Source of the DNA: Chitinophagales bacterium
GTDB taxonomy: Bacteria; Bacteroidota; Bacteroidia; Chitinophagales; LD1
NCBI GenBank assembly: GCA_016786765.1
Contig: JAEUUZ010000003.1
Location: forward strand, 310,001 to 374,000
Reading direction: 5' to 3'
DNA: 64,000 bases
A program made the position numbers and the translations under genes. The notes below the pieces were generated by a model. It saw only the letters and a list, made by a program, of their open reading frames with translations. It was not told the DNA's origin and searched no databases. Positions 1 to 64,000 of this stretch are shown piece by piece; within the stretch, counting starts at the first letter, position 1, and each line of letters opens with the position of its first letter.

Positions 1-412
1 GAATCAAATGCTCTGCAATATCCAACGCTTGCTCTCCATCATCCGGCTGCGAAATCAAAAGATTGTTTACGTCTACTCCTAATTTCTCAGCATAGGCTTT
101 GTCAAAGGCGTGCTCTGCGTCAATGAACGCTGCAATTCCTCCTGCTTTTTGACAACTGGCAATTGCGTGAATTGCTAATGTTGTTTTACCCGAAGATTCC
201 GGTCCGTAGATTTCTACTACACGGCCTTTGGGTAAACCACCAATGCCTAAAGCAATATCTAATCCAAGTGAACCGGTAGAGATGACTTCTGCCGCCAAAA
301 TTTTGGAATCACCCAATTTCATGATAGTTCCTTTTCCGTAGGCTTTGTCGATTTTATCCAACGTGAGTTGGAGTGCCTTCATCTTTTCCTTTCTGTCTTT
401 ATCGTCTGCCAT
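1..412 (-). CDS. recA: RecA recombinase, 5' part (gene runs off the left edge)
   Basis: RecA forms ATP-dependent filaments on single-stranded DNA, drives homologous recombination and triggers the SOS response. The visible 137 residues begin [20 protein letters not shown]. They contain the Walker A motif GPESSGKT at about residues 70-77 and the following core segment ([10 protein letters not shown], then [17 protein letters not shown]), all typical of RecA and collinear with E. coli RecA, where Walker A is at 66-73. The ATG at 410-412 is the natural start because it sits just before the conserved N-terminal helix. The C-terminal two thirds lie outside the window. No LexA-box-like palindrome was noticed upstream. 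Confidence 0.97.
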
Positions 413-434
413 AGTGTTTGTTATTTTGATGAGG

Positions 435-442
435 CAAAGGTA
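435..442 (-). promoter_or_regulatory. Candidate -7 element upstream of recA
   Basis: On the reverse strand this reads TACCTTTG, matching the Bacteroidota -7 consensus TAnnTTTG, 22 bases before the recA ATG. No clear TTTG -33 partner is visible at the usual 19-21 base spacing, so only half of the promoter is supported. Confidence 0.35.
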
Positions 443-556
443 AATGGATTTGCTAAAATACTTAGTTTTTTCACTAAAATATTTTGCATGTGAATTTAAT
501 TAACTGAAAATCAGCAAATTAAAATTTTACAAAAAACGTATAATCTTAGTTTTCGA

Positions 557-736
557 CTACACAGCAACAGCGTTGCCTTGTTTTAAACTATATGCTTTTA
601 TGATGTTCAGGCTGGTTTCGCTAGGCTTCATCATTCTGTTGTGGAAATGACGGCTCAATTCTGCGTCCATCTTGTCAATCAAATTGTTTTTCAGCATATC
701 TTTTTTGTCGGAGAGTGGAGTAGAGCTTCTGTTCAT
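557..736 (-). CDS. Possible 59-aa microprotein upstream of recA
   Basis: A short ATG-to-TAG frame encodes 59 residues beginning MNRSSTPLSDKKDMLKNNLI and ending with KQGNAVAV. The composition looks protein-like: charged and polar residues, a predicted helical middle (LIDKMDAELSRHFHNRMM), no long hydrophobic stretch and no signal peptide, so it would be cytoplasmic. It is co-oriented with recA, about 145 bases upstream of it, in a gap that otherwise has no gene. I do not recognise a family. The alternative is that this is non-coding intergenic sequence; conservation in relatives would decide. Confidence 0.45.
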   Translation of the reverse strand: MNRSSTPLSDKKDMLKNNLIDKMDAELSRHFHNRMMKPSETSLNIIKAYSLKQGNAVAV

Positions 737-861
737 GTATTTAATTTTGAAACTAGAACGTATAACTAAAAAAATATTGTGTTGCAGAATTCCATTGATG
801 ATGAAAATTTAGCCGTTTGCTATAAAAACAATACTTTCGTTAGAAACAAACAACATCTATT

Positions 862-1290
862 ATGAAAAAATCAACCCTCGTTGGCGGTATCCTTATCGCC
901 TTTTTATTCCTCATTTCTTCATGTGCTAAAGATCAGCAAGCACTAAATAAGTTGAAAGGCTCTTGGCGCTATACCAAGATTAGTGCATTAGGATTCTCTT
1001 TCGACATGGCACAGTTTGGCTATACAAATGCCACAATTCAATTTGACGAATGCTCAGCTAAATCAGCAAAATGCAGCGGAACCATTAATTTAACAGGTAT
1101 AGATCCCACACCGTTTTTATATGAGATTAATAAAAATGGCGATGAAGTAACTGTGTCGGATGCCACTACTACAACTATTTACAAAATTAAAAAGTTGGAT
1201 AAAAGCAACTTGGTATATACAACATCATATGATACTATTATTAATTCTGCTCCACTTAAACTGGAGTTAGAATTTACTTGTGTAAAATAA
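862..1290 (+). CDS. Small lipoprotein, lipocalin-like
   Basis: A 142-residue protein with a type II signal peptide: basic start MKKS, hydrophobic core, and lipobox LISSC with the lipidated cysteine at about residue 21. The mature part starts LNKLKGSWRYTKI, which resembles the opening strand of the lipocalin-like domains common in small Bacteroidota lipoproteins (a xLxGxW motif followed by beta strands). Two cysteines (CSAKSAKC) lie in the middle. The function is unknown; a ligand-binding envelope role is only an inference from the fold. It is transcribed alone and convergently with the alpha-2-macroglobulin gene, sharing a terminator with it. Confidence 0.72.
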   Translation: MKKSTLVGGILIAFLFLISSCAKDQQALNKLKGSWRYTKISALGFSFDMAQFGYTNATIQFDECSAKSAKCSGTINLTGIDPTPFLYEINKNGDEVTVSDATTTTIYKIKKLDKSNLVYTTSYDTIINSAPLKLELEFTCVK

Positions 1291-1308
1291 CGATTAAGGC
1301 AAAAAAAA

Positions 1309-1338
1309 GCCGCAAGTAAAACTACTTGCGGCTTTTTG
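1309..1338. terminator. Bidirectional intrinsic terminator
   Basis: A perfect 10-bp stem (GCCGCAAGTA / TACTTGCGGC) with a 4-base AAAC loop is followed by TTTTTG on the forward strand and preceded by eight A residues, which become a U-tract on the reverse strand. It lies between two convergent genes and can serve both. Confidence 0.9.
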
Positions 1339-1355
1339 TTTTTATGCCGGTAACG

Positions 1356-4300
1356 TTAATTAATCGTGATTTTTGCTCCGCTATTCCAAGTTTTCAACTC
1401 ATTCGTATAATAGAGATAGGCAGAAGAAGCAGCGGCCTCGTATGTTCCGGCAATATCAGCCTTCAAATCGAGATTAATGTTCTTGCTTTCGTTTGGAGCC
1501 AAAGAACGATAGTAACACACCACATTGTTCCCGGTGGTTTCGTAGAAATCTATCACATGTTTGTCCATCAATTCTTTTAACTGAAACGGTTGCACCGAAA
1601 GCCCTGCAGGTATGCCTAAAATAGCCATACTCATCGGTTGTCCTTTATCGGTTACGTTTTTCAATACAGCTGAAAGACGAACCGTTTCACCCACCTTAGT
1701 ATTTGCTGTGTTTAGTTTTGTTTCTAACCCTAGCACACATTCTTTTGACGATTGTGGCAAGCTCGTGTTGTAGGCCACGCTCATTGAATATGGAAGAGCG
1801 TTTTTGCAACCTTTGAATTTCACTTCCACTTTCTGTTTGCCTTCTTTGAAGAAGCCTTGCAAACTATCAATGGTCACGTTTTTCTTTTCGCCTTTTTCGT
1901 ATGCTTTCGAGCCCACCAGTTTATCATTTACATAGATTTCAACAGTACCCGATTCATCAGTTTTTTTGCTGTATTGCGCATATTTCGTTAAGGCTTTCAA
2001 TGCCAAAATGGTAGACTGAGAAGAACCGAAACCACCCAAGCCGTTTCTTGCACCTACTAAATAGCGCACTCCATTTTGCAATGCCATTTGGTTCGATGTT
2101 TCTGTTTTCATCATCGCTAAACCAACTAGCGAAGTAGTTTCAATTTTTAATGCATCACCTGTTGAACGCGTAATAGAATGTCGATCCCCGGTCCAATAGC
2201 CAAAGTCGTTTTGTTTTTTCACGAGGATGTCCATCAACTCATCGGCACGTTTGTTGTCGCTCACATTGTACAGCGAATTAGCTGCTAATGCTACAATATA
2301 AGGGTCTTTCGTTTTCTTGGCGCTTGCGTAAACCGCATCCAATTCTTTCTGTAAATCTTTGTAACCGCTTTCGGTCATGGCATACACAATGTAGGCATTG
2401 GTGATATCTTCATCGGCACCGCCAAAGCTATCGAGCGCTCTTGGATTCTTAACAAAACCACCTTTGCCATCGCGTTTATCCAACAACAATTTTCTTGTTC
2501 TGTCAATCATGGCTTGGTCCACTTTCGGATACACTTTTTTCATGTCTTCGAATTCCAGTAAACCATAGGCGGTAAGTGCTTCGTGAGCCGGAGCCGCACC
2601 AAACCACTCGTAGCCGTTTTCTTTGGTTTCGAACGACACTAATTTCTGATACCCTTTGTCTAACAAGTCCATGGCTTTTTTCTCCAATTCCGGATTTTTG
2701 ATGTCCATTTTATGCAGATAGTCAATCGCCATAATGTTTGGATAGTTCGAAGAAGACGTTTGCTCGAAACAACCATAAGGCTCTTGCAATATAGCTTCTA
2801 TGCCTTTCATCAATTCGGTCATAACACTTGGATATGCATTGAAGGTCACCTTCATGGAACCCGGAATTATATTCTGCACATGAATGAAATGTGTTTTCTG
2901 CAATTGCTGTCCGGCAAGTGCAATGTTGGCCGGAAATCCTTTCGCCACAATTTTAATCGACTTGCTTAAGAAGTCGCTGTAGTTGCCACGGAAAGAAATA
3001 TCTACTTTACCATCGCCAATGTTCGAAGTCGCTTCCAACGGGATGTTCACCAATTTCGATTCCTTTGGAGCCAATGAAATAGTGCTTGTGCTTTTTCCAC
3101 TGGTTTTAATGCAACGATTCGTTTTCACATCCAATACCCCTTCAATTTTTTCATCGGTATTGTTTTTCAAAAACACCGCTACATTAGCTTGGTCGCCACT
3201 TACCATCTCTGAAGGTAATTTTGCATCCACTGAAAAAGGAATGTTCGTGATGTAACTGCTTTCTCCTCTTCCAATTTCGCCATCAGCACCAAAGCCTTCT
3301 GCCACGGCACTAAACGAAGAAATTAAATCGTTCGCTACAAATTCTACTTTGGCTTTTCCGTTCATGTCGGTTGTTACATGTCCGTTCCAATAGGCCGTTG
3401 TGGCTAAATCAGAACGCGTAGTATCGTTTTTAGCATACACACGTTTTGGAAATTCTTTCGCGCGGTAATACGTTACTTGCTCCGGCATTTGTTTGCGATC
3501 TGCTTTTTTTATCTCCGCAAAACGCAAGTCGCCAACTTCTTCTTTTTCCAATAACTCGGCAGGAACTTGTTGAAACACTTCGCCTAAATCTTTCATGTCG
3601 GCTTCATCTTTCGCTGAAGCCACATCTACCATCATTTCTGCAGCTGCAGGAGCCGCCATAGCATCATCCATCATCACAGCTCCTTCCATGATTTCCACGT
3701 TTTTGTTTTTCATCATTTCTCCTCTGCCACCTCTTGCAGCCATAGGCACCGGACGAGGTCTGTCGCCTCCTTTGTACATAAATTGCGGACCATAGAGGTA
3801 ATAGGTTACATCTTGTTCGTACATCGAAAAGTGCACTGTGTTTTCACCCAATCCATCGGCTTTAATCAATAATTCATGGTCATCGCTGATGTTGAAATTG
3901 ATGAGTGTGAATTTTCCGTCTTTATCGGTAGTTACCGTTTTGCCCGATTTTTTCAAAGTCAATTTTGCTCCCGGTAATGGTTTCGATTTATTGGCATCAT
4001 ACACTGTTCCCGACAAAATAGCTTTCTCCGCTTTGTGTTGAATGGTTGGGCGATTAGCCGCAGTGATTTCTTTCCAAGTGTATCGTCTCCAACCACTGGT
4101 GAGCAACAAATTATCCAACGCTTCTTTGGCTTTCGCTTCTTTTTTATCGAAATAAAAATTGGGTTCAAACACCGATTCTTTCAATTCCGGTTCCAGTAAC
4201 ATTTTCGATAAAATAGTGCCTTGTTTATCATCGGCAAAGGAAAGTAAATTATCGTCTACCACACTCAAGGCTAAATCGCTGCTTACCGGCAATCCGTTTT

Positions 4301-5702
4301 CATCAAGCGTACGAATATTTAAGGTTACTTTTTCGCGCGGTTTGTACTGTGGTTTATCAGGCGTGATTTTCACGCTCAATTGTTTCGCTTCGTTCACAAA
4401 AACTAAACGTTCAGCGCGTGGAATACCTTTGCCGTCAAACAAAGTAATTTGCGAAACACCCACCGGCATTTTATCGGTATTGATAGTGAAGTTGTTAAGT
4501 CCTTTAACGGCTGCAAATGATGAGCTGTGGTATACTTTGCCACGTGATTGAGCTAAGATGGAAACAGAGTCCGCTTTGAAGCTATATATGCCCAAATTCA
4601 GCGCTGTGCTGTTGTTCGATTTTACGCTCAACTGATAACCATTGCCAATGGCATCCGGCAAGGTATAGATTTCAGAAACGCCTTCCGGTTTGGTAATTTT
4701 GGCGTGGTAAGTGGCTCCTTTTTTCGGTGTGAAATTGAAGGCGCCAATACCTGCATGTAACGATGAAAAAGTGGTAATCACTTTATCGTTATCGTCAAAT
4801 ACAAATCCGGAAATATCTACCGGTTTGTCGAATTCGTTCAAAGCGCGGAAGGCTAATTTACCGGCTATATCGTCAATCATGTCGCCTCCTTCCGGGAAGA
4901 AGCTCAATGCAATTTGATTCAACACTACAGGTACTGTTCTTGATATTGATTCAGTGTTGCCTTCAAAGTTGATTTTTACATTGGCAAAAACATCGATACT
5001 TTTCAAATCTTTAGGCAAAGTGAAATCTAAATTAGCCTTACCCTCTGCATTTGTGATCGTACTTTGTTCTAATAATGTATTGCCATCCAACGAAATGGTG
5101 TAATCTACTTTAGTGTTCGCAATAGCTTTGTTTTCGTTAGATGTAAAACTCAAATCGCCATGTACTTTATCGCCCTTGCCATAGCTCTTTTTGTCGAAAT
5201 CCAACTTCATTTTCAAACGCGGCAAAACAGCAGTTTGAAGCGTAATTTCTTTTTCCGCTTTTAAAATGCTCGAATCGTTTTTTTGATATTCGGTAAATGC
5301 TCGAATTTTATAGACACCCCCTAAATAACCGGTCAAATCGAAATCGCCTTTGGCTACTCCGTTTTCGGCAATTAAGCGATATTGTTGGTCTACGTTTCCA
5401 CGAGGTGAAATCAATTCTATATGTATGATATCAGAATAATCAGATGCTTTCAAATCATCTTCGTTGCGCACAAAAGCTGAAAACCAAACGGCTTCACCCG
5501 GTTTGTAATAGGTCTTATCAGTTTGAATATAGATTCGCTCGTTTCGGTTTTCTTTTTGAAACGATTCGAATAAACCTCTCACTTTTTTCAGCACTGCCGA
5601 TTCGTTCGCAAAGGGGAAAGCAGCTGCAAAACCATAAAGCAGAGAGCCGGTAAGTGTTGCTAAGGAGAGAAGAATAATGGATGATGATTTTTTCGATCGC
5701 AT
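1356..5702 (-). CDS. Alpha-2-macroglobulin family protein with thioester motif
   Basis: Alpha-2-macroglobulins trap proteases: cleavage of a bait region activates a buried thioester. The 1448-residue product starts at the ATG at 5702; a longer in-frame start 20 codons upstream would leave the signal peptide (RSKKSSSIILLSLATLTGSL) internal. In order it shows macroglobulin-type beta domains (MG2-like, starting near RIYIQTDKTYYKPGE), an inserted carboxypeptidase-regulatory-like domain (LSGTVYDANKSKPLPGAKLT), a Met/Ala-rich low-complexity stretch, the A2M core (AYWNGHVTTDMNGKAKVEF), the thioester motif GCFEQ (Cys978, Gln981), an alpha-helical thioester domain and a C-terminal receptor-like domain. 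There is no lipobox and no obvious T9SS tail, so periplasmic location is likely. The Met-rich stretch may be the bait region (inference). An ECF sigma/anti-sigma pair is transcribed divergently. Confidence 0.93.
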   Translation of the reverse strand: MRSKKSSSIILLSLATLTGSLLYGFAAAFPFANESAVLKKVRGLFESFQKENRNERIYIQTDKTYYKPGEAVWFSAFVRNEDDLKASDYSDIIHIELISPRGNVDQQYRLIAENGVAKGDFDLTGYLGGVYKIRAFTEYQKNDSSILKAEKEITLQTAVLPRLKMKLDFDKKSYGKGDKVHGDLSFTSNENKAIANTKVDYTISLDGNTLLEQSTITNAEGKANLDFTLPKDLKSIDVFANVKINFEGNTESISRTVPVVLNQIALSFFPEGGDMIDDIAGKLAFRALNEFDKPVDISGFVFDDNDKVITTFSSLHAGIGAFNFTPKKGATYHAKITKPEGVSEIYTLPDAIGNGYQLSVKSNNSTALNLGIYSFKADSVSILAQSRGKVYHSSSFAAVKGLNNFTINTDKMPVGVSQITLFDGKGIPRAERLVFVNEAKQLSVKITPDKPQYKPREKVTLNIRTLDENGLPVSSDLALSVVDDNLLSFADDKQGTILSKMLLEPELKESVFEPNFYFDKKEAKAKEALDNLLLTSGWRRYTWKEITAANRPTIQHKAEKAILSGTVYDANKSKPLPGAKLTLKKSGKTVTTDKDGKFTLINFNISDDHELLIKADGLGENTVHFSMYEQDVTYYLYGPQFMYKGGDRPRPVPMAARGGRGEMMKNKNVEIMEGAVMMDDAMAAPAAAEMMVDVASAKDEADMKDLGEVFQQVPAELLEKEEVGDLRFAEIKKADRKQMPEQVTYYRAKEFPKRVYAKNDTTRSDLATTAYWNGHVTTDMNGKAKVEFVANDLISSFSAVAEGFGADGEIGRGESSYITNIPFSVDAKLPSEMVSGDQANVAVFLKNNTDEKIEGVLDVKTNRCIKTSGKSTSTISLAPKESKLVNIPLEATSNIGDGKVDISFRGNYSDFLSKSIKIVAKGFPANIALAGQQLQKTHFIHVQNIIPGSMKVTFNAYPSVMTELMKGIEAILQEPYGCFEQTSSSNYPNIMAIDYLHKMDIKNPELEKKAMDLLDKGYQKLVSFETKENGYEWFGAAPAHEALTAYGLLEFEDMKKVYPKVDQAMIDRTRKLLLDKRDGKGGFVKNPRALDSFGGADEDITNAYIVYAMTESGYKDLQKELDAVYASAKKTKDPYIVALAANSLYNVSDNKRADELMDILVKKQNDFGYWTGDRHSITRSTGDALKIETTSLVGLAMMKTETSNQMALQNGVRYLVGARNGLGGFGSSQSTILALKALTKYAQYSKKTDESGTVEIYVNDKLVGSKAYEKGEKKNVTIDSLQGFFKEGKQKVEVKFKGCKNALPYSMSVAYNTSLPQSSKECVLGLETKLNTANTKVGETVRLSAVLKNVTDKGQPMSMAILGIPAGLSVQPFQLKELMDKHVIDFYETTGNNVVCYYRSLAPNESKNINLDLKADIAGTYEAAASSAYLYYTNELKTWNSGAKITIN

Positions 5703-5895
5703 ATATTTGTGTTTTGAACAATAAGATGGTTTGCAACAATTATTCCATAAATCTAATTTCAATTTTACATTTCTTTACATTTACTTAGTACGGGGGAAAA
5801 TTGCCTACTTTTCTGCACTTCTTTTTGCACAAGGTGGATATGGTAGTTTTTGGTATGGAATTAGCTAGTATATTCGACTTCAAGCGAAATAACAT

Positions 5896-6477
5896 TTGAG
5901 CAAAAATAACTACAATAGCGTATCAGACGAAGACTTGGTCGAGTATTACCGAAACTCGCACGATACGGTCTATGTGGGGGAGTTATATACCCGCTACACC
6001 CACTTGGTGTATGGGGTTTGCATGAAGTATTTACAGAACGACAATGATGCGAAGGATGCCACTATGCAGATTTTCGAGAAGTTGTTGAAAGAGTTGAAGA
6101 AGCATCATATTACTGCTTTCAAACCTTGGTTATATATGGTAGTGAAGAACTACTGCATGATGGAGTTCCGAAAAGCGGCTTCCCAGAAAACAAATACGCA
6201 AAAAATTGTAAAGGAACAGCAGCAAAATGTGGAAACGGATGTGGATGCGCATCTTGATGAAAAGGCTGAAAAGGAGTTGATGCTGAACGGACTTGAAAAA
6301 GGACTTTCGGCACTGAAACCCGAGCAACAGCAATGTGTGAAGCTTTTCTATTTGGAAGAAATGAGCTATAAAGACATTGCCGAGAAAACGGGATTTAGCT
6401 TAAACGATGTGAAGAGTCACATCCAAAACGGGAAACGGAATTTGAAATTGTTTTTGACAGAAAATAAAAATGGCTAA
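5896..6477 (+). CDS. ECF-type RNA polymerase sigma factor
   Basis: A 193-residue sigma-70 family protein of ECF size. Region 2 covers about residues 12-90 (SDEDLVEYYRNSHDT through FKPWLYMVVKNYCMMEFRK) and region 4 about residues 130-190 (LSALKPEQQQCVKLFYLEEM, then the helix-turn-helix SYKDIAEKTGFSLNDVKSHI). The start is a TTG: an in-frame stop lies two codons upstream at 5890-5892 and the next ATG would remove part of region 2, so TTG is the only plausible initiator. The stop overlaps the next gene by 8 bases, so the two are translationally coupled, as for sigma/anti-sigma pairs. It is divergent from the alpha-2-macroglobulin gene, a possible target (inference). Confidence 0.93.
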   Translation: MSKNNYNSVSDEDLVEYYRNSHDTVYVGELYTRYTHLVYGVCMKYLQNDNDAKDATMQIFEKLLKELKKHHITAFKPWLYMVVKNYCMMEFRKAASQKTNTQKIVKEQQQNVETDVDAHLDEKAEKELMLNGLEKGLSALKPEQQQCVKLFYLEEMSYKDIAEKTGFSLNDVKSHIQNGKRNLKLFLTENKNG

Positions 6478-7540
6478 ACAAAGAAATATAGGATTAACGC
6501 AAAATGGCTTGCTCACCGAGGAGGCGGTGCGATGCTATATGGAAGGTTCGCTTGCAGAAGAGCAACGCAAAGAGTTCGAGGCTATTTTAGCGAACGATCC
6601 GTTTGCGCAAGATGCTATTGAAGGAATGAAAGTCAGCGCGAGTGTGTCTCAGGGTTTTTCTTCCGTTGAAGAAATCAAAACAAATATTCGAAACAGAACG
6701 GGTTTAACAAAGGCAAATACAAAATCACTTCAGATACATTGGTCAGTTTTTGCCTATGCAGCGGCCTTGGTGGCTCTTGTGGTGGGTGTTGGGGTGATTT
6801 TCATGTTCTACCAAAACCAACCGAAAACAGAATTGGCAATGGTCGAAACGGTAAATCAAGACAGTATTGATGCGGCACTTATGGCGAGCAAAACAGTGTC
6901 CGATTCAACCCTTGCACCACTTGAGGTGGCCTCTGATTCAACTGGTGTAACAACTGTTGCTGTGGCTGAGAATGCAACAACAGCGCCCGGCAGTATGACG
7001 ATGGAACCGGTTGTCGACAAGTCTTCTAGAGCAGAAATGGCGGATGAAAATATTTCCGGTGCAGTAGCTGCAGCCCCGGTACAAGCAGGATATAAAGATG
7101 ATATTGGAACATTGAATAAGGCTAAAGCTGCTGATGTTTCAACAGCTTCTGCGGCTTCTGCTAAAAAAGCAGTTGCCGAAGAGAAAGAAGCTGTACCTCA
7201 AACCGATATTGCCCAAGGGATGAGTTTGTTTACTAGTGGCGATTACAAAAATGCGGAAACTAAGTTCAATGAAGTGTTAGCCAAATCGCCCGATAATGCT
7301 GATGCTGCTTATTTTGGAGGAGTGAGTACCTATATTAATGGTAACACCGCTAAGGCAGAGCAGCAGTTTGATAAGTTGTTGAAAAAGGGCGTCTATGTCG
7401 AAGGCTCGAAATGGTATAAAGCGAATATATTGTTGAAGAAAGGAAAGACAGCCGAAGCAAAAGAACTCTTGCAATCTTTGACAAAAACTACGGGTGTTTA
7501 TCACGACCGTGCCGTTAAAAAACTGGAGGCTCTACAATAA
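6470..7540 (+). CDS. Membrane-anchored TPR protein, probable anti-sigma partner
   Basis: A 356-residue protein starting inside the sigma gene (ATG 6470, 8-base overlap). The N-terminal 85 residues are cytoplasmic and acidic with a LTEEAVRCYMEGSLAEEQRK segment resembling the start of Bacteroidota anti-sigma factors. One transmembrane helix follows (about residues 91-114, FAYAAALVALVVGVGVIFMF). A long low-complexity Ser/Thr/Ala/Val linker leads to two or three TPR units (about residues 245-350, e.g. MSLFTSGDYKNAETKFNEVL). The layout suggests a membrane sensor that holds the sigma factor and reads a periplasmic signal through the TPRs; the anti-sigma role is inferred from position. Its last 9 bases overlap the convergent ATL gene. 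Confidence 0.82.
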   Translation: MAKQRNIGLTQNGLLTEEAVRCYMEGSLAEEQRKEFEAILANDPFAQDAIEGMKVSASVSQGFSSVEEIKTNIRNRTGLTKANTKSLQIHWSVFAYAAALVALVVGVGVIFMFYQNQPKTELAMVETVNQDSIDAALMASKTVSDSTLAPLEVASDSTGVTTVAVAENATTAPGSMTMEPVVDKSSRAEMADENISGAVAAAPVQAGYKDDIGTLNKAKAADVSTASAASAKKAVAEEKEAVPQTDIAQGMSLFTSGDYKNAETKFNEVLAKSPDNADAAYFGGVSTYINGNTAKAEQQFDKLLKKGVYVEGSKWYKANILLKKGKTAEAKELLQSLTKTTGVYHDRAVKKLEALQ

Positions 7541-7876
7541 CTCTGCGGAAGGATCCCAGAACAGTTTTTTGAATTCTTTTACCGCTTCTTTTTCTACGAT
7601 TACACCTTCTTTTTTAAGCAGTTCTTCCATTTTCGTTGGTGTTTCAAAATGATGTTTACCGGTGAGTAAACCGTTTCTGTTCACTACGCGATGAGCCGGT
7701 ACGGGAGGTTTTTGTCCGTGTGCCGCATTCATTGCCCAACCCACCATGCGCGAAGAACCGCGACTGCCCAAATAAGCGGCAATGGCGCCATACGAAGTTA
7801 CTCTGCCTTTTGGAATCAGACGAACTACATCGTAAACATCTTCGAAGAAATTGCGCGTGGATTCGGAATGGTTCAT
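7532..7876 (-). CDS. Alkyltransferase-like (ATL) DNA damage protein
   Basis: A 114-residue protein of the O6-methylguanine-DNA methyltransferase DNA-binding family. Visible features are the helix-turn-helix with tyrosine (GRVTSYGAIAAYL, Tyr29), the arginine-finger helix (SSRMVGWAMNAA, Arg43) and the active-site segment. That segment reads PVPAHRVV: the acceptor cysteine of the usual PCHRV/I motif is replaced by alanine (Ala61). Proteins of this type bind and flip alkylated guanine but cannot accept the alkyl group; in known ATLs they flag the lesion for nucleotide excision repair. It overlaps the upstream trmB stop by 4 bases (ATGA), so it is probably translationally coupled to it. Confidence 0.92.
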   Translation of the reverse strand: MNHSESTRNFFEDVYDVVRLIPKGRVTSYGAIAAYLGSRGSSRMVGWAMNAAHGQKPPVPAHRVVNRNGLLTGKHHFETPTKMEELLKKEGVIVEKEAVKEFKKLFWDPSAELL

Positions 7877-8565
7877 GCGAATTTGAATTGCAAATAATTG
7901 ATGCTTTTTCCTTGCGCTAAAAACTGTTTTTCGTAGAAAGTTTTAATCTCTAAAACTTCGAAATCGAGAGGTGTTGCATAAATATCTTCTTTGTAATAAA
8001 CCAGGTTTAGCTTTTCACTTTCAATCACACTTTTGGTGTAGCGGAACAAATCAATATCATCGGTTTTCAATTGCAAAATCGCGTCTTTTTTTAGGATTTG
8101 TTTGTAGCGCTCCAAAAATTTCGGGAAGGTTAAACGATGCTTTTCGTGTTTGTCTTTCGGGAATGGATCGGGGAAAGTAATCCAGATTTCAGCTACCTCT
8201 TCGGTCGCAAAAAAGTTAGTGATGTTTTCGATTTTCATGCGCGCAAACGCAACATTGGTCAACTGTTCATCGAGGGCTATTTTCGCTCCGGTGAAAATTC
8301 GCGGTCCACGAAAATCGATGCCGATAAAGTTTCTTTCCGGATATTTTTTGGCCAGGTTTACTGTGTATTCCCCTTTACCGCAAGCCAACTCCAAGGTAAT
8401 GGGTTGATTGTTTTTAAAGATAAGTTCGTTCCACTTGCCTTTCACATCCAATTGTTGTCCTTCAGAACTATATAAGTGCGGATCTTGAAAATCGGGATTT
8501 TGAAATACGTTCGGAAAGGTATCTACCGCTGCAATTTTTTTCTTTTTGTTTTTTCTACCGCCCAT
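7873..8565 (-). CDS. trmB: tRNA (guanine46-N7)-methyltransferase
   Basis: TrmB methylates G46 in the variable loop of many tRNAs with S-adenosylmethionine. The 230-residue product begins MGGRKNKKKKIAAVDTFPNV; the basic stretch followed by a TFPNVFQ motif is the usual start in Bacteroidota, so the ATG at 8565 is preferred over one 12 codons upstream. The SAM-binding loop is seen as ELACGKGEYTVNLA and the family signature as TFPDPFPKDKHEKHRL, with Phe where many homologues have Trp. The gene forms a two-gene unit with the ATL gene downstream (4-base overlap). Confidence 0.95.
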   Translation of the reverse strand: MGGRKNKKKKIAAVDTFPNVFQNPDFQDPHLYSSEGQQLDVKGKWNELIFKNNQPITLELACGKGEYTVNLAKKYPERNFIGIDFRGPRIFTGAKIALDEQLTNVAFARMKIENITNFFATEEVAEIWITFPDPFPKDKHEKHRLTFPKFLERYKQILKKDAILQLKTDDIDLFRYTKSVIESEKLNLVYYKEDIYATPLDFEVLEIKTFYEKQFLAQGKSINYLQFKFA

Positions 8566-8668
8566 GAATTGACAAATGATGAAAGGAATGGTTAATTCCA
8601 ATTAGTTATTGAAAATGGAAATAATGCAATTTATTTGTGTGCAAGTTTAATGTTTTTGATTGTTCAGG

Positions 8669-9466
8669 ATGCAAAGTTTTTTCACCAGCTATAAAGGAGG
8701 GCGTATTCATTATAAAATACACGGAAAAGGAAAGCCGGTGGTATTGTTGCATGGCTATTGCGAAGACAGTAGTGTTTGGCAGCAATGGATGGAGGCGCAT
8801 CGCGCGAAGCAATTGTTTGTGGCTATTGATTTGCCGGGGTTCGGACAATCGACACTACTCTCATCGGAATATACTATAGACGACCTTACTTCCATTGTGC
8901 ATCAAATCATGGAGGGTCTGGCCATAAAGCAATTTACTATTATGGGGCACTCCATGGGCGGTTATGTTGCCTTGGCCTATGCCGCTCGTTTCCCTCAACA
9001 GTTGAAAGGATTGGGTTTGATTCATTCGCATTGCTTTCAAGATTCGCCCGATCGGATCGCCAATCGCAGAAAATCGATAGACTTTATTCATCGCCACGGT
9101 ACAGGTGTGTTTTTGAAGGAATTCTATGGCAATTTGTTTGCTCCGGACCATGTTTCGCAGCATATTCCCACCATTCGTAAATTACAAGAGGCGGGCAAGT
9201 ACATTTCGGCAGAGGCCATTGCGCAAGGAGCGAAAGCCATGATTGATCGTCCGGATTACGCACCCATACTTGCCCAATTCCAGCAGCCCGTGTTTATGTT
9301 TTGCGGAGGTCAGGATACGGCCATTGCCAGTTCCATTTCGTTTCGCATGGCCTCCATTCCAAAATTTGGCGATTTCCATTTTCTGCCGGAGTGCGGCCAC
9401 ATGGGTTTTTTCGAGGCCACTAGCTATTTCTATCGGTCGGTGAGTGGGTTTTTGGGGAGAATTTAG
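8669..9466 (+). CDS. Alpha/beta-fold hydrolase
   Basis: A 265-residue alpha/beta hydrolase of the esterase/haloperoxidase-like class. It has the oxyanion HG motif (VVLLHGYCEDSSVW), the nucleophile elbow GHSMGGY (Ser95 counted from the ATG at 8669), the acid in FCGGQD and the catalytic histidine in ECGHMGFFE. No signal peptide is seen, so it is probably cytoplasmic. The ATG at 8669 was chosen over a TTG three codons upstream. The substrate cannot be deduced. Its stop is only 11 bases before the first 30-bp direct repeat that bounds the RAYT module. Confidence 0.88.
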   Translation: MQSFFTSYKGGRIHYKIHGKGKPVVLLHGYCEDSSVWQQWMEAHRAKQLFVAIDLPGFGQSTLLSSEYTIDDLTSIVHQIMEGLAIKQFTIMGHSMGGYVALAYAARFPQQLKGLGLIHSHCFQDSPDRIANRRKSIDFIHRHGTGVFLKEFYGNLFAPDHVSQHIPTIRKLQEAGKYISAEAIAQGAKAMIDRPDYAPILAQFQQPVFMFCGGQDTAIASSISFRMASIPKFGDFHFLPECGHMGFFEATSYFYRSVSGFLGRI

Positions 9467-9477
9467 AAGTGCGTCCG

Positions 9478-9507
9478 AATTATCAATAAAAAATATTTGC
9501 CATTTTT
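9478..9507. repeat. 30-bp direct repeat, left copy
   Basis: This begins AATTATCAATAAAAAATATT and continues for 10 more bases. It is identical over 30 bases to 10495-10524. It marks the left edge of the RAYT/REP module, just after the hydrolase gene. Confidence 0.9.
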
Positions 9508-9513
9508 CTTTTG

Positions 9514-9537
9514 GTGGTTGGCATCCCTGCCGACCAC
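9514..9537. repeat. REP-like palindrome 1
   Basis: Arms GTGGTTGGCA and TGCCGACCAC with loop TCCC; one T-G imperfection. It is just inside the left direct repeat, in the same loop orientation as copies 3 and 5. Confidence 0.82.
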
Positions 9538-9570
9538 TGCCTTATTTAGTTTGAAAAGCAATTTCTTTGT

Positions 9571-9670
9571 GCGTGTCCCACTAAGAAGCGGGTCAGGTTT
9601 TTCGCTGCAAGTCCTCGTGCCGCTTCCAGCGACACTGTGGGCTTTCCGCTACAACCCTTCACGCGGCATT
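9571..9670. other. G+C-richer structured segment upstream of RAYT gene
   Basis: This roughly 100-base stretch stands out from its AT-rich surroundings and has nested complementary arms: CCCAC at 9577-9581 with GTGGG at 9637-9641, and inside it TCGCTG at 9602-9607 with CAGCGA at 9627-9632. It has no open frame of note. It may be an RNA or DNA secondary-structure element belonging to the module; a function is not known to me. Confidence 0.4.
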
Positions 9671-9748
9671 ATCGTTCCTAATATTATTCAGTACTAATAG
9701 GGCTGATTCCAACAGACTTAAGAATTTTATTCCATTTGCCTATTAGAC

Positions 9749-9770
9749 TGGTCGGCAGAGATGTCGACCA
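9749..9770. repeat. REP-like palindrome 2
   Basis: Arms TGGTCGGCA and TGTCGACCA with loop GAGA. It is about 60 bases upstream of the RAYT start and paired with copy 3 (16 bases apart), a BIME-like doublet. Confidence 0.8.
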
Positions 9771-9786
9771 CCATCAGAGATGTCTC

Positions 9787-9808
9787 TGGTCGGCATCCCT
9801 GCCGACCA
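9787..9808. repeat. REP-like palindrome 3
   Basis: A perfect 9-bp stem, TGGTCGGCA and TGCCGACCA, with loop TCCC. This is the cleanest copy. It ends 23 bases before the RAYT ATG. Confidence 0.85.
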
Positions 9809-9831
9809 AGAAAATTCCTTATTTTCATACT

Positions 9832-10332
9832 ATGGAATTCTTCACCTCAACCATCAACTCTTGGAAGCCTTTATTGACAGACGATAAGCTGAAATTGTGT
9901 ATTGTTCATTCTTTGGACTGGGTAGTAAAAACTGACAAGGCAAAAGTGCATGCCTTTGTGATAATGCCAAATCATTTTCATGTTTTGTGGACCAAACTGG
10001 ATGCCAATTATGATCTCGGAGGAAGGATAAAGAGTTACACCGGTTCTCAGTTTAGGGAATATTTGTTACACCAAGATCCATCTCTGCTTCAACAATATAC
10101 GTCAACGCAAGAGGATAGAGAATTTCATTTTTGGGAAAGGCGCTCGAGAACAATAGGTATTTATAATCGCCAAGTTGCAGAACAGAAAGTAGATTATATA
10201 CACAACAATCCGTTGCAAGAGAAGTGGAACCTTTGTCAACGCGAGGAAGATTATTTTTATTCTTCGGCTCGTTTTTACTTAGCAGGTGATTTAAGTTTCT
10301 CTTTTTTGTCGAGATATGAGGATTGGATATAG
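9832..10332 (+). CDS. REP-associated tyrosine transposase (RAYT), Y1/IS200-like
   Basis: A 166-residue single-domain protein of the IS200-like Y1 transposase superfamily. The HUH metal-binding histidines are in IMPNHFHVLW (His48, His50), the conserved FWERRSRT segment follows, and the candidate catalytic tyrosine is Tyr122 in the VDYIHNNPL motif typical of REP-associated members. Such enzymes nick and rejoin single-stranded DNA at REP palindromes. The frame is open 32 codons further upstream from a TTG, but that extension would translate the palindromes, so the ATG at 9832, which sits on the first conserved beta strand (EFFTSTINSW), was chosen. The protein appears intact, without frameshift. 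Confidence 0.88.
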   Translation: MEFFTSTINSWKPLLTDDKLKLCIVHSLDWVVKTDKAKVHAFVIMPNHFHVLWTKLDANYDLGGRIKSYTGSQFREYLLHQDPSLLQQYTSTQEDREFHFWERRSRTIGIYNRQVAEQKVDYIHNNPLQEKWNLCQREEDYFYSSARFYLAGDLSFSFLSRYEDWI

Positions 10333-10385
10333 TATTTAACATGTTTAAGTATTGAAGTATATTACTAATACTTTCTCTTTTGAAT

Positions 10386-10407
10386 TGGTCGGCAAGGATG
10401 CCAACCA
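10386..10407. repeat. REP-like palindrome 4
   Basis: Arms TGGTCGGCA and TGCCAACCA with loop AGGA, i.e. opposite loop orientation to copy 5. It lies 53 bases after the RAYT stop. Confidence 0.8.
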
Positions 10408-10428
10408 AGGGCAAATATTCACTCTTGA

Positions 10429-10450
10429 TGGTCGGGATCCCTGCCGACCA
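10429..10450. repeat. REP-like palindrome 5
   Basis: Arms TGGTCGGGA and TGCCGACCA with loop TCCC (one mismatch). Together with copy 4 it forms the downstream doublet of the module. Confidence 0.82.
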
Positions 10451-10494
10451 GAGCTAAACAGCCTAAAATGATGTCGGAAATTCATCCTTCACAA

Positions 10495-10524
10495 AATTAT
10501 CAATAAAAAATATTTGCCATTTTT
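10495..10524. repeat. 30-bp direct repeat, right copy
   Basis: Identical to 9478-9507, at an offset of 1017 bases. It lies 53 bases upstream of the -33 element of the rplM operon promoter. Confidence 0.9.
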
Positions 10525-10577
10525 ATGCTGATTTTCAACAAGTTATAAAGGTCGAGTAAAATAATTAGGGGAAAATA

Positions 10578-10608
10578 TTTGCAGAAACGGGAGAGAAAGA
10601 TAGCTTTG
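10578..10608 (+). promoter_or_regulatory. Promoter of the rplM-rpsI-rpsB-tsf operon
   Basis: TTTG at 10578-10581, a 19-base spacer, then TAGCTTTG at 10601-10608. This is a full match to the Bacteroidota housekeeping promoter consensus (TTTG, 19-21 bases, TAnnTTTG). It predicts a leader of about 35 bases before the rplM ATG at 10649. Confidence 0.8.
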
Positions 10609-10648
10609 CAGTCCATTTTTCAAAAAAACAAGAATTAAAGTATAGATA

Positions 10649-11086
10649 ATGGATGCACTAAGTTACAAAACCAAATCGGTGGCTGCACACGAAGTAAAGC
10701 GTGAGTGGTTTATCGTGGACGCTGAAAACCTTACATTAGGTCGTATGGCTTCGAAAATTGCTTCAGTATTGAGAGGCAAACACAAACCTACCTTTACGCC
10801 ACATGCTGATTGTGGAGATTTCGTAATCGTTATTAATAGCGGGAAAGTAAAATTGACCGGTAATAAGTTAAACGAAAAGACTCGTGTTCACTACACAGGT
10901 TATCCGGGAGGTCAAATCCATCGTTCACCAAAAGAAATTATGGCGAAAAACTCTAACGAGTTGATCGAATTAGCGGTGAAAGGGATGTTACCTAAGAATT
11001 CATTAGGTCGTCAGATGTACAAAAAATTATTTGTGTATAAAGAGGATACGCATCCGCATACAGCACAAAAACCAAAAGCATTATAA
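10649..11086 (+). CDS. rplM: 50S ribosomal protein L13
   Basis: Ribosomal protein uL13 of the large subunit. The 145-residue product shows the family core: LGRMASKIASVLRGKHKPTF, then PHADCGDFVIVIN, and YTGYPGGQIHRSPKEIM. The length is normal. The ATG at 10649 gives a start (MDALSYKTKSVAAHEVKREW) matching Bacteroidota homologues. It is the first gene of the operon, with rpsI two bases downstream of its stop. Confidence 0.98.
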   Translation: MDALSYKTKSVAAHEVKREWFIVDAENLTLGRMASKIASVLRGKHKPTFTPHADCGDFVIVINSGKVKLTGNKLNEKTRVHYTGYPGGQIHRSPKEIMAKNSNELIELAVKGMLPKNSLGRQMYKKLFVYKEDTHPHTAQKPKAL

Positions 11087-11088
11087 TC

Positions 11089-11478
11089 ATGGAAAAGAAT
11101 AAACAAACAGTAGGTCGTAGAAAAGCAGCCGTAGCTCGTGTTTCTATCGTTCCGGGAAGTGGATCAGTAGTGGTGAACGGTAAAGATTACAAAGAATATT
11201 TTGCAGTAGATCACTTGGTAAGAAAAATCGAGGCGGTATTTACAACTGCAGATGTTGTTGGGAAATTTGACGTTACAGCCAATGTTTTTGGTGGTGGTGT
11301 GAAAGGACAAGCTGAAGCTATCGTATTGGGAATTGCACGTTCATTAGTAAATGACAACGCAGAGAATCGCCCGGCTTTGAAAAAAGCAAAAATGCTTCGA
11401 AGAGATGCCCGTGTTGTTGAGCGTAAGAAAACAGGTCTTCGCAAAGCACGTAAACAAGAGCAATTCTCTAAACGTTAA
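11089..11478 (+). CDS. rpsI: 30S ribosomal protein S9
   Basis: Ribosomal protein uS9. The 129-residue product contains TVGRRKAAVARVSIVPGSG at the start, the family signature region GGGVKGQAEAIVLGIARSL and the basic C-terminal tail ending in FSKR, which reaches the P-site tRNA in known ribosomes. The L13-S9 pair is one of the most conserved operons in bacteria. It is 30 bases before the rpsB ATG. Confidence 0.98.
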   Translation: MEKNKQTVGRRKAAVARVSIVPGSGSVVVNGKDYKEYFAVDHLVRKIEAVFTTADVVGKFDVTANVFGGGVKGQAEAIVLGIARSLVNDNAENRPALKKAKMLRRDARVVERKKTGLRKARKQEQFSKR

Positions 11479-11508
11479 TATTTGGTTGAACAATTTAAAG
11501 AGAAAAAT

Positions 11509-12363
11509 ATGTCAAAAGTATCTCATCAAGAATTATTGGAAGCGGGTGTTCATTTTGGTCACTTACGTAGAAAATGGAATCCAAAAATGTTACCATACAT
11601 CTTCGCAGAACGTAAAGGTGTACACGTAATTGATTTAAATAAAACAACTGATAAGTTGGAAGAAGCCGCAGCTGCAGCTAAATCTATTGCTAAGTCAGGA
11701 AAAAAAGTTTTGTTTGTTGCTACTAAAAAGCAAGCAAAAGAAGTAGTTAAAGAAGCGGCAACGCGTGTAAATATGCCTTTCGTAACTGATCGTTGGTTAG
11801 GAGGAATGTTAACGAACTTCGCAACTATCCGTAAATCTGTAAAGAAAATGCAAGGCATCGACAAGATGTTGCAAGACGGAACATTAGAGAGCGTTACGAA
11901 AAAAGAAAAATTGGTACTAACCCGCGAAAAACAAAAAATGGAGCGTGTGTTAGGTGGTATCGCGAACTTGAATCGTGTACCTGCAGCCGTTTTCTTAGTA
12001 GATATCGGACACGAGCATATCGCACTGAAAGAGGCACAGCGTTTGAACATCAACACGTTCGGAATCGTAGATACAAACTGCGATCCTACTAAAGTTGATT
12101 TCGCTATCCCAGGAAATGACGATGCTTCAAAATCTATCTCTATTCTTTGTAACTATATCGCTGATGCAATTGCAGAAGGATTGGCCGAAAGAGCTGATAG
12201 CAAAGAAGAAGAAACAGAAGAGGAAACAGCAGAAAGAATCCGTTTTGACGCTGATGGCGAAGGAGACGGAGACAGAAAAAAAGGCGCTGGTAACGGTCCT
12301 AGAAAACGTACAGGTAACTCTGGCGGAGGACGCGGAAAAGCGGGAGGAGCACCAAGAAAATAA
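11509..12363 (+). CDS. rpsB: 30S ribosomal protein S2, with charged C-terminal tail
   Basis: Ribosomal protein uS2. The 284-residue product starts at the ATG at 11509 (MSKVSHQELLEAGVHFGHLR), which fits homologues better than the TTG nine codons earlier. Core motifs include WNPKMLPYIF, DRWLGGMLTNFATI and FGIVDTNCDPTKVDFAIPGND. After the globular core, about 55 residues form an acidic stretch (SKEEETEEETAE) followed by a Gly/Arg/Lys-rich end (GNSGGGRGKAGGAPRK). This is longer than the E. coli protein and probably disordered. Such tails occur in other Bacteroidota S2 proteins as far as I know. Confidence 0.97.
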   Translation: MSKVSHQELLEAGVHFGHLRRKWNPKMLPYIFAERKGVHVIDLNKTTDKLEEAAAAAKSIAKSGKKVLFVATKKQAKEVVKEAATRVNMPFVTDRWLGGMLTNFATIRKSVKKMQGIDKMLQDGTLESVTKKEKLVLTREKQKMERVLGGIANLNRVPAAVFLVDIGHEHIALKEAQRLNINTFGIVDTNCDPTKVDFAIPGNDDASKSISILCNYIADAIAEGLAERADSKEEETEEETAERIRFDADGEGDGDRKKGAGNGPRKRTGNSGGGRGKAGGAPRK

Positions 12364-12382
12364 GCTACAACCTACTATACCA

Positions 12383-12421
12383 CAAAATGCCAAATATTGA
12401 AACACATTATTTGGCATTTTG
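12383..12421 (+). terminator. Perfect 14-bp hairpin between rpsB and tsf
   Basis: Arms CAAAATGCCAAATA (12383-12396) and TATTTGGCATTTTG (12408-12421) with an 11-base loop. There is no separate U-tract beyond the stem's own TTTT, so it may be a weak terminator, an attenuator or an RNA-processing site that sets the tsf to rpsB ratio. Confidence 0.55.
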
Positions 12422-12466
12422 TCAAAATATAGCTTTCATCAAAAAATAATTTAAACAAAAAATATC

Positions 12467-13303
12467 ATGCAAATCACAGCAGCACAAGTAAACGAATTAA
12501 GAACCATGACAGGTTCAGGATTAATGGATTGTAAAAAAGCCCTTACAGAATCAAACGGAGATATTCAAGCAGCATTCGACTACCTAAGAAAAAAAGGAGC
12601 TAAAATCGCTGAATTAAGAGCAGGACGTGAAACAACGGAAGGTTGTATCGTAGCAGTTACTACAGCAGATGCTAAATTAGGCGTTATCGCTTACGTTTCT
12701 TGCGAAACCGATTTCGTTTCTAAAAACGAAGAGTTTAGAGCTTTCGCTACTTCAGTTGCTAATGCTGCATTAGCAGCAGGTGCTTCTACAAAAGAAGAAG
12801 TATTAGCATTGACATTAGACGGAACTAAAATTGCCGATAAATTACAGGAGAAAGTATCTGCTATCGGAGAATTAATTCAATTATCGGCTTACGAAAAATT
12901 GACAGGAGAAACCGTTGTAGCTTACAATCACGCGGGTAACAAAATTGGTGTATTAGTAGCTATGAATAACCCTAAATCAGATGTTAACGTTGAAGCAGGA
13001 AAAGACGTAGCTATGCAAGTAGCAGCTATGAATCCTTTGGCTGTTGACGCTTCTGGTGTTGCACAAGAAGTTGTTGATCGTGAAGTAGCTATTGCTAAAG
13101 AAAAAGCAGTTGCTGCAGGAAAACCGGCTAACATTTTAGATAAAATTGCAGAAGGAGCAGCAAATACGTTCTTAAAAGAAAATACATTACTTACTCAACC
13201 ATTCGTAAAAGACGGAAGCAAAAATGTTACTCAATTTTTAGCAGAGGCTGAAAAAGGATTGACTGTTACCGCTTTCAAACGAATTGCATTGGGCGTAAAA
13301 TAA
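12467..13303 (+). CDS. tsf: Elongation factor Ts
   Basis: EF-Ts recycles EF-Tu by exchanging GDP for GTP. The 278-residue product has the N-terminal UBA-like domain (VNELRTMTGSGLMDCKKALT) and the core dimer-like repeats, with the conserved VSCETDFVSKNEEF segment. The length is normal. It follows rpsB after a 103-base gap containing a hairpin, and ends in a strong terminator, so it closes the operon. Confidence 0.97.
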   Translation: MQITAAQVNELRTMTGSGLMDCKKALTESNGDIQAAFDYLRKKGAKIAELRAGRETTEGCIVAVTTADAKLGVIAYVSCETDFVSKNEEFRAFATSVANAALAAGASTKEEVLALTLDGTKIADKLQEKVSAIGELIQLSAYEKLTGETVVAYNHAGNKIGVLVAMNNPKSDVNVEAGKDVAMQVAAMNPLAVDASGVAQEVVDREVAIAKEKAVAAGKPANILDKIAEGAANTFLKENTLLTQPFVKDGSKNVTQFLAEAEKGLTVTAFKRIALGVK

Positions 13304-13337
13304 TTTATACACTGTAAGTCTTTTGTGCTTACTACAG

Positions 13338-13380
13338 ACCTACTATTGTTAAGTTCATACTAAATAATAGTAGGTTTTTC
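13338..13380 (+). terminator. Terminator of the rplM-tsf operon
   Basis: A 10-bp stem (ACCTACTATT / AATAGTAGGT) with an 18-base loop, followed directly by TTTTTCTT, 35 bases after the tsf stop. Confidence 0.82.
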
Positions 13381-13396
13381 TTATTTTGGGGAGTAT

Positions 13397-14578
13397 ATGA
13401 AAGCAATCCTCACCTTTCTTTTTTTACTTATTCTACCTCAGATTACATTTGCGGAAACATCTATTCAACTCAGTGAAAAATCATCCATACGATTAGAGAC
13501 TTGTATGCCAGGTGATGCTATTTATAGCGCATTCGGGCACAGTGGAATACGTGTGGTTGATTCTTTGAATAGAATTGATGTGGTTTTTAATTATGGTGCA
13601 TTTAATTCTACCATAAATCAATTCTATGTAGACTTTCTAAAAGGGAAACCCACATTTTTCCTTGTCATTGTTCCCACACAAGAATTTTTACAAGAGTACA
13701 AAGAAGAAAGTAGAGGTGTAGTTGAAACAGCGTTGATATTAGACATACAACAGCGCCAGAAAATCTTTGATTATTTAATGTGGAATGCACAGCCAGAAAA
13801 TTATGCCTATCAGTATGATTTTGTATTTGACAATTGTGCTACTCGTATAAGAGATGTTTTTGAGATAAATTTGGGTTCTGCCTTTTCGTTTAATTTCCAA
13901 GATTCTTTTTGCCATGCGAGCTCCTCATTTAAAAGTATGTTGTATTCTAAGTTGGGTAATCATCCATTAGTCGAGTTAGGGTTTAGTTTAATTTTAGGAA
14001 TAGAAATGGATAAAATGGCAAGCTGTAAAGAACAGTTGTTTTTGCCGGAAAATCTATTAATTGCGTTCCAACATGCCACCAATAATGGACAAAAAATTGT
14101 AGAGAAAAAAATCGAAATACTCCCCTCTAAGATCCAAACACAAAAACAGAGTTTTAATTATCTGTTCGTTTTAGTTGTTGCTATTTGTATTCTCTTGCTC
14201 ATCTCGATTTATTTTAAAAGTCGCAGATTACATTACTTTATTGCTATAGTATTGCTTCTCGTATTTGGACTATTAGGTGCTTTTCTATTAGCGATGTGGT
14301 TAATGACAGACAATACAAGTACTTTCAAGAACTATAATTTGCTATGGGCTATGCCCACCAATGTGCTAGTTGCAATTCTTTTGCTTTTAGGTAAAAGTCG
14401 CTTGACGGTAAAATACATACAATGGTATGGCTTGTACCTATTATTGTTGTTGATAGTGTATCCATTTATACCACAAACCTTACATTTTTTAGTTTATATA
14501 ATAATGTTTAGTAGTGGAGTTTATTTTTATTGTATAAGTAAAACACTAACGTATCAAGGTAATACTCCCCTTAGTTGA
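13397..14578 (+). CDS. lnb: Lnb-type lipoprotein N-acyltransferase (former DUF4105)
   Basis: A 393-residue membrane protein. A signal sequence (ILTFLFLLILPQITFA) leads to a periplasmic domain with the two family signatures: FGHSGIRV (His48) and FDNCATRIRD (Cys147), a cysteine-peptidase-like pair. After about residue 250 come five predicted transmembrane helices, separated by short loops. This is the layout of the DUF4105/Lnb family, whose Bacteroides member was shown to N-acylate lipoproteins in a phylum lacking Lnt. Membership rests on motifs and topology; the reaction here is inferred. The gene is alone, and its last 33 bases overlap the convergent T9SS gene. A cytoplasmic-membrane location is expected. 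Confidence 0.78.
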   Translation: MKAILTFLFLLILPQITFAETSIQLSEKSSIRLETCMPGDAIYSAFGHSGIRVVDSLNRIDVVFNYGAFNSTINQFYVDFLKGKPTFFLVIVPTQEFLQEYKEESRGVVETALILDIQQRQKIFDYLMWNAQPENYAYQYDFVFDNCATRIRDVFEINLGSAFSFNFQDSFCHASSSFKSMLYSKLGNHPLVELGFSLILGIEMDKMASCKEQLFLPENLLIAFQHATNNGQKIVEKKIEILPSKIQTQKQSFNYLFVLVVAICILLLISIYFKSRRLHYFIAIVLLLVFGLLGAFLLAMWLMTDNTSTFKNYNLLWAMPTNVLVAILLLLGKSRLTVKYIQWYGLYLLLLLIVYPFIPQTLHFLVYIIMFSSGVYFYCISKTLTYQGNTPLS

Positions 14579-16387
14579 TGTTGTTTCTCCTAGTTCGTTC
14601 ACTAAAATAAGTTGATAGACATAAACTCCAGCTGACAAGGGAGAATCTTTGTAGCTTCCATCCCAAGGCTGATGCGCATCGGAAGTAGCAAATACTTTTT
14701 CGCCCCAGCGATTAAAGATTTGCAATTGAAAATACTTTAATGGACAATTAGAAAATACGGTATATACATCATTTCTCCCATCTCCGTTTGGAGAAAATGC
14801 ATTAGGTGCATAAAGACACTCGTTACAACTCACAAACTCAATTGTTGTCTCATCCCGGACGGTACCGCAAATGTTGGTTACATCACACCAATACGAATTG
14901 GATGCATTTACAAAAATAAAGGGAAGCGTATCTCCTGTATTCCAAAGATAACGAAAGGAGCTATCAGTATTCGTTTCTAGTTTCAAGCTAATGCCTTCGC
15001 AATGTTTTTGATTATCGCCAATATTGGCATAGGGTAAAGGGTTTATATTAACCACAATTGGTGCTTTATCACTTTCACAGCCATCGATGGTTTGCGTGGC
15101 GAAATAGGTAAAGTGTTTTACCGTAGCGGTTGAAATAGTTGGCGGTGTATTTAGCGGTGTGGTAGCGAACAAACTATCATACCAACGGATATTATTTCCT
15201 GTGGCTGCAAGAAGAAATGCACTACTTCCTTGACATATAGACGTGTCTGCAACCGTAGGAGGCGAAGGAGTAGGGAAAAGTGTAACGTGAATCGAATCAA
15301 CAATAGTGTCGCATATATTTGATACCGTTAAAAAATAGGTGCCCGATTGTACAAAAGAAGATGTGGGCAATGTATCGCCATTACTCCAGCTATAGTGGTT
15401 AAACCCCGGAGAGGCTGTAATGCTAACAGGAGCATTAAAAGCGCATGTGCTGCTATCGCTTACGGCACTATATGAAGTATGATTGAACAAAGAAAAAGTA
15501 ACCGCATCGTTAACTGAGCAATCGCCAAAGTAGCAGATAACGCTATAGGTGCCAATTTGGTGGATTGCTATTTGATTGGTTATTTCTCCAGTGCTCCAGC
15601 GTACGGAATCATAAACAGCAGGCACACTGAGCAACTTTGTGAAGTTTGTGGAGTCGCAAAGAATACTATCATTACCTATGGTGAAATTCGAATAATAACT
15701 GGCAATAGGTTCTATAGATACATCATCAATGTAATAATATGTTGCACTATCTCTCTCGTCTCCAAAAGGAATAGAAGGTGTTCTTTTGGGCGTGTTAGCT
15801 AATGTATTGAAGTTGCCAATTATAAAATACTTTTCTCCACCCCTTGCTTTGTATGGTTGTTGCCATTTCATCCAATTGGTTTCATCGGCAAAGAACTGGT
15901 TTGATGGACTTTGGAGTTGAGGTGTGAAGGGCATAGTGGCTGTATTGAGCTTAATAAGCGTATCCGAAAAATATAAGCCAATTTGTGAAATGGGTTGATG
16001 GTATTGTTCTGCAAGACTTAGAAAGAAATTAACACAGTAAATACTATCCTTACTTAGTGATGAGGATATCTCGCCTTCAATATATTCTCTTCCATTGTTA
16101 TTTGGAAGAACATACGATACAATACCTGAAAACCCAGATCCACTATGTGGTACTTGCCCTCCGAAAAATGATAACGGAGGTTTTACGTTAGGGTTAGAGG
16201 TACAATTATTGTATACATCTGGTGATGATCTATTGGGATTTATCCAATTATTAATATAAGGGGCAACAAGTTGATCAAATCCTGTTACACAGCTATCATA
16301 ATCCTCGAAACCTGGATTAAGTACTAGATTTTGTGAAGAGACTCTTAAAAAGAGGATGAGTGATAGTATAAGCAAATGGATTTTCAT
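14546..16387 (-). CDS. Secreted protein with type B T9SS (gliding-motility) C-terminal domain
   Basis: A 613-residue exported protein. The signal peptide MKIHLLILSLILFLRVSSQ is followed by NLVLNPGFEDY, the start of a carbohydrate-binding-like beta domain often found in Bacteroidota surface proteins (about residues 20-230). Several Ig/PKD-like repeats rich in Ser and Thr follow, with paired cysteines. The C-terminal 90 residues form the CHU_C type B sorting domain: ECLYAPNAFSPNGDGRNDVY, then FNRWGEKVFATSD, PWDG and SAGVYVYQL. That tail directs export by T9SS without the usual type A cleavage motif. The role is unknown; adhesion is plausible. It is probably transcribed separately from the next gene upstream, as a hairpin lies between them. 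Confidence 0.88.
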   Translation of the reverse strand: MKIHLLILSLILFLRVSSQNLVLNPGFEDYDSCVTGFDQLVAPYINNWINPNRSSPDVYNNCTSNPNVKPPLSFFGGQVPHSGSGFSGIVSYVLPNNNGREYIEGEISSSLSKDSIYCVNFFLSLAEQYHQPISQIGLYFSDTLIKLNTATMPFTPQLQSPSNQFFADETNWMKWQQPYKARGGEKYFIIGNFNTLANTPKRTPSIPFGDERDSATYYYIDDVSIEPIASYYSNFTIGNDSILCDSTNFTKLLSVPAVYDSVRWSTGEITNQIAIHQIGTYSVICYFGDCSVNDAVTFSLFNHTSYSAVSDSSTCAFNAPVSITASPGFNHYSWSNGDTLPTSSFVQSGTYFLTVSNICDTIVDSIHVTLFPTPSPPTVADTSICQGSSAFLLAATGNNIRWYDSLFATTPLNTPPTISTATVKHFTYFATQTIDGCESDKAPIVVNINPLPYANIGDNQKHCEGISLKLETNTDSSFRYLWNTGDTLPFIFVNASNSYWCDVTNICGTVRDETTIEFVSCNECLYAPNAFSPNGDGRNDVYTVFSNCPLKYFQLQIFNRWGEKVFATSDAHQPWDGSYKDSPLSAGVYVYQLILVNELGETTSTKGSITLIR

Positions 16388-16405
16388 AAAAAACAGAATT
16401 AGTAA

Positions 16406-16437
16406 AGCAGAGAAACCATACGTATGGTTTCTCTGCT
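16406..16437 (-). terminator. Perfect 16-bp inverted repeat between two T9SS genes
   Basis: The two halves AGCAGAGAAACCATAC and GTATGGTTTCTCTGCT are exactly complementary without a spacer. It sits between the stop of the 728-aa gene (reverse strand) and the start of the 613-aa gene. The U-tract on the reverse strand is weak (TTTACTAATTC), so termination is likely but perhaps leaky. Confidence 0.65.
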
Positions 16438-16450
16438 AATAATATTGGGC

Positions 16451-18637
16451 TTAATTTGCTTTCACAAACTTACCAGAAGTAGTTTTGTTGTTAACTGTAA
16501 TGTGATAGATGTAAACACCATTTGCCAATGTAGCGGTAGCTATGTCTAAATTATGTTCACCACTTTCAAATGTTTTATCTTGAGCTATTGTTAATACTTT
16601 TCGCCCTTGCAGGTCGGTTATAAATGCGCTTACCATAGCTGCTTTCTCATTTGTAAATTGTAAGGTGGTGTTACCCTGTGTTGGATTGGGATATAGGGCT
16701 ACAGCATCGCTAAATGTTGCACCGCTGATGTTGTCTATGGCAGAGGTTGTTGCTTCTGTCTCTTCTCCATCTGTTTTACAGGCAACTGCCGTAAAATAGC
16801 ATGTTTTTGCATTGGAGCCACAATCGTTACCCACTTCTACTGTAACTCTGTAGGGTGCACCGAGCACATAGCTAAATCCGCTTTGCGTTACATATACACC
16901 TGTTAAACCAACCACACCTCCTGCAACTGTTGTAGGGCCGTTGACTACTGTCCACGTTCCGCTTATCAATTGCTCTGTAGTTTTTTTATAATAGGTAATT
17001 GTTCCGGTAGAACTGGAAATATTCATGGTAGGAGACCCTGTGCAAAGCGTGCAAGGTGAACCCGCATTACTGCTGAAACAGGGCGTGCCGGATACAGGAT
17101 TGTTAATTTGGAAATTAGCAACTGCTGCAGTAGGGGCACCATTTACTTGTAAGTATGCAGTAGCAGTAGTAACCGTGCATCCATTTGTAGCTGTTAATTG
17201 AACTTTAAACTTTCCGGTGTGACCGTCAAGCCAATTGCCATTGGTTCCGGGCATAGCTCGAAGGTCTGTTGGAAGTGTGGTAATTGTTCCCGAGTTATAA
17301 CTCAAATAACCAGCACCACTTATAGTGTTACAGTTATTATCAATGGAGTTTACGGTCAATGTATAACTTACCGGAGAACCCGTAGTTTGGTTTGAAAGAA
17401 CAATAGGCACACAATTGTACACATTCTGCAATGCGCCACACGATGAGTTGGTAGACGCAGTTCCATTAATATTAAATGCAGCCGTAGCCAAAGGAATACC
17501 ATTGAAGTAGCTATAGTCTTCAAAATCAACCTGATCGGGCAAGGAATAAACAGCAAGTCCAGATCCATTGCTTACAAGCGTAACTGCTGGAATATAGGAT
17601 GAGCTGGTCGTGAAGCTGTTGCTTGTTTCGTCAATGTAGGCCATTGTACCGCTGTTGTTCACCGCATAAATATAGCTATTGTTGCTTTTCTCAAGTTGCG
17701 TATTATTATAGGCTGATGTCCCTGAAATTTTTAAATAACTAGGTGTTGCTGTTGTAGTGATTTTATAAATTCCATTATTTAATGTAGTTACAGATTGTGC
17801 CGAAATCCACAAATTATTGGAGCCATCATACTCTATACCCATAATGTTTTGATCTGGATTGGTTAAGGTATAAGTGATCAATGTATTAGGACTTGCTGTT
17901 GCAAGCTCATACACTTTACCATCACCAGTATTCCCATAGCCCCAAGCAAGTTTAGAGCCATCTTGGTTAAGTTCCAATTCAGAAATCATACCGTTTGTAG
18001 GAAGAAGTTGCATAGCAGCAGTATTAATTGTTGTTGGAGAGGCTATGCCAGAGGAACTAACAGTATAACGAGTAACTACAGCACCACTTCCACGGGTTAA
18101 TACATACAGATAGCGAATGGCCGTACTTCCAGAACCGCTTATTACTTTACTAGCAGCCATGCCACAAAAGTTTCCACTTAGAGTAGAGGTAATGGTTGTC
18201 CATGTGCCTGGAGAGGCAGGTACACTTGCAGTTCCGCTACTACAATCTACAGTAGTTCTATATAATTCAATAGCTGTTAAAGCGGTAGCCCTTGAACAAA
18301 CCACGTAGTATTTTTTGCATTGCCCGGGTACGGGTAAGATTACAATTTCCTTAGCATAATAGTAGGGTGTGCTTAGCGGTGCTGTAGTTAGACTACTGCC
18401 TGTTGCAGAATAGATAGTGCCATCTATAACATAGAAAAGCAGGTTGTTGTTTTCGTCATAGGCACCGTTTGCTGCGGCATACGTTCCTGTAGGCGATCCT
18501 GGTAATGCTGAAACTACAGGCGTATTACCATAAGTCATGGTCACTTTGTTGGGTGGTAAAGTCCAGTTTCGCATGTGATAAATAGCCATAGATTTTAGGC
18601 TAATAACGAAAAAAATAAAAAATAGTGTCTTTTTCAT
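16451..18637 (-). CDS. Secreted beta-propeller-like protein with T9SS type A tail
   Basis: A 728-residue exported protein with signal peptide MKKTLFFIFFVISLKSMA. The first 350 residues contain repeated four-strand-like segments (for example NGAYDENNNLLFYVIDGTIY and GSKLAWGYGNTGDGKVYELA) that suggest a beta-propeller, followed by Ig/PKD-like segments with conserved cysteines. The last 85 residues are a type A sorting domain: VALYPNPTQGNTTLQFTN, DLQGRKVL, NGVYIYHITVN and a final KFVKAN. It is therefore expected at the surface or in the medium after cleavage. The enzymatic role, if any, cannot be told. Confidence 0.88.
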   Translation of the reverse strand: MKKTLFFIFFVISLKSMAIYHMRNWTLPPNKVTMTYGNTPVVSALPGSPTGTYAAANGAYDENNNLLFYVIDGTIYSATGSSLTTAPLSTPYYYAKEIVILPVPGQCKKYYVVCSRATALTAIELYRTTVDCSSGTASVPASPGTWTTITSTLSGNFCGMAASKVISGSGSTAIRYLYVLTRGSGAVVTRYTVSSSGIASPTTINTAAMQLLPTNGMISELELNQDGSKLAWGYGNTGDGKVYELATASPNTLITYTLTNPDQNIMGIEYDGSNNLWISAQSVTTLNNGIYKITTTATPSYLKISGTSAYNNTQLEKSNNSYIYAVNNSGTMAYIDETSNSFTTSSSYIPAVTLVSNGSGLAVYSLPDQVDFEDYSYFNGIPLATAAFNINGTASTNSSCGALQNVYNCVPIVLSNQTTGSPVSYTLTVNSIDNNCNTISGAGYLSYNSGTITTLPTDLRAMPGTNGNWLDGHTGKFKVQLTATNGCTVTTATAYLQVNGAPTAAVANFQINNPVSGTPCFSSNAGSPCTLCTGSPTMNISSSTGTITYYKKTTEQLISGTWTVVNGPTTVAGGVVGLTGVYVTQSGFSYVLGAPYRVTVEVGNDCGSNAKTCYFTAVACKTDGEETEATTSAIDNISGATFSDAVALYPNPTQGNTTLQFTNEKAAMVSAFITDLQGRKVLTIAQDKTFESGEHNLDIATATLANGVYIYHITVNNKTTSGKFVKAN

Positions 18638-18774
18638 AATGTTTTTTTTGAGAGGTTTTTAAATTGGAACTTTTGAGGGTATTGCTAAAAAGCAACAGTC
18701 TCAAAACATAAGTAATGGGGGGGAGTAGCCCCTTGGGTTTGGATTTTCAGCTCATAGGTGTTGGGGTTAAATAA

Positions 18775-18807
18775 AAAAGCCCGTACAAAACGTATGTACA
18801 GGCTTTT
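18775..18807 (-). terminator. Terminator-like hairpin pointing leftwards
   Basis: Arms 18775-18787 and 18795-18807 pair over 12 of 13 positions, and the single mismatch becomes a G-U pair only on the reverse strand. On that strand it is followed by TTTTTTATTT. No annotated gene ends here, so it implies a reverse-strand transcript starting between here and pyrH, or is a relic. Confidence 0.55.
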
Positions 18808-18834
18808 AAGAGGTGATAGAATGAATTTACAGCT

Positions 18835-18869
18835 ATGCTGTATGCTGTATGCTGTATGCTGTATGCTGT
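18835..18869. repeat. Five tandem copies of ATGCTGT
   Basis: Five exact heptamers in a row, 121 bases before the pyrH ATG. Short tandem arrays of this kind can change copy number by slippage. Confidence 0.92.
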
Positions 18870-18990
18870 AGAATAGGGGTATATTGAAGCGGGGTGCTTT
18901 TCATATACTGAAAGTAAAAAGATTCTTTGATAGGGCAAATTTTTCGTGCTGTTTTTTTATTCGCTATATCTCATTACATTTAAGTCCGAT

Positions 18991-19701
18991 ATGGCAAACT
19001 ACAAACGTATTCTCCTGAAGCTAAGCGGAGAAGCCCTTATGGGCGAGCAAAAATTCGGCATCGATACCAACGTGGTACTCCAATATGCTGAAGAAATCAA
19101 ATCTATTGTTGACAAAGGCGCTGAAGTAGCGATTGTTATCGGAGGTGGAAACATCTACCGTGGCATTGAAGCTTCTAGAACCGGAATTGATCGTGTGCAA
19201 GGCGATTATATGGGCATGTTGGCTACTGTGATTAATAGTATGGCTTTACAGAGCGGTATCGAAAAATTAGGTGTTAGCACACGTTTACTCACAGCGCTTG
19301 AAATTCGTCAGGTGGCTGAGCCATTTATCAAAAGACGAGCGGTTCGCCATTTGGAAAAAGGACGAGTAGTGATTTTTGGAGCAGGTACCGGAAACCCTTA
19401 CTTCACAACCGATACAGCTGCTGCATTGCGCGCCACTGAAATTGAAGCTGATGTGATTTTGAAAGGAACGCGTGTAGATGGAATTTACGATAGTGATCCT
19501 GAAAAAAATCCAAATGCTGTTCGATACGAGCAAGTTACTTTCCAAGAAGCTATCAGCAAAAAGTTGAACGTAATGGATATGACTGCTTTCACGTTGTGTC
19601 AAGAAAATAACATTCCCATTATGGTGTTCGACATGAATCGCAAAGGCAATTTGCAGCGTATTGTTGATGGAGAGAAAGTAGGAACGTTGGTGTCGAACTA
19701 A
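18991..19701 (+). CDS. pyrH: Uridylate (UMP) kinase
   Basis: PyrH phosphorylates UMP to UDP in pyrimidine nucleotide synthesis. The 236-residue product starts at the ATG at 18991 ([20 protein letters not shown]); an upstream TTG would add a 15-residue hydrophobic run unlike the family. Motifs include [10 protein letters not shown], the [13 protein letters not shown] segment, [20 protein letters not shown] (nucleotide binding) and [13 protein letters not shown]. The length is that of bacterial UMP kinases. In many Bacteroidota pyrH follows the rpsB-tsf operon and precedes frr; here surface-protein genes separate it from tsf, and frr is not seen. Confidence 0.97.
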
Positions 19702-20108
19702 TCTTCTGGGTTTACTTTTTTTCGAGTTGCTTTAATCGTTCCTCTGTTTTTCTTTTCCGTTAGTTTTCTTTCAACACTTGCTTTACTGGGCTTTGTAGCC
19801 AATCGTTTTTTCTTTTCTGCAAACGCTTTTTGAAGAAGTGTATTCAGTTTTTTTATCGCTAATTCTTTATTTTTTAACTGCGAACGACTGGTTTCGCAAG
19901 TTACAGAAAGCTGTCCTTCTTTATTGATAGCACTTGTAAGCTTCTCTGCAATTTTTGTTTTTTGGTGATCCGACAACAATGTTGACACATTAAATTCCCA
20001 TAGCAGTTCCACTTTGGTTTCTACTTTATTCACGTTCTGTCCACCCTTTCCACTACTGCGAGAGGTTTTCCAAACAAGCTCTGGTATTATGGAGTTTACA
20101 ATTAACAT
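19698..20108 (-). CDS. arfB: Ribosome rescue peptidyl-tRNA hydrolase ArfB (YaeJ)
   Basis: ArfB releases stalled nascent chains from ribosomes lacking a stop codon. The 136-residue product has the release-factor GGQ motif early ([18 protein letters not shown], Gly22-Gly23-Gln24) and a basic tail ([20 protein letters not shown] onward) that in known ArfB enters the empty mRNA channel. It lacks the codon-recognition domain of RF1/RF2, as expected. The end overlaps the convergent pyrH stop by 4 bases (cta/taa). No operon partner is seen. Confidence 0.93.
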
Positions 20109-20145
20109 GCTCCAAAGATAGTCTCAAATTATTGAGTATACAAAA

Positions 20146-20180
20146 CAAAAGCAGCATAGGGTTTAGCTATGCTGCTTTTG
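20146..20180 (-). terminator. Terminator of the 2337-aa subtilase gene
   Basis: Perfect 14-bp arms CAAAAGCAGCATAG (20146-20159) and CTATGCTGCTTTTG (20167-20180) with a 7-base loop, 43 bases beyond the gene's stop. On the reverse strand TTTTG follows. Confidence 0.85.
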
Positions 20181-20222
20181 AAAGTTTTGCCCATCTGTTT
20201 ACCGGATAGTTATAGCAAACAA

Positions 20223-23200
20223 TTATTCATTCGAAACGAAAACTTTTTTGGTAGTAATTTGACCATCAACAGCAACACGAACAATAATGTAGGTAGCTTC
20301 TACATTATCGAAACTCTTTGTGAAAGTAGCATTGGTGTTGTGTTTTGCGGTTACTATTTCTTGTCCAAGCAAATTATACGCTTGAATAGTGGCCATACCT
20401 CCACTAAAACCATTAAAAGTAATTTGAAGTGTGTTGCCCTTTTTCACCGTTGCAACAATTTCTTTAGTTGTGCCATTAACGATTATTCCATTTGGCTCGG
20501 CAACAGTAATGGTTTGAGCGTAATTAGATTCACAACCATCGGCATTGCTCACCGTTAATTGAACAGTGTATGTTCCGGCTGCTGTATAGCTGTGATTTGG
20601 ATTTTCTAATCCACTGAAATTACCATCGCCAAAGTTCCAGTTGTAGCTCAATATGTTACCAGTAGATTGATTTGTAAAGGCAACAGGCTGATGTATTGTT
20701 ACGTTATTCACTGCATGGAAGGCTGCTGTAACCGCAGAAGTTGTGGCATTGATTTGGAACGATTCGTTTACTATATATCCAAAACTTGTGTTGAGTGAAA
20801 GCTGGTATATATTAGCCGGAAGACTTATTTTTACTGTGTTTCCAGCTGCAACAGAGCCGGTCCAAACTACAGCGTTAGTACTATTTTTAACTTCGGCATT
20901 CCAGTTACTAAAGCCATCTTGTTTTAACTGCAATTCTCCATCTGTACTACAAACAGCATCTTTAATTTGTTTTTCTAAAGCAGTACTGAAATGCAATACA
21001 AACCGATTGTTATTATCGGCAGTGTTTGCTGTAAACGAATAAGTAGGCGTTGTTCGTAGGTCAATCCATGCACCGCCTAATTGTTTGTCTTCCAAAGCCA
21101 CCAATACTGTTGGGTCTAACAAACTTAAATCGTAGCTAAACGTAAAGTTTCCGTTGTGACCACATTTGAAGAACAATGGAACTGTGTTTTGTTGCTGAAT
21201 TGAAGGTAAAGCGTTTACAGCAAGTAGGCTTCCACTTGTTTGTAAAGAAGCTAAAGTAGGCTGGCCTAATGCGCTTTCCAATTTATTGGCATCGTATTGA
21301 ACATCGAAGTTTGTTGTGGCAGCTGTGTTAAAATTAATAGCTGTTATGTCTTTGAACCCATTGCCGCTTACTTCCATTGTTAACATCATTTCGGGCATTT
21401 TATAGAATGTGGCCGATGAAAGTGTAAGGGTGTTTTTGTCAACGGTATAGTTTGCTGTTCCTCCGGCTACTGTTTTGTGTGCCATGAATGCCTGATGTGG
21501 AGCTATTACCGAAACTGGCGCACCAATTACACCGGCCGGTAAATAGGTGCCGGAATAGGCACCTGAACTTTGCCAAACTTGTAATTGCGCATCAAAGCCT
21601 GCTGCTACATTGTTTGTACTTAAACTAATGGCATTAATATTCGCTAAGAATGGATTGCCCGCCAAGGTCCAACCCGAGTTTTGTGTTCTGCCTTGCAATG
21701 TGGTGTTTGTCCAACTGCTGTTGGTGTTTCCACTTAATGTATAACTTCCGTTAAGATTCGCTGTTCCACTTAAAGTATAAGCCGTTCCACCTGTTCTGTA
21801 CACCGAGTATCCGCGTGAATTTTCTGCGGTTCCGGCTGTTACAACTTCCCATCCGCCAAGAGAGCAAGCCGCTCCATTCGCTTCGTTGAAACGAAATACG
21901 GTGCCATACGGACTACCTGATTGCAATGCAGTTTCATCGCAGTTTGCGGTTGGAATAACAAAGCCGGCCGAACCAGTAGCGTTCCACTGGCTAAGCGGAA
22001 GATTGTTTACAGGCGAACTAATATAGTGCTGATTGCTGCCGCTTACAGGCACATAACGTTCTGTAAGAATTGGTCCAACAAGCGTGCCCGTATATCCTGC
22101 ACTGAAATGATCTATAGTAGCGCAATGTGAAGCGGAAGTACTAAGGAAGCGTAGTGTTCCGCTTGTGCTATTGAGCACCCCATTTTGTAGGTTTAATCTG
22201 TTGTTGATGTTTACCATTGCTCCGCTTGCAAGTGCAGCACCTGCTGCATCATTCAATGTAAGTAAGTCGAAGGTAGTATTTCCACTAATGGTATGAGCTG
22301 TTCCCCCCGATAACACTACAGCCCCGGTACCGCTAACTGTTGCATTTGTTCCAGAACCCGCCATCCAATTTCCGCACAAGCTAAGGTTGTGGGTCGCCAA
22401 ATCTAATGCAACACCGTTTGCAACGGTTAAGTCGCCAACTTGTGGGTTCATATCGAGAACAACAGGATTTGTTGTGCCCGAAGGAATTATTACGTTAGTT
22501 GCGCAATTGTTGGGAACGCCAGCCGGAGACCAGTTACCGGCATTGCTCCAGTTTGAATTTATTGCACCCGTCCATGTACTGGCACAACTTGTGTTGATAG
22601 TAAGATGCAGCGTAACAACAGAATCGCAGCCTGCACTATTGGCTAATGTATCGTGATATGTGCCTGTTGCAGTAAGGGTGTTTCCTGCAAAAACATACGA
22701 ACCGCAAGCTGTTTGGGTTAGTGTAGTTGCGCTATTGTTTTTAATGGTTAAGTTCAGTGTAATGGTACTGTCGCAACCAGCCAAGTTGGTTAAGGTTTGC
22801 GTGTAAGTTCCAGATGTGGTATAGGTAGTTCCATTCAATGTGTACGATACACAAGCCGATTGAAATATGCTTTGTGTAGTAGGCGTTTTAATGGTTAAGA
22901 ACAACGAATCGGTAATCGTACAACCTTTAGGTGAAGTATTGGTTTGAACATAAACACCGGAAGTGTTGAATGTGTTTCCGTTCACAGGCCATGTATAACT
23001 ATTGCACACCGATACGGTATGTTTCGCTACACTATCTTTACAATTCATAGCTAGTTGTATATCGCCCAAAGTGCCTGCCGATAGCAATTGTGTGGAGTTG
23101 GCAGTTCGTGTTCCGGCTGTAGGGTAGCTCCAGCTTCCGCCTGCATATACAGCACCTTCTATGTTTGCAGTATTCACACCTGCATCTACATCGCTGCTTA

Positions 23201-26200
23201 AGAAGTTACAAACGGCATTGTAGTTGGTGAACACAACGCCACTGTTTTGCAGATGCCAAATTCTGTTCACGCTTTTTGTTCCGTCTAGGGTGGAGGAAGC
23301 TATTGAAGCATGGTCTCCGGTTTGAGTAGATGCTATAATGTTTCCTGCTCCTGAAATCGCGCTAAAAGTTAAACTAAGTGGGGTATAGTTTGCACTTGCT
23401 GCATCGCCCACTTCAAAGGTGTTGCTAAGTGCTGAACCGCTGAAGTTCTTTTGAAGATGACCAAATATATGGCCTGAAGTTCGTGCTACAGTTCCTGAAT
23501 TTCCGATCACCATAACGTTACTGTTAGTGGTAATTACCCCTGAAGTTAAAGTAAGCACTCCATTCACTTGTGTGTTCACCGTGTTGCCAAGATTTAACCC
23601 TGAACTATTGTTCAATGTTAATCCGTTGAATGCAGTTACTGATGAACCTAAAATGTTTTGTGCTAATGCACCGCTAAAGGTAACTGTAGCCGTTCCCGGG
23701 CTGAAAGTACCACTGTTACTCCAATCGCCACCAACTGTAACATTCAAGTTGTTGGCATTAAAGGTGCCCCCTGAAATGGTAACATTGTTTTTTACAGTTA
23801 AACCATTTGTTACAAGCGTTGCTGTTGGGCTATTGGTGTTGTTTATCTGTAGGTTGGATACCGGCACCGAGCTGTTGATTCTGATTGTTTGGCCGGTTGG
23901 TGTTGTTGCGCTACCAATGTGTAATGTTCCGCCCAGAATGCTGTTAGATGATGAGGCGTTAATGTAATCGGCAGTAGTGTTTGAACTGGCTCGGTTGATG
24001 ATGATATCGCCACCACTCCATGTAAACGGAACACCCGAGTTGATTTCGAAAGCACCCCGTGTGGTACTTGTAGAACCCACTTTGCAAACCAAAACGGTTC
24101 CTCCATATTGGGTGAAAGAGCCTGAAGATGTTCCACTATTCGGCATAATACCACCCGCAACATTGAGTGCCCCACCTTCAACAACAAACTTGCCTCCATT
24201 TAAATAGACTATGTTGTTGTTTGAATTCGTTCCAGAGTTGATAGTACCGGCAGAAACTTTGAGTAAACCACCGTTGTTAAACCAGCTTATATTACCATAG
24301 TTGATTGTTCCTCCGTTGTTCCACATTCCTTTACTGCTCGATAAATTTGCTCCGGTAGCATTTGTAAATGGCGTAATAGTAGCGTTGCTCGATAATTCAA
24401 AGGTTCCACTCACAAGCACTAGCGGGTTTGTAGCAGCATTCAAACTAATCATCGAAGAAACTTCAAGAATACGACTGATGTCGCCTTTTGTAACTTTCAA
24501 AACATAGAAAGCTGTTGTTGATGAGCCTTTAATTTCCTGGATGGCATTCGTTCCAACAAAATCTACCGTATCAATTCCACGAACAAAGGTTCCATTATTG
24601 ATCCAATCGCCACAAACCGATAGTGTATAGCCCGTTGTACCACTCATCGATAATGTGGCCCCGGTTTCGATAGTCATATTTCCACATGCTGCACCATTGG
24701 CACCTATGAAAGGTTGGAAAGGCGCTGATGCAGGAATTACAACATTATCGGCACAAGTAGGTAAAAGTCCTGTAGCCCAGTTGCTAGTTGTAAACCAATC
24801 GGTTGAACTTGTTCCTGTCCAAATGGTTGAAGCACAATAAAGGTCGCCAGGTGCTTTTTCAATGGCAATTGTGCGTTGACCTTCCAATACCCCAGTAACT
24901 GCACTTATGGCGTAATATTCGCTACCCGATGTGCTTTGGCCGGTTAAAACAGCAGAATTGCCGGCATAGATAATGTTAGTGGTTACTTCATCCATGTATT
25001 TTGCTCCAAGTCGGTACACTTTATAAGACGTTGCACCTCCTAACGCACTCCAGCTAAGGGTTACAGTATCGCTACACACTTTTGAAACTCTGAAATTTGC
25101 AGGTACTTGTCCGAAATAGTTTGTTCCACTTTCTGAAGTTAACGAACCTCTTTTTACTCTGAATTTAATAGTATGAATACCAGAAGTAAATGGCGCTGTC
25201 CACAGATATGTTCTGGTATCTGCACTGATTCCGTACGCCAGATTTGTCCAGCTTCCACCATCAATTTGATAATCGATAGTGAATGTTCCTGTTCCGGAAT
25301 AACTATCCCATCTCAAATAATAATTATCTCCGGAAATAAACTTTTCATTCTCTAAGGGGTAAGCCATACTTAGTTCATCGCCCACAAACGCGTAGGAAAT
25401 AAAATAGTTCTGCGGCCCCGAAGGAACGCTGAACCCGTTGACTTGTAGCGTCCAGGTACCGGCATCCGGATTGTCTACTGTAATTTGTTCTATAGTATTT
25501 AAGTTATCTATTTGACGCGTTGCTGGTGCGGTTAAATTCGCAATGTTAGGTGTAGGGTCGAGCACCCATGGGGTGTAGGCTGTGCTGGATGGATTAATGG
25601 CCTTTAGATTAAGGTTGTTGACTATGGCCGGACTAGCATTTACCGCAGCAGCAGCATCGGGCCACACCAACATTGCCTTAATTTGTTTTGTTCCTGATGG
25701 CACAACCACAGTATGTGTATTGGTATTGCCTTGCGATATAGTTCCGGAAATAAATTGATTGTTGAGGATAACATTCAATGCTCTTCGGGCATTTGGTCGT
25801 CCATAACCACTTTTAAAATCAGGGCCAGGGTTATACATATCATCGGCTGTATTATATACAATGGCACGCATCAACGAACCTGGCGATTCAGCACCACTGT
25901 GGCTAGCCTTATAGGCTTGCTCTAATTCTGCAAACAATCCAACGGCTTTAGGTGAAGCATATGAGGTGCCTTCCGAGCCTTCAACAATGATGTGTGGTAG
26001 AATTCTTCCATCGGAAGCAGGGCCATGGCAACCCCAAATCAATACTTCATCATCTGGTGCCAAATTCGCTACAACCATATGGTTTTTGTTGTGCTTCACG
26101 CTTCCGGTAATATTTCCCCATCCGCCAAAACCGTTATATGGTGCGTAACCTGTGTCTTCACCTGTGTTTCCCGAAGAGTAACTTACCACGTGATTTGGAT

Positions 26201-27236
26201 AAGCAACCACACGTAAATCGTGATCTCTGGCTGATGAGCTATATCCACCCTGAACACCATACCCGTAGGAATGATTAAAATAACGGGCATTTTGGGTGGT
26301 TATCAGGTTTGGATAGTTTTCGTTGTCGGTGCTTAATAATGTAGCACCCCAAGCATGACTTCTTGTTTGCGGATCAATATTTCCCGCACCACCAGCATTT
26401 TCCAAGCAGCCTTCTTTATGGCTTGAGAAACCGCCAGAGGTTAATTCCGTAAATCGTCCTTTAAAATCTAATGTATTTTCTACTGTACCTCCTTCACCAT
26501 TATCAACCACTATACCTGTACCATTGTAAGTAATACCACCAAATCCGGTATTAATGTAATTGCTTCTATCGGTTGTGTTGCGATGCGAAAGATTATTGGC
26601 TTCCATTTGGCGTTCTCCGGGCTGAGCGCCAATAAATTGGATGTAAGGCAGAGCGGTAACTTCATCAAGTCTGGCCGGATCGAAAGTTACATCCAGTTGC
26701 CATGAATAATCGCGATGCTTTTGCACTTCTATTCCTCGCATTTGTAAATCGGCAATAACAGCATTGGGTAGCAGCATGCTGTAATAACTCAAGGTCATGT
26801 GCGCCATTTGACCACCTTTTAATGCATAGTTAGGAATACCGGCAACAAACAATTCTGTTTCCAATTTAAAACGTTTATCAACCGGAAGTATGGCGCGCAC
26901 AAAGTTATTCATGCTCGCCCATTGAAAACCCGTTTCCACTACTGCAAAATAAGTATTTCCGGGAAGGTAGTCGGTTAAGTAAAGTCCTTGCCCTACCCAT
27001 AATTTTCGTTGTTCTTCAGTTGGAATGGCATAAAACTGAATCATGCAAAAATACTTGCCATTAAACATTTCCGCAGCCGTTGGCTTGTAATCAATTGCGT
27101 TTTTGATTTCAGGAATAAATGCTCCGTTGGTAATACCAATGCGATATTTAGCATTTTCGTTTTCTTGTGCGAATGCACTAAAACTGAATATTAGAACGAG
27201 GATTAATAAGAAGGGTGTGTGTGATTTTTTTTTCAT
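20223..27236 (-). CDS. Giant T9SS-exported subtilase-like (S8) surface protein
   Basis: A 2337-residue protein; the ATG at 27236 puts the signal peptide (MKKKSHTPFLLILVLIFSFS, ending AFAQ) at the start. A subtilisin-type domain occupies about residues 190-500, with likely triad Asp245 (GTGIVVDNGEGG), His294 (TRSHAWGATLLS) and Ser425 (EGSEGTSYASP). The Asp and His motifs are divergent from classical DTG and HGTHVAG, while the Ser motif is canonical. Beyond it come a P-domain-like beta region, fibronectin-like segments, long beta-helix-like repeats rich in Asn, Gly and Thr (about 850-1350), three 50-residue repeats ending GCDS.(V/I)TL.LTI (about 1390-1540), another adhesin-like region, a PKD domain (SYNWNFGDGNFSGLENPNHS) and a T9SS type A tail (last 85 residues). 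It is probably a cell-surface protease or adhesin with several binding modules. Confidence 0.9.
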   Translation of the reverse strand: MKKKSHTPFLLILVLIFSFSAFAQENENAKYRIGITNGAFIPEIKNAIDYKPTAAEMFNGKYFCMIQFYAIPTEEQRKLWVGQGLYLTDYLPGNTYFAVVETGFQWASMNNFVRAILPVDKRFKLETELFVAGIPNYALKGGQMAHMTLSYYSMLLPNAVIADLQMRGIEVQKHRDYSWQLDVTFDPARLDEVTALPYIQFIGAQPGERQMEANNLSHRNTTDRSNYINTGFGGITYNGTGIVVDNGEGGTVENTLDFKGRFTELTSGGFSSHKEGCLENAGGAGNIDPQTRSHAWGATLLSTDNENYPNLITTQNARYFNHSYGYGVQGGYSSSARDHDLRVVAYPNHVVSYSSGNTGEDTGYAPYNGFGGWGNITGSVKHNKNHMVVANLAPDDEVLIWGCHGPASDGRILPHIIVEGSEGTSYASPKAVGLFAELEQAYKASHSGAESPGSLMRAIVYNTADDMYNPGPDFKSGYGRPNARRALNVILNNQFISGTISQGNTNTHTVVVPSGTKQIKAMLVWPDAAAAVNASPAIVNNLNLKAINPSSTAYTPWVLDPTPNIANLTAPATRQIDNLNTIEQITVDNPDAGTWTLQVNGFSVPSGPQNYFISYAFVGDELSMAYPLENEKFISGDNYYLRWDSYSGTGTFTIDYQIDGGSWTNLAYGISADTRTYLWTAPFTSGIHTIKFRVKRGSLTSESGTNYFGQVPANFRVSKVCSDTVTLSWSALGGATSYKVYRLGAKYMDEVTTNIIYAGNSAVLTGQSTSGSEYYAISAVTGVLEGQRTIAIEKAPGDLYCASTIWTGTSSTDWFTTSNWATGLLPTCADNVVIPASAPFQPFIGANGAACGNMTIETGATLSMSGTTGYTLSVCGDWINNGTFVRGIDTVDFVGTNAIQEIKGSSTTAFYVLKVTKGDISRILEVSSMISLNAATNPLVLVSGTFELSSNATITPFTNATGANLSSSKGMWNNGGTINYGNISWFNNGGLLKVSAGTINSGTNSNNNIVYLNGGKFVVEGGALNVAGGIMPNSGTSSGSFTQYGGTVLVCKVGSTSTTRGAFEINSGVPFTWSGGDIIINRASSNTTADYINASSSNSILGGTLHIGSATTPTGQTIRINSSVPVSNLQINNTNSPTATLVTNGLTVKNNVTISGGTFNANNLNVTVGGDWSNSGTFSPGTATVTFSGALAQNILGSSVTAFNGLTLNNSSGLNLGNTVNTQVNGVLTLTSGVITTNSNVMVIGNSGTVARTSGHIFGHLQKNFSGSALSNTFEVGDAASANYTPLSLTFSAISGAGNIIASTQTGDHASIASSTLDGTKSVNRIWHLQNSGVVFTNYNAVCNFLSSDVDAGVNTANIEGAVYAGGSWSYPTAGTRTANSTQLLSAGTLGDIQLAMNCKDSVAKHTVSVCNSYTWPVNGNTFNTSGVYVQTNTSPKGCTITDSLFLTIKTPTTQSIFQSACVSYTLNGTTYTTSGTYTQTLTNLAGCDSTITLNLTIKNNSATTLTQTACGSYVFAGNTLTATGTYHDTLANSAGCDSVVTLHLTINTSCASTWTGAINSNWSNAGNWSPAGVPNNCATNVIIPSGTTNPVVLDMNPQVGDLTVANGVALDLATHNLSLCGNWMAGSGTNATVSGTGAVVLSGGTAHTISGNTTFDLLTLNDAAGAALASGAMVNINNRLNLQNGVLNSTSGTLRFLSTSASHCATIDHFSAGYTGTLVGPILTERYVPVSGSNQHYISSPVNNLPLSQWNATGSAGFVIPTANCDETALQSGSPYGTVFRFNEANGAACSLGGWEVVTAGTAENSRGYSVYRTGGTAYTLSGTANLNGSYTLSGNTNSSWTNTTLQGRTQNSGWTLAGNPFLANINAISLSTNNVAAGFDAQLQVWQSSGAYSGTYLPAGVIGAPVSVIAPHQAFMAHKTVAGGTANYTVDKNTLTLSSATFYKMPEMMLTMEVSGNGFKDITAINFNTAATTNFDVQYDANKLESALGQPTLASLQTSGSLLAVNALPSIQQQNTVPLFFKCGHNGNFTFSYDLSLLDPTVLVALEDKQLGGAWIDLRTTPTYSFTANTADNNNRFVLHFSTALEKQIKDAVCSTDGELQLKQDGFSNWNAEVKNSTNAVVWTGSVAAGNTVKISLPANIYQLSLNTSFGYIVNESFQINATTSAVTAAFHAVNNVTIHQPVAFTNQSTGNILSYNWNFGDGNFSGLENPNHSYTAAGTYTVQLTVSNADGCESNYAQTITVAEPNGIIVNGTTKEIVATVKKGNTLQITFNGFSGGMATIQAYNLLGQEIVTAKHNTNATFTKSFDNVEATYIIVRVAVDGQITTKKVFVSNE

Positions 27237-27558
27237 GAACAGTCTATTTGGTTGAAAAATTGGCGATAAAACTAAAAAAACATTACATATTGATTTTGTT
27301 GCATGTATTATGATTTTCATCAGGCAAAAGGAAGATTTTTATGGGGGTTATGATGAACAAATTGCCAATCTCTTATTACAAGGGTTGTCTTAAAAAATGT
27401 AACAAGGAATTCCAAAACACATACGAAAAAACAGGCATGAAGTTACTTCAGAAAACACTTATTGGGAATTTGCTTATCAATAACCAAAGCCTGAAAGCAG
27501 TGCAGCACAAATCCTGCTATCGTTTCCCTAAAATAGCGTACCTTCCTTAAAAATACAT
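27237..27558. other. Gene-poor spacer upstream of the subtilase gene
   Basis: This 322-base gap lies between divergent genes. It contains one forward 69-codon frame (27341-27550) that I do not believe is a gene: unusual composition and no recognisable motif. It should hold promoters for both neighbours, but no full TTTG/TAnnTTTG pair was found. Confidence 0.5.
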
Positions 27559-27954
27559 ATGCGTAATAGTTTGTTTGTTGTTTTTGTTTCAATGGCAATT
27601 TTCGCCAAAAGCCAATCCAGTATTCGGTTTTGTGCTTCAGTAAATGCCGATGGAGGGTGCATGATGCAGAACAACAAATTCTTTAGTAGCCCCGATAGTC
27701 TGCTGCAAAAAGTGAGTTTATTGGCAACCAATCTAAACGGGTTTAATACCGATACGCTTCATTTTGTAATGAATAGCATAGACAAAAAAGGCGAAGAAAA
27801 ATTTTATTCGCGTTTAGATCAATCCGTTAAATCCGATTGGATTTATGTGTGGCAATCAGCCTACTTTAATTCTCCGGGTCGCTATTCGGTAAGGGTGTTG
27901 AACCGACAAGATGTACTACAAGCCATCGGCACTTTCGAGCTTTTTCTGCCTTAG
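27559..27954 (+). CDS. Small exported protein of unknown function
   Basis: A 131-residue product with signal peptide RNSLFVVFVSMAIFAKSQ, then a short mature domain (SSIRFCASVNADGGCMMQNN at its start). There is no lipobox, so it is probably periplasmic. The domain looks like a small beta-sandwich that might bind a ligand (SDWIYVWQSAYFNSPGRYSV near the end), but I recognise no family. It ends 12 bases before the dioxygenase-like gene and is likely co-transcribed with it. Confidence 0.6.
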   Translation: MRNSLFVVFVSMAIFAKSQSSIRFCASVNADGGCMMQNNKFFSSPDSLLQKVSLLATNLNGFNTDTLHFVMNSIDKKGEEKFYSRLDQSVKSDWIYVWQSAYFNSPGRYSVRVLNRQDVLQAIGTFELFLP

Positions 27955-27966
27955 TTGAAATTGATT

Positions 27967-28851
27967 ATGGATAGAAAAAAATTTATCAAATTCGTTGGAT
28001 TAACTTCTTTAGCTATGCATATCGATAGTCTTAATGCTTTACATCAGTTTTCCTCTTCGCTCCCAAACGCTGAACGGATGCCGGTTTTGTTTCTCGGACA
28101 TGGCAACCCCATGAATGCTATTGAAGAAAATGAATTTGTACAGGGCTTCCGAAATGCGGCAAAAACGTTACCAAAACCAAAAGCTATTCTTTGTGTTTCT
28201 GCGCATTGGTTTATCAAAGGTACTAAGGTAACTGCAATGGATATGCCGCCTACAATTCACGATTTTGGTGGTTTCCCGAAGGCACTGTTTGATGTACAAT
28301 ATCCTGCCAAAGGAGATCCGCAATTAGCTAAAGAAACTCAACAATTGCTATTGCCAACTCCGGTTGAATTGGATGAAAGTTGGGGACTTGACCATGGAGC
28401 ATGGACCGTGATTAAGCACCTATATCCTAATGCTGATATTCCCGTAATGCAACTCAGTATTGATTACACTAAGCCTGCCAGCTATCATTACGAATTGGCC
28501 AAACGCTTAGCAGTGCTGCGCGATAAAGGAGTTCTCATTATTGGTAGTGGTAATATCGTACATAATTTGAGCTTAGTCGATTTTCAAAATATTAATAAAG
28601 TGGATTATGGTTTTGATTGGGCAGTAGAAGCCCGACAGCAAATTAACCAGTGGTTATTGGACGGAAATTTTCAACCTATTGTTGATTACGATAAACAATC
28701 GAAAGCTATACAATTAGCAGTTCCTACACCCGATCATTATTTGCCGTTAGTCTATTCACTTGGTTTGAAAAACAAATCTGAAAGTCTGTCGCTCTTTAAC
28801 GACAAGCTGTTGGCAGGTTCGTTGAGTATGACTTCGGTGAAAATAGGGTAA
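27967..28851 (+). CDS. ygiD: 4,5-DOPA dioxygenase extradiol-like protein (LigB family)
   Basis: A 294-residue member of the class III extradiol dioxygenase family (YgiD/DODA), which opens catechol rings using a metal ion. Conserved metal-site and catalytic histidines are in LFLGHGNPMNAI (His45), CVSAHWFIKG, GLDHGAWTVIKHLYP and GSGNIVHNLS. The ATG at 27967 gives MDRKKFIKFVGLTSLAMHID, a basic-hydrophobic leader often seen in Bacteroidota members. A TTG four codons earlier is less likely. The true substrate is unknown; DOPA activity is known for E. coli YgiD, and relatives may act on other catechols. Confidence 0.87.
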   Translation: MDRKKFIKFVGLTSLAMHIDSLNALHQFSSSLPNAERMPVLFLGHGNPMNAIEENEFVQGFRNAAKTLPKPKAILCVSAHWFIKGTKVTAMDMPPTIHDFGGFPKALFDVQYPAKGDPQLAKETQQLLLPTPVELDESWGLDHGAWTVIKHLYPNADIPVMQLSIDYTKPASYHYELAKRLAVLRDKGVLIIGSGNIVHNLSLVDFQNINKVDYGFDWAVEARQQINQWLLDGNFQPIVDYDKQSKAIQLAVPTPDHYLPLVYSLGLKNKSESLSLFNDKLLAGSLSMTSVKIG

Positions 28852-28854
28852 TAA

Positions 28855-28886
28855 AAAACCACTGCCTTTTTTGAAGTAGTGGTTTT
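28855..28886. terminator. Bidirectional terminator between convergent genes
   Basis: AAAACCACT at 28855-28863 pairs with AGTGGTTTT at 28878-28886. T-rich on the forward strand and A-rich upstream, so it can act on both strands, between ygiD and the M3 peptidase. Confidence 0.75.
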
Positions 28887-28903
28887 CAATGTTATTGTTG
28901 GTC

Positions 28904-30601
28904 TTAATATTTCGTGTCGTCAATGCTATCCAACCAAGCCTTAACCTCAGTAATTACAGGCTTCACGGTTGTCTCTTGGAAAGGATTGTTAAGTCCGGCT
29001 AAAGCTACTAATTCAATGAAAGGCTTGCTGCCACCGGCTTTGCAAAGTGTTAAGTAATCGGCCCAAGCCGCTTTGAAATCTTTTTGAGAACGACTCCAAA
29101 ATTGTAAAGCACAAATTTGTGCCAAGCAATAATCGATATAATAGAATGGCGAGCGATAGATGTGCCCTTGACGTTTCCACATGCCTCCGGTTTTCAAATA
29201 CTCGTTATCGCCAAAGTTAATCCATGGTCTGTATTTCTTTTCCATCTCTGCCCACACAGCATTTCGTTGCTCAGGCGTGTAATCAGGGTTTTCGTAAATG
29301 ATGTGTTGAAACTCATCCACTGCACAGCCGTAGGGCAAGAATAGAATAGCACCAGCTAAGTGTTGGAACTTGTATTTTCCAGTATCTTCTTTGAAGAAGC
29401 TTTCCATCCAAGGCCAAGCAAAAAACTCCATACTCATCGAGTGAATTTCGCAAGCTTCATAGGTTGGCCATAAATATTCTTCCATCTCGTGATTGCGACT
29501 TTGGAAGCATTGAAAAGCGTGCCCAGCTTCGTGTGTCAATACATCAATATCGTGTGATGTGCCATTGAAATTCGAGAAAATGAATGGTGCTTTGTACTTC
29601 GAAAAATGGGTACAATAACCACCGGCCTGTTTGTTTTTCTTGTTCACTAAATCCAACAATTCGTATGTGGTCATGAACTCGAAAAACTCTTTTGTTTCAG
29701 GCGAAAGTTCGTTGTACATTTTTTTGCCATTCTCCAAAATCCAATCAGGGTCGCCTTTTGGGGTTGGGTTACCCGAAGTGAAGTTCAAATTCATGTCGTA
29801 GTAGTACAATTCATCTAAGCCTAAACGTTTAGCTTGACGTGCTCTTAATTCAACCGAAAGCGGCACTACAAAATCAACTACTTGCTGGCGGAATTTTTTC
29901 ACATCTTCTGCATTGTAGTCGGTTCGGTTCATACGATCGTAACCCAATTCAACAAAGTTGTTGTACCCTAATTTCTTTGCTATTCTGGCTCTGATTTTTA
30001 CCAACTTGTCGTATAATTCATCAAAAGCTTTTGCGTTTTTCGACCACCATGCATAGTTAGTATCGGCTGCATTTTTTCTAACCGTGCGATCAGTTGATTG
30101 CAAGTATGGATCTAGTCCCGCCAAATTCAATTTTTTTCCGTCAAACTCAATTTCTGCCGAGGCTACTAGTTTCGAGTATTCTGTAGACAATTTGTTTTCT
30201 TCCTGAATATCAGCAATAACGCTAGCATCAAAGGATCGGACGTTGGCTTCAGCAATATCAAATAATTGGTTGCCGAATTTATCGCGCAAATCTTTTTGGA
30301 AAGGCGACTTGCTGAGCGATCGATAAAACTGAATGTTCAAGTCTTGAAAGATAGGGCTGGTTTGGTCGAAGAAATCTTGCTCTAACTCGTAATACTGATT
30401 CGAAGTATCTATAGTATTTCTAACCGATGCGATACTTGCAGCCGTAGAAAATTCGGCACGCAATGCATTGATTTCTTTTAGCGCATCTTCTTGTGTTGTG
30501 AAATTTTTGGCGTTATCGAATTGTTCCAATAATAATTTGAACTTCGATTTAACAGCATCTAAATCCGGTCTTCTGTATTCTAACTCTGAGAATTTTTTCA
30601 T
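28904..30601 (-). CDS. M3 family oligoendopeptidase (PepF-like)
   Basis: A zinc metallopeptidase of the thimet/oligoendopeptidase family, 565 residues with no signal peptide, so cytoplasmic. The zinc motif HEAGHAFQ is at His357-Glu358 with His361, and the third ligand is probably the glutamate in the YEACEIHSMSMEFFAW helix, as in M3 enzymes. The upstream segment FSNFNGTSHDIDVLTHEAGH is typical. It cleaves short peptides, finishing peptide turnover. It is monocistronic, facing ygiD with a shared terminator. Confidence 0.93.
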   Translation of the reverse strand: MKKFSELEYRRPDLDAVKSKFKLLLEQFDNAKNFTTQEDALKEINALRAEFSTAASIASVRNTIDTSNQYYELEQDFFDQTSPIFQDLNIQFYRSLSKSPFQKDLRDKFGNQLFDIAEANVRSFDASVIADIQEENKLSTEYSKLVASAEIEFDGKKLNLAGLDPYLQSTDRTVRKNAADTNYAWWSKNAKAFDELYDKLVKIRARIAKKLGYNNFVELGYDRMNRTDYNAEDVKKFRQQVVDFVVPLSVELRARQAKRLGLDELYYYDMNLNFTSGNPTPKGDPDWILENGKKMYNELSPETKEFFEFMTTYELLDLVNKKNKQAGGYCTHFSKYKAPFIFSNFNGTSHDIDVLTHEAGHAFQCFQSRNHEMEEYLWPTYEACEIHSMSMEFFAWPWMESFFKEDTGKYKFQHLAGAILFLPYGCAVDEFQHIIYENPDYTPEQRNAVWAEMEKKYRPWINFGDNEYLKTGGMWKRQGHIYRSPFYYIDYCLAQICALQFWSRSQKDFKAAWADYLTLCKAGGSKPFIELVALAGLNNPFQETTVKPVITEVKAWLDSIDDTKY

Positions 30602-30670
30602 TGCTTTTGATTGAGCAGTGAAAATAGAAATTTGCCTGAAAAGAAGGATAAATCAGCCTGTCAATTATTC

Positions 30671-31096
30671 TTACTGCGCATTTGCCCCAGTGTTACCGGC
30701 TAATACGTAGCCACTGCTATCGTTGGTAAAGAAATCGGGATTGTGCATGGTAAAGCAGGTGTTAGACTGTAATGCATTTTCATAGGTTTCGCTCCAGTTT
30801 TCTTCGCGGTGCACAACACCTGTAGTTGTTCGTAATTCGCGGAAATAAATCAACGTTCCGGTAAGTGCTCCTGGTTTGCCTAAATGTAAATGTGTATGGT
30901 AAAGCGTGTCTATTCGTAATCCTTCCGCATCAAGTACCACAGCGGTTATCGTCTTGTTTGATGTTTCCTTAAATGTTACCGTTCCTGAAACACCTGAATG
31001 ATTGAATTCTTTTAGCGTATACGTTTTACTTCTGAAGTCTTTCTTACATGAGCCCAACAGACAAAGGGTCACAATCAGCAATACGATTTTCGGCAT
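30671..31096 (-). CDS. Small lipoprotein with an HxHxG motif
   Basis: A 141-residue lipoprotein: signal MPKIVLLIVTLCLLGSC with the lipidated cysteine at residue 17. The mature domain has GVSGTVTFKETSNKTI and a conspicuous THLHLGKPGALTG segment, reminiscent of the His-x-His-x-Gly pattern in CHRD and Cu/Zn superoxide dismutase-like domains. The similarity is short, so no function is assigned. It is probably envelope-anchored. Confidence 0.65.
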   Translation of the reverse strand: MPKIVLLIVTLCLLGSCKKDFRSKTYTLKEFNHSGVSGTVTFKETSNKTITAVVLDAEGLRIDTLYHTHLHLGKPGALTGTLIYFRELRTTTGVVHREENWSETYENALQSNTCFTMHNPDFFTNDSSGYVLAGNTGANAQ

Positions 31097-31182
31097 GGAA
31101 TAGTTTTGAACTAAAACGCAGTAGTTGCTTTTTATTGTATGGTGAACATACTCCAGTAGCTAACGGCTAACAGCTTAATCGC

Positions 31183-31671
31183 TTACTTCTCATCTACATA
31201 TAGCCTTGTTTTCGCCAAACTCCAATACGATAGCACGAGTCGAGCACAGAAGGCTAAAATTAAAATCAAACAAGAAACCACTACTAAGTTGATTTCGGAA
31301 TAGAAATAATTATAAAGGGTTTCCATCTCTGTTAGGCTTAATGTTTTCTTCGGTATACCTAAATCTTCAATCGTGAATGAATCGTAGATGGAGATGAAAT
31401 TCTGTTCTTTCCTTACAATAAAAATAAAGATGTTGATGTTGATGACAAATAACAGAAAGCGTACCCATGTTGGTTTTAACCAAGGCACGCTTTTGAAAAA
31501 CACCACTAAACGTACAAGCGTTACAGCATAAAAAGCAAAGCATACATTCTCAACAAGGAACACGTAGTTTAATTTCATAACAAGTGGGAAAACGGCAAAT
31601 GCTGCAACCAGCAAAGCAATGAGAATCCAAACTATTTCCTGAACGATGTAGAGCCAAATGTGTTTACGCAT
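31183..31671 (-). CDS. Predicted four-helix inner-membrane protein
   Basis: A 162-residue protein with four predicted transmembrane helices: two early (IVWILIALLVAAFAVFPLVM; VCFAFYAVTLVRLVVFF), one central (FLLFVININIFIFIV) and one late (LVVVSCLILILAFCARLVL). A 35-residue hydrophilic loop lies between the third and fourth. I recognise no family. It lies 27 bases after the TPR lipoprotein gene and may share a transcript with it. Confidence 0.68.
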   Translation of the reverse strand: MRKHIWLYIVQEIVWILIALLVAAFAVFPLVMKLNYVFLVENVCFAFYAVTLVRLVVFFKSVPWLKPTWVRFLLFVININIFIFIVRKEQNFISIYDSFTIEDLGIPKKTLSLTEMETLYNYFYSEINLVVVSCLILILAFCARLVLSYWSLAKTRLYVDEK

Positions 31672-31698
31672 GCTGTAAAAATGAAAAATTAAAAACCA

Positions 31699-32379
31699 TT
31701 ATTTTGAAATGCTTTCCTGAAAATCTGAGATGCTGTTTTCATCCCTTAAAATTGCATCTCTATCCTTTTTTTGAAGTGTTTTAGTGGCTTCACAAATGTT
31801 TAAAAACGAATCTCTTTTAGCGGTATCGTGTATTCGGTGATAAACGCAACCAATAGCGAAAAGAAATTGCTGTTCCTTAATTGTTTTGTTTTGAAGTTGT
31901 GCAATTTCCTTTCTGCATGAGTCGGCCGGAGTGGTAAAGCTATGCAATACCAATCTGTTAACGCTGCTTTGCAATGAAGAGTCACCTTTCAGTAGTCCTT
32001 TTATATAATTGCTCTCTGCATTCGCAAATTCTTTTTTCTTATAATATAAAAAGCCTAAAGCCGAATAAGGATGGGCTAAATTGGAATCCAATACAATTGC
32101 TTTTTGAAAAATAGGAAGTGCTTTATCGTACTCCTTTTGCTCTAAATGAACAGTACCTAAGAACGACCATGCTTTTGCTTCAAGCGGGAATTTTTTCAGA
32201 TAACCTGCTAATGCTTGCTTTGTTGAGTCGGCACTGACAAGTTTATAGTTCTTATAAATGGCCACATAATCTGCATAATAGGCATTCGTTTCGGTGTCGT
32301 CTTTTTTCTTTTTGGAACTGCAAGTAGGAAGAAGCGCAACGATCAGCAGAAAAATGGCAATATGTTTTGCTGTTTGCAT
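31699..32379 (-). CDS. TPR-containing lipoprotein
   Basis: A 226-residue lipoprotein with the lipobox LLPTC (cysteine at about residue 20) followed by SSKKKKDDTE. At least two TPR units cover about residues 65-140 (AWSFLGTVHLEQKEYDKALP; HPYSALGFLYYKKKEFANAE). TPRs mediate protein contacts, so it may be an envelope scaffold. The C-terminal part (CRKEIAQLQNKTIKEQQFLF) looks helical. It is near rng but separated by a 34-base gap and shares the strand, so co-transcription is possible. Confidence 0.75.
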   Translation of the reverse strand: MQTAKHIAIFLLIVALLPTCSSKKKKDDTETNAYYADYVAIYKNYKLVSADSTKQALAGYLKKFPLEAKAWSFLGTVHLEQKEYDKALPIFQKAIVLDSNLAHPYSALGFLYYKKKEFANAESNYIKGLLKGDSSLQSSVNRLVLHSFTTPADSCRKEIAQLQNKTIKEQQFLFAIGCVYHRIHDTAKRDSFLNICEATKTLQKKDRDAILRDENSISDFQESISK

Positions 32380-32413
32380 GCGTCAAACTTTCGGTAAATG
32401 TAGCTAAAACTCT

Positions 32414-33961
32414 TTATTCAAGTATAATCTCTTCATCATTGGTATCGAAAAACTTGTAATCGTTGAACGTTAAGTTTTCGTTGGAATAGATGCGAATATA
32501 TTTTTTGAATTTCCAGCTCCATTGCAAACGGAACGAAGGGAATCCTTTTTTCAAATAAGCCTCAATAATTGGGTGAACAAAAAGTTTCACCGTTTTGTGT
32601 GTATTCAATACATGGAACAAATCGTTTTCAATATCGTCAATCAACAGCAACGAACTCTTGATAGATCCTGTTCCACCACATGTTGGGCACTCTTCCGAGG
32701 TGTTGATTTCCACTTCCGGACGAACTCGTTCACGCGTAATCTCCATCAAGTTGAATTTCGACAATGGTAGAATAGTGTGAGTAGCCTTGTCCGTTTCCAT
32801 CAATTCGCGCATACGATCTTGCACCAAACGTTTGTTTTCGGCAGATTTTAAGTCGATGAAGTCTATCACAATAATGCCACCTAAGTCGCGCAACTTTAAC
32901 TGACGAGCCACTTCTTGCGCAGCTTCCAAGTTGATGCTCAACGCATTGTCTTCCTGGCCGTTTTCGTTCGACATACGGAATCCTGAGTTCACATCAATTA
33001 CATGACAAGCCTCTGTTTTTTCTATAATTAAGTAAGCGCCAGTAGTGCCTACGTTTACTTTCTTTCCGAAAAGCGATTTGATCTGTTTTGTCACACCATA
33101 ATGGTCAAAAATAGGGGTGTTGCCAACATATTTGCTCACAATACCTTTTTTATCCGGTGCAATACGTTCAATATACGTCTCTAGTTCTTTAGCTAATACC
33201 GGACTATTCGTGGCCACTCGCTCGAAATCAGGATTCAACATATCGCGCAAAAGCCCGGATGTTTTATCCACTTCACTCAACACCTTTTTAATAGGTTGTG
33301 CTCCACGCAAATTGTTACACATTTCTGTCCAACGATTTTGCAGCTCTAATAAATCTTCATGTAAAGTTTTAGAGTCTTGCCCTTCAGCTACCGTTCTTAC
33401 AATAACACCAAAATTCTTCGGTTTCAAGCTTTCCACTAAAACTTTCAAACGTTTACGTTCGTCAGCCGAATCAATTTTTCGGGAAACCCCAACAGCATTG
33501 GTGAAAGGAGAGAGTACTAAAAATCGTCCGGCTAAGGTAATCTCGCAAGTTAATCGCGGACCTTTAGATGAAATAGGTTCTTTGAGTACCTGCACCAACA
33601 CTTGATTTTTGTTGTTCAGTACATCTTTAATGTTGCCGCCTTTGTCGATTTCCGGTAAAATTTCAAGTGTATTGAGCGTACCATCGGAATGACCCGCTAC
33701 AGCTTGGCCGGTGAATTTAAGCAAGGTTCTAAATTCCGGACTAAGGTCGGTATAGTGCAAGAAAGCATCTTTCTCATAGCCGATGTCTATGAATGCCGCA
33801 TTTAATCCGGGCATTACTTTTTTGATTCGCGCCAAATAAATGTCGCCAACCAAAAAATGGTTTGTGTGTCGCTCTTGATGTAGCTCTATGAGCTTTTTAT
33901 CTTCGAGCAAAGCTACATCTACACCAGTAGGCGTAGAATGTATAATTAATTCTTTGTTCAA
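32414..33961 (-). CDS. rng: Ribonuclease E/G family endoribonuclease
   Basis: RNase G/E cuts single-stranded AU-rich RNA, for rRNA maturation and mRNA decay. The 515-residue product has the size of RNase G, without the long C-terminal scaffold of RNase E. In order: S1-like RNA-binding region (FLVGDIYLARIKKVMPGLNA, about residues 36-110), 5' sensor/RNase H-like region, catalytic aspartates in CHVIDVNSGFR and IIVIDFIDLKS, and the zinc-link CPTCGGTG. The upstream leader has a 10-bp hairpin that may be used for autoregulation. It is the last gene of the HU-TPR-COX24-rng block. Confidence 0.94.
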   Translation of the reverse strand: MNKELIIHSTPTGVDVALLEDKKLIELHQERHTNHFLVGDIYLARIKKVMPGLNAAFIDIGYEKDAFLHYTDLSPEFRTLLKFTGQAVAGHSDGTLNTLEILPEIDKGGNIKDVLNNKNQVLVQVLKEPISSKGPRLTCEITLAGRFLVLSPFTNAVGVSRKIDSADERKRLKVLVESLKPKNFGVIVRTVAEGQDSKTLHEDLLELQNRWTEMCNNLRGAQPIKKVLSEVDKTSGLLRDMLNPDFERVATNSPVLAKELETYIERIAPDKKGIVSKYVGNTPIFDHYGVTKQIKSLFGKKVNVGTTGAYLIIEKTEACHVIDVNSGFRMSNENGQEDNALSINLEAAQEVARQLKLRDLGGIIVIDFIDLKSAENKRLVQDRMRELMETDKATHTILPLSKFNLMEITRERVRPEVEINTSEECPTCGGTGSIKSSLLLIDDIENDLFHVLNTHKTVKLFVHPIIEAYLKKGFPSFRLQWSWKFKKYIRIYSNENLTFNDYKFFDTNDEEIILE

Positions 33962-34031
33962 TGTACAGTTAGTTGAAAAAGGCAGGAATACCTTTTTAAA
34001 CAGAAAGAAAACAATCTCCTACGTCAACACA

Positions 34032-34061
34032 CCGATATTACTCGTTGAAAAGTAATATCGG
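34032..34061 (-). promoter_or_regulatory. Hairpin in the leader of rng
   Basis: Perfect 10-bp arms CCGATATTAC and GTAATATCGG with a 10-base loop, about 70 bases before the rng start and 30 bases after the 29-aa gene. No U-tract follows on the reverse strand, so it is not a plain terminator. It could be an RNase E/G autoregulation or processing element, by analogy with the E. coli rne leader (inference). Confidence 0.5.
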
Positions 34062-34090
34062 ATGCGAACGATAAGGTGCGCCTAAAAAGA

Positions 34091-34180
34091 TTATTTCTTT
34101 TTATGACGATTTTTACGAAGTCGTTTTTTACGCTTGTGAGTAGCGATTTTATGTCTTTTTCTTTTCTTTCCGCAAGGCAT
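34091..34180 (-). CDS. 29-aa basic COX24/mS38-type ribosome-associated protein
   Basis: A tiny frame: MPCGKKRKRHKIATHKRKKR and nine more residues, LRKNRHKKK. Over half of the residues are Lys, Arg or His. This is the AURKAIP1/COX24 domain seen in the mitochondrial small-subunit protein mS38 and in mycobacterial bS22. Bacteroidota genomes carry such short proteins, often next to the RNase E/G gene. It therefore probably binds the 30S subunit, where mS38 lies near the decoding-site end of 16S-type rRNA. It is 25 bases from the upstream TPR gene stop and shares the operon. Confidence 0.82.
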   Translation of the reverse strand: MPCGKKRKRHKIATHKRKKRLRKNRHKKK

Positions 34181-34205
34181 ATCCTACGTTATTTAGGTTA
34201 ATAAA

Positions 34206-35027
34206 TTATGATTTTTTTAATCGTTCTATATAGCTTCCAATCTCCTTTTTCAACTCCGGGTTTTTCTCTCGCGATTCACACTTTTGTAGAATCTCTAAAG
34301 CCTTTCCTTTATCTCCTTTATTCTCGTAAGCCATAGCCAACAAAAACAATGCGTCATTTGATTGGGGTCGCAAAGATATAACTTTTTCCAATCTTTGCAC
34401 AGCTTTTTCAAATTGACCGCTCATCATGGCGAATTTTCCGAGCATTAATTGGGCATCTGCGTTGTTCGGATCTTTTTTTACAATGTCTAGAAGCATTGCT
34501 ATTCCTTGCATTGGGCTTGCTCCTTGTTCAATCAACGACCCGGCATACTTCATGCGCAAATTAATATTCGAACTGTCTAAATTGTAAGCGTTTTGGTAGC
34601 TTTCTACCGCTTTTTCCAACAAATAGCCTTTCATGTCATCTGAATTACTGATGCCCGAAGTAGCTTCAAATAAATCTCCGGCTCGCTCTAATTTTTCTTT
34701 GCTTTTTTCTGCAGTTCCGGCTTGTGCAGTGTAATAAGCCTCCACCACCGATTCACCCTTTTCGTGAAATAAAAGCGTTAACGCATTATAGTTTTTACTG
34801 TTTTCCCATTGGTCGATCAGCTTGGTTGTATCGGCATTTGTTACCGTTGTCTTCACTTTAGCTAAGTATGAAGCGAAGTCGAATGCCGTAGCTTCTTTGG
34901 CTGTGCTTTCCATGGCAGCAGGTTTTGGTTTCTTGTCTTTGTTTACCATCGGCAGAAACAAATAGCTGCTGATAGCCAATACAGCAAATACCAGTAAAGT
35001 AATCAATTGATTTTTTGAAAGTTTCAT
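34206..35027 (-). CDS. Membrane-anchored TPR protein in the HU-rng block
   Basis: A 273-residue protein: an N-terminal signal-anchor (MKLSKNQLITLLVFAVLAIS) with a following hydrophilic linker (DKKPKPAAMESTAKEATAF), then three or four TPR units (about residues 130-260; examples are AQLMLGKFAMMSGQFEKAVQ and ALFLLAMAYENKGDKGKALE). There is no lipobox, so it is probably anchored in the inner membrane with TPRs in the periplasm. Homologues in this position, between HU and RNase G, are common in Bacteroidota. The function is unknown; TPRs suggest assembly or scaffolding. Confidence 0.8.
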   Translation of the reverse strand: MKLSKNQLITLLVFAVLAISSYLFLPMVNKDKKPKPAAMESTAKEATAFDFASYLAKVKTTVTNADTTKLIDQWENSKNYNALTLLFHEKGESVVEAYYTAQAGTAEKSKEKLERAGDLFEATSGISNSDDMKGYLLEKAVESYQNAYNLDSSNINLRMKYAGSLIEQGASPMQGIAMLLDIVKKDPNNADAQLMLGKFAMMSGQFEKAVQRLEKVISLRPQSNDALFLLAMAYENKGDKGKALEILQKCESREKNPELKKEIGSYIERLKKS

Positions 35028-35212
35028 GTTTGTATTTTATGGAAAGCAAACATGGAAAGTAGAAAGGATAACTCCTCTACACCCAATGTCGTTTCATTGC
35101 GCTAAAGTAAAAATACAATGGATAAAAGCCACACTGCCCAATAAAAAGTAGTATTTCTTTTTGTTATCGGACTATAGTAATGGAGTGATGCGCGGTACAA
35201 ATAGCCATCCGA

Positions 35213-35506
35213 TTATTTTTTGCCCCCTTTCCCTTTTTTCACCGCTTCAACAAAGGTTTTAGCCGGTTTGAAGGCAGGAATATAGTGCTCAGGAATTTCT
35301 ACTGCAGTGCCTTTTTTAATATTTCGACCAATTTTGGCCGCTCTTTTCTTAACAATAAAAGAACCAAAACCTCGTACATAAACGTTTTCGCCTTCTTTAA
35401 GCGAGTTTTTCACTTCTTTAAAAAATGCTTCTAACGAAACCAAAACATCTACTTTTGGAACTCCGGTCAAATCGGCAACACGTGTAACTACATCTACTTT
35501 TCTCAT
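35213..35506 (-). CDS. HU/IHF-family DNA-binding protein
   Basis: A 97-residue histone-like protein that bends DNA non-specifically as a dimer. The N-terminal helices are RKVDVVTRVADLTGVPKVDV, the beta-arm has GENVYVRGFGSFIVKKRAAK, and the tip is GRNIKKGTAVEIPEHYIPAF with a proline in the arm. The tail is short and basic (KKGKGGKK). It is first in the reverse-strand block with the TPR protein, the COX24 protein and rng, and divergent from mutY across an 80-base shared promoter gap. Confidence 0.95.
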   Translation of the reverse strand: MRKVDVVTRVADLTGVPKVDVLVSLEAFFKEVKNSLKEGENVYVRGFGSFIVKKRAAKIGRNIKKGTAVEIPEHYIPAFKPAKTFVEAVKKGKGGKK

Positions 35507-35586
35507 AAGTTTGTTTTATATTGAGAGCGAAATTGGAAACAATTTTTGAACTTTTTAGTTATTTGTGAATGATTTTAATCAGATAA

Positions 35587-36657
35587 ATGAATAATAAAAG
35601 TCGCATCTCAAGTTTTTCTTCCACTTTACTCCATTGGCACGAACACGAAAATTTCCGCTCTTACCCTTGGCGTGGCGAGAAAAATCCATATTATATTTGG
35701 TTGTCGGAAATCATTATGCAACAAACGCGCTCCGAACAAGGTTTGCCCTATTATCTGAAGTTCAAATCGCATTATCCTACCGTTCGCGATTTGGCGCTAG
35801 CCCCCATGGATACTGTGTTGCGCGATTGGCAAGGGCTAGGCTATTATTCCAGAGCCCGAAATTTGAAAGCTACGGCTGAGCTCATTCATTCACAATATAA
35901 TGATGTGTTTCCTTCCACTTATTCAGAAATTCTAAAACTGAAAGGCGTTGGTCCATATACTGCTGCAGCCATCGCTTCCTTTGCCTTTGGTGAATCGTGT
36001 GCGGTGGTGGATGGAAATGTGATTCGGGTACTGTCGCGCATTTTCGGTATTGAAGAACCTTTTGATTCCGGAGCAGGAAAAAAGGCATTTGACGAAAAGG
36101 CGGCATTACTCATCGATAAAAAGAATCCAGCACTTTACAATCAAGCCATCATGGATTTTGGCGCTACAGTTTGTGTGCCCAAAAGCCCGAAGTGCGGAAG
36201 CTGTCCGTTTTCAAACCAATGCTTCGCGTATCAAAAAGAGATGATTGATGTTTTGCCGTTTCGCTCCAAAAAACTGACTATCAAAAATCGCTATTTTTAT
36301 TTTCTGCATCTCGAAAGCAAAGCCGGTATTGTGTTACAGCAACGCACTACAAAAGATATTTGGCAAGATTTATGGCAGTTTCCGCTCATTGAATTGGCTA
36401 CTCCGTCCAAAAGAGGCGTTAAAGCAGAACTGAAAAAACGTTTTCCTGCAGGGTCTACATATACAATAGAAGACGAATGGACGCATGTGCAACTCCTTTC
36501 TCACCAGAAAATTCACAGCTTTGTGTTCCGCATTTCGGTCCCCGATTTGAAATTGCTGTTGCAAGAAGATTGGCAGCTTGTTCCAAACAAAAAACTCGAT
36601 GCATTCGCCTTCCCTAAAACACTACACTTGTATCTAACAGAAAAAAAATTAATTTAG
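35587..36657 (+). CDS. mutY: A/G-specific adenine DNA glycosylase
   Basis: MutY removes adenine mispaired with 8-oxoguanine. The 356-residue product has the helix-hairpin-helix and catalytic region (WLSEIIMQQTRSEQGLPYY; LKGVGPYTAAAIASFAFGES, with the aspartate in AVVDGNVIRVLSR), the iron-sulfur motif CVPKSPKCGSCPFSNQC (spacing 6-2-5) and a C-terminal NUDIX-like domain for 8-oxoguanine recognition (about residues 235-350). It is the first gene of mutY-ssb-gldE-gldD, a conserved order in Bacteroidota. Confidence 0.96.
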   Translation: MNNKSRISSFSSTLLHWHEHENFRSYPWRGEKNPYYIWLSEIIMQQTRSEQGLPYYLKFKSHYPTVRDLALAPMDTVLRDWQGLGYYSRARNLKATAELIHSQYNDVFPSTYSEILKLKGVGPYTAAAIASFAFGESCAVVDGNVIRVLSRIFGIEEPFDSGAGKKAFDEKAALLIDKKNPALYNQAIMDFGATVCVPKSPKCGSCPFSNQCFAYQKEMIDVLPFRSKKLTIKNRYFYFLHLESKAGIVLQQRTTKDIWQDLWQFPLIELATPSKRGVKAELKKRFPAGSTYTIEDEWTHVQLLSHQKIHSFVFRISVPDLKLLLQEDWQLVPNKKLDAFAFPKTLHLYLTEKKLI

Positions 36658-36681
36658 GGGTGTAAAAATTCAAACAAAATC

Positions 36682-37128
36682 ATGGTAAACAAGGTAACAC
36701 TATTGGGAAGATTAGGAAAGGACCCCCAAGTTAAGAACTTTTCTAACGACAATGCTATTGCTGAATTTCCGTTGGCAACAACCGAAACATATAAAGATCG
36801 CGAGGGGAAGTGGATCGAAATTACTGATTGGCATAACGTGAAATTGCCCTTTAAATGGATGGCAGAACGAGCCGAAAAAATCTTGAAAAAAGGCAGTTTG
36901 GTGTACATCGAAGGTAAAATCAAAACACGCTCGTATGATGATAAAGACGGCAACAAACGATATATCACCGAAATTGTAGCAGAAACCTTTAAACCCCTCG
37001 ATAAGCGCGAAAATACCGGTGGCGAGGGTGGCGGTGGTGGAAACTACGGCTCATCCAACGATTCCGTTCCGGCTCAAAACAACAGCAATAGCGGCAGTTC
37101 TGATTTCTCCGATGATTTACCTTTTTAA
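36682..37128 (+). CDS. ssb: Single-stranded DNA-binding protein
   Basis: A 148-residue SSB that coats ssDNA during replication and repair. The OB fold covers about residues 1-108 (MVNKVTLLGRLGKDPQVKNF; ITDWHNVKLPFKWMAERAEK; SLVYIEGKIKTRSYDDKDGN). The Gly/Asn-rich linker (GGEGGGGGNYGSSND) ends with the acidic tip SDFSDDLPF that recruits partner proteins. It is 24 bases after mutY and may share its transcript. Confidence 0.97.
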   Translation: MVNKVTLLGRLGKDPQVKNFSNDNAIAEFPLATTETYKDREGKWIEITDWHNVKLPFKWMAERAEKILKKGSLVYIEGKIKTRSYDDKDGNKRYITEIVAETFKPLDKRENTGGEGGGGGNYGSSNDSVPAQNNSNSGSSDFSDDLPF

Positions 37129-37167
37129 AGTATAAATCAGCGTATTCGTTAACTAAAATCAAATAAC

Positions 37168-38547
37168 TTGGACCCCAGTGGCTCGATTAGCGGAATTCTA
37201 AATCCGCATTTATTGGTAGTAATCTACAGTATTGTACATGTTCCTTCAACAGGCGTAATGGCGTCTGCTTTTGTTATGCTTTTGCTTATCATGTGTTCGG
37301 CTGTTATGGCTGCTTCCGAAATTGCATTCTTCTCCATCTCTGCAGCAGAACTCGATGAACTGAAAGAAAGCGAAGAGCGTAGTGATCAACGCTTGGTCAA
37401 ATTACTTGAACGTCCGAAGTATTTGCTCTCCACCATTTTGATTGGAAATAACCTCATCAACATTGGTGTCATTGTTATTTCGTATTTCATCATCACAAAC
37501 GTATTCAGTTTTGAGGATGTAAACTTAGGCTTTCTGATATTGCCGAAAGGGGTATTTGATTTTATTGTGAACGTGATTATTGTTACTTTCTTCTTAGTCC
37601 TTTTTGGAGAAGCTATTCCGAAGGTTTATGCCACACATAACAAATTGCCAATCGCCCGTTCGGTGAGTGGTTTGTTTACGTTTTTGAATAAACTTTTGAG
37701 TCCAATTAATTTTTTATTGGTGAACTCAACGGCTGTTATTGAAAAACGCATTAAGCGTCACAATGCAGAAATTGATATTGATGAAATCAATAAAGCCATC
37801 GATATTACGGTAGATAACAAAGCATCGAAAAACGATGTGAAAATGTTGAAAGGTATTGTGCATTTCGGAAACATCACCGTGCGTCAGGTGATGCGTCCGC
37901 GTATGGATGTAGCCGCTGCAGATGTGGAATGGGATTTCTTGAAATTGATTTCGTTTGTGAAAGAAAATGGGTATTCGCGTTTACCGGTGTTTAAAGAGTC
38001 CATTGACAATATTCAAGGGGTATTGTACATCAAAGATTTGTTGGAACACATTCATCAGGGCAAAGATTTTCAATGGCAGAAACTGATACGCGAAGCCTTG
38101 CACACGCCTGAAACCAAGAAGATTGATGATTTGTTGCGCGAGTTTCAAGAAACCAGAAAACACTTGGCCATAGTGGTGGATGAGTTTGGAGGAACATCAG
38201 GTATTGTTACATTGGAAGATATTGTGGAAGAAGTAATAGGCGATATCAACGATGAGTCCGATGAATCGGCCGATTCGCAGTTACGCAAAAACCCTGATGG
38301 TTCTTATATCGTAGAAGGTATTATGCAGTTGGGCGATTTAGCCAAAGGCCTTGAGTTGGATAACGACTATTTTGAGGAAGCCAAAGGGGATGCTGAAACC
38401 GTAGGTGGTCTGGTGGTGGAGTTGTTTGGCAGAATACCAAAAGTTGGTGATGAAGTAGCATTGCATAACTTTAAGTTTAAGGTGTTATCCTTCAAAAAAA
38501 ATCGCATCGAAAAATTGAAAATATTCAATAACACACCGCAATCCTAA
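37168..38547 (+). CDS. gldE: Gliding motility protein GldE (CNNM/CorC-type membrane protein)
   Basis: A 459-residue membrane protein. The N-terminal CNNM (DUF21) domain has three or four transmembrane helices (MASAFVMLLLIMCSAVMAAS; LLSTILIGNNLINIGVIVIS; FIVNVIIVTFFLVLFGEAIP, about residues 30-170). A CBS pair follows (about 215-345, with VMRPRMDVAA and LEDIVEEVIGDINDE), and then a CorC_HlyC C-terminal domain. The start is a TTG (MDPSGSISGILN), because an in-frame stop lies six codons upstream and the first ATG would remove 30 residues. GldE is known in Flavobacterium as required with GldD for gliding. A role in ion (Mg/Co) transport is known for relatives only. Confidence 0.93.
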   Translation: MDPSGSISGILNPHLLVVIYSIVHVPSTGVMASAFVMLLLIMCSAVMAASEIAFFSISAAELDELKESEERSDQRLVKLLERPKYLLSTILIGNNLINIGVIVISYFIITNVFSFEDVNLGFLILPKGVFDFIVNVIIVTFFLVLFGEAIPKVYATHNKLPIARSVSGLFTFLNKLLSPINFLLVNSTAVIEKRIKRHNAEIDIDEINKAIDITVDNKASKNDVKMLKGIVHFGNITVRQVMRPRMDVAAADVEWDFLKLISFVKENGYSRLPVFKESIDNIQGVLYIKDLLEHIHQGKDFQWQKLIREALHTPETKKIDDLLREFQETRKHLAIVVDEFGGTSGIVTLEDIVEEVIGDINDESDESADSQLRKNPDGSYIVEGIMQLGDLAKGLELDNDYFEEAKGDAETVGGLVVELFGRIPKVGDEVALHNFKFKVLSFKKNRIEKLKIFNNTPQS

Positions 38548-38549
38548 AC

Positions 38550-39176
38550 ATGTTTAAGAACGTAGCATCATTTGTTTCATTGGGTTTCAATCGCATCACA
38601 TTTTTGCTTTGTGTTGCTTTTGCTGGTTTGTTATCGGCTTGTCATGGCGATTTTACACCGAAGCAAAAAGCTTATCCGCGTGTTGTTTATCCTGAAAAAA
38701 AATACGAATTGTATTCGCCAACTAATTGTCCGTACGAGTTTGAAAAACCGGTGTATGCACAGATTAAAATCGATACGGTGTTCATGGGAAAGAAGCTGTT
38801 AGAGCCATGTTGGATGAATATTGAGTTTCCTGATTTTAATGGAACGATTAATCTTACCTACAAAGAAATCACTAAAGAAAACAACTTGAATAAGTTGATT
38901 GAAGATGCGCATAAAATGTCATTCAAGCATTCTAAAAAGGCCAATTACATTGACGAAGTATTGATTGCTAACAAGAACGGAGTTGGCGGTTTGTTGTACA
39001 ATGTAGGTGGCGATGCGGCTTCTAATATTCAGTTTTTCTTAACCGATACTACACACCACTACATTCGTGGTGCCCTTTATTTCAATAACGAACCGAATAC
39101 CGACAGTATGGCTCCGGTAATTGACTTTGTGAAGAAAGACCTCGACCATTTCTTGGAGACATTCAAGTGGAAGTAA
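38550..39176 (+). CDS. gldD: Gliding motility lipoprotein GldD
   Basis: A 208-residue lipoprotein: signal with lipobox LLSAC (cysteine at residue 31), then CHGDFTPKQKAYPRVVYPEK. GldD-like features include the YPEKKYELYSPTNCPYEFEK segment and a mature alpha/beta domain (NPxF-like turns and a C-terminal VIDFVKKDLDHFLETFKW). It starts two bases after the gldE stop and must be co-translated with it. GldD is essential for gliding in F. johnsoniae; its biochemical action is unknown. Confidence 0.94.
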   Translation: MFKNVASFVSLGFNRITFLLCVAFAGLLSACHGDFTPKQKAYPRVVYPEKKYELYSPTNCPYEFEKPVYAQIKIDTVFMGKKLLEPCWMNIEFPDFNGTINLTYKEITKENNLNKLIEDAHKMSFKHSKKANYIDEVLIANKNGVGGLLYNVGGDAASNIQFFLTDTTHHYIRGALYFNNEPNTDSMAPVIDFVKKDLDHFLETFKWK

Positions 39177-39263
39177 TTCACTTTAAAACTTGTTGCACAT
39201 TTTTTTGTTAGATGTTGAAACGTCAATTTCTATTTTTATATTCATTGACCAAAACCAACCAAA

Positions 39264-41591
39264 ATGAAAAAATTCTCCTTGTTTGCTGTACTTTGTTGCT
39301 TTGTGTTTAGTGTGTTTGCGCAATACACAGTTGGTGATAAAACAATCACCTACACCGATCCAGCTCGAAGCAACCGCTCGGTTGGCCTTCAATTCAGATA
39401 TCCCGGAACAAACACTGCTGTTGCTAATGGGCAATTCCCATTTGTGATTTTTGCACATGGATTTTCTATGAATCAAACCCCATATTTGCCTTATGCCGAT
39501 TCATTGGCTAAGCGTGGATATATAGTTGGATTGTTAACTACTGAAACAGGTCTATCGCCAAGTCATGCCAATTTTGCGCAAGATTTAGTTTTCATGTACG
39601 GTAAATTGATTTCCGAATCCAACACTAACAGTGCATCTATCTTTTATCAAAAGGTGCTGCCAAAAGGTTCATTTGGCGGGCATTCCATGGGTGGAGGAAG
39701 TACGGTGCTATCGGCACAATATGGTAATCCACAACAATGTAGTTTCACTTTTGCAGCAGCAACAACAAATCCGTCTTCCATTACTGCAGCAAAGTTTATG
39801 ACAAAACCTTACTTGGCTTTTGGGGGTAGTTTAGATTGTATTGCGCCAGTGTCTACCAACCAAAAACCAATGTACGACTCATCTGCAGCTTCATGTAAGT
39901 TTTTGATTAATATTTTGAATGGCTTGCATTGTCAGTATGGAAATGCGAGTACTCCATGCAGCTTCGGAGAAGGAACATCAGGTTGTGCCAGTTCATCGCT
40001 TACACGTCAACAGCAAATCGATAAAACCTTGTTCTATCTCGTCCCTTATTTAGATTATTATCTAAAGGGCGATTGTGCGGCTTGGACATTGTTTGAATCG
40101 CGCTATTCATCGAATACAGTAGATGCATTGCAAAGAAGCTGCACGAATAGCATACCTTCCAATCAAGGTATAACAGGCAATTTGTCCTTCTGCACCGGCC
40201 AAAGTACCACACTCACTGCTAATCCTGCGGGTTTCAATTATGTTTGGAACAATAACTCCACAGCCAATACTTTGAATGTAAATACAGCAGGTGCTTATAG
40301 TGTTGTGGTAGGAAATGGTGTTTGTTCATTACCGGCAGCCACGGCAACAGTAACGCAAAAATCAACACCTGCAACACCTTCAGCCATTTCACTAAATGAT
40401 ACCGTATGCACGGGTATTGCAGGAATAACTGCTTCTGTAACTAATGATCCAATCGCAACGCAATACAATTGGACTTTACCTTCGGGTTGGTCAATTACAC
40501 AAGGCAATAACTCGAATAGCATTCAAGCAACTTCAGGAACCAGCGGAGGTACAGTGCAAGTAACGGCTCAAAATAGTTGCGGTACAAGTGCTGCAAGTCA
40601 GAAAGCCGTAACTGTTTTGCCTTCCAATTTAGGAACAGCAGGGGCTATCAGCGGCTCGCAAACGCTCTGTAAAACGGCATCCGGCAATTATTCTATCGCA
40701 ACGGTTACAGGAGCTACTTCGTATACTTGGACTTATCCTTCGGGCTGGAACGTAAGCGGAGCAAGTAATGCAAACACAATCACATTAACACCAACGGCTA
40801 GTGCTGTATCCGGACAAATCACCGTAGCTGCTGCAAACAATTGCGGTAACAGCACACCGGCATCCTTATCTGTTCAAGTGAATGCACCGCCATTGTTGGG
40901 CGCTATTAATGGACCAACTACAGTTTGTGTTGGAAATAATATAGGTTATAAAGTTGATATTACCGGACCGGGAATTATTACTTGGACGAATCCCGGCTTT
41001 CAAGTAGTAAGTGGTGCAGGAACAGATTCTATTTATGTGTTGGCTGTAGGACCTACGGGAACAAACAGTTTGAGTGTTAGCGCCCAAAACAATTGCGGAA
41101 CTGCAACACCGGCTTCGCAAAGTGTAACTGTTGTAGATACACCTTCAATTACAATCGCTAACATCGGCAACTATATTGCCATTAATAGTGGCGGTGGAGG
41201 AACTGTAGTTTGGTTCATCAATGGGCAGCAACAAAGTGTAGGTAACGATACGATTTTTGCAATTGCAACAGGTGATTATCAGGCATTGGTTACAAATGCT
41301 AATGGTTGTAGTGGATGGTCAAATGTAGTGTATTATGAGATTGTTGGGGTTGAAAAGGTTACAACAAACGCAGCCATTAAAATCTATCCAAATCCGGCAA
41401 AAGACATCGCTGTCATTCATATTAATTCGACTCAGTTAGGCGAAGATTTGAAAGTAACCGATGCTAATGGCAGAGTGGTTTACAAGCAAACAATCACAGA
41501 CAAGGAGATTGTATTACAGGTGAAGGACTACGCCAAAGGCCTTTATCTAATAAGCATTGGCGATGAGAAGCAGAAGTTTGTTGTGGAGTAG
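39264..41591 (+). CDS. T9SS-exported cutinase/PETase-like hydrolase
   Basis: A 775-residue exported enzyme. Signal peptide MKKFSLFAVLCCFVFSVFAQ, then an alpha/beta hydrolase domain (about residues 25-280). The oxyanion region FVIFAHGFSMNQTPYLPYAD, the nucleophile elbow GHSMGGGSTVLSAQ (Ser141), the acid motif GGSLDCIAPVSTNQKPMYDS (Asp191) and the histidine NGLHCQYG (His222) reproduce the order and spacing of Thermobifida-type cutinases (GHSMGGGG, then LDTIAPV, then HF). Five cysteines in the domain suggest disulfides. After it come three or four Ig/PKD-like repeats and a T9SS type A tail (IKIYPNPAKDIAVI to KQKFVVE). It is therefore likely a secreted esterase acting on polyesters or lipids. Substrate is inferred, not shown. 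Confidence 0.86.
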   Translation: MKKFSLFAVLCCFVFSVFAQYTVGDKTITYTDPARSNRSVGLQFRYPGTNTAVANGQFPFVIFAHGFSMNQTPYLPYADSLAKRGYIVGLLTTETGLSPSHANFAQDLVFMYGKLISESNTNSASIFYQKVLPKGSFGGHSMGGGSTVLSAQYGNPQQCSFTFAAATTNPSSITAAKFMTKPYLAFGGSLDCIAPVSTNQKPMYDSSAASCKFLINILNGLHCQYGNASTPCSFGEGTSGCASSSLTRQQQIDKTLFYLVPYLDYYLKGDCAAWTLFESRYSSNTVDALQRSCTNSIPSNQGITGNLSFCTGQSTTLTANPAGFNYVWNNNSTANTLNVNTAGAYSVVVGNGVCSLPAATATVTQKSTPATPSAISLNDTVCTGIAGITASVTNDPIATQYNWTLPSGWSITQGNNSNSIQATSGTSGGTVQVTAQNSCGTSAASQKAVTVLPSNLGTAGAISGSQTLCKTASGNYSIATVTGATSYTWTYPSGWNVSGASNANTITLTPTASAVSGQITVAAANNCGNSTPASLSVQVNAPPLLGAINGPTTVCVGNNIGYKVDITGPGIITWTNPGFQVVSGAGTDSIYVLAVGPTGTNSLSVSAQNNCGTATPASQSVTVVDTPSITIANIGNYIAINSGGGGTVVWFINGQQQSVGNDTIFAIATGDYQALVTNANGCSGWSNVVYYEIVGVEKVTTNAAIKIYPNPAKDIAVIHINSTQLGEDLKVTDANGRVVYKQTITDKEIVLQVKDYAKGLYLISIGDEKQKFVVE

Positions 41592-41664
41592 TTTTTCCCT
41601 CAAGTATGAATTATGTTACGTACCAGTTTAGTTACGCATTGAACAAAACGAATAACAAAATAGC

Positions 41665-42327
41665 GTGGTTAGAAGAAAAATACAACGTGCTTACAGAATA
41701 AGTAAATATGTTATTTATAGAGAAACACTAGTTAATTATAGAGAGAAATTTTGGTCATTCATTGGGTCTTTTTTAGGTATAGGACTCATTGCCTTTATTC
41801 AAAGTGTTTGCCTTAAGGAAACCGATAATTTGTTTTTAATTGGGTCCTTTGGAGCAAGTAGTGTTCTAATTTACGGTGCTATTCAAAGTCCATTGGCACA
41901 GCCAAGAAATTTGATTGGTGGTCACATTATAAGTGCAATAATAGGCGTAACTATTTTTCGTCTTTTGCCAAACATTATTTGGCTGACTGCTCCATTAGCA
42001 GTGTCATTATCTATAATTGCAATGCAATACACGAAAACATTGCATCCCCCAGGCGGAGCAACAGCATTGATTGCAGTAACAGGTTCAGAAAAAATAAAAT
42101 CTATAGGTTATTTGTATGTCCTTTTTCCAGTTTTGACAGGTGCGGTTATTTTGTTGGTGATTGCTCTTATTGTAAACAATATGACATCTCAACGAAAATA
42201 TCCTAATGATGAATATTCAATTCGGAATTTCAAATGGATTATAGATCCAGTAAGAAAACAATCACAGAGAATAAAAGCGAAAAGAATAAAATTGACGCAC
42301 ACCAATGAACAAAAGGATAGCCTCTAA
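41665..42327 (+). CDS. HPP family inner-membrane protein
   Basis: A 220-residue membrane protein of the HPP family, named for its motif, seen as TLHPPGGATALIA. Four to five transmembrane helices follow a basic N-terminus (SFIGSFLGIGLIAFIQSVCL; LIGGHIISAIIGVTIFRLLP; TAPLAVSLSIIAMQYT; LYVLFPVLTGAVILLVIALI). Cyanobacterial members move nitrite, but function in other bacteria is unknown. It starts with GTG at 41665; an in-frame stop precedes it by 4 codons and no ATG is near the start. The codons are AT-rich even for this window, hinting at recent transfer. Confidence 0.85.
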   Translation: MVRRKIQRAYRISKYVIYRETLVNYREKFWSFIGSFLGIGLIAFIQSVCLKETDNLFLIGSFGASSVLIYGAIQSPLAQPRNLIGGHIISAIIGVTIFRLLPNIIWLTAPLAVSLSIIAMQYTKTLHPPGGATALIAVTGSEKIKSIGYLYVLFPVLTGAVILLVIALIVNNMTSQRKYPNDEYSIRNFKWIIDPVRKQSQRIKAKRIKLTHTNEQKDSL

Positions 42328-42432
42328 ATAGAGATTTGATAAAGTAAAATTTAGCTGAAAGGAAGGAGCATTTTGCTTTAATGTCGGAAGAGTTGATTAC
42401 ATACATGTTAGACTTCAGTCTATGTTTACTTT

Positions 42433-43893
42433 TTATTCCACCACAAAATCACTCGCCTTCAATTGCTTTACTTTCCACCAAAACTGAAAAGTAAAGCCTG
42501 GCCAAATAGATGTGTTTTTGCCGTTAGAAGTGGTGTACCAACTCTTACAGCCCGAGTTCCAAATGGTGTTTTTTAGTTTTTCTTGAAGTGTTTTGTTGTA
42601 TTCGTCTTGTACGTTTTGTTTTACTTCGATTTTCTTTTTGCCTGAGTTTTTGAGTAATTGAATGCTCTGCAAAATGTATTCAATTTGTGATTCAATCATA
42701 AACACCATCGAGTTGTGCCCCAATCCCGTATTTGGTCCAATAACTAAAAACATATTCGGGAAACCATGGACTGCTGTTCCCAAATAGGCTTCCGGTCCGC
42801 TTTCCCATAATTCGCCTAGCACAATACCGTTACTACCTTTCACAATCAATTCTTTCGGGTATTCAGCAGCATTAAAACCTGTGGCGAAGATGATGGCATC
42901 AACAGCGGTTTCTTTTCCGTCTTTTGTAATAATGCTATTGTCTTTAATTTCTTCAATGCCATCGGTAATCACTTCTACATGGCTTTTACAAATGGCCGGA
43001 TAGTATTCGTTCGATAATAAAATGCGCTTGCATCCAATGCTGAAATTAGGTGTTACTTTTTTACGCAGCGCTTCATTGGGCACCGATTTTTTCAAGAACA
43101 GCAAGGCCAGCTTTTCCAATACTTTCAAGATGCCGGGATTAATCACCATACCAATGGCGGTGAGTTCGTTGATGAGATATACTTTGTTGCGGAGCCAACG
43201 TTGAGAGAAGGGCAATGTTCTAAACAATCGCTTTTCCCAGTCTTTCATGGCACGATCGCGTTTCGGAATAATCCATGGCGCGGTGCGCTGAAACAAATGC
43301 AATTCCTTCACTTCGTTTACAATGTTCGGCACAATTTGTATGGCGCTAGCACCAGTACCAATTACGGCTACTTTTTTGTCTTTTAAATCGCAAGTGTGAT
43401 TCCAATGCGAAGAGTGAAACGTAGTGCCTTTAAAGTTTCCCAACCCCTTAATATTAGGTGTTACTGCACGGTTTAGCGGTCCCATCGCATTTACTAAAAA
43501 TTGCGTATGATATTGTTTGCCGGAAGCAGTATGAACAATCCACACGGCTTGATTGTCGTCAAAGGCCATACTATCCACGTTTTCACCTAAATGCGTGAAA
43601 GGCGCAAGATTATATTTGTTGTAGCAATGGTACATGTAATCCTGAATCTCGTGATGAGGCGAAAACATTCTACTCCAATCCGGATTCGGTTCAAACGAGA
43701 AAGAATACAAGTGAGACGATACATCGCAAGCCGCACCGGGGTAGGTGTTATCGCGCCAAGTGCCACCAATCTTTTGGTCGCGCTCCAGCATAATAAAATC
43801 GGTTATCCCCGATTGTTTAAGTCGAATGGCCATTCCTATGCCTCCAAAACCTGCACCAATAATTACAATTTGTGTTCGGATAATATCCGCCAT
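42433..43893 (-). CDS. Flavin monooxygenase, Baeyer-Villiger type
   Basis: A 486-residue FAD/NADPH monooxygenase. The first Rossmann motif is IVIIGAGFGGIGMAIRLKQS (residues 10-29), then the GGTWRDNTYPGAACDV segment, the fingerprint FKGTTFHSSHWNH (Baeyer-Villiger consensus FxGxxxHxxxW) and the second Rossmann motif VAVIGTGASAIQIVPNI. GPNTGLGHNSMVFMIESQ near the C-terminus is also typical. It inserts oxygen next to ketones or oxidises heteroatoms. The substrate is unknown. It follows the 508-aa T9SS protein gene by 16 bases and may be in one operon with it. Confidence 0.92.
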   Translation of the reverse strand: MADIIRTQIVIIGAGFGGIGMAIRLKQSGITDFIMLERDQKIGGTWRDNTYPGAACDVSSHLYSFSFEPNPDWSRMFSPHHEIQDYMYHCYNKYNLAPFTHLGENVDSMAFDDNQAVWIVHTASGKQYHTQFLVNAMGPLNRAVTPNIKGLGNFKGTTFHSSHWNHTCDLKDKKVAVIGTGASAIQIVPNIVNEVKELHLFQRTAPWIIPKRDRAMKDWEKRLFRTLPFSQRWLRNKVYLINELTAIGMVINPGILKVLEKLALLFLKKSVPNEALRKKVTPNFSIGCKRILLSNEYYPAICKSHVEVITDGIEEIKDNSIITKDGKETAVDAIIFATGFNAAEYPKELIVKGSNGIVLGELWESGPEAYLGTAVHGFPNMFLVIGPNTGLGHNSMVFMIESQIEYILQSIQLLKNSGKKKIEVKQNVQDEYNKTLQEKLKNTIWNSGCKSWYTTSNGKNTSIWPGFTFQFWWKVKQLKASDFVVE

Positions 43894-43909
43894 AGGATAT
43901 GTGTTTTAT

Positions 43910-45436
43910 TTATTCGTCACTTTTTACAATCATTTGTTGCGTCAGTACCCCTTTTTCGGAACTTACCTCAACAATATAAATTCCGGCAGCTAAATCGGCA
44001 GTATTATACTTTTTAGCGAAAGTGCCTTGCTCCAATTCAATGTTTTCTTGGAATGTAACTTGTCCGTTCAATGCGTATAAAGCAACTTTGATACGTTTAA
44101 TATCCGTTGATTTTAATTCGATGTTAACGAATTGAACCATAGGGTTAGGAAACACGGCCAACTGTATGTTTGGCAAGTTGTTTACACTTGCAGTTTTATT
44201 GCGAGCAGAAGGGAAAAGTACATTGTTCAGAATCAAGCGATAGCCTGAAGATGTTTTGTTGTTGTCTAAATTGGTGTTGGCTCCACCTACATAATGGCGC
44301 GCAACAACCGGGTCGTGACCACCTAAGAATGTGAATGACCCTGCACCTATGTGGCCATGCAAATAACGCGCTTCTTGCGGGTTACTGTTCGTAGCCAATA
44401 CCGTCACATTGGGTTTTACAAAAGCACGATTGTAGGCTGTAGTTTGACCGGCAAACCCAGTGAGAGTAGCGTTGTGGTTTTGTGTAAGCATCGCTCCGGT
44501 AACATCTTTTCGAGCATCTACCAAGGTCAATAGAATCGGATCTTTAGTTAAATCTCTGTTGCCAATGGCAATATCGATGTTAGAGAAATCGTCTGCCTTA
44601 GCACTTGTATTAATCGTAAAGTTTTGAAAGGCAAATGTGTTGTTGAAGTTTAGTTTCTTATTTGCTTCTGCATCCGCCAAAGTGCCGTCAATTTCGGCAG
44701 GAATAATATCAACGCCATTGGCTGCAAGTGCAACGTCCAAAGCTTCTGTAGCGGTGCACATAGCGAATAATTGCCCGCCATTCTCAACAAACGATTTCAG
44801 TTTTTTTGCTACAGCTAGTTTCATATCCGCCACTTTTTTATATCCTAGCGCAGCCGCTTCTTTTTCTGCACCAGCCTTTTGGTTCTTATACCAAGCGGCA
44901 TTACTGTAAAAATAATTCCATTTGCTATACTGGCCGGTAAAATCTTCGTGGTGCAAGTGAATCCAATCGTATTGATTCAAATCACTGCTCAGTACTTCGC
45001 TATCATAGATAGTTTTATAATCAATGCCAGCGTATTGCAATGCCAGGGTCACTGCATCATCATACGGTTTATTGTAGGGTGGCGCATACACAGCAATTTT
45101 TGGCAGCTTGCTTAACGAAACCAAGTTTGTTCCTTTATCGCCTTTAAGCACAGTGTTTACTATCTCTGCCGTTTGATTATCGCTGAGTGTTTCAAACGTA
45201 ACATCGGTAAGTGCTACAATTTGCTTGTTTGTTTCATTATCTGCCAAAATAAAACTTCCACCTCTATAATTAAGCAACCATTGAACAGTACCTTCATTTT
45301 TCAGGGTTTGAAAGGCAATACCATACGCTTTTAGGTGGTTCTTTTGCGTATTGTCCATGGGCAATAATAAATAACTTGCCTTTGTCATCGAAAGGAATAA
45401 AAATGCAAATGTTATCGTAGCTGTTAATCGTTTCAT
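43910..45436 (-). CDS. Secreted protein of the 'asparagine synthetase B'-like Bacteroidota family, T9SS-sorted
   Basis: A 508-residue exported protein. Signal peptide RLTATITFAFLFLSMTKA, then SYLLLPMDNTQKNHLKAYG and VQWLLNYRGGSFILADNET, the recognisable start of a Bacteroidota family often auto-labelled asparagine synthetase B although no glutaminase or synthetase motif is visible. The middle (VYAPPYNKPYDDAVTLALQY; WIHLHHEDFTGQYSKWNYFY; GGQLFAMCTATEALDVALAA; LHGHIGAGSFTFLGGHDPVV) resembles a glutamine-amidotransferase-like or ThuA-like Rossmann fold. The last 80 residues are a T9SS type A tail (LAVFPNPMVQFVNIELKSTD to MIVKSDE). Activity unknown. Transcribed upstream of the monooxygenase. Confidence 0.8.
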   Translation of the reverse strand: MKRLTATITFAFLFLSMTKASYLLLPMDNTQKNHLKAYGIAFQTLKNEGTVQWLLNYRGGSFILADNETNKQIVALTDVTFETLSDNQTAEIVNTVLKGDKGTNLVSLSKLPKIAVYAPPYNKPYDDAVTLALQYAGIDYKTIYDSEVLSSDLNQYDWIHLHHEDFTGQYSKWNYFYSNAAWYKNQKAGAEKEAAALGYKKVADMKLAVAKKLKSFVENGGQLFAMCTATEALDVALAANGVDIIPAEIDGTLADAEANKKLNFNNTFAFQNFTINTSAKADDFSNIDIAIGNRDLTKDPILLTLVDARKDVTGAMLTQNHNATLTGFAGQTTAYNRAFVKPNVTVLATNSNPQEARYLHGHIGAGSFTFLGGHDPVVARHYVGGANTNLDNNKTSSGYRLILNNVLFPSARNKTASVNNLPNIQLAVFPNPMVQFVNIELKSTDIKRIKVALYALNGQVTFQENIELEQGTFAKKYNTADLAAGIYIVEVSSEKGVLTQQMIVKSDE

Positions 45437-45617
45437 TGTATAGGATTCTTGAATCGTAAATAAACACCATTTCTAAGATATACACAAGTTAATGTACAAG
45501 AACAGCAAGAAAAGCATTTTCGAGTGATTTAGTTTATAAGAATTGATGAAATCTTTTCTTGCTCTTAATAATTAGCTTAAATTAGAGTTAGACCTTTAAA
45601 AATTCAAATTTATCGAT

Positions 45618-47282
45618 ATGCGTAAATCATTACTGTTATTTTTCATTTGCTTTGGATCTATACAATTGTTTGCACAACAAGTTGTTCGTGGTCCATATTT
45701 ACAGAATCCTACAGCGTCTAGTATTATTGTTCGATGGCGAACCGATTCACCAACAGACTCTAAGGTTGTTTATGGTGTTACCCAACAAAATCTGAACCTA
45801 ACTAAGGTAGATACGGCACAAACAACCGAGCATATTGTTACCATTAGCGGATTGAACGCTAATGCAAAATATTACTATCGTATTGGTAATAATTCAACAC
45901 TGTTTACAACAAGCAGTGAAGATGTGTATTTCAAAACTTTTCCACCTTTAGGTACAATACAGCCTACTCGTATATGGGCTATTGGCGATTTCGGAAAAGC
46001 CAACGAAAAACAAAAGCGAGTGCGTAATTCTTTTGTTAATTATGATTGGGAGCGGAAAACTGATGTTTGGTTATGGCTAGGCGACAATGCCTATCAAGAT
46101 GGAACAGATGCCGAATATCAGGTTAAGGTGTTCGATACAACTTTTGCTTATGGAAAACTATTTCAGCGTTTGCCTTTCCATCCCGCACCCGGTAACCACG
46201 ATTATAATTCCTTTTCTCCTATTTTCGGCACTTCCGATCCGCTAGTACAAAGCGGTACATATTTAGATGTTATTAATGTGCCTACCCAGGCTGAAAACGG
46301 TGGTGTTCCATCAGGTACAAAGCAATATTATTCTTTCAATCACGGAGGCGTACACTTTGTGTCGATTAATACAGAATTGGCCTCGCTGAGCAATCCGGCT
46401 CATGACTGGTTGGGTGTAGGTGCAACCCCGGATTCTAATTTTGCACGTTCACCCATGCGTGCTTGGCTAGAGCAGGATTTGCAACAGAATAAGCAACGAT
46501 TTACGATTGTTTATTTTCATCAAGTACCACATACGGCTGGTTCACACGTTTCATCATCCCCAATCGAAATTCAAGGGGCTGCTATTCGCAAAAAATGGTG
46601 TCCATTGTTCGAGCAATATGGTGTAGACATTGTGCTTGGAGGACATAGTCACGTGTACGAGCGCTCTTACTTTATGAATGGTTTTTACGGCAATTGGAAC
46701 ACGCTTGACTCAACTATGATTTTGGATTCCACTATTGGAACTCTGGCATCAGGTAAGCCCTATCGCAAAACTTTTCATGGTCCGCAAGCAGGCAAAGGTA
46801 CAGTATATGTGGTTTGTGGAAATGCAGGAAGTTCAGAAACGAACCCTCCTTTCACTTGTCCGATTATGTTGGTTGAAGATGGATGTGATGAATGTGTGGG
46901 TTCATTAGTTATTGATGTGAATGGAGATACGCTAACATCGAAATATCTAAAAGGTGATGGAAGTATTGGAGATGAATTCTCTATAGTAAAGACAGACTTT
47001 CCATTAGCAGTGGAGAACGAGATTAGTCAAACGTCAACGCTTGATGTTTTCCCGAATCCCACAAGTGCATTATTCACCATCAAATTAAAAACAACGCTTA
47101 AGGCAACGCTCGTGCTTACCGATTTAACCGGCCGAAAAGTTTGGGAAAGAGAGGTAGAAGCAATGCCAAATGAACAATTGATGGATGTTAATGTAAAAGA
47201 GATAGGTCTACGAAAAGGGGAGTATTTACTTTCTCAACACGATGCTTCGGGAACTGTTACGCGAAAGCTTGTGATTAAATAA
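45618..47282 (+). CDS. Purple acid phosphatase-like metallophosphoesterase, T9SS-sorted
   Basis: A 554-residue exported enzyme: signal peptide MRKSLLLFFICFGSIQLFAQ, a fibronectin-III-like N-domain of purple acid phosphatases (VVRGPYLQNPTASSIIVRWR, about 20-110), then the metallophosphoesterase core with motifs WAIGDFGKAN, WLGDNAYQDG, APGNHDYNSF, VYFHQVPH and VLGGHSHVYERS, which carry the di-metal ligands. The C-terminal 80 residues are a T9SS type A tail (LDVFPNPTSALFTIKLKTTL to RKLVIK). It probably releases phosphate from organic compounds outside the cell. Confidence 0.93.
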   Translation: MRKSLLLFFICFGSIQLFAQQVVRGPYLQNPTASSIIVRWRTDSPTDSKVVYGVTQQNLNLTKVDTAQTTEHIVTISGLNANAKYYYRIGNNSTLFTTSSEDVYFKTFPPLGTIQPTRIWAIGDFGKANEKQKRVRNSFVNYDWERKTDVWLWLGDNAYQDGTDAEYQVKVFDTTFAYGKLFQRLPFHPAPGNHDYNSFSPIFGTSDPLVQSGTYLDVINVPTQAENGGVPSGTKQYYSFNHGGVHFVSINTELASLSNPAHDWLGVGATPDSNFARSPMRAWLEQDLQQNKQRFTIVYFHQVPHTAGSHVSSSPIEIQGAAIRKKWCPLFEQYGVDIVLGGHSHVYERSYFMNGFYGNWNTLDSTMILDSTIGTLASGKPYRKTFHGPQAGKGTVYVVCGNAGSSETNPPFTCPIMLVEDGCDECVGSLVIDVNGDTLTSKYLKGDGSIGDEFSIVKTDFPLAVENEISQTSTLDVFPNPTSALFTIKLKTTLKATLVLTDLTGRKVWEREVEAMPNEQLMDVNVKEIGLRKGEYLLSQHDASGTVTRKLVIK

Positions 47283-47297
47283 TATATATCACTCACA

Positions 47298-47332
47298 AAA
47301 AAAGGCTCATCAATTTTTGATGAGCCTTTTTT
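47298..47332. terminator. Strong bidirectional terminator
   Basis: Arms AAAAAAGGCTCATCAA and TTGATGAGCCTTTTTT with a 3-base loop, between the convergent phosphatase and lipoprotein genes. Confidence 0.92.
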
Positions 47333-47350
47333 GATATGCAGAAAAATAAA

Positions 47351-48295
47351 TTAGAAGTAAGCTAACACTGCATTTCCGGAACTGCTTGGATTGTTAAGCG
47401 TCCAATCTAATTTAAATCCGTATGCACAACCTGAATTCACTTGATTGCCATTTTTATCGGTACCAAACGTAGCAGTAATGCTGAAATTGTCGGTAGTACT
47501 GGTATATTTTCCTTGTGTAGGTCTCCACCATCCGCAAGTAGTTCCCGATTTCCATGGTTGAACCATTTCAGTTATAAAGTTGGTGCCAAAGCGTGTAATG
47601 CCCCACGAATCAATAATCTTGCCATTAATGGTAGTGTCTCCGTTAACGGTAGCATATATTTCCGTAAAGTTCTTAATTCCCCATTCCGAAGTTCTTGCCG
47701 ATTTCCAAAGGGACGTTTGGCCGTTCTCAAAAGTAACCGTCATATCATAGCAACGTTCGCGCAACAATGCAGTTTTAGAGCCTAAATAAATGCTCACCCA
47801 ATCAATACCATTAACATCGGTGAGGTATTTTGTGCCATTGAAGGTTACAAAGTGGTTATTTAAGGAAGGGAACGTTACCTTATAGTTCGTATGAGTGATA
47901 CGCAACTTAGCACCCACATCCGACCATTTTGCTCCGGCAATTAATTCTACTTTCACTACACCTGCTCTAATTCTGTTATTGCAATTAGTGGTTCCGTCAA
48001 AGGTTATTGTAATATATGGAATAGGATCGTTTTGGTGCGTAGAGTCAATGGTTGCCCCACAAATACTTAATGCTTCAGCTTTGTCTGTTTTGCCAAAACC
48101 GCTAATATTCGATAATGCATTGTTTACATCAGTATTCAAATTATCGGATTCCGATTTGGTATTCGAAACATCTTCATTATGTTGTTTTGCATTTGGGTCA
48201 GCCGTTCGATTTACGGTATTGTTATCTGCCTTTTTACAACTGCTCACAATCAAGCCAACGCAAATGGTCCAAACGAAAAAGAATTTAATTTTCAT
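47351..48295 (-). CDS. Lipoprotein of unknown function
   Basis: A 314-residue lipoprotein: lipobox IVSSC with cysteine at about residue 20, then KKADNNTVNR. The mature domain is beta-rich, with two cysteines (CGATIDS; TNCNNRIRAG) and repeated strands such as GVVKVELIAGAKWSDVGAKL and TRFGTNFITEMVQPWKSGTT. I recognise no family by name; similar small-domain lipoproteins are frequent in Bacteroidota. It is probably on the outer membrane or in the periplasm. It is 62 bases after kbl on the same strand. Confidence 0.72.
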   Translation of the reverse strand: MKIKFFFVWTICVGLIVSSCKKADNNTVNRTADPNAKQHNEDVSNTKSESDNLNTDVNNALSNISGFGKTDKAEALSICGATIDSTHQNDPIPYITITFDGTTNCNNRIRAGVVKVELIAGAKWSDVGAKLRITHTNYKVTFPSLNNHFVTFNGTKYLTDVNGIDWVSIYLGSKTALLRERCYDMTVTFENGQTSLWKSARTSEWGIKNFTEIYATVNGDTTINGKIIDSWGITRFGTNFITEMVQPWKSGTTCGWWRPTQGKYTSTTDNFSITATFGTDKNGNQVNSGCAYGFKLDWTLNNPSSSGNAVLAYF

Positions 48296-48357
48296 GTTGT
48301 TTGTTTTTAATGATAACTACGAAAGTATGGATTTATTGTTTTGTAGATAAGAAAAGG

Positions 48358-49542
48358 CTATATCACGCCCAATGCTTTTCCAACTTTTTCAAAAGCTGCC
48401 AATGCTTTATCTAAGTGCGTTTGCTGATGAGCTGCAGAGAGTTGTACGCGAATTCGAGCTTCCCCTTTGGGCACTACAGGGAAGAAAAAGCCAATCACAT
48501 AAATATCTTCCTTCAATAACTCCGCTGCAAAAGTTTGTGCCAATTTTGCATCGTGCAGCATTACTGGAATAATGGCCGATTCCCCATCTTTAAATGGCAG
48601 ACCTGTTTTGCGCAAACCTGTTTTGAAATAGTTCACGTTCCACTCCAGTTTGTCGCGCAAGTCGGTAGTTTCGTTGAGCATATCGAAAACAGCTATAGAC
48701 GCCCCAACAATAGATGGTGCTAGTGAGTTGGAGAACAAATACGGACGAGAGCGTTGTCGTAACATCTCGATGATTTCTTTTTTTCCGGTAGTGAAACCAC
48801 CCATAGCACCACCCAAAGCCTTACCCAATGTACCGGTGATAATATCTACCCTCCCCATGGCATTTCTCAGCTCAATGGAACCTCTTCCTGTTTTGCCAAT
48901 GAAGCCTGTAGCATGACATTCGTCTACCATCACCATGGCGTTATATTTATCGGCCAGGTCGCAGATTTTATCAATTTGTGCCACATAACCATCCATAGAG
49001 AAAACGCCATCGGTTACAATAATGCGATGCTTTTGCGCTTGTGCTTTTTTGAGTTGTTCCTCCAGATCGGTCATGTCGTTGTTGGCATAGCGATAACGCA
49101 CCGATTTCGTTAAACGTACCCCATCAATGATAGAAGCATGATTTAACGCATCAGAAATAATCGCATCGTTTTCGTCAAACAAAGGTTCGAACACACCGCC
49201 ATTGGCATCAAAAGCCGCTGCATAAAGTATGGTGTCCTCGGTTTGATGAAACGCTGCAATTTTTTGCTCCAAAGTTTTATGAATGTCTTGTGTACCACAA
49301 ATAAATCGCACACTCGACATCCCAAAGCCATGGGTATCGATAGCCTTTTTAGCCGCTTCAATCACTTTTGGATGCGATGATAATCCCAAGTAATTGTTGG
49401 CACAAAAATTCAGCACTGTTTTGCCGCTATCGAGCTTAATTTCAGCATCCTGGGGCGAAACAATAATGCGTTCCGATTTGTATAAGCCGTTTTCCTTTAT
49501 GTTCTCTAGTTCAGTACTTAATTTTTCTTTTATGGTGTACAT
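48358..49542 (-). CDS. kbl: Glycine C-acetyltransferase (2-amino-3-ketobutyrate CoA ligase)
   Basis: Kbl converts 2-amino-3-ketobutyrate and CoA to glycine and acetyl-CoA in threonine breakdown. The 394-residue alpha-oxoamine synthase has the PLP lysine in IITGTLGKALGGAMGG (Lys241), the phosphate and ring contacts AAAFDANGGVFEPLF, SDALNHASIIDG and VDECHATGFIGKTGRG, and the start LNFCANNYLGLSSHP. The threonine dehydrogenase partner is not next to it here. It is divergent from trhO. Confidence 0.92.
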   Translation of the reverse strand: MYTIKEKLSTELENIKENGLYKSERIIVSPQDAEIKLDSGKTVLNFCANNYLGLSSHPKVIEAAKKAIDTHGFGMSSVRFICGTQDIHKTLEQKIAAFHQTEDTILYAAAFDANGGVFEPLFDENDAIISDALNHASIIDGVRLTKSVRYRYANNDMTDLEEQLKKAQAQKHRIIVTDGVFSMDGYVAQIDKICDLADKYNAMVMVDECHATGFIGKTGRGSIELRNAMGRVDIITGTLGKALGGAMGGFTTGKKEIIEMLRQRSRPYLFSNSLAPSIVGASIAVFDMLNETTDLRDKLEWNVNYFKTGLRKTGLPFKDGESAIIPVMLHDAKLAQTFAAELLKEDIYVIGFFFPVVPKGEARIRVQLSAAHQQTHLDKALAAFEKVGKALGVI

Positions 49543-49661
49543 AGCTTATTTTTTTTGCCAAGATAATGGATTTTTCAGGCTTCAAAATTGAATGCAAGTT
49601 TTGCTATGCAAAGCGCTACTGAATCGCTACTTTTGTCCCACTTATTAAATTGACAACTAGC

Positions 49662-50573
49662 ATGAAACCTTTCAGAACATTGCTCTATTACAAATATGCG
49701 CGTATTTCGAATGCGGAAGCGTTTTGCCTTGAGCATCAAGCATTTTGCGAGCGAATAGGTATCGTGGGAAGAATCATTGTGGCTGACGAAGGTATTAACG
49801 GAACCATTTCGGGAACCATTGTTCAGTGCCAAAAATACATGGATAAGCTCAATGCCGATCCCGTTTTGAATGGCATTGATTTTAAGGTAGATGAGGTAGA
49901 CGAGCCTTCATTTATGGCATTGCATGTTCGCTTTAAACCCGAGATTGTCCATTCCGGATTGCGCGATGCTGCATTGGTTGACCCTACTGTGAAAACCGGA
50001 ATTCATTTGGAACCCAAAGAATTCGCAAAAATGAAAGACGAAGACGATGTTGTGGTGTTGGATGTTCGCTCAAAATATGAACACGAGTTAGGGCATTTCA
50101 AAAATGCTATGCGATTAGATATCGATAACTTTAGAGAATTTCCGGAACAGTTGAATGCCATTCAAAATCTGAAGGGCAAAAAAATTCTTACATATTGTAC
50201 CGGAGGTATTAAGTGCGAAAAAGCAAGTGCATTCTTACTTTCACAAGGATTTGAAAATGTATATCAATTGCATGGAGGTATTGTGAAATATGGTAAAGAG
50301 GCTCAAGGTAAAGACTTCGAAGGGAATTGTTATGTGTTCGATAAACGCGTTTCGGTACCCGTGAATTCAGTTAATCCCAATGTTGTATCCACGTGTAAAG
50401 TATGCGGAACATTATCTACCCATATGGTGAATTGCGCCAATGCCGAATGTAATGAACACTTTGTGTTATGCGAAACATGTGGATGGGAAATGGATGGCTG
50501 CTGTTCTGCAACCTGCAAAGCTGCTTCTGCTAAACGGCCATATGACGGAACAGGATACTATTCCCGCTTTTAA
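49662..50573 (+). CDS. trhO: tRNA uridine(34) hydroxylase, rhodanese family (YceA)
   Basis: TrhO hydroxylates uridine 34 in some tRNAs using oxygen. The 303-residue product starts at the ATG at 49662 (MKPFRTLLYYKYARISNAEA); a TTG four codons before is less likely. The N-terminal domain has VADEGINGTISGT, and the rhodanese domain has VVLDVRSKYEHELGHFKNAM and catalytic YCTGGIKCEKA (Cys179). The Cys-rich end (CKVCGTLSTHMVNC; CETCGWEMDGCCSATC) is normal for the family. It is not a sulfurtransferase in the cases studied, despite the fold. Confidence 0.92.
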   Translation: MKPFRTLLYYKYARISNAEAFCLEHQAFCERIGIVGRIIVADEGINGTISGTIVQCQKYMDKLNADPVLNGIDFKVDEVDEPSFMALHVRFKPEIVHSGLRDAALVDPTVKTGIHLEPKEFAKMKDEDDVVVLDVRSKYEHELGHFKNAMRLDIDNFREFPEQLNAIQNLKGKKILTYCTGGIKCEKASAFLLSQGFENVYQLHGGIVKYGKEAQGKDFEGNCYVFDKRVSVPVNSVNPNVVSTCKVCGTLSTHMVNCANAECNEHFVLCETCGWEMDGCCSATCKAASAKRPYDGTGYYSRF

Positions 50574-50669
50574 CTAAGTCTCAAAGAAATGTTAACCCTG
50601 CATGCTCTTTATTGCAATTTCCGAGCATTTATCGTTTTTATTTTAGTTTAGCACATTGTAAAAATATTT

Positions 50670-51359
50670 ATGAAGAAATTTGTTGCCGTAATTCTTGTTG
50701 TTATCTCTTTTTCTGCATTCGCTCAGAAAGATTCTACAAAAGCGAGTTTTTCTAAACGCTATACCAAATTCAGTAAAGACCGAATCGCAATAGATTTGAA
50801 CGGAACCAATTGGATTCATAAAATTCCGGGATTGTCTATTAAGTGGTATTCTAGAGGAATTAACGTGTATTTCAACTACGATTTTCAAATTAAAAAATCG
50901 TTTTTTAGTATAGCCCCCGGTATTGGAGTAAGTTGTTCCAATGTTTATCATCGTTCTGAAATGACCGATTCTACAGGACCCGGTATACAATTTAAACCAT
51001 TAACGAATCCGGATAATTACAAAGTCAATAAACTTTCGCTTACTTATATCGACATCCCTATTGAGTTTCGCTTTAGAACAAAACCGGATCGACTAGACAA
51101 TTCGTGGAAGTTTGTTGCAGGTTTCAAAGCCGGCATTCGCGTTGACGGACATACCAAAACATCAACTAAAACACCTAAAGAGATTGTGAAACTTAAGCCT
51201 TTTCCCGATTTGAATTTGTTTCATGCCGGACCTTTTGTTCGAATTGGCTATTCCAGTTTTAATCTCACTGCTTACTATGGCATATTGGGTGTTTTCAAGA
51301 AAAATCGTGGTCCACAAGTCAACGAGTTTTCTGTAGGTATTTCTTTTAACGGTCTGTAA
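50670..51359 (+). CDS. Outer-membrane beta-barrel protein
   Basis: A 229-residue exported protein: signal KKFVAVILVVISFSAFAQ, then alternating hydrophobic/aromatic strands (IAIDLNGTNWIHKIPGLSIK; GINVYFNYDFQIKKSFFSIA; VRIGYSSFNLTAYYGILGVF) ending in a strand with final NGL. The pattern fits the eight-stranded PorT/OmpA-like barrels of Bacteroidota. No plug domain. Role unknown. It is on the same strand as the TauE/SafE gene, 50 bases away. Confidence 0.8.
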   Translation: MKKFVAVILVVISFSAFAQKDSTKASFSKRYTKFSKDRIAIDLNGTNWIHKIPGLSIKWYSRGINVYFNYDFQIKKSFFSIAPGIGVSCSNVYHRSEMTDSTGPGIQFKPLTNPDNYKVNKLSLTYIDIPIEFRFRTKPDRLDNSWKFVAGFKAGIRVDGHTKTSTKTPKEIVKLKPFPDLNLFHAGPFVRIGYSSFNLTAYYGILGVFKKNRGPQVNEFSVGISFNGL

Positions 51360-51409
51360 AATTTTCAGCGTTTTTTGCTGAAGGAATAACTACAGCTTAA
51401 TTAAACGCA

Positions 51410-52162
51410 ATGGACAATTTACCTCTTTTTATTTTTCTATCGCTGATTGCAGAAATACTCGGTACTATTGGAGGTTTTGGCTCTTCACTTTTTTTTGTAC
51501 CGATTGCTAGTTACTTTATTGACCTACATTCTGTATTGGGTATTACTGCTATGTTTCACGTAATGAGTAATGTCACTAAACTATTTTTCTTTCGAAAAGG
51601 ATTCGATAAAAAATTGATTTTCTCCATCGGTATTCCCGCTGTACTGTTTGTGATAGTAGGGGCAATACTTGGCAAGTTTGTACAAACGCAAATATTAGAG
51701 ATTCTTTTAGCTGTTTTCCTTATTGTAGTGAGTCTAACTTTTTTGATTTTTAAGGAAATTGTTATCCGTCCAACGTTATTGAATGCCATTGGAGGAGGAG
51801 CGCTATCCGGCTTTATTGCCGGGCTAATTGGCACAGGTGGTGCAATAAGAGGGATAACACTAGCGGCTTTTAATCTTACTCGCGATTCATTTATTGCCAC
51901 ATCAGCGCTTATAGATCTAGGGATCGATTCCAGCAGAGGCATTGTGTATTACTTTAACGGCTATATTCATCGCGATGATTTGTATTTACTGCCCATGCTT
52001 TTGGTTGCGAGTATTTTGGGAACCTATATCGGGAAAAAGATTTTGGCTAAAATGAGCGAGAAGCAGTTTAAGCAAACGGTATTGGTGTTAGTCTTGATTA
52101 CCGGAATTATTTCGTTGGTGAAAATCTTTTTTCCTTCCATAAAATCCTATCTTGATATTTGA
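51410..52162 (+). CDS. TauE/SafE family sulfite/anion exporter
   Basis: A 250-residue inner-membrane protein with about eight transmembrane helices ([60 protein letters not shown]). The conserved glycine-rich signatures ([13 protein letters not shown] near the start and [15 protein letters not shown] in the second half) match the family, whose members export sulfite or sulfonates in some bacteria. The cargo here is unknown. The stop is 4 bases before the yidD ATG. Confidence 0.9.
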
Positions 52163-52166
52163 AAGC

Positions 52167-52403
52167 ATGCACATAAAAAAAATACTCTATCCAATAACGT
52201 GGCTGCTGAAAGTGTTAGTGCGTGGCTATCAACTCATTATTTCGCCTAACTTTCCGCAGCAGTGTCGTTACACGCCAAGTTGCAGCCAGTATATGATTGA
52301 AGCATTAGAAAAGCATGGTCCAATCAAGGGTTTATATTTGGGTATAAAGCGAATTTTAAGCTGTCACCCTTGGGGAGGAAGTGGTTACGATCCCGTTCCA
52401 TAA
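52167..52403 (+). CDS. yidD: Membrane protein insertion efficiency factor YidD
   Basis: A 78-residue amphipathic protein that helps YidC insert proteins. Family motifs are all visible: [30 protein letters not shown], and [14 protein letters not shown]. The ATG at 52167 is chosen over a TTG five codons upstream, which would overlap the TauE stop. In many bacteria it sits beside rpmH, rnpA and yidC; here it has been placed beside a TauE gene. Confidence 0.96.
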
Positions 52404-52417
52404 TTTAGAAATAAATG

Positions 52418-52425
52418 TAGTTTTG
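52418..52425 (+). promoter_or_regulatory. Candidate -7 element of the Sel1 gene
   Basis: TAGTTTTG matches TAnnTTTG and lies 15 bases before the ATG. A TTTG -33 box at the right spacing was not seen. Confidence 0.3.
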
Positions 52426-52440
52426 ATGTAAACCCTCTAT

Positions 52441-53967
52441 ATGAAAAAGAACTTCTTTATTGTGTTAGGAATCTTACTTTTTACATCTTTTTCTAGCATA
52501 CATGCGCAAAAGGAAGATACTTTAACCCCTACACAACGCACAGCAGCTTTATATCTCGACACCGCAAAACTCCTACGAACACAAAGCAATTTCAAAGCAG
52601 CATTTCGATATATTCAGCAATCGGCCATATTAGACAACGCAGAGGCTTTAGTATACTTAGCAAATGCTTACCAATTTGGCGAAGGTGTGGATACAAATAT
52701 GGCAGAAGCCGTAAAATGCTATAAAAGCGCTGCAGCGCTTGATAATCCCATCGGTTTATACTATTGGGGGTATATGCATTTGTATGGCTATGGGGTAGAG
52801 AAAAACTATACAACAGCAAAACAATATCTCGAGAAAGCAGATGCTCTAGACAATGTATTTGCCCATTATTTTTTAGCGCGCATATACGAGTTTGGTTATG
52901 GTGTTCCAAAAAACGACAGTATGGCGGTGTTGTTATACCAAAAAGGCGCTGCCAAGGGCCATGCGGCTTCTATGTTTAGTTTGGGTTATCACTATGAAGA
53001 AGGACGGTGGGTTAAGCAAAACTATACGAAGGCAATGGAGTTGTATCAAGAGGCTGCAGAAAAAAACAATGGATCTGCTCAAGCCGCTCTGGGCTATCTC
53101 TATACCAGTGGTAAAGCCGTTCCTAGAGATTATGCGAAAGCAAATTATTGGTATCGTAAGGCCATAGAAAATGGCGATTCCCGAGCCTATTGCAATCTAG
53201 GTTATTCCTATGAAAAGGGCCGAGGGGTCCCTGTGGATGAACGAAAAGCTTTTCAGTTGTATGCTGAATCTGCGCGCAGTGGCGATGAGGTAGGGCAGTG
53301 TAATTTAGGCGGGTGCTATCAGTTTGAAATTGGTGTAGCTCGCGATTACGAAGAAGCCTTAAAGTGGTATAGAGCATCAGCGCTGCAAAATTATCCGCCT
53401 GCATACCGAAGACTGGCAAAAATGTATGAATCAGGTTATGGTGTGGTAAAAAACGATTCTGTAGCCTTTAGTTTATTTTTGAAAGCAGCAGAAATGGACG
53501 ATATGAGTAGTCAATTTAATGTAGCATATTATTACCAACATGGAAAGGTAGTAAGCGCAGATACCACAATAGCTTTGTTATGGTATAAAAAGGCTGCACT
53601 AAACGGTGATGCCCAGGCTATGAACAATTATGCTTGGTTGTGCTTTATTAAAAAGGTGAATTTGGAAGAGGCACTATTGATGATTGCCGATGCCATCCGA
53701 TTAGAGCCAAACGATAAAGAAAAACTCGATACCTACGCAGCCTTTTTATTTATGAATGGCAACTATGTTGATGCAGAGAAAAATCAGCGAAAGTCGTTGG
53801 ATTTAGGGGCCGATAAGGTAGTAGGGTATAATGAACGCTACGGAGATATTCTGTTTAAGCTTGGTCGAGAAAAAGAAGCCTTGAAATATTGGCAACGCGA
53901 ATTAAAATTCCCCAACCATAATAGGTTAGTAGAAGAAAAAGTAGCTCAAAAACGTTATATTGAATAA
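52441..53967 (+). CDS. Exported Sel1-repeat protein
   Basis: A 508-residue protein with signal KKNFFIVLGILLFTSFSSIHA, then about ten Sel1-like repeats (36-residue helix pairs, about residues 45-400) with the pattern A..L.LG..Y..G.GV..D...A..WY..AA; examples are YEFGYGVPKNDSMAVLLYQK and GYSYEKGRGVPVDERKAFQL. A short TPR-like part ends the protein (about 440-495). Sel1 repeats bind partners in signalling or secretion. Its targets are unknown. The stop lies within its terminator hairpin. Confidence 0.9.
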   Translation: MKKNFFIVLGILLFTSFSSIHAQKEDTLTPTQRTAALYLDTAKLLRTQSNFKAAFRYIQQSAILDNAEALVYLANAYQFGEGVDTNMAEAVKCYKSAAALDNPIGLYYWGYMHLYGYGVEKNYTTAKQYLEKADALDNVFAHYFLARIYEFGYGVPKNDSMAVLLYQKGAAKGHAASMFSLGYHYEEGRWVKQNYTKAMELYQEAAEKNNGSAQAALGYLYTSGKAVPRDYAKANYWYRKAIENGDSRAYCNLGYSYEKGRGVPVDERKAFQLYAESARSGDEVGQCNLGGCYQFEIGVARDYEEALKWYRASALQNYPPAYRRLAKMYESGYGVVKNDSVAFSLFLKAAEMDDMSSQFNVAYYYQHGKVVSADTTIALLWYKKAALNGDAQAMNNYAWLCFIKKVNLEEALLMIADAIRLEPNDKEKLDTYAAFLFMNGNYVDAEKNQRKSLDLGADKVVGYNERYGDILFKLGREKEALKYWQRELKFPNHNRLVEEKVAQKRYIE

Positions 53968-53974
53968 CGTTTTT
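53948..53974. terminator. Terminator overlapping the Sel1 stop codon
   Basis: Arms AAAAACGTTAT and ATAACGTTTTT with loop ATTGA. The stop codon TAA (53965-53967) is inside the right arm. It also sits just beyond the end of the convergent 1610-aa gene. Confidence 0.75.
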
Positions 53975-53989
53975 AAGCTAAAACATATT

Positions 53990-56900
53990 TCAATTTTGCT
54001 CTTTCACAAGTTTTATAATCAAAATGTCTTTTCTGTTCATGTCAAAAATATGCAAGTAGTATATGCCACTCGAAAGGGTTTTTGTGTCAATACGGTGTTG
54101 GAACTTAAAATGATTTTCTGTGATCAGCCTACCTGTAATATCACTTAACTTAAATTGAAATTCATCTGCCAAATCAGAGTTAATACTAATTTCATAATTA
54201 AAGGGGTTGGGATATACATGTACAAATTGTGCTTTTGTGGTTTCACGAATACTAACATGAAGCAAATTCAACGCATTTGACGTGTCCGAACATCCGTTAC
54301 TGTCGGTAACAATCACACTATATGTTCCATTTGAAGTGGCTAAAATGTTCTGATTTGTAACATCCTGCAAAGGTATTCCGTTTTTTAACCATTGATAGAT
54401 AGTGAATGGAGTACTGCAACTTAAACTATCTTCACCTACAAGTTGGATAACCGGATTAGGTTTGGAATGAATAGAAAGATTTAGATAAACAATGCTATCG
54501 CAGCCGTTTATATTTAATAAAGAGTCTAAGTAAACACCTGCATGATTTAGAGATTTTCCATTGAAAGTGAAGTTGTCTCCCTCACAAATTGTATAGTCAA
54601 TTGAATCGGAACTTTTTGGAAGTACATCTAAATGAAGAGTAACAATACTATCACAACCATTGATTGATGAAAAAGTATCTGTATATGTTCCGGTTGCTTT
54701 TATATGTATACCATTAAACAGATAACTACTGCCACTGCAAATCGATATGATAAATGAAGTACTAGCAGTATTTGTAAAGGACAAATGAAGAGTGATAATG
54801 CTGTCGCAACCATTTGTTGAGATAAGGGTGTCTATATATGTGCCCGGTGTGCTTAACGTTTTTCCATTAAAAGTATAACTATTTCCGCTGCAAAGAGTGT
54901 GATTTAATGTAACTGTAGATGGATTGTTGACTGATAAATGGAGTGTTATAATACTGTCGCAACCATTTATAGAAGACACTGTGTCTATGTATGTGCCCAG
55001 TTGATCCAGTAATTTTCCATTAAATAAAAACGATTGTCCTTTGCAAATTACTTTGTTGACGGATTGATAGATAGGGGTGTACCGGATAATAATATTGTTT
55101 GAAATCGTTGGTTTATTTAGAACGTTTAGGTCATTGGAAATAAGTAAACATTGGATAGAATCACCATCTTGCGCATTTGCTATAGTTATTGTGTCCTTGT
55201 TGCTTCCTGTTAGAACCCCATTTACATACCATTGAAAGAGTGGGTTGTTTCCTCCATTTAATGTAGATGCTTTAAACAAAGCATTTTTCTTACTACAACC
55301 CTGAGCATTTAATAGTTGTATCGAAACAGATGCCCAAATTGTATCTAAAGCACAAGCAGTATTAATATTACAATCTCCGTTCTCATTGAATTCAAAAATT
55401 GAATTAGTGAATGTTGGAGTTGTTTGCGTTACATGAACTACATATATATTGCCTCTACATGTTGTTCTTATTCCTCCGGTATTATTATAATTACAGGTAT
55501 CTATAATTTTTTTTGCCCACTTAAAGTTGCCGTCATTATTGGAGCAAGCAAGAAATGATTGGTAAACCTTAGGGGATTTGAAAATGAGCGGAGAATTATT
55601 TGTAGATATTAACCCCAATTCTCTTACGAATTTACCAGCTAAATAAATGTCTTGATTAGTATGCGAACACCTTATTCCGGTTAATACAGGAGTGAAAACT
55701 GATGGATTTAAAAGTAGAGGTTCTATGTAACGATTGCACCACAATGTGTTACCTAACGAGTCCAACTTAAAAATACTATATCTTGCCATCAAACTAACAT
55801 TACTTAGAACATTGTTGGGAATAATAGTGTCTTTAAAAAAAACTTGATCGGTGTTTATAGCACAATAGAAATTGTTGTTGTCATCAATATCGAATAGATC
55901 AGGACTGATTAATTGATTGGTAAATATGTCCTTTACGGAATAAGGATTTAATGAAAACAAACAACGAAAATCAGTCAACGTAAAACTGGCTAAATCAATT
56001 TTAACATTATTAACGCTAAACTCGCCCTTTAGTTTGGCTTTTATTGTATTGGATATGGTTTGGGGCCAGTTATAACTAATTTTTAAAGAATCACGAAACT
56101 GGCCAATTAAATTAATCGTCCTTTTGTTTGTAACCTTTATCTTTGGGAAGGTTGCAAACTCGTTAAAAGTATTCCAAGAATAAGTGCCATCAAGTTGAGT
56201 AGTGCCCATTGGATAGCCAACAAGAGCAAAAGATTTTTTGAAAAAACCATTGGTCGAAATCTGAAATAAACCACCATTATAAATGGTGGTATCTTTAAAC
56301 TTAAAATCACCGTCTCCAAAAAAAAGAAGAGTACTGTCATTATAATATTCAACGTCTGATATAAAACCACCCCAAGTTGAATTTGGGTTATAAACCATCC
56401 AGCGTGTTGAGCCTAAGCTATCTAGTTTAAATAGAAAGGATTTTCTTAATGGACTAGACGAGTTAACTTGAAAAGTAGATGTGTCAAATTGAAAACAATT
56501 TTTGCCAAAAATATTTCCAGCAAAATATACGTTGCCCGAATTGTCGGTAGTAACAGCAGTTATAAAAGAAGAGCTATAATTCCCCGTGCTTCCACTACAT
56601 GATGGTATATTGTTAAATACTTTAGTGTATATGACTTTTCCATACCTATCGCTTTTTGTAATAAAACCTGAGCCGCCTTGATAAACTGAATAGTTACTAT
56701 ATTTGTAGCCTACTGAATATTTATTTCCAAATCGATCAATAGCAAGGTCTAGCACCTTAGAATAATTGTTTACCTTTATAATACTGCTGTCAATACAAGC
56801 AGTTCCAACGCTGTCATCAGGAGCATCTACACCTACTGTAACATACTTGGTTTTAGTAGCGTAGTTGCAATTTTGTATTGAACTAGCCGTTATTGATATT

Positions 56901-58822
56901 GGCTTAACTCCAGTGTTGTTAAAAAGTAATTTTGGGTTTGTACTCGTATCAGAAATAAAAGTAGCAGAAGCATCGGATATCCAATGATAACTATCTGCGG
57001 TCGATTTATTTGTAATGTAAAAGGTATCGGAAAGTATACCGCAATTTTTATCAGGAATGAAATTTAAAACAGTATCTCTAAACACAATATTCGCATATTT
57101 TTGTGAACTACAAATACTGTCGGTAGATACAATTTTAATACTCGGATAGCCTTTTGAAAGTATATGTATTGTCCCGCCTGTTCCTTTTATAGTATCAGAT
57201 ATTGTATACCAAATCGATCCATTTGGTGGATTGTATTGATATTGAGTGAAATAGCTTACGTTTGGAACAGAGTTGTTTATTGTAACATCTAAAGTGTCAA
57301 GACCCACACACATATTAGTGTCTAGAATCAGGTTGTTAGAAAAATCAAGGTTCACAATTCTCATGTAGGCCACTAACGAATCTTCGGGCATACATCCATT
57401 TGCTTTTTTTAGCTTAACAACAAAACGTGTTGAGTCATATGGTAGTTGAAAATATTTAGTTATGCTTGCAACATTAGTGTTTACAATACTGTCGAACACA
57501 TTCCCATTTAAATAAAAAAAATACTTGTTGCTGGATTTCAAATTAGACAAAGTAATGTAACCTGAATTGAGATAACATACTTTTGTATTTAACGCACTTC
57601 CTAATTCGATTTTGGGATAAAATGGTGAAACAGGAGTGTTAATCGAGGTGCCAATGGTATCCGCACCACAAGAGCTTTTCCCTATAAGTATTATATTGTT
57701 TGAGCTTGCTGGTGAAACATACATATTTTTGTAAGAAGCGTTACTACCAGTTGAAAAGGCTTGCTGGTTGAACTTCCATACATAAGTTAAGTTTGGGCTT
57801 GAACTTGTGTTTTGGAGATAAACTACTGTGTCACAAATTGGAGCTGTGTATGTAAAAGATACGTTAGGAATTGGACAGCCGCCACCATTAAAAGTATAGA
57901 ATACTCGTCCACCATTCCCACATACAACACCCCTGTTTTTTCTAAAATGAATATCATTTATAGTTCCGGATGAATTGGGGAGTAGCTGTTTCTCCCATAA
58001 AAGTCCACCGTTAACAGTTTTCATTACGAAGTTGGAAGTATACTGTCCAGTAATATAGCCCGTATCTATCGAAGTAAAGTGGATACTTGTTGGAATCATG
58101 TTTGAACAGTTAGCCGCTGTCCATGTTACTCCACCATCTATAGTTTTTAACGTTTTGTAAGCACTTCCTATAACACCAGTTGTGTCATTTAAGAAATAGA
58201 TACAAGTGTTTTGAAGGTCGTTAGTATAAATTTTATTCCAACTATTTCCACCATCTATTGTTTTAAAAATAAATGAATCGGTAGATGCATAACCAGTTAG
58301 TGGGGACGAGAAAAAAACATCAAAAATAGAATTTGAAAATGTGTGCTGAACTTGCCAGTTTGTCCCGCCATTATTCGATTTCAGAAGATACTTGTTTTCA
58401 GCCAATGCATATACGAAATTGGCATCAAACATTCTTATTCTACGTATAGGATTGAGAGAAGTGGGGGCGTAGGAATAGTTTGTAGTCCAAGTATATCCAC
58501 CGTCATGAGTTACTTTTATAACACTTGTGTAAGAGCCTTCAATGCCAGTAATAACACCATTTGTGCTATCAATAAAAGACATATCATATCCAATAAAGTT
58601 GCTTGCTAATGAATTGATACTTGACCACTGATTGCCATAATCGTTGGATATATAAAAGTTGTCGTAGCCAATACGGTATACAGTATTGTCAGTAACAAAT
58701 TGTGCAGCATTTATATCTGTTGTTAAAAAAGTATTACTCTTTTGCCACTGCGCCTTCAAAGTAAAGGCAAAAAAACAAAAAGATAAGACCACTAAGACTT
58801 TGGGATTAATATGGGATAACAT
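53990..58822 (-). CDS. Large T9SS-sorted surface protein with propeller and repeat domains
   Basis: A 1610-residue exported protein: signal INPKVLVVLSFCFFAFTLKA, then YCF48/BNR-like propeller repeats of the form HDGGYTWT, NNGGTNWQ, DGGNSWNKI and NGGLLWEK (about residues 30-310). A long Ig/PKD-rich region and a second repeated domain (about 660-1130, with DNSGNVYFAGNIFGKN and NNNFYCAINTDQ) follow. Next are four 50-residue repeats (about 1245-1450) sharing FNGK...GTY.DT..S.NGCDSI.TLHL, an Ig-like module and a T9SS type A tail (HVYPNPFNYEISINSDLADE to IIKLVKEQN). It is probably a surface adhesin or scaffold, not an enzyme. Confidence 0.88.
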   Translation of the reverse strand: MLSHINPKVLVVLSFCFFAFTLKAQWQKSNTFLTTDINAAQFVTDNTVYRIGYDNFYISNDYGNQWSSINSLASNFIGYDMSFIDSTNGVITGIEGSYTSVIKVTHDGGYTWTTNYSYAPTSLNPIRRIRMFDANFVYALAENKYLLKSNNGGTNWQVQHTFSNSIFDVFFSSPLTGYASTDSFIFKTIDGGNSWNKIYTNDLQNTCIYFLNDTTGVIGSAYKTLKTIDGGVTWTAANCSNMIPTSIHFTSIDTGYITGQYTSNFVMKTVNGGLLWEKQLLPNSSGTINDIHFRKNRGVVCGNGGRVFYTFNGGGCPIPNVSFTYTAPICDTVVYLQNTSSSPNLTYVWKFNQQAFSTGSNASYKNMYVSPASSNNIILIGKSSCGADTIGTSINTPVSPFYPKIELGSALNTKVCYLNSGYITLSNLKSSNKYFFYLNGNVFDSIVNTNVASITKYFQLPYDSTRFVVKLKKANGCMPEDSLVAYMRIVNLDFSNNLILDTNMCVGLDTLDVTINNSVPNVSYFTQYQYNPPNGSIWYTISDTIKGTGGTIHILSKGYPSIKIVSTDSICSSQKYANIVFRDTVLNFIPDKNCGILSDTFYITNKSTADSYHWISDASATFISDTSTNPKLLFNNTGVKPISITASSIQNCNYATKTKYVTVGVDAPDDSVGTACIDSSIIKVNNYSKVLDLAIDRFGNKYSVGYKYSNYSVYQGGSGFITKSDRYGKVIYTKVFNNIPSCSGSTGNYSSSFITAVTTDNSGNVYFAGNIFGKNCFQFDTSTFQVNSSSPLRKSFLFKLDSLGSTRWMVYNPNSTWGGFISDVEYYNDSTLLFFGDGDFKFKDTTIYNGGLFQISTNGFFKKSFALVGYPMGTTQLDGTYSWNTFNEFATFPKIKVTNKRTINLIGQFRDSLKISYNWPQTISNTIKAKLKGEFSVNNVKIDLASFTLTDFRCLFSLNPYSVKDIFTNQLISPDLFDIDDNNNFYCAINTDQVFFKDTIIPNNVLSNVSLMARYSIFKLDSLGNTLWCNRYIEPLLLNPSVFTPVLTGIRCSHTNQDIYLAGKFVRELGLISTNNSPLIFKSPKVYQSFLACSNNDGNFKWAKKIIDTCNYNNTGGIRTTCRGNIYVVHVTQTTPTFTNSIFEFNENGDCNINTACALDTIWASVSIQLLNAQGCSKKNALFKASTLNGGNNPLFQWYVNGVLTGSNKDTITIANAQDGDSIQCLLISNDLNVLNKPTISNNIIIRYTPIYQSVNKVICKGQSFLFNGKLLDQLGTYIDTVSSINGCDSIITLHLSVNNPSTVTLNHTLCSGNSYTFNGKTLSTPGTYIDTLISTNGCDSIITLHLSFTNTASTSFIISICSGSSYLFNGIHIKATGTYTDTFSSINGCDSIVTLHLDVLPKSSDSIDYTICEGDNFTFNGKSLNHAGVYLDSLLNINGCDSIVYLNLSIHSKPNPVIQLVGEDSLSCSTPFTIYQWLKNGIPLQDVTNQNILATSNGTYSVIVTDSNGCSDTSNALNLLHVSIRETTKAQFVHVYPNPFNYEISINSDLADEFQFKLSDITGRLITENHFKFQHRIDTKTLSSGIYYLHIFDMNRKDILIIKLVKEQN

Positions 58823-58841
58823 ATACTATGGGTTTCAATAG

Positions 58842-58868
58842 CAAAATTACGAATCACACTTTGTGTGA
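58842..58868 (-). promoter_or_regulatory. Candidate promoter and operator of the 1610-aa surface gene
   Basis: On the reverse strand TAATTTTG (58842-58849, TAnnTTTG) is 19 bases before the ATG. Just upstream lies a palindrome with arms TCACAC and GTGTGA around AAA (58854-58868), which could be a regulator site. A second TAnnTTTG match, TAGCTTTG, lies further up at 58877-58884. No -33 element at normal spacing was found. Confidence 0.35.
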
Positions 58869-58956
58869 CTATATCTCAAAGCTAAGATGGCAATAAAATT
58901 TCGAAAGTTCAAAAGGGCTATAAAAAGGAGTGTAGGTGCAAAAATCTTGAAAATGG

Positions 58957-60711
58957 TTATATCGTCTTAATCCCTAATTCCACCAACTGTTTCACATCCA
59001 CAACAGCCGGAGCATCCATCATCAAATCTTTTCCACTGCTGGCTTTCGGGAAGGCCATTGCATCGCGGATGGTTTCGCCACCGGTCATCAACATTACCCA
59101 TCTGTCTAAACCAAATGCACAGCCACCGTGGGGAGGAGCACCGTAACGGAAAGCATTCAACATAAATCCGAATTTAGCATCCACTTCTTCAGGTGTTAAT
59201 CCCAATTTCGCAAATACACGATCTTGTAAATCTTTCTGGTGAATACGAATAGAGCCCGATAGGATTTCATTACCATTCATCACTAAGTCGTACGTTTGCG
59301 CACGAACACGTGTTGGGTCGCTGTCGAAGTATTGTAAATCTTCAGGATGTGGCGAACAGAACGGGTGGTGAACGAAAATAATGTCTCCGGTTTCTTCGTC
59401 TTTTTCAAACAACGGGAAGTCAATTACCCAAAGTACCGACCATGCATCTTTATCGAACCAGTTTTCTTTCTTCGCTAAATCCAAACGTAGGTCGCCAAGA
59501 GATTTACGCACTTTCGAAATTTTGTCGGCAGCAATCAAAATTAAATCGCCTTTTTCCGCATTAAACTGTTGGCCTATTTCACGTAGTTGTTCTTCGTTGA
59601 AAAACTTATCGATGCTGGATTTTACGGTTCCGTCTTCAGCAAAACGAATGTTTACTATTCCGCCCAAGCCACGGTGAGTAGCTTTCACGAATTCGGTAAT
59701 TTCATCCAATTGTTTTCGTGTGTAGTTAGCGCATTTTTTTGCGTTTATACCCGCTACTAACCCACCATTTTCTATCGCATTGTTGAATACGGCAAAATCA
59801 GTTTTGGGCAACACAGCGTTGAGTTCTACAATTTTACAATCGAAACGCAAATCGGGTTTATCGCTTCCATAATATTTCATGGCATCTGCAAAAGTGATTC
59901 TTGGAAAATCTGCAAGTTCGATGCCTTTCGCCTGTTTGAACACATGTTTAGTCATGCCTTCAAAATTTTGGAAAATATCTTCTTGCTCCACGAAACTCAT
60001 CTCACAGTCGAGTTGGGTAAACTCGGGCTGACGATCACCTCTGAAATCCTCGTCACGATAGCATTTCACTACTTGATAGTAGCGATCCATACCGGCCACC
60101 ATCAACAACTGTTTCAAGATTTGTGGCGATTGTGGTAAAGCATAAAATGATCCGTGTTGCAAACGCGAAGGCACTAAAAAGTCGCGAGCACCCTCGGGTG
60201 TAGACTTGATTAGATTAGGTGTTTCAATCTCAATGAATCCCTGTTCGTCTAAGTACTCCCGCATTGCTTTAATCATCTTAGCACGAGTAATAAGCGTATC
60301 TTTTAAGTGAGGTCTGCGAATATCCAAATAGCGATATTTCAAACGTAATTCTTCACTTCCATCGGTATTATTTTCGATGGTAAACGGTGGCGTTTCAGAT
60401 TCGTTTAGGATAACAAAGTTGTGAACATCGATTTCTATTTCACCCGTTGGAATATTTGCGTTTTTGGCTGAGCGCTCCCGAACATTCCCTTTTACTTGAA
60501 TCACATATTCTCGACCTAACTTGGTGGCGCTTTCGCACAATTCCTTATTCGAATTTTGGTCGAAAGAAAGCTGAGTAATGCCATATCGGTCGCGTAAATC
60601 GATAAATACCAAGTGGCCGATATTGCGCACCCGCTGCACCCAGCCGGCTAAAGTTACTTCTTCTCCTTTGTGGTTAAGGCGTAATTCACCACAATTTTTT
60701 GTACGAAACAT
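58957..60711 (-). CDS. aspS: Aspartate-tRNA ligase, bacterial type
   Basis: AspRS charges tRNA-Asp. The 584-residue product has the N-terminal OB-fold anticodon domain (TLAGWVQRVRNIGHLVFIDL), class II motif 2 region (VVKCYRDEDFRGDRQPEFTQ), the bacterial GAD insertion (about residues 290-400) and class II motif 3 (RYGAPPHGGCAFGLDRWVML). The loop HHPFCSPHPEDL is seen. Length and domains are normal. It is divergent from the large partial gene at 60861 and ends 135 bases upstream of the surface gene on the same strand. Confidence 0.97.
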   Translation of the reverse strand: MFRTKNCGELRLNHKGEEVTLAGWVQRVRNIGHLVFIDLRDRYGITQLSFDQNSNKELCESATKLGREYVIQVKGNVRERSAKNANIPTGEIEIDVHNFVILNESETPPFTIENNTDGSEELRLKYRYLDIRRPHLKDTLITRAKMIKAMREYLDEQGFIEIETPNLIKSTPEGARDFLVPSRLQHGSFYALPQSPQILKQLLMVAGMDRYYQVVKCYRDEDFRGDRQPEFTQLDCEMSFVEQEDIFQNFEGMTKHVFKQAKGIELADFPRITFADAMKYYGSDKPDLRFDCKIVELNAVLPKTDFAVFNNAIENGGLVAGINAKKCANYTRKQLDEITEFVKATHRGLGGIVNIRFAEDGTVKSSIDKFFNEEQLREIGQQFNAEKGDLILIAADKISKVRKSLGDLRLDLAKKENWFDKDAWSVLWVIDFPLFEKDEETGDIIFVHHPFCSPHPEDLQYFDSDPTRVRAQTYDLVMNGNEILSGSIRIHQKDLQDRVFAKLGLTPEEVDAKFGFMLNAFRYGAPPHGGCAFGLDRWVMLMTGGETIRDAMAFPKASSGKDLMMDAPAVVDVKQLVELGIKTI

Positions 60712-60806
60712 ACGTTTATAGTTTTTGAGGGCGTAAAAATACTTTTATTGACAAAACTTAATCTGCTTTTTTCGAATAAAATAAAAATGATGTTGTTTAC
60801 AACCAA

Positions 60807-60824
60807 AGTGCTATATTTAGCACT
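60807..60824. promoter_or_regulatory. Small inverted repeat in the aspS/surface gene gap
   Basis: Arms AGTGCTA and TAGCACT with loop TATT, 36 bases before the ATG at 60861. The loop region TATATTTA resembles a -7 element (TAnnTTTG) with the last base changed. Operator or leader hairpin; weak. Confidence 0.25.
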
Positions 60825-60860
60825 CTTTTAGGAATAACTTAATCTTGAAGCACTTAAAAC

Positions 60861-63800
60861 ATGAATTTTTTGACTAAACGTATACACTTATTCTCCACCC
60901 TATTATTGCTTATTCCCTCCTTTTTGTTTGCTACGCACAACATGGGGAAAGACTTGGAGTATAAGTGCCTTGGTGTGGTAGGCGGTAACTTGCAGTACGA
61001 AGTAACCCTGCGATACTATAGGAATTGTAGAGATGGAGCTTCAGTAGCAGCTTCTGCTCCGACTTCATTGCCACTAAACATTCGAAACGGTTGTACGAAT
61101 ACAAATTTATTGCCGGTTACTTTAAACATGGATAATTCCGGCACCTGCCCTAATAAATCTGGATGTGAGGTAACACAAGTTTGTCCTTCATTTCTCAACA
61201 AAACAGGTTGTAATAGTGCAACTCCAGATTATCCTGGAGTACAGGTTTATATCTATAAAGCAATTATCACATTGCCAATAGGCTGTTCAAACTTTTTATT
61301 AGGGGTTGACGATTGTTGTAGGAATAGTGCCATTACTAATTTGCCATCAGCTGGTTCCTTGGATGGAAGTATACAAGCTACGGTTAATACCACAATAGAC
61401 CCCATTACTGGTCTTCCTTATTGCAACAGTTCCGTATCCTTTACAACCCTTCCGGTTACCTTTGTTTGTAAAGATAATCCGGTGTTCTTTAATCATGGTG
61501 CGGTAGATGTGGATGGCGATTCTCTTGTTTATACACCTATATTACCCTTGCAGGGAACTGCCTTGCCCTACACGAGCATTAACTATAATGCTGGTTGGTC
61601 TGTAGATAGTCCGGTACGATGTGACCCTCTCAATAGATTTCAGATGAATAGAGCTACTGGGCAAATTACATTTACTCCCCGTGCTATCGAACAAGATGTT
61701 ATTGCGGTTCGAATAGACGAGTATAGAAATGGTGTCCTAATTGGGTCAACCATGCGCGATATACAATTGGTGGTTATTTCTTGTTCCGTTACTGTGCCAA
61801 ACCAAGATACCATTAGTAATGTACAAAACGGAAATGCTTCAGGTGGTTTTACCGTAAATGTTTGCCCCAACACGCAAGTAACAATGAAAATTTTGTGTAC
61901 TGACCAACCCAATAACAACAAAAACTTAACAGTAACGAGTAGTATCAATGCTACACCTTCTGCCATTCCGGGAGCTGTATTCACTACAACAAATATTGGT
62001 ACAGCTCCAATGGATAGTGTTTATGCTAATGTAAGCTGGATTCCTAATGTTAGCGATACAGGTTGTCACTATTTCAATATCACAACCAAAAATGACGATT
62101 GCCCTATATATGGATCTTCTACAAAAGTTTATCAGATTTGTGTACTCAATAAAGTAACGGTTTCCCCCCATTTTGCAGTCTATTGTGGCACACCTATTCA
62201 ATTGTCGGCAACAGGAGGTACCAATTTTTCTTGGACTCCTCCTGCAGGATTGAGTGCAACGAACACCTATTCTCCATTAGCCGCTCCACTTGTAGACACT
62301 AAGTATACTTTCTCCAGCGATTGTGGATCGGATACAGCGCTCATCTTATCGCGCCCACCATTTACCATGGATGCCGGTATCGGAGGTTCAATTTGCCGAA
62401 ACGGTCAAATTCAATTAAATGCATCGGTAGATAACACGTATTCCCCTTACAAAATTAAATGGGTGTCTTCATCCGGTTTATTAGATCCGGTTACCGGGTT
62501 ACCTTCCGATAGTATTTTGAATCCGGTTGCAAGTCCTCCTTCTACGCAAACCTATACCGTTTATTTTACTGCATCCAACGGTTGTGTTCGAACCGATACC
62601 GTTACCGTAAATGTTGCAGGAGTCGCTCCTGCTATAGTTGCCAAATCGGATGTAAACAATATTTGTCCTGGAAATCCGGTGAAACTCACTATTGTCGCAA
62701 ACCCTTCTATTTGTGGTATACCTTTGGCTTTATGTGGCGGAAAGAACGTGGCTGCAACAGTAACGAATAGTCCTATCATTCAAGGAGGAGCAGGTTCTGC
62801 ATATCCATCGCCTTATGGAAACTTTTTCAGAAGTGCTCGTCATCAATATTTAATTAGAGCGAGTGAGCTCGTTTCCTTAATAGGTTCAGGCGGACAAATA
62901 AAAAGCATTGGTTTAAAAATAGCTGTATTGAACAGTGCCTCTACCTTACAAGGGTTTACTATACAAATGGGATGTACCAGCCAAGATAGTTTAACAGGCT
63001 ACAACAACAACCTCATCACCGTATTTAACGCGAAGAATGTTACACCGCAGTTAGGTTGGAATACCCACACGCTCGATCAGTTTTATGACTGGGACGGGGT
63101 GTCGAATGTGATTGTTGATATTTGTTTTTCTAATCCCGCGGGTAGTGCTATCAACAATAAAATGGAAATCAACTCCACTTCTTATCGATCGCAGTGGTAC
63201 ACGTGGAGTAATGCCGGAAGTCAATGTGGTGTTACAGGTTCCCAACCTTCGGTTCCGGGATATGCAACATTCTTCCAACGTCCTTCATTCCAATTCAATG
63301 TATGTGTAGCCGATTTAGCCAATGCAAACATTAATTGGACACCTAGTTCAGGGCCGAATGCGCCTAGTCCGTTAAACAACGATACAACTTTTGCCAATCC
63401 AATTAATACTACTCAATACATTGCCAATGTTATTGATCCGAATGGTTGTGTGGGTAGCGATTTTGTAACAGTTTTGGTCGACACTAGCTTGAAACTAGAT
63501 GTTACCCCCGATACCTTTATTTGTTCGCTTGTGCCTATTCAATTACGCGCTAATATGACGGGTAGTCCTGTTCCGGGGCAACAGTTTACCTACACTTGGA
63601 CTGCCTCTGTAGGAGCCGCTCCACCTTCCGGGATGGGTGCAGGTTTTGCCAATCCAATTGTGAATCCGACACAGCCAACCGTATATAAATGTGTTGTTAC
63701 CGGAGGTTCGTGTGTGAAAACCGATAGTGTAAATGTTGTAGTGGGAAGTGGTTTGCCGGTTTCCTTACAAGTAGATTCCATTACTTGCTTTAACGCAGCT

Positions 63801-64000
63801 AATGGTAAGCTGAAGGTTGTACTATTGGGTGGAGTTCCACCAATGACCTATAATTGGAGTCCAAACCTTTCTACAACCGATTCTTTAGTGAATGTAGGTC
63901 CTAATACATATAGTGTAACCGTTACCGATAGTAAAGGTTGTGCGGGCTCAGCTACTGCTACTTTAACACAACCAACTGCGTTAGTACTCGTTTTAGACTC
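60861..64000 (+). CDS. Giant surface protein, 5' part (runs off the right edge)
   Basis: An open frame from the ATG at 60861 continues without a stop to the window edge, 1046 codons. The signal peptide (RIHLFSTLLLLIPSFLFA) is followed by HNMGKDLEYKCLGVVGGNLQ and VTLRYYRNCRDGA, a cysteine-rich start typical of gliding-motility-associated Bacteroidota proteins. Cadherin-like or Ig-like segments follow (VDVDGDSLVYTPILPLQG, about residues 210-300), then more Ig domains, a lectin-like beta domain (GIKSI-like part near GQIKSIGLKIAVLNSASTLQ) and, near the edge, a SprB-type repeat (NTYSVTVTDSKGCAGSATAT, LTQPTALVLVL). The unseen end probably carries a CHU_C or type A sorting tail. Probable T9SS adhesin. 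Confidence 0.88.
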   Translation, partial: MNFLTKRIHLFSTLLLLIPSFLFATHNMGKDLEYKCLGVVGGNLQYEVTLRYYRNCRDGASVAASAPTSLPLNIRNGCTNTNLLPVTLNMDNSGTCPNKSGCEVTQVCPSFLNKTGCNSATPDYPGVQVYIYKAIITLPIGCSNFLLGVDDCCRNSAITNLPSAGSLDGSIQATVNTTIDPITGLPYCNSSVSFTTLPVTFVCKDNPVFFNHGAVDVDGDSLVYTPILPLQGTALPYTSINYNAGWSVDSPVRCDPLNRFQMNRATGQITFTPRAIEQDVIAVRIDEYRNGVLIGSTMRDIQLVVISCSVTVPNQDTISNVQNGNASGGFTVNVCPNTQVTMKILCTDQPNNNKNLTVTSSINATPSAIPGAVFTTTNIGTAPMDSVYANVSWIPNVSDTGCHYFNITTKNDDCPIYGSSTKVYQICVLNKVTVSPHFAVYCGTPIQLSATGGTNFSWTPPAGLSATNTYSPLAAPLVDTKYTFSSDCGSDTALILSRPPFTMDAGIGGSICRNGQIQLNASVDNTYSPYKIKWVSSSGLLDPVTGLPSDSILNPVASPPSTQTYTVYFTASNGCVRTDTVTVNVAGVAPAIVAKSDVNNICPGNPVKLTIVANPSICGIPLALCGGKNVAATVTNSPIIQGGAGSAYPSPYGNFFRSARHQYLIRASELVSLIGSGGQIKSIGLKIAVLNSASTLQGFTIQMGCTSQDSLTGYNNNLITVFNAKNVTPQLGWNTHTLDQFYDWDGVSNVIVDICFSNPAGSAINNKMEINSTSYRSQWYTWSNAGSQCGVTGSQPSVPGYATFFQRPSFQFNVCVADLANANINWTPSSGPNAPSPLNNDTTFANPINTTQYIANVIDPNGCVGSDFVTVLVDTSLKLDVTPDTFICSLVPIQLRANMTGSPVPGQQFTYTWTASVGAAPPSGMGAGFANPIVNPTQPTVYKCVVTGGSCVKTDSVNVVVGSGLPVSLQVDSITCFNAANGKLKVVLLGGVPPMTYNWSPNLSTTDSLVNVGPNTYSVTVTDSKGCAGSATATLTQPTALVLVLD

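Follow-up and report, generated by a model that had tools for sequence, protein, structure and literature searches.

A predicted T9SS-exported PETase-like serine hydrolase of a Chitinophagales bacterium, assigned to a separate Bacteroidota clade

The analysed window, a stretch of 64,000 nucleotides from a Chitinophagales bacterium, contains a complete open reading frame with an ATG start at 39264..41591 of the forward strand, encoding a product of 775 amino acids. Four consecutive forward-strand genes, mutY-like, ssb-like, gldE-like (CNNM/CBS/CorC) and gldD (PF25593, 217 bits), are located directly upstream at 35587-39176. On the reverse strand, 42433-43893 encodes a flavin-binding monooxygenase-like protein (PF00743), possibly of the Baeyer-Villiger type, an ester-forming activity that no evidence links to the esterase. 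Another T9SS-tailed protein, of 508 amino acids and with no other recognised domain, is encoded at 43910-45436 on the same strand. A conserved operon was considered as a clue to the substrate and rejected; in 14 related loci, compared over flanks of up to about 8 kb with the PET30-like control L064 excluded, none of the neighbours (mutY, ssb, gldE, gldD, HPP, FMO-like, T9SS protein) accompanies the gene. The neighbourhood is not conserved and does not indicate the natural substrate.

In silico analysis of the gene product revealed the following modules:

39264..39323, forward strand: signal peptide region, residues 1-20, MKKFSLFAVLCCFVFSVFAQ, by sequence inspection
39324..40160, forward strand: PETase-like alpha/beta-hydrolase domain, residues 21-299, by PF12740, AlphaFold2 and PDB fold matches
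40161..41381, forward strand: Ig/PKD-like spacer, residues 300-706, by PF19408 (PKD_6), 154 bits
41382..41585, forward strand: T9SS type A sorting domain, residues 707-774, by TIGR04183 (40.3 bits) and PF18962 (43.2 bits)

The putative signal peptide is typical by inspection; its region forms a helix (3-15) in the first structure model, and the homologue alignment there is loose. The original prediction placed an Ig/PKD stretch between the catalytic domain and the sorting tail, and the domain scan agrees, with PKD_6 matching in three stretches, the best at 369-448. Among relatives the part preceding the tail consists of PKD_6 (up to five stretches), PKD, SprB repeats, no assigned domain, or is missing altogether, and therefore the Ig/PKD stretch is an exchangeable spacer and no defining trait. 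The same catalytic domain and tail are found in relatives of 381-971 amino acids. The tail lies at the extreme C-terminus and its TIGR04183 score exceeds the cut-off of 23. The host genome, 3.6 Mb in size and 100% complete, has a T9SS: SprA was detected at 2543.8 bits, about 150 proteins carry T9SS sorting tails, and gldD and the gldE-like gene upstream of the reading frame add to the machinery. Export by this system, as originally proposed, is thus well supported.

The HMM search suggested along with the original prediction assigned the catalytic domain, scanned alone, to the PETase family PF12740 with 41.4 bits at a cut-off of 28 (41 bits in the genome search). A scan of the full-length protein, repeats included, misses the match, and this is taken to be an effect of the HMMER composition filter acting on the repeat region. 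In long T9SS proteins of this kind, the catalytic domain may escape automatic annotation.

PET hydrolases were matched already by phmmer at 2e-12, and they led the PDB profile searches both with a 21-row profile (5e-21) and with a 63-row profile (1e-29). A first structure model, based on 21 sequences (pLDDT 83.9, with the loop 226-239 below 50), was replaced by an AlphaFold2 model based on 63 sequences, with a pLDDT of 95.8 and a pTM of 0.93. Every one of the best 50 PDB fold matches of the latter is either an IsPETase variant or a related polyester hydrolase or cutinase, at TM values of about 0.7 by query length and 19-23% identity. A viral fold library returned generic alpha/beta hydrolases only. 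A peptidase or an unrelated lipase, the outcome named beforehand as speaking against the assignment, is excluded by PF12740 and by the PDB profile and fold searches, in which PET hydrolases rank first. By these matches the gene product is a member of the PETase-like (PF12740) alpha/beta-hydrolases. The particular resemblance to Thermobifida cutinases that had been proposed was not borne out; IsPETase types top both the sequence and the fold searches, and the gene product resembles PETases as a whole.

Homologues were collected from relatives (34 of 61 genomes) and from the class, in which 136 of 395 genomes had matches, spread over 65 of 197 genera; strong matches outside the class are few. 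Within the class, the matches run from 1e-119 to about 1e-50, fragments aside, and then fall to 1.7e-16 at L064, a PET30-type enzyme that matches PDB 7PZJ at 299.6 bits. In a maximum-likelihood tree, 69 clade members are separated at 100/100 from eight PETase references (PDB sequences plus L064 and L069, among them IsPETase, PET2, Ple628 and PET30), so that the gene product does not fall among the PET-active enzymes. Its catalytic domain shares 19-27% identity with the references and about 22% with PET30. The best 30 PF12740 loci in 198 class genomes comprise 28 from the clade of the window and two PET30-like ones, the latter type scoring 151-177 bits compared with 41 bits for the gene product. 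The literature yielded no description of the clade beyond a possible member, PET38. The clade is a common, separate and apparently undescribed branch of Bacteroidota enzymes outside the PET30/IsPETase group.

The positions of interest in the catalytic domain are:

39456..39464, forward strand: HGF motif (H65-G66-F67), oxyanion/clamp position, P-G-Y/F in PETases; each residue in 69/69 clade members
39564..39584, forward strand: H101 and D107 (PSHxDFAxD region), clade-specific, 69/69 each, not conserved in PETases
39684..39686, forward strand: catalytic Ser141 in GHSMGGG, 69/69
39753..39791, forward strand: residues 164-176 (AAATTNPSSITAA), the segment bearing the clamp Trp in PETases, here without Trp
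39834..39836, forward strand: catalytic Asp191, 69/69
39837..39839, forward strand: Cys192, next to the catalytic Asp, predicted partner Cys241 (39984-39986)
39894..39896, forward strand: Cys211, predicted partner Cys293 (40140-40142)
39927..39929, forward strand: catalytic His222, 69/69
39930..39977, forward strand: loop and extra helix (230-238) after the catalytic His; Cys223 and Cys232, 69/69

The catalytic residues had been numbered correctly; GHSMG occupies 139-143, SLDCIAPV holds Asp191 and GLHCQYG holds His222. The motif GHSMGGG, which includes Ser141, had likewise been read accurately. The triad is present on the fold in the GxSMGGG / DxxAP / H arrangement and is invariant in the 69 distinct homologues, in which GHSMGGG is nearly invariant. 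Because of this conservation, the PF12740 score above its cut-off and the PDB profile match at 1e-29, the motif match is not due to chance.

The substrate clamp differs from that of PETases. Phe67 and Met142 of the Tyr/Phe-Met-Trp(Tyr) clamp are present and the Trp is missing; none of the 69 members has it within residues 163-176, where position 163 alone holds an aromatic residue (Phe or Tyr). The reference Trp is aligned opposite A166, P170 or a gap, depending on the alignment program, and since no Trp occurs anywhere in 163-176, its loss is independent of the alignment. In the clade this segment reads (A/E)xTxPS(S/A), with Thr168 and Pro170 (the T-x-P motif) in every member. Past the catalytic His, the 63-sequence model has an extra helix at residues 230-238 (211-219 in model numbering), which in this model could cover part of the active-site cleft.

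The extra cysteines mentioned in the original prediction are real: the catalytic region holds eight (159, 192, 211, 223, 232, 241, 271 and 293). Cys192 occurs in 54 of the 69 members, all of them with a Cys near 239-241, and the other 15 lack both; Cys211 and Cys293 are both found in 67 and neither in two. Disulfides 192-241, 211-293 and 223-232 are predicted because these cysteines co-occur across the 69 members, a co-occurrence that is partly phylogenetic, as the members are related and those without Cys192 are partly clustered. L032, which sits deep among the Cys192-bearing members in the tree, has nevertheless lost both Cys192 and its partner. Cys159 and Cys271 have no co-varying partner among the 69 members. 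A pairing of Cys192 with Cys223, which flank the catalytic Asp and His, was considered and dropped, for Cys223 is invariant while Cys192 is missing in 15 of the 69 members and tracks Cys241.

Bacteroidota PET esterases with a T9SS tail have been described, as the original prediction noted: PET27 from Aequorivita and PET30 from Kaistella jeonii, PDB 7PZJ (PMC8767016). A PETase-like domain joined to such a tail is therefore not new. The gene product resembles PET27 and PET30 in fold, Ser-Asp-His triad, putative signal peptide, T9SS tail and Phe at the first clamp position. In contrast to them, it lacks Trp or Tyr at the third clamp position, carries different cysteines, belongs to a separate clade and possesses a PKD spacer. 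PET38 from Fluviicola taffensis (WP_083800582.1), a protein of 447 amino acids with a T9SS tail and a Phe-Met-Ala motif, was inactive but poorly produced (PMC8767016). As aligned here, its motif corresponds to F67-M142-A166, and its length fits the relatives of 400-500 amino acids; judged by motif, length and tail rather than by sequence comparison, PET38 may be a clade member.

IsPETase of Ideonella sakaiensis shares the triad with the gene product and ranks first in the profile and fold searches (TM 0.74 by query for the fold match). The disulfide C203-C239 of IsPETase also connects its Asp and His loops (PMC10546322), but the cysteines here are placed elsewhere (D+1 with H+19; H+1 with H+10). 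The clamp Trp and GWSMGGG of IsPETase are replaced, a helix is added after the His, and export would proceed by T9SS. Thermobifida cutinases and LCC, variants of which appeared in the first fold search, share the fold and GHSMGGG; unlike them, the gene product lacks the Trp clamp of cutinases and combines T9SS export with a PKD spacer, and the cutinases are not its closest group. The co-varying cysteines near the catalytic Asp and His offer a natural comparison for the active-site disulfide of IsPETase.

We consider it rather probable, on sequence evidence, that the gene encodes a T9SS-exported serine carboxylic-ester hydrolase of a separate PF12740 clade, suiting natural esters over aromatic polyester. 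The protein would cross the inner membrane by Sec, its catalytic domain would fold with up to three disulfides, and T9SS would carry it across the outer membrane, with removal of the C-terminal tail. The PKD repeats may hold the enzyme off the surface or serve in binding. With His222 and Asp191 activating it, Ser141 would attack the ester carbonyl; the main-chain amides of Phe67 and Met142 would hold the oxyanion. The reshaped cleft, without the Trp clamp and with invariant H65, H101 and D107 and a cysteine-flanked helix after His222, would suit natural esters (lipid, cutin-like oligomer, acylated polysaccharide) more than aromatic polyester chains.

An alternative, to which we give a minor share of the probability, is a lipase/phospholipase-like or chlorophyllase/PAF-acetylhydrolase-like enzyme acting on lipid or chlorophyll-type esters, with the PETase likeness reflecting common ancestry only. 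It draws on the HGF region (53-89), which weakly matches the Chlorophyllase and PAF-AH Pfam models, and on several relatives that exceed the 26-bit cut-off of the Chlorophyllase model (with 43.7 and 41 bits, for example). However, PF12740 outscores the Chlorophyllase and PAF-AH models wherever it is detected, and PET hydrolases come first in the fold and profile searches.

A true polyester or PET hydrolase that leaves the cell by T9SS, as PET27 and PET30 do, and binds polymer through its PKD repeats appears unlikely. The fold, the triad, the GxSMGGG and DxxAP motifs, the PF12740 score above the cut-off and a T9SS tail as in PET27-30 (PMC8767016) agree with such an enzyme. Against it stand the separate clade with 22% identity to PET30, the PF12740 score far below that of PET30-like loci, the clamp Trp missing in all 69 members, and the inactivity of PET38, which shares the Phe-Met-Ala motif, though it was poorly expressed. 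A further point against it is that no ring-hydroxylating dioxygenase alpha subunit was found in the host genome, while control genomes were matched; growth on terephthalate via the usual dioxygenase is therefore not expected. No tannase/MHETase-family gene was detected in the host genome either, a result without weight since the control also gave no match. PET30 is active on PET with Tyr replacing the Trp (PMC8767016), so that the Trp loss alone is no proof of inactivity; it does make PET hydrolysis less likely. Of the original call of a cutinase/PETase-like hydrolase, the fold, the triad and the secretion hold, whereas PET activity has against it the 100/100 split, the 19-27% identity and the absent Trp; this part is unproven and probably wrong. 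The gene is most likely not evidence of plastic degradation.

A degenerate hydrolase serving in ligand binding only would agree with the lack of a known activity for any clade member and with the inactivity of the poorly expressed PET38, but it is very improbable given a triad and nucleophile elbow invariant in 69/69 members across many families, a conservation that only selection for catalysis would lead one to expect.

Returning to the exported ester hydrolase, we see about an even chance that its clade is a family of esterases, centred on Bacteroidota, undescribed so far and exported by T9SS, with an active-site design of its own: (i) no Trp clamp; (ii) invariant H65, H101 and D107; (iii) a cysteine-flanked helix after the His; (iv) cysteines that tie the Asp and His loops, placed unlike those of IsPETase. 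Searches for plastic degraders use profile models and motifs, and a common exported clade passes the models without the feature linked to PET binding. If this reading of the clade is true, HMM counts of Bacteroidota "plastic degraders" would be strongly inflated, because most PETase-model matches of the class belong to it. Inactivity of the members on PET would call for a correction of environmental PETase counts for Bacteroidota; activity would mean that the Trp clamp matters less than has been believed.

Within the clade, L093 and L090 (G073, G153) comprise two divergent members in same-strand tandem, one of the basal type without Cys192 and one of the derived type. At G116:C1:3770228-3772280, several clade matches are adjacent, and one piece has an internal TAA, which suggests a decayed copy beside an intact one of 1102 amino acids.
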